Shown here piece after piece: positions 1 to 27,616 of a stretch of 27,616 nt of DNA. Numbering within the stretch: the first letter of the stretch is position 1; the number at the start of each line of letters is the position of its first letter. This DNA comes from a virus. A program made the position numbers and the translations under genes. The notes under the pieces are model-generated. The model did no database searches. It was not told the DNA's origin and saw nothing but the letters and a program-made list of their open reading frames with translations. The DNA is taken from IMG/VR virus record IMGVR_UViG_3300030116_003044, positions 1 through 27,616 of that record, one strand, 5' to 3'.

Positions 1-355
1 GTATTGGTCTTAGTTGAAAGTTGTTGCCAATGATTGAATAAGCTTTTGGTTTACCTGTAGTGCTGCCACCTCTAACCCTATCCATTTGCTCAGGCGTCAT
101 ATACTCTAACGCTGTTTTAGGATCGGTATTTAGCTGAATATTTCTCATCGCTACGAAGTTATCTGGAAGAGAATAATATTCAGTATCTGCAATCGTACTT
201 GCAGTTACTCTAGTTTCCATACGTCTTATTTTAAAATCTCTTCTGTGTCTTGCTTCTGCAAGTTGTATAAACTCGGGTATTCTATCGTCTAAGTCAGACC
301 TATCTAGCCAATTTGCTATTGCTGTTTTTAATTCTGAATAATTTGTAAGTGCCAT
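1..355 (-). CDS. Head-tail adaptor protein, partial (3' end off window)
   Basis: I translated this from the complement of the ATG at 355; it stays open to the window edge, giving about 118 residues. It begins MALTNYSELKTAIANWLDRS and continues with FIQLAEARHRRDFKIRRME. This is the N-terminal signature of the SU10-type phage adaptor family, which joins the portal to the tail in short-tailed virions. An AGGAAA lies 5-10 bases before the ATG. The gene is the last one visible in the leftward morphogenesis operon, downstream of capsid, as expected for an adaptor. The family call rests on recognised sequence pattern; the missing C-terminus cannot be judged. Confidence 0.75.
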   Translation of the reverse strand, partial: MALTNYSELKTAIANWLDRSDLDDRIPEFIQLAEARHRRDFKIRRMETRVTASTIADTEYYSLPDNFVAMRNIQLNTDPKTALEYMTPEQMDRVRGGSTTGKPKAYSIIGNNFQLRPI

Positions 356-364
356 TTTTATTTC

Positions 365-592
365 CTAAAATCTTTTTTTAAATGAAATGCCTTTGTAGTC
401 TCTATCAATATCAATATCTATAAAAGAATCTTCATCTATTGGTTTTCTATGTTTTAATCTAATATTTTTAACAATATTTCCGAATGTTTTTGCTTCATCT
501 CTTCTAAAAGGTTGAAAATCACTATATGTTGTACTGCCAAAATCATTACCTTTTGTCCTATAATTTTTTTCTTCTTTAAATTCAAAAGGCAT
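365..592 (-). CDS. Small hypothetical protein (75 aa)
   Basis: The 75-residue product is charged (many Lys, Arg, Asp) with no membrane segment and an IDIDIDRDYKG motif near the C-terminus. It is preceded by AGGAG six bases before the ATG, and its ATG overlaps the upstream stop codon as TAATG, so the two genes are translationally coupled. It lies between capsid-decoration-like genes and the adaptor, so a small virion-assembly role is possible. I do not recognise the family. Confidence 0.75.
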   Translation of the reverse strand: MPFEFKEEKNYRTKGNDFGSTTYSDFQPFRRDEAKTFGNIVKNIRLKHRKPIDEDSFIDIDIDRDYKGISFKKRF

Positions 593-891
593 TATATTCT
601 CCTGTTGGTCGTCTTCAAATACCTATACTCAGGGCTGTTGATTAACTTCCTAACGCCCTCTTTGTGGTTTGGGTTAAACATATCAACCCCATACTTATTC
701 TTCCATTCGTAATACACAGTCATAGGAATCCTTGCAGATAACCTAAAATCATCTTTTATGTGATGATCTTCCTGTTGTAGTTTCTTGTTAGAATCAATAA
801 GGGGTTGAATATCTTCGATATGCTCGATAGCCATTTCTTTCGTTGGTTCGTGCCAATGAAAGATTTGATTGTCTGCGAGTTTTCTGCTCAT
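592..891 (-). CDS. Conserved hypothetical in head-gene cluster (99 aa)
   Basis: The 99-residue product has an N-terminal segment with several His and Glu (IFHWHEPTKEMAIEHIEDIQ) and a basic C-terminus. Its ATG overlaps the stop of the upstream gene (ATGA), which indicates coupling. Its own Shine-Dalgarno is weak. Similar short proteins lie beside DUF5309-type capsid genes in other environmental phages as far as I recall. Function is unknown; the position suggests a head-completion or assembly role (inference). Confidence 0.75.
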   Translation of the reverse strand: MSRKLADNQIFHWHEPTKEMAIEHIEDIQPLIDSNKKLQQEDHHIKDDFRLSARIPMTVYYEWKNKYGVDMFNPNHKEGVRKLINSPEYRYLKTTNRRI

Positions 892-1175
892 TCACTTAGC
901 TCGTCTATGTAAAGATTTGCTGTAGAACTAGCTACAATAGCAGCAATTTTCATACCACCATCAATCTTAAATATTTCAGGATCATATGCACCTAATATAG
1001 TTGAGCTCGTTGTTGCTGTTGGGTTTGAGCCAAAAGCTACAAAAACACCATCGGTGTCAGCTACAAGCCTTACATATTCTGTACTTGCGTTAGTTGCTGC
1101 TGTTTGTGCAGAACTATCACTAACAGTCCTTTTAATTGTGTTGGTAACTCGCAGTCCGTAATTTACTGATGCCAT
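888..1175 (-). CDS. Probable virion structural protein (95 aa, beta-rich)
   Basis: The 95-residue protein is rich in Ala, Thr, Ser and Val, with alternating hydrophobic residues typical of a small beta-sandwich (EYVRLVADTDGVFVAFGS; MKIAAIVASSTANLYIDEL). It has no signal peptide or transmembrane segment. An AGGAGA seven bases before the ATG fixes the start. It sits two genes after the major capsid protein, where decoration or head-stabilising proteins are common. The structural role is inferred from composition and position. Confidence 0.7.
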   Translation of the reverse strand: MASVNYGLRVTNTIKRTVSDSSAQTAATNASTEYVRLVADTDGVFVAFGSNPTATTSSTILGAYDPEIFKIDGGMKIAAIVASSTANLYIDELSE

Positions 1176-1177
1176 GT

Positions 1178-1525
1178 TTATCTCCTAATTATAAATGTTA
1201 CATCTAGTGCTTTAGCACCTGTAGAGTTTCCATCAGTAATAATTTCGATGGTGCCATCTTCTTCAACTCGGTTAAGTGCTGATGGTACAGATGAATCCGT
1301 AGTCCCTGCTGCTGAACCTGAGTGTGCAACTGTTATACCAGCATTTGTTACGGCAGTACCACCAATCTCAAAAGTAATTGCAGCATTACCACCACTTATA
1401 GCACCTTGAAGCACAGTCATAATTTTAACTATTGTGCCGCCATCAGGAACTGCTACAAATGTTGAACCTGCTGTTGATATATCAGCAACTCTACCGCTTA
1501 AAAAATATTCGTTTAAGCTTCTCAT
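1178..1525 (-). CDS. Probable head decoration/structural protein (115 aa)
   Basis: The 115-residue protein is Gly, Ala, Thr and Ile rich. Short beta strands alternate with turns (TFVAVPDGGTIVKIMTVLQG; AAITFEIGGTAVTNAGITVA) and the chain ends in ALDVTFIIRR. The start has a clear CGGAGA Shine-Dalgarno. It is the first gene after the major capsid gene, the usual place for a decoration protein or head fibre. It resembles the next gene in style, so both may be capsid-surface proteins. No specific family is claimed. Confidence 0.7.
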   Translation of the reverse strand: MRSLNEYFLSGRVADISTAGSTFVAVPDGGTIVKIMTVLQGAISGGNAAITFEIGGTAVTNAGITVAHSGSAAGTTDSSVPSALNRVEEDGTIEIITDGNSTGAKALDVTFIIRR

Positions 1526-1601
1526 TAAATTTCTCCGTGTTAATAACCCTTGTTGCGAAGAGATACCTTCTTCAAGGTCATTATTAATTTGGTATCAAGG
1601 T

Positions 1602-1634
1602 GGGGGAGAAAAACAAGGAGCGTTAAACTCCCCC
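1602..1634 (-). terminator. Hairpin downstream of major capsid gene
   Basis: A perfect 7-bp inverted repeat (GGGGGAG at 1602-1608, CTCCCCC at 1628-1634) encloses a 19-base loop just after the capsid stop codon. A second pair, GATACC (1562-1567) and GGTATC (1591-1596), lies beside it. There is no T-run on the minus strand, so it is not a classic intrinsic terminator. It may be an attenuator or a mRNA 3'-stabilising hairpin that keeps capsid expression high. Confidence 0.4.
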
Positions 1635-1640
1635 GAAATG

Positions 1641-2582
1641 TTATGAAGTTGTTAAGTCTGCAATAGTTGCTGAACTTGCTTCATTTTTAGCTACAAGCGT
1701 CCATTCTGCGACCAATAGTCGTTTCATAGCATCACCTGTTTTTGCTAGTTCTTGAGTTTCGAAAGGTCTTAAGAAAGCAGTATCGAACATTTCTGTTTCG
1801 ACTAACAATGCACTTCTTCCTGAAGAACGAAGTACCCTGTCAGCTACTACTCTTATTTCACCAAAGTCTGAAACATAAACATCAATAGTAGCTACTAAGC
1901 TTCTATCTTCTGCCATGTCCATTCTTGTAGAGTTTCCAGTAAAACCTGAAACTTTTTGTTTGTTAAAAGAGCCAACCAATAATAGGTCAGGTTCTCCACC
2001 ATTGTCAAAACAAGATTTTAGTTCTGTTTTGAGTATAGTTTCAGTCAAGGCTCTTTGGGTGCCGTCTGTAACAGTACCACTAGAGTTTCCTCCACCTGAT
2101 CCATATGAGTTGTTAGTTGTAGTCCAAGATTCAAAACCTCTTGACTTACGAGCAGCTCCACCATTACCTGAACCAGCAGTAGCTGCTGTTTTACCAGTAA
2201 GGTCTAGCTCCATATCTCTTTTTAGTTCTTTACCAGCTTTAGCTATTTGATAAGCTAATTCTGAGTTTACACCTGCATGAATTACAGCTTCTTGTGTACC
2301 TGAAACCATTACTGGTTTGTAAGATATCTGAGTGTAGTTTAACACTCTTGTTGTAGCTGAAAGCGCAGCCGATGGTGAATCATCACCCTCGATTTGTGCG
2401 TTTGAGGCTGGTGATGCTAAAGAGTCAGTTTGCCACTCATGTTTAGTGAATGTAGCAGTACCGACACCGATTGATGACATAAACGGAGTGTCAGTTGGAG
2501 TAATATTGTAAATAATATTCTGCAAATCTTCTCTGTTGCCCACAGCATCATAAGTCTCAAATGTGTTACTTAATTGTGCCAT
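1641..2582 (-). CDS. Major capsid protein (DUF5309-like)
   Basis: The 313-residue product has the N-terminal pattern AQLSNTFETYDAVGNREDL followed by IIYNITPTDTPFMSSIG. This is typical of the DUF5309/SU10-type HK97-fold major capsid family, and the length is right. A Gly/Ser/Asn-rich stretch at about 143-172 could be a surface loop. The central part (KAGKELKRDMELDLTG) fits a spine-helix region. It follows the scaffold gene by 30 bases, in the usual scaffold-capsid order, and is followed by a hairpin and two probable structural genes. The AGG-type ribosome site is weak. Family assignment is from recognised pattern. Confidence 0.85.
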   Translation of the reverse strand: MAQLSNTFETYDAVGNREDLQNIIYNITPTDTPFMSSIGVGTATFTKHEWQTDSLASPASNAQIEGDDSPSAALSATTRVLNYTQISYKPVMVSGTQEAVIHAGVNSELAYQIAKAGKELKRDMELDLTGKTAATAGSGNGGAARKSRGFESWTTTNNSYGSGGGNSSGTVTDGTQRALTETILKTELKSCFDNGGEPDLLLVGSFNKQKVSGFTGNSTRMDMAEDRSLVATIDVYVSDFGEIRVVADRVLRSSGRSALLVETEMFDTAFLRPFETQELAKTGDAMKRLLVAEWTLVAKNEASSATIADLTTS

Positions 2583-2612
2583 TTTTGATTACCTATATTA
2601 AAAAGTTAGTAT

Positions 2613-3662
2613 TTAAGACATCAAACCCTCAATCAACTTAGCAGCATCTGCTGCCTTGCCTGATCGTTTGAGTCTCGCTCTTTGTTGCTTTACTTTCTCG
2701 GAATCAATCTCAGCTTTTGTTGTTGGTGTACCAGGTGCCGTTACTTTAGGAACAACTTTAGATTTCTTTTTAGAAATTTTAGCTGCTAAAAGACTTTCGT
2801 ACATGCGAGCGTAATTAAGAATCTCTACTGCCCTAGCGTCAATCATAGCGTTTACTTCTTGGTCGGTAAAACCCTTAGACAAAGCGTAAGATTTTATGTC
2901 TTGTTTAAGCTTTGGTCCTTTGGTTGGGTCGTTCCATTCAGGTAGTTTTTTTGCCATTATCTCTTGCTGTTTAGCGAGTTCTTGTGTCCATCTCTCTTGT
3001 GCTTCTGCTTGTTGTTTTTGAAGTTCAGAGTTCCTTTCGACTTCCAACATTCTTTTATTTTCCTGAAGTTCTCGATACTGGTCCCTTTGCAACATATACT
3101 CGTTGATGTCTTCTGACTTGAGCTTTGTCCAATCTGTATTTTTAAACTGATCAAGTTGTTTATCAGATTCAGAACTAAGTTGTTCAAGTTGAGAAATGTA
3201 TCGCTGTCTTTCTTGTTGAGTGGCTGCTAATTCATCATCAGCTTTCTTCCTTTGCTCTGCCAATACTTGACTCTTTCTTGTGTAATCAGCCGTTCTGCTA
3301 TACCCCGCCAACAGCTCATCTTGGGTAACCTGAACATCTACACCATCAACTTTGACAGTATATGTTTGAGGTTCTAAGACTTGCTCTTCTTGAGTATCTC
3401 CGACAATATCATCAGCAGTTAATCCATCAGGATTATCCGCTTCTTGTTCAACTGATTCGACAGCCTCTGCTGCCTGTGCAGGAGTAGTTTCTTCTACTTC
3501 TGTTTGCTCTTCTTGCTCTTCAGGTTGCTCCGAAGCTGGAGCCTGAAGTGATGCAAGTAAAGCCTCCTGCGCCGATCTAACATCGCTCACAGGAATCCCT
3601 TTATTAGCACTTTCTTTTACAGGAATATTGTCCTGAGGTGTTGCTTTTGTAACCTTAGCCAT
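2613..3662 (-). CDS. Scaffolding protein
   Basis: The start is placed at the ATG at 3662 (MAKVTKATPQ), four bases after a strong AGGAGGAG; a six-residue upstream extension is open but lacks such a site. The 349-residue product has an acidic Glu/Gln-rich N-terminal third, then a small domain (YTVKVDGVDVQVTQDELLAG, residues about 112-131) ending in YSRTADYTRKSQ. A long Gln/Glu/Arg coiled coil (about 140-230) follows, then a basic C-terminus (SKKKSKVV). This architecture and the place just upstream of capsid fit a scaffold that is removed during maturation. No protease motif was seen. Confidence 0.75.
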   Translation of the reverse strand: MAKVTKATPQDNIPVKESANKGIPVSDVRSAQEALLASLQAPASEQPEEQEEQTEVEETTPAQAAEAVESVEQEADNPDGLTADDIVGDTQEEQVLEPQTYTVKVDGVDVQVTQDELLAGYSRTADYTRKSQVLAEQRKKADDELAATQQERQRYISQLEQLSSESDKQLDQFKNTDWTKLKSEDINEYMLQRDQYRELQENKRMLEVERNSELQKQQAEAQERWTQELAKQQEIMAKKLPEWNDPTKGPKLKQDIKSYALSKGFTDQEVNAMIDARAVEILNYARMYESLLAAKISKKKSKVVPKVTAPGTPTTKAEIDSEKVKQQRARLKRSGKAADAAKLIEGLMS

Positions 3663-3906
3663 TTTTCTCCTCCTTAGCAATTATTGCTCCGTTTTCTACT
3701 AATTTTACCAAATCAGTTTTAACTTCTAATATTGCCCTTTGTTTATGATATAAACTTTCTCTAGTATCTTTGTCTGTAATCTCTGTAGATATCCATTGTT
3801 GGTATCCATTGTTGAGAATACTGTTGAAAGCCTGCACCATTACAGGATTTTCAAGCAATTCTTTTGCATCTCTTGCTTGTTTGACTTGTTCTTCTTTAGT
3901 TGCCAT
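3655..3906 (-). CDS. Small conserved head-cluster protein (83 aa)
   Basis: The 83-residue, mostly helical charged protein contains AKELLENPVMVQAFNSILNN and a QQWISTEITDKDTRESLY segment. It overlaps the scaffold start by 8 bases and is preceded by AGGAGAACAAAATG, so it belongs to the same translational chain. Short helical proteins with a similar ENPV/AFNSI region precede scaffold genes in related phages as I recall, but I know no assigned function. A role in prohead assembly is inferred only from position. Confidence 0.75.
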   Translation of the reverse strand: MATKEEQVKQARDAKELLENPVMVQAFNSILNNGYQQWISTEITDKDTRESLYHKQRAILEVKTDLVKLVENGAIIAKEEKNG

Positions 3907-4087
3907 TTTGTTCTCCTATCTGTTTGATTCTATCCACCAGACTGGTGGGTATAGTTCTTCTCCCAGCGAGATATCCTTTTATATGATTGACAGGTATGCC
4001 AGTCTTGAGGAATAGCTCATTGATTGAAACTCGGTGTTTCAACATTAAGTGTTGTAATTCTGTATGTGTAATTTTATCCTTTTGCAA
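3896..4087 (-). CDS. Small helix-turn-helix protein (63 aa, TTG start)
   Basis: The frame opens with TTG at 4087; no upstream ATG is available without leaving the frame. The 63 residues contain a Cro/C1-like helix-turn-helix: HRVSINELFLKTGIPVNHIK (about 18-37) followed by GYLAGRRTIPTSLVDRI. It overlaps both neighbours, by 14 bases upstream and 11 downstream. A DNA-binding protein inside a head operon is unusual. It could regulate late genes or be a DNA-packaging accessory. The HTH fold is a fairly confident pattern call; the role is unknown. Confidence 0.65.
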   Translation of the reverse strand: MQKDKITHTELQHLMLKHRVSINELFLKTGIPVNHIKGYLAGRRTIPTSLVDRIKQIGEQNGN

Positions 4088-4328
4088 AAGTTCTCACATT
4101 CGTAGGTTTAGGTCCTTTGTTTCCTGCCGCTCTTTTTCTTCTAACAGCAGACGCTCTTTGCGATTTGGTCATTGAAGCTGCCTTAGAGGCTGGAACACAC
4201 TTAGGATATTTTCTGCCACTACCTTTCGAGCGACCACATTTTTGAAACTTGCCATCTTTTTTAGGTGCTCCAATATCAACCCAATTTTCTTTGAACCATT
4301 TGGTAAGTCCACCAGATGATCTAGCCAC
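4074..4328 (-). CDS. Basic Cys-containing protein of a common phage family (84 aa, GTG start)
   Basis: The product starts with GTG at 4328, preceded by GGAGG eight bases upstream (4337-4341). It contains GGLTKWFKENWVDIGAPKK, then KCGRSKGSGRKYPKCVP and a Lys/Arg-rich tail (SAVRRKRAAGNKGPKPTNV). I recognise this GGL-KWF-WVDIGAPK pattern as a recurrent small protein in environmental phages, with no established function. The strong positive charge suggests nucleic-acid contact. It overlaps the upstream 55-aa gene by 8 bases. Confidence 0.75.
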   Translation of the reverse strand: MARSSGGLTKWFKENWVDIGAPKKDGKFQKCGRSKGSGRKYPKCVPASKAASMTKSQRASAVRRKRAAGNKGPKPTNVRTFAKG

Positions 4329-4488
4329 TTCTGTAACCTCCGCCTCTTTTTTTGTATGTCCTTACAAGCCACGCATTAGCGTAAGCTGACGGATAAACTT
4401 TAAATTTTCTCTTTGCTTCAGCCTTTACTCTCGCATACAGAGCAGGGTTTGTTGGGACATTACGTCCTTTTTTAGTCTTTTTTGCCAT
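4321..4488 (-). CDS. Small basic phage protein (55 aa)
   Basis: I found this gene by reading the complement from the ATG at 4488 to the TAG at 4321-4323. The 55 residues begin MAKKTKKGRNVPTNPALYAR, continue VKAEAKRKFKVYPSAYANAW and end GGGYRSG. The KVYPSAYANAWLV core is a pattern I know from many marine phages and some giant viruses, without a known function. Its ATG overlaps the upstream stop (TAATG) and its end overlaps the next GTG start. That places it inside a coupled chain of micro-genes between portal and scaffold. Confidence 0.75.
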   Translation of the reverse strand: MAKKTKKGRNVPTNPALYARVKAEAKRKFKVYPSAYANAWLVRTYKKRGGGYRSG

Positions 4489-4634
4489 TACTTACCTACT
4501 TTTTTCATCGCAAGCTTGTGTGCTTGTGTAAAAGTTTTACCTTTTTCCATTTCTTTTCTCATAAAATTCATATGTTTTGTAGTGTGGTGTTTCTTATGTC
4601 TTTTAAGAGTTTCTTCCTGTCTTTTTGTTAGCAC
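4488..4634 (-). CDS. Micro-protein (48 aa, GTG start)
   Basis: The frame runs from GTG at 4634 to TAA at 4488-4490. The product begins with LTKRQEETLKRHKKHH after the initiator and ends FTQAHKLAMKKVGK. The KRHKKHHTTKHMNFMRKEM and GKTFTQAHK patterns recur in small phage proteins of structural clusters. A GGAAAGG lies just before the GTG, itself inside the preceding 19-codon gene. The His/Lys-rich helical make-up suggests nucleic-acid or virion binding; function is unknown. Confidence 0.65.
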   Translation of the reverse strand: MLTKRQEETLKRHKKHHTTKHMNFMRKEMEKGKTFTQAHKLAMKKVGK

Positions 4635-4687
4635 TTACCTTTCCTTTTTTTTCCTTTTCTTTTTACGGGTGGATAATATTTAGCCAT
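4628..4687 (-). CDS. 19-codon micro-gene
   Basis: The ATG at 4687 is preceded by a perfect AAAGGAG (4694-4700) with a six-base spacer, the best ribosome site in this cluster. The product is 19 residues (MAKYYPPVKRKGKKRKGKC), strongly basic and ending in Cys. Its stop overlaps the next GTG start by 7 bases, so it could be a real micro-protein, a translational lead for the 48-aa gene, or both. Its YYPP motif recurs at the C-terminus of the preceding protein (AYYPPRKRR), which argues for biological meaning. Confidence 0.55.
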   Translation of the reverse strand: MAKYYPPVKRKGKKRKGKC

Positions 4688-4707
4688 TTTTTTCTCCTTT
4701 AAGTATT

Positions 4708-4869
4708 TTATGCGTAAGGACGCCTCTTTCTAGGTGGGTAGTAAGCCATTGCTATTGCCACCGCCTGTTTCTGTGGTTTGCCCTCACGCTTGAGTATTCT
4801 TATTTTCTTAGAAATTAACCTGCGTCTTTCAGCATTGCTAAAACCATTTGTGTTCGATCCGTACGCCAT
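4708..4869 (-). CDS. Small basic phage protein (53 aa)
   Basis: The product reads MAYGSNTNGFSNAERRRLIS, then KKIRILKREGKPQKQAVAIA, then MAYYPPRKRRPYA. The I-LK-EGKPQKQAVAIA core is a recurrent small phage protein pattern of unknown function, often found among structural genes. The ATG overlaps the portal stop (TAATG), so it is translated by coupling to the portal. It ends about 20 bases before the 19-codon gene. Confidence 0.7.
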   Translation of the reverse strand: MAYGSNTNGFSNAERRRLISKKIRILKREGKPQKQAVAIAMAYYPPRKRRPYA

Positions 4870-6923
4870 TAGGTTTTACCTATAGCAACAGGTCTACCCT
4901 GTATGGTTTCGAGTGCCAATTCAGCCTGGTTAAGTTCAAGCTGAGACTCTTTAAGTTCTAAGTCTTTTTGTTTCAACGCAAGATTAACAGCCGCTTCTCT
5001 AGCTTTGAGTTTGAGTTCTTGTACTTTAATTTGCGTATCTACTTCCATCTCTTGTGCAGTTAGTTGTAGTTTTTGTAATTCGAGCTGTGCTTTTTGTGTA
5101 GCAATCTTCTCATCAACGGTTGGTGGTGGTGGTTGCTTAGGCGGCATCATCTGTGGATTAGATATAAATTGGTCAGGATTCTTATAACCTGACTGTGTAA
5201 TAAATTCACTAATAGCGTTATAAACATTATTAGGAGTTACTAATGTACCCATACCACCCTTATCTACTAAGGTTTGCACGATGTTCATAATACCGTTCAT
5301 TGTTTGCATTTTGCTTTGTTGCGATCCACTTCCAACGCCTACATTAACAGTACAGTTGAGTTTCTCTTTCCAGCGAGAAACGTCTATTGGTATAAACTTG
5401 CCGTTCAAATAAGCAATCTTTTCTCTGTCTTCATACCTTTGTACGAGCTGATAAATACATGTAAACACATCTTTGATACCTGTTTCAGCAAATATACGAG
5501 CAATCAGCTCAATTCTTTGCATTGATGACTCAGTTGCTGCTGATATAGCTCCTGATGTTACATGAGAAGTTAGAACCTCAGGGTTGAGCCCTTGCGTCAT
5601 TTTAGATACGCCTGAACGCTCTTCTCTAATTTGGTCTAAGTATTTGACCATGTTGAAAGCGTCGCCTGATATCTGCGGTGTTGGTAAAGCCTGAACAGCG
5701 CCTGGTGCTCTCATTCTAACAATACCACCTGGTCTTGATGTCAAAAGATCGTCTAACTCTACTTGTCCTGCTAATACTGCATACCTTGCATTATTAGTTA
5801 AATACATATTGTCGAGTATGTTTCTGACAATCGTAGATTTGATAAGCTGTATGTCTTTGACTGTATCAGCAACCGACATTCCGTAGAACTTATGAGGGAT
5901 TGGCAGAGGACATATCGCTGAAAATGGCAAGTAATCTATCTCAACATTTTCTAAAATAGTGCTACCACCCTTAGTAATTTTGCGTAATTCTGCGACTCCA
6001 TCGCCGTCATAATCAATACGCATGTAGCATTCATCAAGCCAAATCTGTCTACTTGCTCCTTGTCCATCGTCAGGTGGAATAGAGTCATCATCAAAGCTAA
6101 ATCTTGCTAGACGCTCCTCGTTGTATTCTGCTTGTGATTGTGAATAAGTTGTTAAATTCTCTACTATATCTCGTGGATAACCCTCTAAAATCAAATCAGA
6201 TACTGTTTTTTTGACTCTGTGGCATACAAACTGTGCTGAATGTATATCAACTGCTCTTCTTGAAATCAAAAATTCTTCAGGAGGTACTGAAGCTACACGA
6301 ACTTGACCGTCTCTTTTGGTTCTTCTTACTCTAACATCATGAGTAATTATCTCAGGGGAGACCATTTGACCGTTTGCATCAACAACCTCTTCTGCGATTT
6401 TCTTTTCTGAGTGCTCTAGGACTTCCATTTCATCATTTGCTAATATAGATTGATATTCAATCTCAGTCAGATTGGAGTAGTTTTCAGTTAGAACTTCAAC
6501 TTTTTCTTCCCAATAATGTTTGATGATTCCTGTCTTGCTTATAAGTGCGTCCTTAAAAGCGTCGTAGAGGACCTTAAAGCCGTTATTTTGGCGATTAAAT
6601 ACATAGTTACAGTAGTCGGTAGCTTGTTGTGCCATTTCGACATCTTCTGGGCCCTCAGGATCAAACTCAGCAACATTGTTGTGAGTGGTAAAAATACGCA
6701 TAAGCGATGGCATGATGTACTCAACCGTATCTCTAACATCGGTTGTTACAATCTCTGACCTGCCATCAATCTCATTACCAAACTTCTCTCCAAGATAATA
6801 TTTCATAGAGTCCTCTCGTTGCTCCGAGAGTTCACTATTCATATGTCCTGTTGCGTTTTGTATTTCTGATTCTAACCGAGCAGCTAGTTCATTATTTGTT
6901 ATTTTTTTTGGTTTTTTTGCCAT
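4869..6923 (-). CDS. Portal protein (P22-like)
   Basis: At 684 residues it has the length of P22-type portals. The N-terminal region carries SMKYYLGEKFGNEIDGRSEI and DVRDTVEYIMPSLMRIFT (about 43-80), a hallmark of this family. The central region has the WLDECYMRIDYDGDGVAELR segment and LPIPHKFYGMSVADTVKDIQ. The last ~90 residues form a long charged coiled coil like the portal barrel. The dodecameric ring is the DNA entry and exit channel and docks the terminase. It follows TerL by two small genes. The ribosome site is weak, and the start lies inside the preceding small gene, so coupling is likely. Confidence 0.9.
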   Translation of the reverse strand: MAKKPKKITNNELAARLESEIQNATGHMNSELSEQREDSMKYYLGEKFGNEIDGRSEIVTTDVRDTVEYIMPSLMRIFTTHNNVAEFDPEGPEDVEMAQQATDYCNYVFNRQNNGFKVLYDAFKDALISKTGIIKHYWEEKVEVLTENYSNLTEIEYQSILANDEMEVLEHSEKKIAEEVVDANGQMVSPEIITHDVRVRRTKRDGQVRVASVPPEEFLISRRAVDIHSAQFVCHRVKKTVSDLILEGYPRDIVENLTTYSQSQAEYNEERLARFSFDDDSIPPDDGQGASRQIWLDECYMRIDYDGDGVAELRKITKGGSTILENVEIDYLPFSAICPLPIPHKFYGMSVADTVKDIQLIKSTIVRNILDNMYLTNNARYAVLAGQVELDDLLTSRPGGIVRMRAPGAVQALPTPQISGDAFNMVKYLDQIREERSGVSKMTQGLNPEVLTSHVTSGAISAATESSMQRIELIARIFAETGIKDVFTCIYQLVQRYEDREKIAYLNGKFIPIDVSRWKEKLNCTVNVGVGSGSQQSKMQTMNGIMNIVQTLVDKGGMGTLVTPNNVYNAISEFITQSGYKNPDQFISNPQMMPPKQPPPPTVDEKIATQKAQLELQKLQLTAQEMEVDTQIKVQELKLKAREAAVNLALKQKDLELKESQLELNQAELALETIQGRPVAIGKT

Positions 6924-7044
6924 GCGCTTCTTTTTCCAATTTATCTATTGTTTTTGCCATCTCAGCTAGTTTTATTTCGATTTCCTGTAGTTTGAACGCC
7001 ATTTGTGTAGGCGTTTGTGCTAATTGAGGTTTCTCGTCTGTCAT
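6892..7044 (-). CDS. Small coiled-coil protein overlapping portal start (50 aa)
   Basis: Translation from the ATG at 7044 to the TAA at 6892-6894 gives 50 residues with a central heptad-like helix (MAFKLQEIEIKLAEMAKTID) and a Lys/Asn tail. Its ATG overlaps the upstream stop (ATGA), and its last 32 bases overlap the portal start in a different frame. This double overlap suggests a translational relay between TerL-proximal genes and the portal. It could be an assembly cofactor. No family is recognised. Confidence 0.6.
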   Translation of the reverse strand: MTDEKPQLAQTPTQMAFKLQEIEIKLAEMAKTIDKLEKEAHGKKTKKNNK

Positions 7045-7364
7045 TTAACGGTGATACCGTACTTTTTGTGTCCCTCACGCATTTTTCTCATAAAATCTGC
7101 GTAAGCTTTAGTGGTATATCTTCCGCCTGCCCCTTGACCTTTAAATCTTGGGTTCAAGTCTTTTCTTGATGTTGCAGCGCTTCCACCAGTTTTCTTAAGC
7201 TTCTCACGAGATCCAGCGTATGTGCTTTCACTTCTAAGTTTGCTAAAAGCAGCAGGCGTAGCAAGTTCTTTTAAAAAGTTCCTGCCTTTGCTTGGTCTAG
7301 CTGTTTCTCTTTGCAATTTTTTAATTGCATCAGGGTTAAAACCCCTTTTTCTTCTCTCTATCAT
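7041..7364 (-). CDS. Basic hypothetical protein between TerL and portal (107 aa)
   Basis: The 107-residue product is very basic, with a Gly-rich middle (FKGQGAGGRYTTKAYADFMR) and an N-terminus starting MIERRKRGFNPDAIKKLQRE. There is no membrane segment. TAGGAGA lies six bases before the ATG, and the gene starts 9 bases after the TerL stop. The position is where head-packaging accessory proteins occur, and its charge suggests contact with DNA. Family unknown. Confidence 0.75.
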   Translation of the reverse strand: MIERRKRGFNPDAIKKLQRETARPSKGRNFLKELATPAAFSKLRSESTYAGSREKLKKTGGSAATSRKDLNPRFKGQGAGGRYTTKAYADFMRKMREGHKKYGITVK

Positions 7365-7373
7365 TGTAGTCTC

Positions 7374-8813
7374 CTAAACTATTGCGACATCAGGGCCCAA
7401 TCTGCCTTTTCTGTCCCATTTTGAATTTTGTGTTGTACTGTGTCTTAGACTCATAGTTGCATATCGAGTCGCAGACATTAAATCGTCCTTGAGTTTGACC
7501 AGTTTGCCGTCCTTTCTGTGATACATTCGATACTCCTCAAACCAGTCATAGAGGGTATTGAAAACCTTAAATTTACCGTTTTCCATGCGATCTAGCATTT
7601 CCATCAATCCTGCTTCAACGCTATTACCACCTTTCTTCTCACCTAGTGCTGGTGGGTTCTCAAAATGAAACGGCAGCATATTGACATGAGCCTGTCGGTA
7701 TTGCTCTGCTAGAGTTTTACCTGAGCCCTTGTCGTGTTGGTAGCCATCGTGTGGGAACGCCACAGGAATCCAGTCTGAGCCCTCACGCTCATTGATATGG
7801 CTGGCGTGGTAGCTCGGTATTTGTTTACTCATACGGTAGCAATCATACACATAAACAATATCTTCATCTCTATCCCAAGCTACCCATACGACTGCGGTAG
7901 GGTGGTCGTAGCCAAAATCAAGACCTGCAATCCTTGAAAAGTGGGTGGGTATGGTGAATGGTTCGCAGGTCAGGTTGTCTTCAGAGATTGGAAATACCAA
8001 CCCTGAGCCAATCATTGGTATGCCCTTAGACCTCATCTCTCTCTCGTGAGGTGGTAGGGCTTGTAAAATCTGTTCTTTCATCTGCTCGGTTAGGTGATTG
8101 GCGTCTTCCCAACCAGCCGTAATCAACGATTGTTTCGGTTGTAGATTACTGGTGAAGTTTTGTACTACTTCGGTCATACCTGATTCAGGAGTAAAGGTCA
8201 TATAGACCTGTCCTACTCTGTCCAGCGTCCTCGTAATACATTGAGAGTAAATGTCCTGAGGTGGCTCCTCGTCTAGCCATACGAGATCAATACTCTCCCC
8301 CATAAATTTTTCAGCTCCCATTTCATAAGCTTTAAAGGCAACCCTCGACCAACCCCCTGATTTGTGTTTTACAAGTACTGACGAATGAGCGTTTGGTACG
8401 CCAGGTTTCCTTGTCGTTTCTCCAATGAGATGTTTAGGGATTGAGCCTTGCCCTTTATCTCTTGGGTTGTCAGGTTGCCCAAATAGTTCTTTTTGACATA
8501 TGTCTCTAGTGGTTTCATTACTAGCGCCGCATACCCATGCTCTTATGGGCTCGTCGAATTTTTTTCCCGACCACCATTCTGGGTACTCTCCCGTTAGGTG
8601 TATTGACATTTCCATAGCTCCTACATAGGACTTACCGACTCGGTTCGCAGCCATAAGTAGTCTTTGATTAGCCATTGATCCATCTGCGTGGAATCGTTTC
8701 TGGAAATCGTAGGGTTTGTAGTAATTCAGTTTATTTTCTTGTCGCCGTTTCCCAATTTTTGTTTTTATCTCTTCGGCTCTTCTGGGGTTTTTACAGTATG
8801 ATTCGTACTCCAT
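7374..8813 (-). CDS. terL: Terminase large subunit (packaging ATPase-nuclease)
   Basis: The 479-residue protein has the two terminase domains. The ATPase domain shows an adenine motif around YDFQKRF (35-41), Walker A AANRVGKS (55-62), Walker B IDLVWLDEEP (175-184, catalytic Glu after D181) and a coupling motif TFTPESG. The RNase H-like nuclease domain begins at AGLDFGYDHPTAVVW with metal-binding D299; a further acidic site, KLKDDLMSATRYA, lies near the C-terminus. It powers DNA translocation into the prohead and cuts the concatemer. No good Shine-Dalgarno precedes the ATG, and the next gene upstream is over 200 bases away, so transcription may start very close to the start codon. Confidence 0.93.
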   Translation of the reverse strand: MEYESYCKNPRRAEEIKTKIGKRRQENKLNYYKPYDFQKRFHADGSMANQRLLMAANRVGKSYVGAMEMSIHLTGEYPEWWSGKKFDEPIRAWVCGASNETTRDICQKELFGQPDNPRDKGQGSIPKHLIGETTRKPGVPNAHSSVLVKHKSGGWSRVAFKAYEMGAEKFMGESIDLVWLDEEPPQDIYSQCITRTLDRVGQVYMTFTPESGMTEVVQNFTSNLQPKQSLITAGWEDANHLTEQMKEQILQALPPHEREMRSKGIPMIGSGLVFPISEDNLTCEPFTIPTHFSRIAGLDFGYDHPTAVVWVAWDRDEDIVYVYDCYRMSKQIPSYHASHINEREGSDWIPVAFPHDGYQHDKGSGKTLAEQYRQAHVNMLPFHFENPPALGEKKGGNSVEAGLMEMLDRMENGKFKVFNTLYDWFEEYRMYHRKDGKLVKLKDDLMSATRYATMSLRHSTTQNSKWDRKGRLGPDVAIV

Positions 8814-9002
8814 AATTCAGTAGAGGGTATTATCCATTTCTAAGTATGCACATTTTTTTGAAAAAAGTACAATATTTTGTGTTTTTTCGAAATTTTTTTA
8901 CTAGATGTTGTGGTTTGGACTATTTTCCCCACCGCTGCGTGGATCGTACTACTCTCTTCTTCTCTCGTTTTTAAAGGGGGGCGTACCCCTATAGTAGAAT
9001 GA
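8814..9002. promoter_or_regulatory. Intergenic region upstream of terL, candidate late promoter
   Basis: No gene is seen here. On the minus strand a GATAAT (8829-8834), five of six to the -10 consensus, would start RNA only about 8 bases before the terL ATG, but no convincing -35 is present. Long A/T runs (8861-8907) lie upstream and could act as UP-type elements or a phage-specific promoter. A short GC hairpin (AGGGG..CCCCT) lies around 8979-8994. The promoter call is tentative. Confidence 0.25.
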
Positions 9003-9029
9003 GGGCTATACTCTGTGAGAATATAGCCC
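9003..9029 (-). terminator. Hairpin after the 73-aa gene
   Basis: GGGCTATA (9003-9010) and TATAGCCC (9022-9029) form a perfect 8-bp stem with an 11-base loop, 10 bases beyond the leftward gene's stop codon. A second perfect 8-bp stem, ATTAGATT/AATCTAAT (9038-9045 and 9053-9060), overlaps the stop codon itself. There is no strong T-run, so it may be a weak terminator or a 3' processing/stability structure. Confidence 0.5.
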
Positions 9030-9038
9030 CCTTGATGA

Positions 9039-9260
9039 TTAGATTTTCTTATAATCTAATATATTCGCTTCGTAATACTCTTGTTTAAAGAATTTTATGA
9101 AGTCTCTATCATGTTTCCACTTGCCCGTAAAAGTTTTTACTTTCGTAGACCTGTCATGATATTCAATCAATACTTGATATGTGGCAGTCTGATTTCTCAT
9201 CTCATCAAACATATCTTGTTGAGTATCAAACATTGATTTTTGGTTTCTGTCTTCAGTCAT
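9039..9260 (-). CDS. Small hypothetical protein (73 aa)
   Basis: The 73-residue protein has an acidic, Met/Gln-rich N-terminus (SMFDTQQDMFDEMRNQ) and a beta-like middle (TYQVLIEYHDRSTKVKTFTG), and ends in a charged helix. A CGGAGA ribosome site lies five bases before the ATG, with a short GC hairpin upstream. The DRSTKV hexapeptide is shared with the 109-aa protein at 13762. It is probably an early host-interaction gene; function is unknown. Confidence 0.7.
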   Translation of the reverse strand: MTEDRNQKSMFDTQQDMFDEMRNQTATYQVLIEYHDRSTKVKTFTGKWKHDRDFIKFFKQEYYEANILDYKKI

Positions 9261-9278
9261 ATTGTCTCCGTTGGTTAT

Positions 9279-9294
9279 GGGGCTTCCCTGCCCC
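9279..9294 (-). promoter_or_regulatory. 5' leader hairpin before the 73-aa gene
   Basis: On the minus strand, GGGGC-AGGGAA-GCCCC makes a 5-bp stem just upstream of CCAACGGAGA and the ATG. The same order (CAGGGA-containing hairpin, ATAAC, CAACGGAGA, ATG) precedes the gene starting at 9643, so this is a repeated leader module. It might protect or regulate mRNA. Confidence 0.45.
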
Positions 9295-9313
9295 TTAGTT
9301 AATTTATTGGTGG

Positions 9314-9643
9314 TTAACCAATCCCTATTTCAGACGAATTGTCATCAAGGGCTTGAATAACATGCTCTAATAATATTTCGAGTTCTAATGATGTATTACC
9401 CATCAGCTCAACATCGCACAACTCAACAATACGCGTCCAACCTAATTTCGGCGCATTTATGATTATTAGAAACGTGTAATTTGTATAGTCTGGTAAATAC
9501 TCTCTTGTGTTTTCGCTCCAATAGAGTTTTCCACTTTCAACCTCAGCTTTACAGATATAACAAGTCATATCACGCCATTTGAACTCTACACGTTCTTTAT
9601 AGTTTTCTACTTTTCTATTATGGTCTCTAGTTATATAAGACAT
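9314..9643 (-). CDS. Hypothetical protein (109 aa)
   Basis: The 109-residue protein has two cysteines close together (MTCYICKAEVESG), a hydrophobic beta-like stretch (YTFLIIINAPKLGWTRIVEL) and an acidic helical C-terminus (LELEILLEHVIQALDD). It has no signal peptide. It is preceded by CGGAGA, a leader hairpin and a TTGACA promoter, so it starts a short leftward transcript that also carries the 73-aa gene. Family unknown. Confidence 0.75.
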   Translation of the reverse strand: MSYITRDHNRKVENYKERVEFKWRDMTCYICKAEVESGKLYWSENTREYLPDYTNYTFLIIINAPKLGWTRIVELCDVELMGNTSLELEILLEHVIQALDDNSSEIGIG

Positions 9644-9666
9644 AATTTCTCCGTTGTTAGTTATCA

Positions 9667-9683
9667 GTCAGGAACTCCCTGAC
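9667..9683 (-). promoter_or_regulatory. 5' leader hairpin before the 109-aa gene
   Basis: GTCAGG (9667-9672) and CCTGAC (9678-9683) form a perfect 6-bp stem with a 5-base loop in the 5' UTR. A near-copy of this leader layout precedes the next gene in the transcript (9279-9294). Lying between the promoter at 9692-9719 and the ribosome site, it will be at the very 5' end of the RNA, where it could block exonuclease or pyrophosphohydrolase attack. Confidence 0.5.
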
Positions 9684-9691
9684 CTTGATTA

Positions 9692-9719
9692 ATCTTAACA
9701 TCACGGTAAGTAATGTCAA
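9692..9719 (-). promoter_or_regulatory. Sigma-70-type promoter for the 109-aa gene
   Basis: On the minus strand TTGACA (9714-9719) is followed after 16 bases by TAAGAT (9692-9697). The -35 is a perfect consensus and the -10 matches four of six. The predicted start is about 40 bases before the gene's ATG at 9643. The -35 abuts the G-rich repeat block. Confidence 0.55.
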
Positions 9720-9725
9720 CTATAA

Positions 9726-9818
9726 GGGTGGGTGGGAGGGACGCGCGCATTAGCTCAACGGATCTCTTGGGGGGGATACGAAAAAAAAAGAATAGTTTAA
9801 GGGTGGGTGGGTGGGTGG
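9726..9818 (+). repeat. G-quadruplex motifs with poly-G/A-tract element
   Basis: The plus strand carries two canonical four-run G4 motifs, GGGTGGGTGGGAGGG (9726-9740) and GGGTGGGTGGGTGGGTGG (9801-9818). Between them is a 7-G run (9769-9775) followed five bases later by nine A's (9781-9789). The same building blocks recur at 10612-10840. In such an AT-rich genome these cannot be chance composition. They sit just upstream of the -35 of the leftward promoter, and the second lies beyond the terminator of the next gene. Confidence 0.8.
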
Positions 9819-9821
9819 CGC

Positions 9822-9852
9822 AAAAAAAACCCCCTAGAGATGTTTAGGGGGG
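9822..9852 (-). terminator. Intrinsic terminator after the 216-aa gene
   Basis: On the minus strand CCCCCTA-loop-TAGGGGG (stems 9830-9836 and 9845-9851, 8-base loop) is followed by eight T's (9822-9829). This is a textbook rho-independent terminator, 30 bases beyond the stop of the leftward gene at 9883. On the plus strand the opposite A-run makes it partly symmetric. Confidence 0.85.
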
Positions 9853-9882
9853 AAAACAAAAAAAAGTTTTATTTTGTACGAC

Positions 9883-10533
9883 TTATTGGCTGTCGTGTTC
9901 TAGAAGTGTTGGCAAGTTAACATGCTCTGGAAGTGTTGGCACTCTTATTTCAGCTTTTAGATATATTTTATATATCTCATCTTTTGCGTCTGCCAAACTA
10001 TAACCCTCTTCTAGTCTTGAATATGCCATGTTTTTCAACTGGTCTAGACCGTCTAGATATTGTTTTAGTGGGTTTCCGTTTCTGATGTCGTCTTGTTCAG
10101 CCCAAGAACTACACAGAGCAAAAGCCCAATTATCAAACCTGCCAAGTTCAACGTGTTCATCTGCTCTAACATCTGAGAGATTCAATGTGTTTGGTTCGGT
10201 GTTTGCTGACGCTTCAACAAAACCTGCACAGGTACTCTCTATCTTTTGAGCCGTGTTTACCATAGTCTCCCAATGATTTTTGAGTGTGCTCTTGTATGTG
10301 TCCTTGAAGTTTTGATATTCTTTTATCTGTCTCTCAAGGGCAACAATCAATTTATCAACACCTATGCTCTCTTTAAACTTAGGGTATGATTTTTTCACTT
10401 TCTCATTTAGTTGCTTGTTGTATATATTTTGGACTTCTGACGTTTTATTATAGAAGTTAGTTCTAATCTCTTCTCGCCAATAGTCTTTTTCCTGAACCCT
10501 AATGGGTTGCATTTTAGTTTCTTTTTTACTCAT
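9883..10533 (-). CDS. Hypothetical early protein (216 aa)
   Basis: The 216-residue protein is mainly charged and helical. It has a Lys/Tyr-rich N-terminal half (KEYQNFKDTYKSTLKNHWET), two Cys (STCAG, ALCSSW) and a helical C-terminal third (YSRLEEGYSLADAKDEIYKI). The end carries a short near-duplication, VPTLPEH followed by LPTLLEH. It stands alone between its own TTGACA promoter and an intrinsic terminator, and is flanked on both sides by G4-rich repeats. That single-gene, self-contained layout resembles a phage accessory 'moron' or a strongly expressed early takeover gene (inference). I do not recognise the family. Confidence 0.75.
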   Translation of the reverse strand: MSKKETKMQPIRVQEKDYWREEIRTNFYNKTSEVQNIYNKQLNEKVKKSYPKFKESIGVDKLIVALERQIKEYQNFKDTYKSTLKNHWETMVNTAQKIESTCAGFVEASANTEPNTLNLSDVRADEHVELGRFDNWAFALCSSWAEQDDIRNGNPLKQYLDGLDQLKNMAYSRLEEGYSLADAKDEIYKIYLKAEIRVPTLPEHVNLPTLLEHDSQ

Positions 10534-10582
10534 GATTTTTTACCTCATGTTGTTGGTTAAATATGGCTCATGCCATGTATTA

Positions 10583-10611
10583 ATATTATTAATTTTAATC
10601 AATATTGTCAA
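10583..10611 (-). promoter_or_regulatory. Sigma-70-type promoter for the 216-aa gene
   Basis: On the minus strand TTGACA (10606-10611) is followed by a 17-base AT-rich spacer and TAATAT (10583-10588). The -35 is perfect with optimal spacing. It abuts the first G4 motif (10612-10627). The transcript would start about 40 bases before the gene's ATG. Confidence 0.6.
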
Positions 10612-10840
10612 GGGTAGGGTGGGTGGGAACATTTGGTCTCCCAGAAGTCAAGGATTTTCGGGGGGAACATGAAAAAAAATAAAAGGATCTCGGGGTTGGG
10701 TGGGTTGGGAGCACATAGCCCCCAGATGTCAATATTTTTCGGGGGGAATCGTAAAAAAAATAAAGGGTGGGTTGGGTTGGGAGCCACCAATACCTTAGAT
10801 TGTCAAGTATTTTGGGGGATATAATAAAAAAATAAAACTA
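10607..10840 (+). repeat. Three-copy imperfect tandem repeat with G4 motifs
   Basis: Together with the promoter and the terminator at 10903, this accounts for the gene-free stretch 10534-11001. Units begin GTCAA at 10647, 10728 and 10802 (spacing 81 and 74), with a shorter one at 10607. A full unit is GTCAA-N2-ATTTT, a 5-6 G run, about five bases, an A-tract with TAAA, then four G-triplets. The G4 motifs lie at 10612-10627, 10692-10709 and 10765-10781, all on the plus strand. GTGCA-CGAA-TGCAC (10855-10868) is a nearby small hairpin. Candidate roles are a replication origin, a packaging signal or promoter-linked recombination sites. No open frame was supported here. Confidence 0.75.
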
Positions 10841-10902
10841 TAAGCCGTGTGAGTGTGCACGAATGCACGTCTTTTTAATTGTAAAGATGTAGAAAAGTAT
10901 AA

Positions 10903-10959
10903 TAAAAAAAGCCCTCTTACTGTTTCTATATCCTATATAGGCTAGATAATAAAAGGGCT
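10903..10959 (-). terminator. Intrinsic terminator after the 136-aa gene
   Basis: On the minus strand AGCCCT (complement of 10954-10959) pairs with AGGGCT (10910-10915), immediately followed by seven T's (10904-10910). An inner CTATA..TATAG stem lies in the loop. It closes the leftward operon ending with the gene at 11002. Confidence 0.75.
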
Positions 10960-11001
10960 CTTCTGTTGGTGTGCGATTTTGTTTTTTATTACACCGTATA
11001 A

Positions 11002-11412
11002 TTACAAGTGCTTCTGCATAACTTTATTCATTGAAGTTTTTTTAACTTCATGTATCTCAAAATCTCCGTATATTGAATTTAATATTCCATAACCTTTTGA
11101 TATGAATAAGTCTTTTAAATGTTCGACTGAATCGGTGCAATGATTTCCTCCTATGTTCCACCAAATAACCTCATTGGGTTCAATTCCCTCTTCTTCTCCC
11201 AAATAACGTTTACCTTGTTTCCAGTCGTAAACAGTTGTGATAGTTCCGTCTTTATATTCAATGTCCCACTCTGCTTGGGTTTTGTAGTCATCACTCCCTT
11301 TGAGTGGCTCCCCCAAAACTCTCACAAGTGTTTCATAGTTGCAGATAAAACTGCCTTTCCCACTTGTTCCTACTGTTTCTATTGTCATGTCATTTATATA
11401 TTTTACTTCCAT
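11002..11412 (-). CDS. Hypothetical protein (136 aa), beta-rich
   Basis: The start is placed at the ATG at 11412 (MEVKYINDMTIET) because CAGGAG lies seven bases before it; an eight-residue upstream extension has no such site. The protein has NYETLVRVLGEPLKGSDDYK, then AEWDIEYKDGTITTVYDWKQ and a WWNIGG segment. This looks like a compact alpha/beta domain with conserved-looking Trp and Gly. I have seen this LVRVLGEP / WDI-Y-DGT pattern in uncharacterised phage and bacterial proteins but know no function. It is the last gene before a strong terminator. Confidence 0.8.
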   Translation of the reverse strand: MEVKYINDMTIETVGTSGKGSFICNYETLVRVLGEPLKGSDDYKTQAEWDIEYKDGTITTVYDWKQGKRYLGEEEGIEPNEVIWWNIGGNHCTDSVEHLKDLFISKGYGILNSIYGDFEIHEVKKTSMNKVMQKHL

Positions 11413-11426
11413 TATTTGCTCCTGTT

Positions 11427-12014
11427 TTATAAACATTGTTTTTCAGTTCTGATTTCACTCGCTCTTTCGATTAATTCTAAGAAATCGGTTCTTGTTATGT
11501 GCTCGCAGGTGTTAACCCACTCCGTGTTTTCAATAAAGTTCTTTAAATCTACTGCATGAAAACCCCAACGGATAACCTCTTGGACGGCTTGATTAAAATT
11601 TCCATTAATCAAACTATCGCAAATTTGGTCAAACTGCTTTTGGGTTCTAAATTCCTTATGCTTCTTGTTGCATTGTAAAGATAATTCATTATAGACACCA
11701 TTAAAAGTTCCAGTTGCTCTTCCTCCGTCTTGCTCTACTCCGTCCAAGTAATATGTATAGTCGATAATCATATTACCCTCTTCGAAGAATGTTGGTGGTA
11801 AGTCCTGATAGTCGCTATCAAAGTCTGTATGTTCGTGCATAATCAAATCAACTTGTATCAAGTAATCATTATGCCACCTATGAACCTCAACACCGTCTTC
11901 GAATAAAACCTCCTTGTATGCAGGATAATTTATCAACTCAATAGTTGGGTGGTCGTGGTCTCTATGCGTTGCACCCTTAAAAGGCTTACGTCTAATTTCA
12001 TGCGTCTCAGTCAT
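11427..12014 (-). CDS. Hypothetical acidic protein (195 aa)
   Basis: The 195-residue protein is His/Asp-rich at its N-terminus (GATHRDHDHPTIELINYPAY; HEHTDFDSDYQDLPP). It then has a FNGVYNELSLQCNKKHKEFR segment and ends in a helical, charged region with two Cys. The His/Asp clusters could bind metal but do not match a nuclease or hydrolase motif I know. The start overlaps the upstream stop by 8 bases, with AGGAGG nine bases upstream. Fifteen bases separate it from the next gene. Function unknown. Confidence 0.75.
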   Translation of the reverse strand: MTETHEIRRKPFKGATHRDHDHPTIELINYPAYKEVLFEDGVEVHRWHNDYLIQVDLIMHEHTDFDSDYQDLPPTFFEEGNMIIDYTYYLDGVEQDGGRATGTFNGVYNELSLQCNKKHKEFRTQKQFDQICDSLINGNFNQAVQEVIRWGFHAVDLKNFIENTEWVNTCEHITRTDFLELIERASEIRTEKQCL

Positions 12015-12192
12015 AATATTTATCCTCCTCGATAGATTTTAAAATGTCTCTAACAGTATCAATACTGTAGCCTGTATTGTGGGCTATCGTGATAACTGTT
12101 AAAGGCTCTTTAAGATTTGGTTTTTGTGCTTCGCTCATAGTTTGCAATGCTTCTATGATATCGAAGTATATTGTATTAAATGTTTTGCTCAT
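12007..12192 (-). CDS. Small putative helix-turn-helix protein (61 aa)
   Basis: The start is set at the ATG at 12192 (MSKTFNTIYFD), preceded by AAAGGAG with a good spacer; the longer frame to 12228 lacks a site. Residues about 28-55 (PLTVITIAHNTGYSIDTVRD plus ILKSIEED) look like a winged-helix or MarR/GntR-like helix-turn-helix, with ITIAHNTGYSIDTVRDIL as the putative HTH. It could be a small transcription regulator of this operon. The HTH is a pattern-based call of moderate confidence. Confidence 0.6.
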   Translation of the reverse strand: MSKTFNTIYFDIIEALQTMSEAQKPNLKEPLTVITIAHNTGYSIDTVRDILKSIEEDKYYD

Positions 12193-12215
12193 TTTTTGCT
12201 CCTTTGTTTTCTTTA

Positions 12216-12291
12216 ATTGTATCATCATTGATGAAAATTAAAAAATCCTGTGATCACTTTCGGTTCCCTTACCCCCTCGAAAAAGAGGGGG
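12216..12291 (-). promoter_or_regulatory. Candidate promoter and GC hairpin between operons
   Basis: On the minus strand TACAAT (12216-12221) is a five-of-six -10, but the -35 (TTTTTA, 17 bases upstream) is poor. Further upstream CCCCCTC (12272-12278) and GAGGGGG (12285-12291) form a 7-bp hairpin with a GAAAAA loop, embedded in a nine-G run (12287-12295). The hairpin lies after the 184-aa gene and may separate it from the next transcript; it has no T-run after it. Confidence 0.35.
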
Positions 12292-12308
12292 GGGGTATTG
12301 AAAAAAGA

Positions 12309-12863
12309 TTAATCTCCTCTGTAAAATTTAACTAACCTTTTTAGTTTTTTAGGCATGTCTTGGTCATCAAATCCATACTCTGAATCCACTCCATCAATCC
12401 ATGTGCCAACATATCCCATACCTCCCTCAATGTAATCAGCACTAACACCAAAACCTTTTTCAACTAGAGTTTCATAAATACCGATTGGTGGAGACCATGC
12501 CGTCCAAAAAGAAAGTTCTAAACAGTATCTAGAACCTTGCTTGTTCACAATGAACTCATGGTCTAGGTATTCTGCTACCTCCCATTTGGTTCCCCAAGTA
12601 TTTATTCTCCAGTCGTACCACCTTTCATCAACGGTTCCGTCTGGAAATTCACGTTTCCTAATAATTACTTCTCCGTTATCGTCTTCGATATCCCTCTGCG
12701 TTGGATAATCTCCGTCATCATTTGGTATATCAATCCATGACGGCTCAGGCTTAATGAAGTTAAACAATCTAGGATTATCTTTCTTACATTCCTCAGCAAT
12801 CGCATTTATTTTGTCTTCTTTTTTATGATGAATCATCACATTGTTTTCACACCAGTTTGGCAT
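12309..12863 (-). CDS. Api92/DUF1281-like protein (184 aa)
   Basis: The protein starts MPNWCENNVMI and contains INTWGTKWEV and a C-terminal GYVGTWIDG segment. The MPNWC-N-V-I start and W-G-KW motif are the signature of the DUF1281/Api92-like family, whose core is a ferredoxin-like fold found in phages, plasmids and enterobacterial mobile elements. The biochemical role is not established. AGGAGG precedes the ATG. It is the last member of the leftward operon that runs from 14273. Length is close to the family's usual size. Confidence 0.8.
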   Translation of the reverse strand: MPNWCENNVMIHHKKEDKINAIAEECKKDNPRLFNFIKPEPSWIDIPNDDGDYPTQRDIEDDNGEVIIRKREFPDGTVDERWYDWRINTWGTKWEVAEYLDHEFIVNKQGSRYCLELSFWTAWSPPIGIYETLVEKGFGVSADYIEGGMGYVGTWIDGVDSEYGFDDQDMPKKLKRLVKFYRGD

Positions 12864-12881
12864 TGTCTTCCTCCTGTTAAT

Positions 12882-13088
12882 TTACAATCTTTTTAATTCA
12901 AACAATATTTTCCAATCATCATCAATTTTTTTCCCACCATGAGACATTGACTTTAATTTAAAATTTATATTATTTGATTTTAAAAGTTCATTTACTGTTT
13001 CGGTGAAGTCCGTGTGAAATTCAACCATTGAATAACCACAAACATCTCCAATACTTTCGCTTGGTATTCTTACTATTTTCTTATTCAT
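12882..13088 (-). CDS. Small hypothetical protein (68 aa)
   Basis: The 68-residue product is a mix of beta and helix (MNKKIVRIPSESIGDVCGYS; FTETVNELLKSNNINFKLKS) with no membrane segment. AGGAGG lies six bases before the ATG. It is in the same leftward operon as its neighbours, with gaps of under 20 bases. Family unknown. Confidence 0.7.
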   Translation of the reverse strand: MNKKIVRIPSESIGDVCGYSMVEFHTDFTETVNELLKSNNINFKLKSMSHGGKKIDDDWKILFELKRL

Positions 13089-13104
13089 AATACCTCCTCA
13101 TTAC

Positions 13105-13341
13105 TTAATTTCTTTCAACCCATAGTATTGGCAAATCTACTAAGTTTGTAAAAATTGCTCCTGCTTGGTTGCCCTCGTCGTCGGCTGACGGAACAAACGT
13201 AACACCGTTTTCAAGTGTAATTTCTACTGGCTGATAATCCCAACCTAAATCATCACTAGCCCTTTTTGGTGTTAGCCATTTTACAGATTTTATTTTTTGC
13301 CCGACTATATATTTTTGTATTATTTCTTTTGGTTTACTCAT
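13105..13341 (-). CDS. Small hypothetical protein (78 aa)
   Basis: The start is at the ATG at 13341 (MSKPKEIIQKYIVGQKIKSV) because CAGGAGG lies seven bases before it; the 14-residue upstream extension overlaps the neighbouring gene's end without a ribosome site. The C-terminal half is beta-like (QPVEITLENGVTFVPSADDE; NLVDLPILWVERN). Family unknown. Its leader is nearly identical to those of the next two upstream genes. Confidence 0.75.
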   Translation of the reverse strand: MSKPKEIIQKYIVGQKIKSVKWLTPKRASDDLGWDYQPVEITLENGVTFVPSADDEGNQAGAIFTNLVDLPILWVERN

Positions 13342-13355
13342 TTGTTTTCCTCCTG

Positions 13356-13517
13356 TTAATTTACTTCTTTTAATGTTTCCCATTTTCTAGCATCATCTAG
13401 AACTAAATCAATTTGATAATATTTTTTAGTTACTGGACTCCAATAAGTTTCATAATGAATACAATCTCCACCAACCATTTCAAGTTCAAGCTTCCAACGT
13501 TCTTCTTTACTTATCAT
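13356..13517 (-). CDS. Small hypothetical protein (53 aa)
   Basis: I translated this from the ATG at 13517 to the TAA at 13356-13358. The 53 residues begin MISKEERWKLELEMVGGDCI and continue HYETYWSPVTKKYYQIDLVL. GAGGAGG lies seven bases before the ATG, and the start overlaps the upstream stop as ATGA, so it is very likely expressed. It fills what would otherwise be a gap in the operon. No family is recognised. Confidence 0.75.
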   Translation of the reverse strand: MISKEERWKLELEMVGGDCIHYETYWSPVTKKYYQIDLVLDDARKWETLKEVN

Positions 13518-13765
13518 TTGTTTTCCTCCTCTATGTTTCCTGTTAATTTATTAATGTATATTGAATCATAAGGCCAAGAACAGGTTTGTCTGTCCCCGTC
13601 TTTAGTGGTTTCAAATTCATATAAATGTATTCCGATAGTCTTATCTTTTTCACTATCAGAATGAATATTTATATGTATATTTTCTCCTTTAGGTGTAGTT
13701 ATAAACACCCATTCATCTAAATAATCTTTAATATAATTCTTATGTTTAAGATAACACTTGCTCAT
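13514..13765 (-). CDS. Small hypothetical protein (83 aa)
   Basis: The 83-residue protein has a beta-like pattern (EWVFITTPKGENIHINIHSD; TIGIHLYEFETTKDGDRQTC) and an acidic tail. CGGAGG lies seven bases before the ATG, in a leader shared with its neighbours. Its start and end overlap adjacent genes by four bases each. Function unknown; it is probably an early protein. Confidence 0.75.
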   Translation of the reverse strand: MSKCYLKHKNYIKDYLDEWVFITTPKGENIHINIHSDSEKDKTIGIHLYEFETTKDGDRQTCSWPYDSIYINKLTGNIEEENK

Positions 13766-14091
13766 TTGTTTTCCTCCGTTCTTCTTTTAATATCTCTCAT
13801 TAAGTCTTTACACTCTTTTATACTCATAGTTCTTACATAAAGAAGAGTGTATTGATAAATTTTTGCTTTTCCATTGTCATAAATAAATTTTATAAGTTCA
13901 TCTTGTACCTCTTTTTTTCTAACTTTCGTGGACCTGTCGCAAGAAGTACCATTACTTAAATAATTTTTTGCTTGCTCATGTAATTCAATAAAATCCGTAA
14001 TCTCTGAAAGTTCCTGTTTCCCAAGTATTTCGATAAGCAATTCAATATTGCCTGCTACATTAATTAAAAATTGCGTTTCTACTTTTATCAT
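13762..14091 (-). CDS. Hypothetical helical protein (109 aa)
   Basis: The 109-residue protein is mostly helical: an N-terminal hydrophobic/acidic half (FLINVAGNIELLIEILGKQE) and a basic C-terminal half (ECKDLMRDIKRRTEENK). The middle has SCDRSTKVRKKE, sharing DRSTKV with the 73-aa protein at 9039. The two genes are also almost identical over 17 bases there. Its start overlaps the upstream stop (ATGA). Function unknown. Confidence 0.7.
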   Translation of the reverse strand: MIKVETQFLINVAGNIELLIEILGKQELSEITDFIELHEQAKNYLSNGTSCDRSTKVRKKEVQDELIKFIYDNGKAKIYQYTLLYVRTMSIKECKDLMRDIKRRTEENK

Positions 14092-14273
14092 ATTTGATTC
14101 CCCTCATCATCACATTCGTAAGTATTTACGATTTCATTATTGATAATGATTTCTCCATGATGATTTTCGTTTGCTTGTTCTTTTGCTTTTTCGTTTGCTT
14201 CTTCTTCACTATTAGCTTCTACATAAAAGTTTTTAGTGAATGTTGTATCTATTTGTACACTATACTGTTTCAT
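14088..14273 (-). CDS. Small acidic protein (61 aa)
   Basis: The 61-residue protein reads as a beta strand (MKQYSVQIDTTFTKNFYVEA), an acidic helix (NSEEEANEKAKEQANE) and a final strand pair. This is a compact ferredoxin-like or DUF-type minimal fold that I have seen in many phages without known function. TGGAGG lies six bases before the ATG. It is the first gene of the leftward operon to 12309, just below a candidate promoter. Confidence 0.75.
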   Translation of the reverse strand: MKQYSVQIDTTFTKNFYVEANSEEEANEKAKEQANENHHGEIIINNEIVNTYECDDEGNQI

Positions 14274-14296
14274 ATTTTCCTCCAGTTGATGTTATT

Positions 14297-14325
14297 ATTC
14301 TCTCAGAATACTTGATTAAAGTCAA
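14297..14325 (-). promoter_or_regulatory. Candidate promoter for the 14273-12309 operon
   Basis: On the minus strand TTGACT (14320-14325) and GAGAAT (14297-14302) are separated by 17 bases. The match is five of six and four of six. The poly-G/A-tract block lies about 50 bases upstream, as at the other early promoters here. Confidence 0.4.
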
Positions 14326-14373
14326 TTAATGATAATCTAAAATCAGATATTTCTCAATAAAATCAATACTTTA

Positions 14374-14443
14374 GGGGGGGTGTGTAAAAATAAAATAAGG
14401 GGGGGGGATAGAAAAAAGATAAATAGGGGGGGCGAAGAAAAAA
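14374..14443 (+). repeat. Three tandem poly-G/A-tract units
   Basis: Runs of 7, 9 and 7 G's begin at 14374, 14399 and 14426 (spacing 25-27). Each is followed after four or five bases by a run of A's (e.g. GGGATAGAAAAAAG). The same G-run then A-tract design occurs at 9769, 10660, 10741, 10814 and 12287. The block sits between a terminator and a promoter, in non-coding DNA. Homopolymer runs of this length are also prone to sequencing error. Confidence 0.7.
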
Positions 14444-14477
14444 GGTTAATCTAGCTAACCAACAAACTAGATTAACC
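14437..14477 (-). terminator. Intrinsic terminator of the recombination operon
   Basis: On the minus strand a perfect 11-bp stem (GGTTAATCTAG, complement of 14467-14477, with CTAGATTAACC, complement of 14444-14454; 12-base loop) is followed at once by six T's. It lies just beyond the stop of the gene at 14485 and ends the leftward operon from 16534. Confidence 0.9.
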
Positions 14478-14484
14478 CCATGAG

Positions 14485-14805
14485 CTATTCTTCTTTATAG
14501 TCTCTGTAATTGTCTAAGATTTTTTTTAACTTAGCTATCTCTTGATCCTTTTCAGAAACTTCTAACTTTAACTTTTTCGTTAAGTCTCTTCTTTTTTCTC
14601 TAAAGTGCTCTGCATTTCTTTTATAATATTCTGCTGCCCTCTGCTTGTCCAACAAAATTTGCTCAGGAGTCCGTGCCCGTCTCTTTTCTTTTGCCTCAGC
14701 CAGTCTCTTCTCTCTGTTTTTAAGGTAGCTTTGTCTATTATAATCTTTCTTAGCCTCTTTGTTTTTCAGATAATATTCTGATTGATACTTTTTGTCCTTT
14801 GCCAT
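14485..14805 (-). CDS. Highly charged helical protein (106 aa)
   Basis: The 106-residue protein is about half Lys, Arg and Glu. An N-terminal repeat-like region (YYLKNKEAKKDYNRQSYLKN, then REKRLAEAKEKRRART) resembles the basic tails of phage HNH-associated proteins. The C-terminus is a coiled coil (VSEKDQEIAKLKKILDNYRD). It probably binds nucleic acid. It is the last gene of the recombination operon, 2 bases after the SSB-like gene. No catalytic motif was seen. Confidence 0.75.
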   Translation of the reverse strand: MAKDKKYQSEYYLKNKEAKKDYNRQSYLKNREKRLAEAKEKRRARTPEQILLDKQRAAEYYKRNAEHFREKRRDLTKKLKLEVSEKDQEIAKLKKILDNYRDYKEE

Positions 14806-14807
14806 TT

Positions 14808-15116
14808 TTAATCCCAGCCATCATTACTGCCTGAATTAAATGGTGCTGGTTTAGAGTCTTGCTCACTAGCTGGTTTTATAGCGATAGAAGAATCTCTTTT
14901 ACCGTCTCTCTCATTGAACCACAAAGATACATCGTAAGATTCTCCTGCCTTAAGAACGATATCCTCTCTTGGCGAGTACTTTTTGTTGTATAGAAAAGGT
15001 GGTGGATTTTTACCAGTCTCTGCTCTCTTTGTGTTCATTGATTTGTAAAAGCCCATAGTTTCTTCTTCATAGGCTTTCTCATTTATGAACATGTTTATGT
15101 ATTTAGCTTTTGCCAT
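14808..15116 (-). CDS. Candidate ssDNA-binding-like protein (102 aa)
   Basis: The product has a beta-rich middle (EDIVLKAGESYDVSLWFNER followed by DGKRDSSIAIKPA) and a low-complexity acidic tail ending in SNDGWD. A small beta-barrel with an acidic tail and terminal aromatic/acidic residues is the general plan of phage SSB proteins such as T7 gp2.5. Its place next to an exonuclease and an annealing-protein candidate supports a role with single-stranded DNA. This is inference; no OB-fold motif is diagnostic. CGGAGA precedes the ATG, with a 14-base overlap with the exonuclease gene. Confidence 0.5.
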   Translation of the reverse strand: MAKAKYINMFINEKAYEEETMGFYKSMNTKRAETGKNPPPFLYNKKYSPREDIVLKAGESYDVSLWFNERDGKRDSSIAIKPASEQDSKPAPFNSGSNDGWD

Positions 15117-15723
15117 GTGTTTCTCCGTTGTTGTAGATTAATTTAATTTTATGGTCTCCAGAATATGGTTTTGGTTTAGGCACGATGTCTTTGTCGCTAA
15201 TCAAACAGTTGATATATTCCTGCAACAAACCTGACATATACTTTTCAAAGTTAAGATTGCGCTCTATCTCCCATATCTTCGTGTGTTTTGGTGTCCAATT
15301 TACCAAGTGTGTTTTCTTAATTTCATACCCCTCACAATTCATAACCATTTGCTGACCATAAACTTGCCAATAATGTTCCTCAGGGAACTCAGGATATGTC
15401 TTTTTGCCTAAGGCAGAACATTTTACTTCAATTAAACAATCCTCTGCTATTCCGTCAGGGGTAGTCGATAAGTTCATTCCCTCATGCCAATTAAAATGTT
15501 TAATGCTCTCCTGCTCATCTAGGATCTTTTTAGGCATTTTCTTGTGTATCGAAACCCATTTAGCAATACCATTGACTTCGTGCTTATCTCCCCAAAGCAT
15601 ATAATCGTTTACATATGCCTGTTTAGATTTGCCAAGCTTGTCATTTTTTAGCTGGGTTTTTCTTGCCGTACCCAAGCCCATGCAATAAGTTTTGAATAAA
15701 GAGGATCTCAAAGTTTCAATCAT
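15103..15723 (-). CDS. YqaJ/lambda-exonuclease-type recombination nuclease
   Basis: The ATG at 15723 is chosen over a TTG two codons upstream because it forms an ATGA overlap with the preceding gene. The 206 residues hold the PD-(D/E)XK core: WGDKHE (44-49), TPDG with D90, IEVKC with E99 and K101, and the helix YWQVYGQQ (118-125), as in YqaJ and lambda Red alpha. The enzyme digests one strand of duplex DNA for strand annealing, with the annealing protein encoded upstream. The N-terminal region before the WG motif is shorter and less typical than in most YqaJ proteins. Confidence 0.85.
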   Translation of the reverse strand: MIETLRSSLFKTYCMGLGTARKTQLKNDKLGKSKQAYVNDYMLWGDKHEVNGIAKWVSIHKKMPKKILDEQESIKHFNWHEGMNLSTTPDGIAEDCLIEVKCSALGKKTYPEFPEEHYWQVYGQQMVMNCEGYEIKKTHLVNWTPKHTKIWEIERNLNFEKYMSGLLQEYINCLISDKDIVPKPKPYSGDHKIKLIYNNGETHGKS

Positions 15724-15869
15724 GGGCAATAATTAGAAGAGACCATTTCTAGCCACTTCTCCGTGTACTCTTCGAGAGTTATGTTTGAATCTACATGTTT
15801 CTTGTACTTCAAATATTCCTCCTCGATTATGTCTGCGTTTTGCTCAAGGTAATCTCTCTTCTCACTCAT
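15720..15869 (-). CDS. Small acidic protein between annealing and exonuclease genes (49 aa)
   Basis: Translated from the ATG at 15869 to the TGA at 15720-15722: MSEKRDYLEQNADIIEEEYL, then KYKKHVDSNITLEEYTEKWL and a short end. GGAGG lies just before the start. It overlaps the upstream gene by 8 bases and the exonuclease start by 4. A short acidic helical protein wedged inside a recombination pair could be an adapter, but nothing in it is diagnostic. Confidence 0.7.
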   Translation of the reverse strand: MSEKRDYLEQNADIIEEEYLKYKKHVDSNITLEEYTEKWLEMVSSNYCP

Positions 15870-16377
15870 TTTCTGCCTCCATGTTTTCGTTCTCTACTTG
15901 TGCTTCTGCAATTCTCTGTGCGTTAGATTTTTCTTTTTGCTCTTTTTTTTCATCTTCATCGAAATTTGATGTCGGAGCGAACCCAACGGAACCGTCGTCT
16001 AGTATCGTGTAATCAGCTTCCGTATACATTCCACTATCGGTAAGTTCAGTTATTGCTCTGTCATATGCCCTCTTCTGTGCCATAGCAGTTGGGTAGGCAT
16101 TTTTGTTGTTTCTTGGGTGTGCCTCGCCTATTGCTGAGACCTCCCTATCTGCCATTCTGCAAGTAACCTGCACAACGACAATACCTTTAGCCACATCACA
16201 CTCAATAATCTCGTATTTAGAAGCCGTAATACCCTCAATTTGAGCTACCTTTTGCATAGTGCTATGCAAGGGTACTGGCTTGTTATGACAGTCCCAATAG
16301 TCGTGTTTTGTAAGTTTGTATTTCTTGTGCCAGGCTAACTGGTCTGGTGTAAAAAATTCCTCAATTTGCTTAGCCAT
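15862..16377 (-). CDS. Single-strand annealing protein candidate (ERF/Rad52-like)
   Basis: The 171-residue protein has a core HNKPVPLHSTMQKVAQIEGI (31-50), then a strand-rich part, then GEAHPRNNKNAYPTAMAQKR (84-103) plus AYDRAI. The last resembles the E-x-N-x-Y-P-x-A-x-A-x-KRA-x-RA pattern of ERF/Rad52-type annealing proteins. A disordered acidic tail (135-171) follows. It precedes the YqaJ-type exonuclease, the usual partner. Such pairs promote replication-linked recombination and concatemer repair. The match is by pattern memory only; a DUF with similar motif is the alternative. Confidence 0.6.
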   Translation of the reverse strand: MAKQIEEFFTPDQLAWHKKYKLTKHDYWDCHNKPVPLHSTMQKVAQIEGITASKYEIIECDVAKGIVVVQVTCRMADREVSAIGEAHPRNNKNAYPTAMAQKRAYDRAITELTDSGMYTEADYTILDDGSVGFAPTSNFDEDEKKEQKEKSNAQRIAEAQVENENMEAENE

Positions 16378-16534
16378 TTTTACCTCCGTGAATCTTGTCT
16401 GACAGTTTCTTATTGACCCTGTCTAGCTTTCTATTACATATTTGTAGATCCTGAATCATGAGTCTCAGGTTATTAGCCATTTGTTCTCGAAGTTCTTTTT
16501 TAGATTTCTCTAACTCTTCTATGATATTTTTCAT
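16370..16534 (-). CDS. Small coiled-coil protein (54 aa)
   Basis: The start is the ATG at 16534 (MKNIIEELEKSKKELREQMA), preceded by TAGGAG with a seven-base spacer. The frame is open upstream to 16789, but that part is Tyr/Ile-rich translation of the AT-rich control region and lacks a ribosome site. The 54 residues form one amphipathic helix. It is the first gene of the leftward recombination operon and overlaps the annealing-protein gene by 8 bases. Function unknown; it could regulate the operon. Confidence 0.75.
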   Translation of the reverse strand: MKNIIEELEKSKKELREQMANNLRLMIQDLQICNRKLDRVNKKLSDKIHGGKNG

Positions 16535-16721
16535 ATTTACGCTCCTATTTTTACTTAACCCTAACATAAAAATAATCAAAAATCTACTTAAAATAGACTT
16601 CAATTTAAGATATAAATAATATATATTAATACACATACACCATATAGAACTATATGTGAGTGTATATTTAATAAAGTAGATATATATATAAATATATATA
16701 TATACAAAACAAGGAGCCAAC
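16535..16721. promoter_or_regulatory. Divergent early control region with long dyad
   Basis: This gene-free 187-base region separates the leftward and rightward early operons. At its centre is the perfect dyad CATATAG-AA-CTATATG (16641-16656), which extends outward as an imperfect inverted repeat (TATTAATACACATACAC on the left, mirrored by the complement of 16656-16672 on the right), about 16625-16672. An (AT)-rich alternating tract (16679-16704) follows, then AAGGAG and the rightward ATG. The dyad is a good operator candidate for a dimeric repressor. No convincing -35/-10 was defined because of the AT-richness. Confidence 0.6.
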
Positions 16722-17198
16722 ATGACAAAAGATGAGTTTGAATTTTTTTGTAAGAATTGTAATGAGGCGTTTCCAAAACAAATGCCCATGAATCAGACCG
16801 AGATTAACTTCATGGCACACGCCGTGAGTCAATACGATCTCAAAGAAGTTATGAACGCATTAGCCCTGCATGTCCAACACTCTGAGTGGCGACCGAAAGT
16901 TTGTGATATTACCAGATTTTTACAAATGTCGGACCAGTCCATACTCAGCACTTTTTACAAATTTTTTGAAAGAAGAGAAGTAGAAGATGAAAGAGCAGTA
17001 AAGATATACAGGAAAATGGGTGGTATGAAACTAAACAAACTTACAACGGCTGAGCTGAAACAGAAAGAGGTTTTGTTTCTCGAATTGTACAAACAAGAAG
17101 AAGCGAAAGAAAAATATGAATCTTTACCTAAGGCAATAAAGTCGAAACTAATAGGAGTAATTGATGACAAAAGAAATAATGAAAATAAAAATAAATAA
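16722..17198 (+). CDS. Possible replicative helicase-loader-like protein (158 aa)
   Basis: The 158-residue protein starts MTKDEFEFFCKNCNEAFPKQ and continues MNQTEINFMAHAVSQYDLKE, then VMNALALHVQHSEWRPKVCD. A helical N-terminus followed by W-RPKV-DI resembles the N-terminal domain of phage helicase loaders such as SPP1 G39P, where a similar 'helix, PP, DI' pattern precedes the DnaB-contact region. The C-terminus is Lys/Glu-rich (KYESLPKAIKSKLIGVIDDK). It is the first rightward early gene, the expected place for a replication-initiation factor. The match is suggestive only. AAGGAG lies five bases before the ATG. Confidence 0.45.
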   Translation: MTKDEFEFFCKNCNEAFPKQMPMNQTEINFMAHAVSQYDLKEVMNALALHVQHSEWRPKVCDITRFLQMSDQSILSTFYKFFERREVEDERAVKIYRKMGGMKLNKLTTAELKQKEVLFLELYKQEEAKEKYESLPKAIKSKLIGVIDDKRNNENKNK

Positions 17199-17466
17199 GG
17201 TTGATGAAGACGATAATGTATTGGAAACCATTGAGTTAAATTATAAAGAACACCCTCAGGAGTTTTTAGAATTTACAGAAAGATACATGGACAGTCTTTG
17301 GCAGAAGTTTAACAAGGCAGATAACGATGAAGACAAGAAGAAGATAATGGCGGTAACTGCTGCTTTTTTAGTCCATCTGGGCAAAGAGTGTGGTTTACCT
17401 GAATCCAAGATCGAAAACATGATAGAAAATGTTTGCAGCAACAATGTTACGAGGACTTTACAATGA
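17164..17466 (+). CDS. Hypothetical acidic protein (100 aa)
   Basis: The ATG at 17164 is preferred: TAGGAG lies six bases before it, inside the preceding gene, which it overlaps by 35 bases. A TTG one codon upstream is open but not needed. The protein begins MTKEIMKIKINKVDEDDNVL, has an acidic/helical core (HPQEFLEFTERYMDSLWQKF) and ends CGLPESKIENMIENVCSNNV. No domain is recognised. Overlaps with both neighbours show tight coupling in the rightward operon. Confidence 0.7.
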   Translation: MTKEIMKIKINKVDEDDNVLETIELNYKEHPQEFLEFTERYMDSLWQKFNKADNDEDKKKIMAVTAAFLVHLGKECGLPESKIENMIENVCSNNVTRTLQ

Positions 17467-17819
17467 AGTTAAACGACGAAGCAGCAGAAAAATATTTAGA
17501 ACAATACAGAAAACATGGAATGGATTATGCTTTCCATAATGCTGAACTGAGAAAGTATGAATCATTGCTAGAATACCGTAAAGCGAAGAACTTTGTTTCA
17601 TCTGAAGTTTCTGGTTCAGTAACTCAAATAAAAAACGAAGCGTGTGCGAATGATAATCTCAAAGAGTTGATGGACTTAATTGCTATGCACGACATGGAGA
17701 GAGAGAAATCATATACTCAAATGCACTATTTCAGAATGAAGTTTGAGGGCTGGAAAGCAGAGACATTTAAAAAATCGAATGATGAATATTTCGAACAAAA
17801 AGTTTACGCTAAAACTTAA
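17463..17819 (+). CDS. Hypothetical helical protein (118 aa)
   Basis: The ATG at 17463 makes an ATGA overlap with the preceding stop, with GAGG eight bases upstream; a TTG-initiated extension in the same frame is rejected. The product is helical (LNDEAAEKYLEQYRKHGMDY; SYTQMHYFRMKFEGWKAETF). There is a poorly charged middle and no membrane segment. It resembles small conserved phage replication-cluster proteins of unknown role. Function unknown. Confidence 0.7.
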   Translation: MKLNDEAAEKYLEQYRKHGMDYAFHNAELRKYESLLEYRKAKNFVSSEVSGSVTQIKNEACANDNLKELMDLIAMHDMEREKSYTQMHYFRMKFEGWKAETFKKSNDEYFEQKVYAKT

Positions 17820-17833
17820 GGAGGTATATCAAG

Positions 17834-18100
17834 ATGCTGAAAGAGAAAGTTAATAAATACTATAAGGGGTTTTTATCCGTTAGAGATTATGTGTGCAAAA
17901 AAGCTATCAAGAAAGGAGGTTTACAAATAATACACAAAAACAAAATAGCTTTAGAAATCACGCCTGAGCAGTTGCAAAACGCTTTAGATACTAACAGGAA
18001 TGTAATTTGCAAATCTAAATTTCCACCGTACAGAGAATATTCTTTGGTAGATTTTAGATATAAAAAAGAAAAGGAGAATGGACAACAAACTCTTTTGTGA
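17834..18100 (+). CDS. Small hypothetical protein (88 aa)
   Basis: AAGGAGG lies nine bases before the ATG. The 88-residue protein is basic (VNKYYKGFLSVRDYVCKKAI; HKNKIALEITPEQLQNALDT) with a beta-like end (YREYSLVDFRYKKEKENG). Its stop overlaps the next ATG as TGATG, so the Ref-like nuclease is coupled to it. Family unknown. Confidence 0.7.
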   Translation: MLKEKVNKYYKGFLSVRDYVCKKAIKKGGLQIIHKNKIALEITPEQLQNALDTNRNVICKSKFPPYREYSLVDFRYKKEKENGQQTLL

Positions 18101-18393
18101 TGGCTAAGAAAAAACCTACTAAACTAGAGAGAGAAGATATGAGAAAGAAAGCAGAGTGGGGCTGCGTGGTGTGTCGTAAGATAGACTTCAATGTAATTAC
18201 TCCAGCACAGATTCATCATATCAGAAAGGGGGCAGGGTTAGGACAGAGAGGGACTGAAACAATCCCGCTCTGTTATAACCACCACTTACATCCTAAATAT
18301 GGTATTCACGGAATTGGTGTCAAGGCGTGGACTAAAATCTACGGGACTGAGCATGAGTTGTTGCAATTTTATGAGGATCATAAAGATGAATAA
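18100..18393 (+). CDS. Ref-like HNH nuclease (97 aa)
   Basis: The start is the ATG at 18100. The protein has a zinc-binding pair C22-x2-C25 (GCVVCRKI), then QIHHIRKGAG with H39-H40, then TIPLCYNHH with C58, H61 and H62, and GIHGIGVKAW at 68-77. This is the pattern of the P1 Ref / RecA-dependent nuclease family, an HNH-type fold that cuts DNA at RecA-bound sites. With the recombination operon nearby it fits phage recombination or DNA turnover. RecA dependence here is inference. No ribosome site is near; TGATG coupling to the previous gene is likely. Confidence 0.75.
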   Translation: MAKKKPTKLEREDMRKKAEWGCVVCRKIDFNVITPAQIHHIRKGAGLGQRGTETIPLCYNHHLHPKYGIHGIGVKAWTKIYGTEHELLQFYEDHKDE

Positions 18394-18901
18394 AGAATTG
18401 TTATCAATGTTGTTGCCGAAGAGTCAGACTCTTGAGAAGTCTTCAGGCAGCAATAACGCTATCACGGTAGAGGACATAAACCTAATCTTGTCGTATGCGA
18501 AGTTAAGCAAAGAGGAATATAATTTTTTATTGATGAAGTTCGTATCGGCTGACACTTACAAATCTAGTTTTGTGGGAGAGGTGGCTCTTAGGTTTTGTGA
18601 TATTGAAGATAAGAAAAATGAAATGTTGGATTTCAACATGCTCAACAAACTTATAAATCTAGCAGTCGTTGAGTCGTGTGAACCAAAGTGTGTTTTCTGC
18701 AAAGGAACAGGAACTCTAATAACACTCGATAACATATCCGATTGTCCTCATTGTGTTGATGGCATATTTACATTCACGGATCAAATAAGATGTCATCTGT
18801 TGAAGATTAAATCGTTTACAAAATTTAAGAAAAAGTTTGCACAAATCAAAAACTTGATTGATGAAATAGAGATATCAGCATTGTCCAAAATTGGTGAATA
18901 A
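18386..18901 (+). CDS. Zinc-ribbon protein, possible Q-type antiterminator
   Basis: The start is the ATG at 18386, overlapping the Ref-like stop by 8 bases, with AGGA upstream. The 171 residues contain CEPKCVFCKGTG and ISDCPHCVDG, giving C102-x2-C105 and C120-x2-C123 with glycines after each, as in DnaJ-like zinc ribbons. Lambda-type Q antiterminators carry such a finger between helical halves, and the layout here (helical N-terminus, finger, Lys-rich helical C-terminus) fits. It is the last gene of the early rightward operon, immediately before a terminator. A different zinc-finger protein is possible; no search was made. Confidence 0.45.
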   Translation: MNKELLSMLLPKSQTLEKSSGSNNAITVEDINLILSYAKLSKEEYNFLLMKFVSADTYKSSFVGEVALRFCDIEDKKNEMLDFNMLNKLINLAVVESCEPKCVFCKGTGTLITLDNISDCPHCVDGIFTFTDQIRCHLLKIKSFTKFKKKFAQIKNLIDEIEISALSKIGE

Positions 18902-18910
18902 TCACAAAAA

Positions 18911-18981
18911 TTAGGGGGTACCTAAGGTATAGCTCACCCTAGAAAATGGGCTTCTCGAGGCTATTAGACCCCTGTTTTTTT
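18911..18981. terminator. Structured bidirectional terminator between convergent operons
   Basis: On the plus strand AGGGG at 18913-18917 pairs with CCCCT ending at 18973, enclosing an ATAGC/GCTAT stem (with UC/GA extension and a bulge) and a CCC/GGG inner hairpin, followed by a seven-T run (18975-18981). On the minus strand the same fold is followed by TAATTTTTG. The region closes the rightward early operon and the leftward late operon. The branched fold is more elaborate than a simple terminator hairpin. Confidence 0.7.
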
Positions 18982-19468
18982 AATGACGAGACGGTTTTTT
19001 TTCAATAATTGACACTTCGCTTGATAAATTGTCTGTTGCGTCCTCATCTAAAATTTCTGTATCTTGACTTATTTTTGGTCTAGTTCCTATCAAAGAATTA
19101 AACTCTGCAATCAATTCTTCATCAGTTTTGTTTGAGTCTCTGTCAATATTCATGTTGATGTTCTGCGTTGCAATCTTGTTAATCTCAAGAACACGAACTG
19201 CTGCGTCAAGCCTGACCCTAGAAGATTCGTCATCTAACAATTCAATCAATCTTGATATTGCTTTACTAGAACCAGCAGCCATGTCCTGACCATTCCTTTC
19301 TATTATTTCCTGTTCGTATTTTTTTCTTAGATAACTGCCCATGCGTTTAGCTGAAGATTCTTTATAACCAGCTTTTAATGCTGACTGTGTTGCGTTACTT
19401 GCCGTTTTGCCGCTACAAAAAGCGTCGAGGAATGCCTCCTCCTTTTGTTTGTCTGCTCTCTTTGGCAT
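18980..19468 (-). CDS. terS: Terminase small subunit
   Basis: The 162-residue protein has the N-terminal helical DNA-binding domain of small terminases: FLDAFCSGKTASNATQSALK followed by AGYKESSAKRMGSYLRKKYE (about 13-52), with the NATQSAL-AGY signature. A helical middle (AISRLIELLDDESSRVRLDA) suits oligomerisation, and an acidic tail follows. It recognises packaging sites and feeds DNA to TerL. It is the last gene of the leftward late operon, over 10 kb from terL, with the whole early region between. A gap of 9 bases and a GGAG site link it to the upstream gene. Confidence 0.85.
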   Translation of the reverse strand: MPKRADKQKEEAFLDAFCSGKTASNATQSALKAGYKESSAKRMGSYLRKKYEQEIIERNGQDMAAGSSKAISRLIELLDDESSRVRLDAAVRVLEINKIATQNINMNIDRDSNKTDEELIAEFNSLIGTRPKISQDTEILDEDATDNLSSEVSIIEKKPSRH

Positions 19469-19477
19469 TTTAAACTC

Positions 19478-19705
19478 CTATTGTTGTAATGGATTATCCG
19501 ATCTTGCTTTCATCTCAGCAACCTTAGCGTTCAGTACAGCTATCTCTGCTTTCATAACAGCAATGTCTTGCTCTAATGGTTTTATGTTTGGAGCTTTTTG
19601 AGATTCAAGATTTTCAACTCTTTCAATAAGTTGTCCCTGAAATACGAAGAGCGAGGCTATAGCGATTATAGCTCCGACTGCACCAGTTATTGTTTTAATA
19701 TCCAC
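19478..19705 (-). CDS. Membrane-anchored coiled-coil protein, possible i-spanin-like (75 aa)
   Basis: An N-terminal hydrophobic helix (TGAVGAIIAIASLFVFQG, residues about 7-24) is followed by a coiled coil (IAVMKAEIAVLNAKVAEMKA). Topology of a single N-terminal TM with a periplasmic coiled coil is that of inner-membrane spanins, and a lipoprotein (o-spanin-like) lies upstream in the same operon. It is shorter than typical i-spanins (100-150 aa). Alternatives are a small holin accessory or an injection protein. The AGGAGG before the ATG lies in the end of the upstream gene, which overlaps by 11 bases. Confidence 0.55.
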   Translation of the reverse strand: MDIKTITGAVGAIIAIASLFVFQGQLIERVENLESQKAPNIKPLEQDIAVMKAEIAVLNAKVAEMKARSDNPLQQ

Positions 19706-21401
19706 GAATCCTCCTTAAGTGTTCTTGTGTTCTTATAACTTCATCAGTAGCCTGTTGAATTTGTTCTTGATAATTTGCCACAGTATCGCCATATTTGTTT
19801 TGGCTTTCAGCATATATATTTCTAGCATCAATATATTCTCTTTCTTCATAATAGTCTCCTCCATCAATTACAGGTTGATTAGAAAAAATATCCTGATTGA
19901 TAGCGTTATATGTGTCCAAGATTTTATCTTTAGACATCGCTTTAGCAACAATGAATGATGTTACTAAAAGTCTTTGATCTACTCTTTTTATAGTTTCATT
20001 TACTTTGCGTTCTATGTTTTCTACTGAAATCGTTGTATCAACTGTTGCAGTACTTTCACTATCCCTGCTTTCTTCCATCTCAACATTACCGCTTTCGGAA
20101 TCTTGGCTGTCTTGAGAAGCGACTTCAGTTCCCTCACTTCCTTGTTCACTATCGACTGTTTCTGTTTCTCTGTCAGTCTCATTTACTTCTTCAGTAGAGA
20201 CCTCAGTTTCTGTTTCACTTTGTTCATCATTGTTAGAAGCCACGCTTTCGCTTTCAGAAGTTTCATTCCCAGACTGTTCTCCTCCTGAAGATACTCTTTC
20301 GCTGCTCTCTTGCTCAGGCTCTGGAGAAACGCTTGTTTCGTTTTCTGTTGATGACTCTCCATTTCCTGTTCCGCTAACTTCTTCTGTTCTAAGTTTTTCT
20401 GTCTTTCCTCCTCCGACTTCTTCTTCTCTAGCTGCAAGCTCAATTTCTCCGCTAGACTCAAAGGTTTCTCCGATGGTCTCCCTTTCTTGAACGGGTCCTC
20501 CCTCAAAGCTTGCGCTAATGTTTGCGATTTCTGTTGTTTCAATTTCTGTTTCAAAGCTTTCGATTTCTGCTGAGAATGTTTCGATGGTCTGCGGTTCTTC
20601 ATAAGTAACCTCCTGAAATATATTCACTATTCCTGTGTTTATTTCTTCTGTTTGGATTTCTTTAATTTGTGTGAGATACTCCTCTACCTGTGTAAACTCA
20701 ACATTACTTGTTAGTGCTATAGAGGGTATCTCTGTAAATTCTTCAAACTCTACTATTTCTATCTCTGCTGATAATACTTGTTCGATTTCCTCAAATGCTG
20801 TGGCTATGATTGCTGTCTCTGTTGCTGATAAAACTACAGGATCATAAGTCATAGTAACTTCTACATTATCAAAATTAGGACCACCCAAACCACCAGCAAT
20901 ACCATTAGAGTCAGTACCACTAATAGTAATACCTCCCCTATTAGAGCCACTCTGTGTATACGCAACAGAATCGCTGAAATCTTTTCCATTAATGCCTGTA
21001 ACATTTGTTCTCTCCTGTGTTGTTGTAGCTAACACATTGTTGTCAGAATCTTTTATTTGTAATTGAATGGTAAAGCTATCTGCTGGTCCGCTACCTCCCC
21101 AGCATTGAGCTACCCCACATTCTCCGTTCTGCACTTGGACTGAGCTGTTTAGTGTAATCCCATTATCTAACATTGGTTGTGTTATGGTGTCTGATGTTAG
21201 GTCAAACGATTGGCTTATGCTCCCTGATAATCCTATTTCGAGATCGTATTGAGAACCACAACAATCGTTGAGAACGGTAACTTCACCAGTAGTTGTCCAG
21301 CCATTAGAGTTACCATTTTCAAAAGTTCCGTTAGTAATTAAGTTCCCAGTAGTTTCTGCAAACAAACTTAATGGAAATAAAAGTATTGCTAAATATCTCA
21401 T
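19695..21401 (-). CDS. Secreted acidic protein with carbohydrate-binding-like N-domain (568 aa)
   Basis: A signal peptide (MRYLAILLFPLSLFA, cleavage likely after residue 15) is followed by NLITNGTFENGNSNGWTTTG. That is typical of CBM4/9-like jelly-roll domains, with four Cys (CC at about 47-48, and the CGVAQC pair). The middle (about 190-450) is extremely Glu/Ser/Thr-rich and low in complexity, and probably disordered. The C-terminus (about 450-568) is helical with DTYNAINQDIF and a coiled end. The N-terminal pattern is known to me from marine phage genomes, without function. It lies in the lysis/late operon. A second, basic gene is nested in its middle. Confidence 0.7.
   Translation of the reverse strand: MRYLAILLFPLSLFAETTGNLITNGTFENGNSNGWTTTGEVTVLNDCCGSQYDLEIGLSGSISQSFDLTSDTITQPMLDNGITLNSSVQVQNGECGVAQCWGGSGPADSFTIQLQIKDSDNNVLATTTQERTNVTGINGKDFSDSVAYTQSGSNRGGITISGTDSNGIAGGLGGPNFDNVEVTMTYDPVVLSATETAIIATAFEEIEQVLSAEIEIVEFEEFTEIPSIALTSNVEFTQVEEYLTQIKEIQTEEINTGIVNIFQEVTYEEPQTIETFSAEIESFETEIETTEIANISASFEGGPVQERETIGETFESSGEIELAAREEEVGGGKTEKLRTEEVSGTGNGESSTENETSVSPEPEQESSERVSSGGEQSGNETSESESVASNNDEQSETETEVSTEEVNETDRETETVDSEQGSEGTEVASQDSQDSESGNVEMEESRDSESTATVDTTISVENIERKVNETIKRVDQRLLVTSFIVAKAMSKDKILDTYNAINQDIFSNQPVIDGGDYYEEREYIDARNIYAESQNKYGDTVANYQEQIQQATDEVIRTQEHLRRIRGY
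20183..20602 (-). CDS. Nested +1-frame gene, basic coiled-coil protein (139 aa)
   Basis: Inside the secreted-protein gene, in the +1 frame, an ATG at 20602 is preceded by AGGAGG (20609-20614) with an ideal six-base spacer. It opens a 139-codon frame. The product is strongly basic at the start (MKNRRPSKHSQQKSKALKQK), then Glu/Lys coiled-coil (LSLAEKLSLQLEKKKSEEER), and ends as an amphipathic cationic segment (GMKLLKAKAWLLTMMNKVKQ). The outer frame's GAA/AGT-rich low complexity alone removes some stop codons, which weakens the length argument. The Shine-Dalgarno is the strongest evidence. A membrane-active or lysis role is speculation. Confidence 0.5.
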   Translation of the reverse strand: MKNRRPSKHSQQKSKALKQKLKQQKSQTLAQALREDPFKKGRPSEKPLSLAEKLSLQLEKKKSEEERQKNLEQKKLAEQEMESHQQKTKQAFLQSLSKRAAKEYLQEENSLGMKLLKAKAWLLTMMNKVKQKLRSLLKK

Positions 21402-21523
21402 TGTTTCTCGATTGGGTATATTTCTTGTTCATTAGAACCCCATATAGGTTCTCCTATTTCTACTTGGTAAGTAGAACAACTACTTAATAGGCTCAATATT
21501 GCCACTAGGTACAGGCTTCTCAT
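21398..21523 (-). CDS. Small lipoprotein, o-spanin-like (41 aa)
   Basis: Reading the complement from the ATG at 21523 gives MRSLYLVAILSLLSSCSTYQ, then VEIGEPIWGSNEQEIYPIEK plus Gln. A basic N-terminus, hydrophobic core and lipobox LSSC (Cys16) mark a lipoprotein signal peptide. The mature part is only about 25 residues. It starts inside the end of the upstream gene (+1 frame, 44-base overlap) and its TGA overlaps the next ATG (ATGA). Phage o-spanins are short lipoproteins with such overlapping arrangements; typical ones are Pro-rich, which this is not. No strong ribosome site. Confidence 0.6.
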   Translation of the reverse strand: MRSLYLVAILSLLSSCSTYQVEIGEPIWGSNEQEIYPIEKQ

Positions 21524-22118
21524 TCCAGGTCATACTCCGTTTGGTTTGAGTAGCTCCAGTTAATTGTTGTTTTCGCTTCTCTAGCCATTTCTCTTTAGCT
21601 TTTTGTCCTATCAATCCATCAATAGGACATGGTGTGCCAGCGTCCATCATAGCTTGCCATACGTTTTCATCTTGGCACATCAACGATATTGCTGCTACTT
21701 TCATGCCTAGCTTAGATAAAACCGCAACAGACTTTCTTCTCTCGCAGGCTTCATCAACCATATAACTGCCAAAACTTCCTGAGAAGCCGATAACAGTTAC
21801 TCCTGCTGCAAGCGGAATAACACATGAGTCCTGTCCGTATACACTCATAGCAGGAGCTGAGGAAGTATTAACTGCTGTTTTTTGGTTTGTAGAGTTGTTC
21901 GTTTCGTTGTTGGTAGTTGTGTTTGAGCTACTACCTGATTGGTATGTAGTTGATGATTCATAACCACCTGTAATTGCTGTGTTTGACCCAGCGTTATTGC
22001 TCTGGGTATTAGTGGTGCTGCCTGAGCTTGTTACATCTGATATTGCGTTTTCTATACCTAAAATAATTACAATTATTGCTAAAATATAAAAACATTTTTT
22101 TATGTTCGACATTTCCAT
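21480..22118 (-). CDS. Membrane-anchored Ser/Thr/Asn-rich protein (212 aa)
   Basis: An N-terminal hydrophobic anchor (KCFYILAIIVIILGIENAIS) is followed by a Ser/Thr/Asn low-complexity linker (about 30-88). The C-terminal domain has DSCVIPLAAGVTVIGFSGSF, then ISLMCQDENVWQAMMDAGTP with CPIDG. The Cys-rich LMCQD-VW-AM-AGTPCP pattern is one I recall from marine phage late-operon proteins of unknown function. Two starts (22118 or 22112) are possible; neither has a clear ribosome site, and it overlaps the upstream gene by 19 bases. It is probably displayed on the outer face of the inner membrane (inference). Confidence 0.7.
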   Translation of the reverse strand: MEMSNIKKCFYILAIIVIILGIENAISDVTSSGSTTNTQSNNAGSNTAITGGYESSTTYQSGSSSNTTTNNETNNSTNQKTAVNTSSAPAMSVYGQDSCVIPLAAGVTVIGFSGSFGSYMVDEACERRKSVAVLSKLGMKVAAISLMCQDENVWQAMMDAGTPCPIDGLIGQKAKEKWLEKRKQQLTGATQTKRSMTWNEKPVPSGNIEPIK

Positions 22119-22348
22119 TTTCTTAAAGCCAATGCTTTTCTAGTTGGTCTGCCCTTACTATCTTTCATTGGTCCTTTGACTCCTGACATTCTTGCACAAA
22201 AGCTTGCTCTTCTCTTAGCTGCTTTTGATCCTTTGGGCGCTTTACCTGTTACAGGTCTTTTAAGATTAGCACCTGTAGTTCTTTTAAAAAACTTTCTACC
22301 TGCTTCGTTTAAACCACCAGTTTTGCTTTGATACTTTTTTGCTACCAT
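22100..22348 (-). CDS. DUF6321-like small basic protein (82 aa)
   Basis: The 82-residue protein has GGLNEAGRKFFKRTTGANLK, then RPVTGKAPKGSKAAKRRASF and CARMSGVKGPMKDSKGRPTR. The GSKAAKRRASFCARMSGVKG block is the signature of DUF6321 proteins in phages, whose function is unknown. It is very basic, suggesting DNA binding or virion association. The ATG overlaps the holin-like stop (TAATG). Confidence 0.8.
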   Translation of the reverse strand: MVAKKYQSKTGGLNEAGRKFFKRTTGANLKRPVTGKAPKGSKAAKRRASFCARMSGVKGPMKDSKGRPTRKALALRKWKCRT

Positions 22349-22779
22349 TATTTTCTCGTTAATGAACCACCAAAATATAGCCCAATGATTGAGAATATAG
22401 TATGTGATTGAAGATTAGTTATAAAGATAGTGTTGCCCTCTTCAAAGTATGAGGTTTCATAGGTAGATCCAAATATCCACCAGCCACTATCAGCCTCAGT
22501 TACTATTTGATATGCAATGTTTACATCAGTAAATATTGGTGCAACGATTGGCACTACAATAATACTAAATACGCACATCAAGGCAATCCAACGACGTGTG
22601 TGTTTCGTGTGCGGGTCAGAGATTTCTCTAGCTTTATCTGTTTGTTTGGCTGCAAACCCTGCCCTAGCCATCAACATTTTTTGTCGTTCTGCTTCAGCCT
22701 GTCCTTTCTGTGCCATGATAGACATAATGCCACCTAGTACAGTAGACGCTAGCATTGATAAAAGTTCCATTGGTATCAT
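22348..22779 (-). CDS. Three-TM holin-like membrane protein (143 aa)
   Basis: The ATG at 22779 (MIPMELLSMLASTVLGGIMS) is chosen because GGAGG lies nine bases before it, overlapping the end of the large upstream gene; an eight-residue extension and a three-residue shorter form are also possible. Hydrophobic segments fall at about 4-23, 64-83 and 118-138. A basic ISDPHTKHTRRWIALM stretch precedes the second. This fits the three-TM holin family (GTA-holin type). It lies at the head of a probable lysis set. No endolysin was found in the window. Confidence 0.65.
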   Translation of the reverse strand: MIPMELLSMLASTVLGGIMSIMAQKGQAEAERQKMLMARAGFAAKQTDKAREISDPHTKHTRRWIALMCVFSIIVVPIVAPIFTDVNIAYQIVTEADSGWWIFGSTYETSYFEEGNTIFITNLQSHTIFSIIGLYFGGSLTRK

Positions 22780-22780
22780 C

Positions 22781-25700
22781 TTAATAATCCTCCGACACGC
22801 CAATGTCTATAGCCGTTTGTTTTAATATTTTTGGAGTTATGTTGCCTATGTCTGCTTTTATGTTTAAATAATCTAAAGGTTTTCTAAAAGATTTTGCTAC
22901 TGTCCCATAAAGAGCAACAAATTTACTGCTAATTGAGTCGATTAATGGTTGATTGTTAGATGCTACTGCCTGTCTATAGTTAGCAATTAAACCTTTTACT
23001 GTTTCGCCTGTTATTTTAGAAGCCATCAATTTGTTAAAAAAGTACATACTGCCCATACCAGCTGCTGCACCAATAAAACCTCCAGAAAGACCACCAGCAG
23101 TAAAACCAAATAAACCTCCAACAGCTCCTGGTCCTATCTGTTGTGAGAATCTTAAAGCTAAAGACCTTTGTATAAACTGGTTGGTCTGAGGATCATCTCC
23201 AATCATTTTCATCATTTTGACCATATCTATAAGTTCATCAAATTTAAATTTCAAACCTGCCTCTTCAATCATGGCTTTATATCTATTTGCAACGGCTGGA
23301 TTCACAATATCTCCGTTTGCATTTACACCTAATTTTTTATAAAAAGCGGCAGCTGCATCGCCAGCCTCACCGCTGTCTAGATTTAAATACCTTATTAAGG
23401 TGTCATCTATATCCCTTGTTATCTTTGCATTTACAGTTTTTTTAAAATTTTCTTTACCTATTACTTTTTTAACATACCTAATTTCATCAGGAGAACCATT
23501 GACAAAATATTTTTGCATTAAATCTCCTGATTTGAGCGTGTCCCCTTTTGCAATCTTTTCGAATCGTGCGGTTGAAAGTCCTGATACATTTATCATTTCG
23601 CCAGGCTTTAACTCAATCTTTTTTCCATCTTTAGTCAAAAGGTACTCATTCATGTCCGTGCCCTTAATCTGTCTGATTTTAAACTTAGGGTCTAAAGTAA
23701 TGACTTCACCAAATCCTGCGTCGCCCTCTTTTAGAGTGTTATCCCTGCCAAGACGGAATGCCTTTGGAGCTAATATATCTTCTCTTAATTTATCTCTGGC
23801 TGTAAGTTCTCTTACGAGTTTTGTTGCTTTTACAGGATCTTCTTTTATAGATTTTATTGTAGTTAATATACTTTTAGAGTTTTCTAGTAATATATTATTG
23901 CGAACAAACTTTTCATCTGCGTTTTTTAAAGCATACGAAGCAACCTCATCAATATTATTTTCTATGTCTTCTACTAAGGTTCCTCTCAAACGAGAAACTG
24001 CTTTAGCAAAATTAGAGGTTTCTTCAGAAGCGCCTATTCTTTTAGCATTTTCTAAAGCTTCTACATATTCTTTATTAAGTTGTTTCCTAAATGTTAATAT
24101 TTTTTCTTCAGGAGAAAGCGTTTTAAATTTTTTCAAAGTTTGTGATGGCGACCCTATGTTTTTAGCAAGACCGTTTGCAATAAGAGTTAAATTTTCTCGG
24201 TCATATTTTCTGAGTTTTTGTAGGTTTGCTGGAGCTGGTCCATCAGTTATAGGCTTAATTAAATTAATAGCCGTATCTTCAGTTATTTCAGTTTGTCTTA
24301 AAGATGTTATTCCAAATGTGTCTTTTATGTTTCTTTGCTGTGATGCCGTTAATTCTGTAAATCTTTTATCTGGTGTAAAAAATTTATTTAAAATAATATT
24401 TTTACCGTCGAATATTCCATCTTTTTTTATAAGCTCCACAGCTTGTCTTTGTGTTTCTTTAGCCCTGCTTTTAGTTATTTCAGTTGGCTTGCCAAACGCT
24501 TTTAATAATGGCGCAGGTATTGTTTCTGAAGCGACTATTGTAGCATCATCACTTTCTATTTTAAAAAACTTTTGTGCTTGTGATAAAGGTATATTTAACT
24601 GTGTGTTATCTATACGAACATTAACAAAACTTTCATCTAAATATTCAGATGCTCTTCCAGGTTTTATAACACTAGATGCTGGTGCTAGCTTAGGTGGTGG
24701 GAATAGATTGTCTGCCATTTCGTTTGTTTCTTTGAGCAATAAATCACGCAAAGTTCTACCATCTGTAGAATAATTTTGCACTTGTTGACCATGAAAATTA
24801 AAATCGTCCCAGTTTCGTTTTGTTGCTTGAAAACCCTGATTGATGTTAAAATTTTGTTTTCTGAGTAAATCATCTGCAACTTTGTATGCGGCTTGTATGT
24901 TGGTTTCTCTTACTGCTGCATTTTCTAAAAAATTTGTAACGAAACCCATATCGTCAAGTTGGCTTGTATTTATGCCTGGTCTAAGTTGATAACTAGCACC
25001 TACTTTTTCAAAAGCATCAGTTAGAGGGGCTAAAGATTGTTCCATGCTAATGCCTGAGCTTTTATCAACTCCTACAGTTATTCTAGTGAATAATTCGTCT
25101 TTAGACTCTTTTATTGATTCTCTCAAAGGTACTCCTAATAGTGGTGTTCTTCCTGTTCCTTGAACTATTGACCTTACAGCCTCGTTTTGTATTACCATGT
25201 TCATAGTTGGTGTAACACCTTGATTTCTTGCAAACTTTACCAAATCATCGGCTTTTTGTTGTTCTTGTATTAAATAATTATCTTTGAAACCTTTGAGCTT
25301 AGTTGCAGTTTTAGAACCTAAAATGCTTTTCCATTTATTTTGTATTGTGTCAAAACCTTTTAGCTTGCTTAATTCTGCTATATTTTTAGTTCTAAGTTTT
25401 TTGCTTTGATAAATATTTTGCCCATATTTTATTGCAGATCCAATACCATAAGTTAAACCACCAACTAGAGCGCCCTCTTTCAAAGCTTCTTCTGCAACAT
25501 CTTCAAAATCTTTTTGTGGTAAACCCTCAGGCGCTGTAAAATCTAATATCATTTCATAAACCGCTCTACCTCCAGCAGAACCTAAACCTGCACCTACTGA
25601 TTCACCAGATAAACTTCTTGTTACTAACGCTCCAGCAATACCTCCAACTACAGCTCCGCTGATTTCAAGAGTAGGTTGTAGCCAACCTGGTAGATCGTTA

Positions 25701-25966
25701 GGATATTCGTCTTCGCCTATTATTCCTAACTTAATGCCAGCGTCTCTTGTGTTTTTATAATACTCTTCTGTACTAATCCTGCCCTCTTGCAAAAGTCGTG
25801 CACCTGTTATTTTGTGTGCGTCAAACAAATTTTTTATTTCTTGCATTTGTTTTATGTCAGCATGACTAGCCAAGCCTTGTTCAGACATACCCATAAGCTC
25901 AATAGTTTCTTTTTTTCTATCTTGTAATGCTCTGTCTAACGGTGTCAAATTTATTGGTGATACCAT
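22781..25966 (-). CDS. Large internal virion / DNA-ejection protein (1061 aa)
   Basis: The 1061-residue protein starts MVSPINLTPLDRALQDRKKE. It has a Gly/Ala-rich hydrophobic region at about 98-140 (EISGAVVGGIAGALVTRSLS), a second GGL-GIG segment near 160, long helical/coiled regions, and a C-terminal glycine-rich hydrophobic stretch (GAVGGLFGFTAGGLSGGFIG). Large helical proteins with Gly-rich membrane-inserting parts are typical of podovirus ejection proteins that form a channel through the cell envelope. No lytic transglycosylase motif was seen. GGAGGAG lies just before the ATG, with one base between the two genes. Assignment is from architecture and position. Confidence 0.6.
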   Translation of the reverse strand: MVSPINLTPLDRALQDRKKETIELMGMSEQGLASHADIKQMQEIKNLFDAHKITGARLLQEGRISTEEYYKNTRDAGIKLGIIGEDEYPNDLPGWLQPTLEISGAVVGGIAGALVTRSLSGESVGAGLGSAGGRAVYEMILDFTAPEGLPQKDFEDVAEEALKEGALVGGLTYGIGSAIKYGQNIYQSKKLRTKNIAELSKLKGFDTIQNKWKSILGSKTATKLKGFKDNYLIQEQQKADDLVKFARNQGVTPTMNMVIQNEAVRSIVQGTGRTPLLGVPLRESIKESKDELFTRITVGVDKSSGISMEQSLAPLTDAFEKVGASYQLRPGINTSQLDDMGFVTNFLENAAVRETNIQAAYKVADDLLRKQNFNINQGFQATKRNWDDFNFHGQQVQNYSTDGRTLRDLLLKETNEMADNLFPPPKLAPASSVIKPGRASEYLDESFVNVRIDNTQLNIPLSQAQKFFKIESDDATIVASETIPAPLLKAFGKPTEITKSRAKETQRQAVELIKKDGIFDGKNIILNKFFTPDKRFTELTASQQRNIKDTFGITSLRQTEITEDTAINLIKPITDGPAPANLQKLRKYDRENLTLIANGLAKNIGSPSQTLKKFKTLSPEEKILTFRKQLNKEYVEALENAKRIGASEETSNFAKAVSRLRGTLVEDIENNIDEVASYALKNADEKFVRNNILLENSKSILTTIKSIKEDPVKATKLVRELTARDKLREDILAPKAFRLGRDNTLKEGDAGFGEVITLDPKFKIRQIKGTDMNEYLLTKDGKKIELKPGEMINVSGLSTARFEKIAKGDTLKSGDLMQKYFVNGSPDEIRYVKKVIGKENFKKTVNAKITRDIDDTLIRYLNLDSGEAGDAAAAFYKKLGVNANGDIVNPAVANRYKAMIEEAGLKFKFDELIDMVKMMKMIGDDPQTNQFIQRSLALRFSQQIGPGAVGGLFGFTAGGLSGGFIGAAAGMGSMYFFNKLMASKITGETVKGLIANYRQAVASNNQPLIDSISSKFVALYGTVAKSFRKPLDYLNIKADIGNITPKILKQTAIDIGVSEDY

Positions 25967-26791
25967 TTACTCCTCCAAAAACTGTCTGTATGCTACTTCC
26001 ATAGCTTCAAGCCCAGCTTCATCTCCAGTCAAATCTACACCAATTTGTATGCCAGGAACTCCGTAAAAAGAAGTAGCGGTCAACGCATCATCATCAGGAG
26101 TTACCCCCTTAAATCCTTGATTAATTACCTCTAATCTATTTACCATGTGTTTAACATTTGCTCTTGTTTTAATTAAGTTTGCTTGTGCTGCGCTTCCTGT
26201 TTTTGCTCTAGCAATTTGTCCATCTAGCTCACTAAGCCTAGATTCAAAATTGTTTCTTATAACACCATATCTTGCTGCTGCTTTTGCATCTCCGTTAGCA
26301 TAACTCGATGGTATAAGTTCTATTATTTGTTGTAAAAGAAAGTTGTTTGGTTTACCTCTCCATGCGTCTGCTGCCGTAGCTTTAATATCGAAGTTTATTT
26401 GTTTTTTTGCTGCGTTTGCTATTTGAGATGTATAACCCCCAGCTGGTGCTAAACCAAAAAACGAACCTACGTCAGCTACACCATTTTCAAACGCATCATA
26501 CAAACCAAAAGCTTCTGCAACCAATAAATCTTGGTTTTGTTCTTGAAGCGTATAAGTCCTTTCAGGTATGTCCCCAGCGTTTAATGCTTTTTGAAGTTCA
26601 ACTTGGTCTTTTAGATTAGAAAGTTGTACTGCTTCTGCCCTAGCTTCTGCTAAGGACAAGTTTGCCTCTCTCATTCTCATTCTATCAGGCATTTGTCCAG
26701 CCTGTGTAAGTGCATCACTAACGCTTCTTCCTTGAGCTGCCGCTAAAGCTGCCGTTATGAGTTGCACATTCAAATCTTTATCTATAGCCAT
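25967..26791 (-). CDS. Probable internal virion protein (274 aa)
   Basis: The 274-residue protein starts MAIDKDLNVQLITAALAAAQ and is helical, Ala-rich and Gln-rich in the first half (REANLSLAEARAEAVQLSNL), with a Gly/Ala middle (GSFFGLAPAGGYTSQIANAA). It resembles podovirus inner-core/ejection proteins. It lies directly before the 1061-aa protein, and AGGAGG five bases before its ATG is inside the preceding gene (TAATG overlap). Virion role inferred from context. Confidence 0.6.
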   Translation of the reverse strand: MAIDKDLNVQLITAALAAAQGRSVSDALTQAGQMPDRMRMREANLSLAEARAEAVQLSNLKDQVELQKALNAGDIPERTYTLQEQNQDLLVAEAFGLYDAFENGVADVGSFFGLAPAGGYTSQIANAAKKQINFDIKATAADAWRGKPNNFLLQQIIELIPSSYANGDAKAAARYGVIRNNFESRLSELDGQIARAKTGSAAQANLIKTRANVKHMVNRLEVINQGFKGVTPDDDALTATSFYGVPGIQIGVDLTGDEAGLEAMEVAYRQFLEE

Positions 26792-27616
26792 TAGAACCTC
26801 CTCTTGTATGGATCATCTATAGGTATTGGTGTTCTTGTAATACCTCTTGGTGCTGTAATTGATGGTGCAGCCATTGGTTTATTATCTAATAATCCTTGCA
26901 TTACAAATATTGTTTGCAATAAAGGCAGAACTCCATCTGACAACAAACCCTCTCCTGCTGCATCGGATATACTTTTAGTTGGTTTTTCTAAATCATATAA
27001 ATCAGCTATAACAGATGGGTTTATGGGCGAAGCTGTTGAACCACCAGAACTTGCAAATTCTCTTCTATAATCAGACATTCTTTTTTCAAAATCACCTGAC
27101 GATTCGAACATGCCTCTAACAGGTCTTTGAACATTTGGAACAACCGTTCCTTTTTGTTTTGTTCTATCTATAAAATTAATTTGATCAAGAGAAACTCCTG
27201 CGTCTTGTGCTAACTTTCTTTCTGCGTCCCTGAGTCTTGTTTGCTGGTCAGCTGAAAATGGTTCAGCTTTAATTTTTTCAACATCTGCTACTAATTGCGC
27301 AGGGTCTATTCTGGCTCTGTCGTCTATTACAGTTAGATCTCTTGCTTTACCAGGATCAGGTGAAGCCAATATATTAGAAATCCTTGTTCTTTCTTCAAAG
27401 AAAGGACCCCTGTAATCTGCTGTTTCCGTAAAGATGCCTTTATAGTTGGGATTACTTAATATATCTTCGTTTGCCTTTATTCTTTGTTCCATAGACAATT
27501 CTTCTACAGCAAAAATTCTTTTATCAGAAGCTGTGTTGCCAACCATACTAGGTGCATCAGCTGGAACATAATTTCCATCATTATCTAATCTTACATGCGT
27601 TACATAATTGTTTGCA
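26791..27616 (-). CDS. Probable internal virion protein, partial (5' end off window)
   Basis: The frame runs through the right window edge: before the internal ATG at 27546 it reads ANNYVTHVRLDNDGNYVPAD then APS, which looks like genuine coding sequence, so the true start is outside. The visible part is about 275 residues, helical and charged (RDAERKLAQDAGVSLDQINF), and ends TPIPIDDPYKRRF. It lies upstream of the other putative ejection proteins. No family is recognised. Confidence 0.65.
   Translation of the reverse strand, partial: ANNYVTHVRLDNDGNYVPADAPSMVGNTASDKRIFAVEELSMEQRIKANEDILSNPNYKGIFTETADYRGPFFEERTRISNILASPDPGKARDLTVIDDRARIDPAQLVADVEKIKAEPFSADQQTRLRDAERKLAQDAGVSLDQINFIDRTKQKGTVVPNVQRPVRGMFESSGDFEKRMSDYRREFASSGGSTASPINPSVIADLYDLEKPTKSISDAAGEGLLSDGVLPLLQTIFVMQGLLDNKPMAAPSITAPRGITRTPIPIDDPYKRRF

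Follow-up and report, generated by a model that had tools for sequence, protein, structure and literature searches.

The five G-quadruplex (G4) motifs noticed near 10 kb of the window (the whole stretch of 27,616 nucleotides analyzed here, a virus record from IMG/VR) are each a piece of a larger DNA element that occurs in repeated copies and whose sequence, orientation, spacing, conservation and position can be read directly from the genomes compared; the original observation was sound and understated. We suggest, with a confidence that falls just short of even, that the motifs represent one module of tandem cassettes placed upstream of promoters and having both a regulatory and an insulating role. 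Among the explanations considered, promoter regulation combined with insulation appears to be the best account, ahead of pure termination, recombination, neutral repeats, and a replication origin.

Structure and Orientation of the Repeat Unit

All five four-run motifs reported by the first-pass annotation were recovered, each of them on the plus strand (Table 1), and G4 prediction on both strands of the whole 27.6-kb record revealed zero further four-run motifs of the G3+ N1-7 type. In 1000 dinucleotide-preserving shuffles, the plus strand carried 0.003 motifs on average and never more than one, and no shuffle produced the short-loop form. The motifs may fold into G4s in vivo.

Each motif is embedded in one repeat unit (three units in the right array and two in the left one), which on the minus (transcribed) strand reads T5-10 / 3-7 nt / C5-10 / ~32 nt / CCCACCCACCCnCCC and recurs with a period of 72-91 nt. 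The three right-hand motifs do form part of a tandem repeat, as previously proposed, the right array being 72.6% self-repeat. The idea that the left pair is assembled from the same blocks holds for the G-run/5 nt/A-tract and for the G3 block, but not for GTCAA, which occurs in the three right units and is absent from the two left ones. In nearly all the block-bearing units, core and block are 27-35 nt apart (median 32, that is, about three helical turns), and the similarity between right and left spacers (28% vs. 25% for shuffled ones) is hardly above chance.

The window contains 10 matches to the G-run/A-tract core, including a weak one at 1602 (nine without it), vs. 0.034 expected. The core thus extends beyond the range originally described, with one copy at 12.3 kb and three at 14.4 kb, in the same orientation throughout; moreover, most genes of the window are read leftward and, leaving out the weak match at 1602, 43 of the 43 cores found in six genomes lie on the transcribed strand of leftward genes. 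As the cores at 12.3 and 14.4 kb have no G4 block beside them, the G4 varies within the element; judging from these core-only sites and from the G-runs lost in some relatives (see below), the constant part is the T-run/C-run core. Hence, the motifs are real, but taking them as the focus was too narrow: the T-run/C-run core is the best conserved portion, and the G4s have been lost in part of one lineage.

A conserved RNA structure of the arrays was also considered and rejected: the left array is not unusually stable (z -1.3), and the z of -2.7 for the right region covers the strong hairpin of the upstream terminator. An Rfam search gave no match.

Table 1. Position and strand of the arrays, of the associated signals, and of the neighboring genes in the window.
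Feature	Position	Strand	Remarks
Right array	10612-10832	-	three tandem units; C-runs 10814, 10741, 10660
G4 blocks of the right array	10765-10781, 10692-10709, 10612-10627	+	motif scan
Left array	9726-9865	-	two units; C-runs 9847, 9769; unit 1 includes a terminator-like hairpin
G4 blocks of the left array	9801-9818 (or to 9815), 9726-9740	+	motif scan
Core-only site, three T-run/C-run cores without CCCACCC block	14374-14443	-	after terminator-like hairpin 14479-14442
Core-only site, single T-run/C-run core without block	12287-12306	-	-10-like TGATACAAT 65 nt downstream
Sigma70-like promoter TTGACA-17-TAATAT	10583-10611	-	-35 directly next to the last C block and 48 nt past the last C-run
Sigma70-like promoter TTGACA-16-TAAGAT with TG	9692-9719	-	49 nt after the last C-run
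Terminator-like hairpin CCCCCTA..TAGGGGG (9851-9830) + T8	9822-9851	-	belongs to gene 9883-10533; left unit 1 forms it
Terminator-like long hairpin + T7, upstream of the right array	10903-10960	-	RNA fold
Bracketed gene, 216 aa, all-helical	9883-10533	-	other members of the family occur in array-less marine phages
Gene downstream of the left array	9314-9643	-	replaced or swapped between relatives

Distribution of the Arrays in Related Phages

The TerL and portal proteins of the window are akin to those of Pelagibacter phage Baldr (TerL 60%) and of Vibrio phages (TerL 56-59%), and the portal shows 38% to that of Pseudomonas TL-like phages. Among the IMG/VR relatives, gathered either via TerL or via the array pattern, arrays at matching positions are harbored by L001, L012, L084, L087, and L127 (which ends after the right array), while L002, only a fragment, begins inside an array. 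Conservation across related phages, an issue raised by the first-pass annotation, is partial: the array is present in six IMG/VR contigs, whereas nearly all the other relatives with TerL at 84-88% identity and enough upstream DNA lack it, L084 (86%) being one that has it. Because several separate metagenome contigs carry the element, faulty assembly of a single sample does not account for its homopolymer runs. In the bacterial genomes of a collection of 84,980 species, the array pattern turned up as single matches in 85 stretches, none of which holds such an array. Accordingly, the element belongs to a single, small clade of marine phages.

Within this clade, all the detected G4 blocks of the window, L001, and L084 possess four runs; of the four blocks in L012 and L087, three are down to three runs with a length of three or more. 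Between the window and L001, identity amounts to 93-97% in the promoter-proximal right unit and falls to 43-85% in the downstream gene, which counts in favor of the promoter-upstream reading set out below. The number of units also varies between genomes (3 vs. 2), and such shifts, together with the confinement to a single clade, are what might be left by non-functional or selfish repeats spreading through the intergenic space of one clade. This explanation seems quite unlikely, given the strict orientation of the units, the spacing kept despite diverged spacers, and the matching positions in several genomes.

Two further features emerged from the comparison of the TerL relatives. Chromosomal parS-like 16-mers (TGTTTCACGTGAAACA, with at most two mismatches) occur in 11 of the 80 relatives and not in the window, vs. 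about 0.2 expected by estimate (L033:759, which is perfect, L005:1451, L008:444, L028:2383, L054:2980, L072:711, L073:5269, L074:1999, L075:7633, L076:416, and L079:8276); they could recruit host ParB. In addition, the noncoding stretch 8814-9000 of the window, located before TerL, resembles its counterpart in the relatives read, with CCACACAGCGGTGGGGAAA and AACACAAnATnTTGTA...TGTGCATACTTAGAAnTGGATAA, and it might be a promoter or leader of TerL or a site related to packaging.

Terminators, Promoters, and Transcription

The single gene bracketed by the motifs, as already pointed out, has a promoter-like site and a terminator-like hairpin of its own, and both flanking arrays share the same order, i.e., terminator-like hairpin, array, and sigma70-like promoter. 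With a rough, self-built sigma70 matrix applied at each site to the 25-110 nt that follow the last core, we obtained best -10 scores of 7.6-13.4 over all 17 sites vs. a background mean of 5.3. The best -10 lies 63-71 nt past the last core in 15 of these 17 sites, which include orthologues and hence are not independent; the remaining two, i.e., the 14.4-kb site of the window and its counterpart in L001, depart from this, in that a stronger match is found elsewhere and a weaker promoter-like one, read by eye, at 48-49 nt. The distance from the C-run to the -35 is 46-49 nt at both flanking arrays of the window, L001, and L084 and at the left array of L012 and L087, and the right array of L012, L087, and L127 exhibits an offset of 41-42 nt to a poor -35. 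All these promoters are consensus matches, of which a scan of the whole region gave 24 vs. 22.3 expected.

It is mainly because the -10 and -35 stand at a fixed distance from the core across sites that promoter regulation is preferred here. This evidence is good but not decisive: common descent is a possible source of the constancy, in that a duplicated array-promoter cassette may carry its spacing along. At the two arrays that flank gene 9883-10533, a terminator-like hairpin is followed by two or three bipartite elements, each with a T-run/5 nt/C-run and, about three helical turns away, (CCCA)nCCC, and then, with constant spacing, by a sigma70-like promoter. According to the model that we favor, the core, which lies at about -80 to -105, would influence the adjacent promoter either through a DNA-binding protein of the phage or the host or through the structure of the DNA, and readthrough from the upstream gene would be stopped by the G-rich template or the C-rich transcript, the outcome being the expression of each small gene as a separate unit. 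The action on transcription and the binding of a protein, like every functional role discussed here, are inferred from sequence. Two HTH-like proteins (3896-4087 and 12007-12228, weak matches) seem poor candidates for the cognate regulator, as they do not follow the distribution of the arrays: one is found also in array-less relatives, and some genomes with arrays lack the other.

The block to transcription originally envisaged fits the position of the arrays, with a hairpin before, a promoter after, a C-rich transcript, and a G-rich template. In a rival explanation, the arrays would be insulators or terminators in which C-rich, G-poor (rut-like) readthrough RNA loads Rho and/or template-strand G4s stop the RNA polymerase. 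In the transcript sense, C makes up 30-37% of the arrays and G 12-15%; the arrays come after terminator-like hairpins, and on the leftward strand the four 78-nt windows with the highest C-minus-G coincide with array sites (the top one being 14370-14447). The definition of a rut site is that of a C>G bubble (PMC9160355), and the arrays do provide a C-rich, G-poor untranslated RNA of ~78 nt. However, C>G trivially follows from G-runs on one strand, similar windows exist elsewhere, the other strand included, and both the fixed promoter spacing and the bipartite pattern are left unexplained, so that termination by itself looks rather doubtful to us.

The Bracketed Gene, Replication, and Packaging

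The model of the bracketed protein is all-helical and of middling confidence (pLDDT 74, pTM 0.39). Single-sequence searches with this protein gave no new relatives, and the family search gave no accepted match and no initiator domain. A profile search retrieved ~30 distant phage relatives, all without arrays, and therefore the bracketed gene does not explain the repeats. The identity of 67% with L001 and of 26-29% with the others speaks of divergence, with no clear replacement. The protein belongs to an all-helical MKPIRKDE family spread across marine phages, annotated as trichohyalin in Pelagibacter phage Baldr.

Same-orientation repeats on either side of one gene might recall an origin of replication in which iteron arrays flank the initiator gene, as around P1 repA, and an origin was indeed among the functions initially suggested for the motifs. 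We consider it very improbable: outside the arrays, the GC skew does not turn near 10 kb (it follows the coding strand and turns at 16.5-19 kb), a single weak DnaA-like box (10352) is present in the region, no AT-rich unwinding region lies at the arrays, the lowest-GC stretch being at 16.6 kb, the all-helical product of the bracketed gene is devoid of an initiator domain and has relatives without arrays, and the cores recur at other sites. Nothing was found in favor of a packaging signal, either, TerS being 9 kb away and the cores occupying four intergenic sites. The stretch 16600-16720, which has the lowest GC of all and holds an AT tandem repeat (16659-16708), lies between divergent operons at the GC-skew turn and is a better origin candidate than the 10-kb region.

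Possible Gene Exchange near the Left Array

The comparison of L012 with L087 revealed arrays that are 92-100% identical, an abrupt drop to 55-75% across the gene past the left array, and then a return to 88-100%; in L001, the gene at this place is unrelated to that of the window. The L012/L087 pattern fits an exchange of cassettes near the arrays, although ordinary phage mosaicism would look alike, gene swaps of this sort being common in phages generally. The arrays might thus be a recombination hotspot like gonococcal pilE, with the gene-flanking G4s stimulating the exchange of the adjacent cassette. The pilE G4 is d(GGGTGGGTTGGGTGGG) (PMC10094033); L084 holds this parallel-type 16-mer exactly, beside the variable gene, the window holds close variants of it, and the window phage encodes a RecE-like exonuclease. 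On the other hand, pilE antigenic variation needs a small RNA starting inside the G4 (PMC3547852), and in the array-bearing clade no promoter starts inside the G-tracts, the scores (6-8 of 12) being those of the background (mode 7); rightward promoters into the array G-tracts were accordingly dismissed as background. Furthermore, the breakpoints coincide with the borders of genes and are separated from the array by tens of nt, and no second copy of gene 9883-10533 or 9314-9643 that might serve as a silent one was found in the 27.6-kb record (possibly incomplete). A pilE-like role is, in our opinion, unlikely.

In distant relatives, near-perfect sigma70 promoters starting inside GGTGGGTGGGTGGG, i.e., with the layout of gonococcal pilE, were observed. 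Promoters with 11-12 of 12 consensus positions are located at L005:1421 and 2187, L008:1220, L034:1071, L051:2247, and L073:9900, and scores of at least 11 are essentially absent from 3000 random positions. Their -10 ends one base before GG(T/TT)GGG(T/C)GGG, L229 and L230 being alike, and they are placed just upstream of TerL or of small genes that precede it. Transcription should start inside the G4 tract at these promoters.

Returning to promoter regulation with insulation, one may speculate, with low confidence, that the tandem homopolymer/G4 elements of this phage clade insulate single-gene cassettes and switch promoters, and that distant kin start transcription inside a G4 tract in the same region. 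If this were true, G4s at promoters or recombination sites would be a recurrent device in these phages.

Comparison with Known Systems

To our knowledge, bacteria have few functional G4 elements, and no phage case was found in the open literature searched. The clade offers natural array variants (four-run, three-run, and no block) at a fixed promoter distance which, together with the relatives having G-tract starts, allow a direct test of whether G4s matter for transcription and cassette exchange in phages.

The P1 repA iterons incA and incC are direct repeats flanking one gene, and the arrays are similar in having direct repeats on either side of one gene but differ in the absence of an initiator protein or origin signature and in the cores at further loci. 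We know of no rut site with such a tandem bipartite pattern. The arrays share with rut sites (PMC9160355) the C-rich, G-poor untranslated segments downstream of genes, and they are unlike them in their regular tandem bipartite build tied to a downstream promoter. With Neisseria gonorrhoeae pilE (PMC3547852, PMC10094033) they have in common a GGGT-repeat G4 near a variable gene or cassette; they depart from it in the tandem bipartite structure with a T-run/C-run core, no G4-initiating promoter and no silent donors being seen. Lastly, the window arrays are like tandem activator sites in presenting repeats at a fixed distance upstream of the -35. The combination of a homopolymer T-run/C-run with a G4 block matches no activator site known to us; the general layout, i.e., repeated elements at a fixed distance to the -35 box, is that of tandem activator sites upstream of sigma70 promoters.
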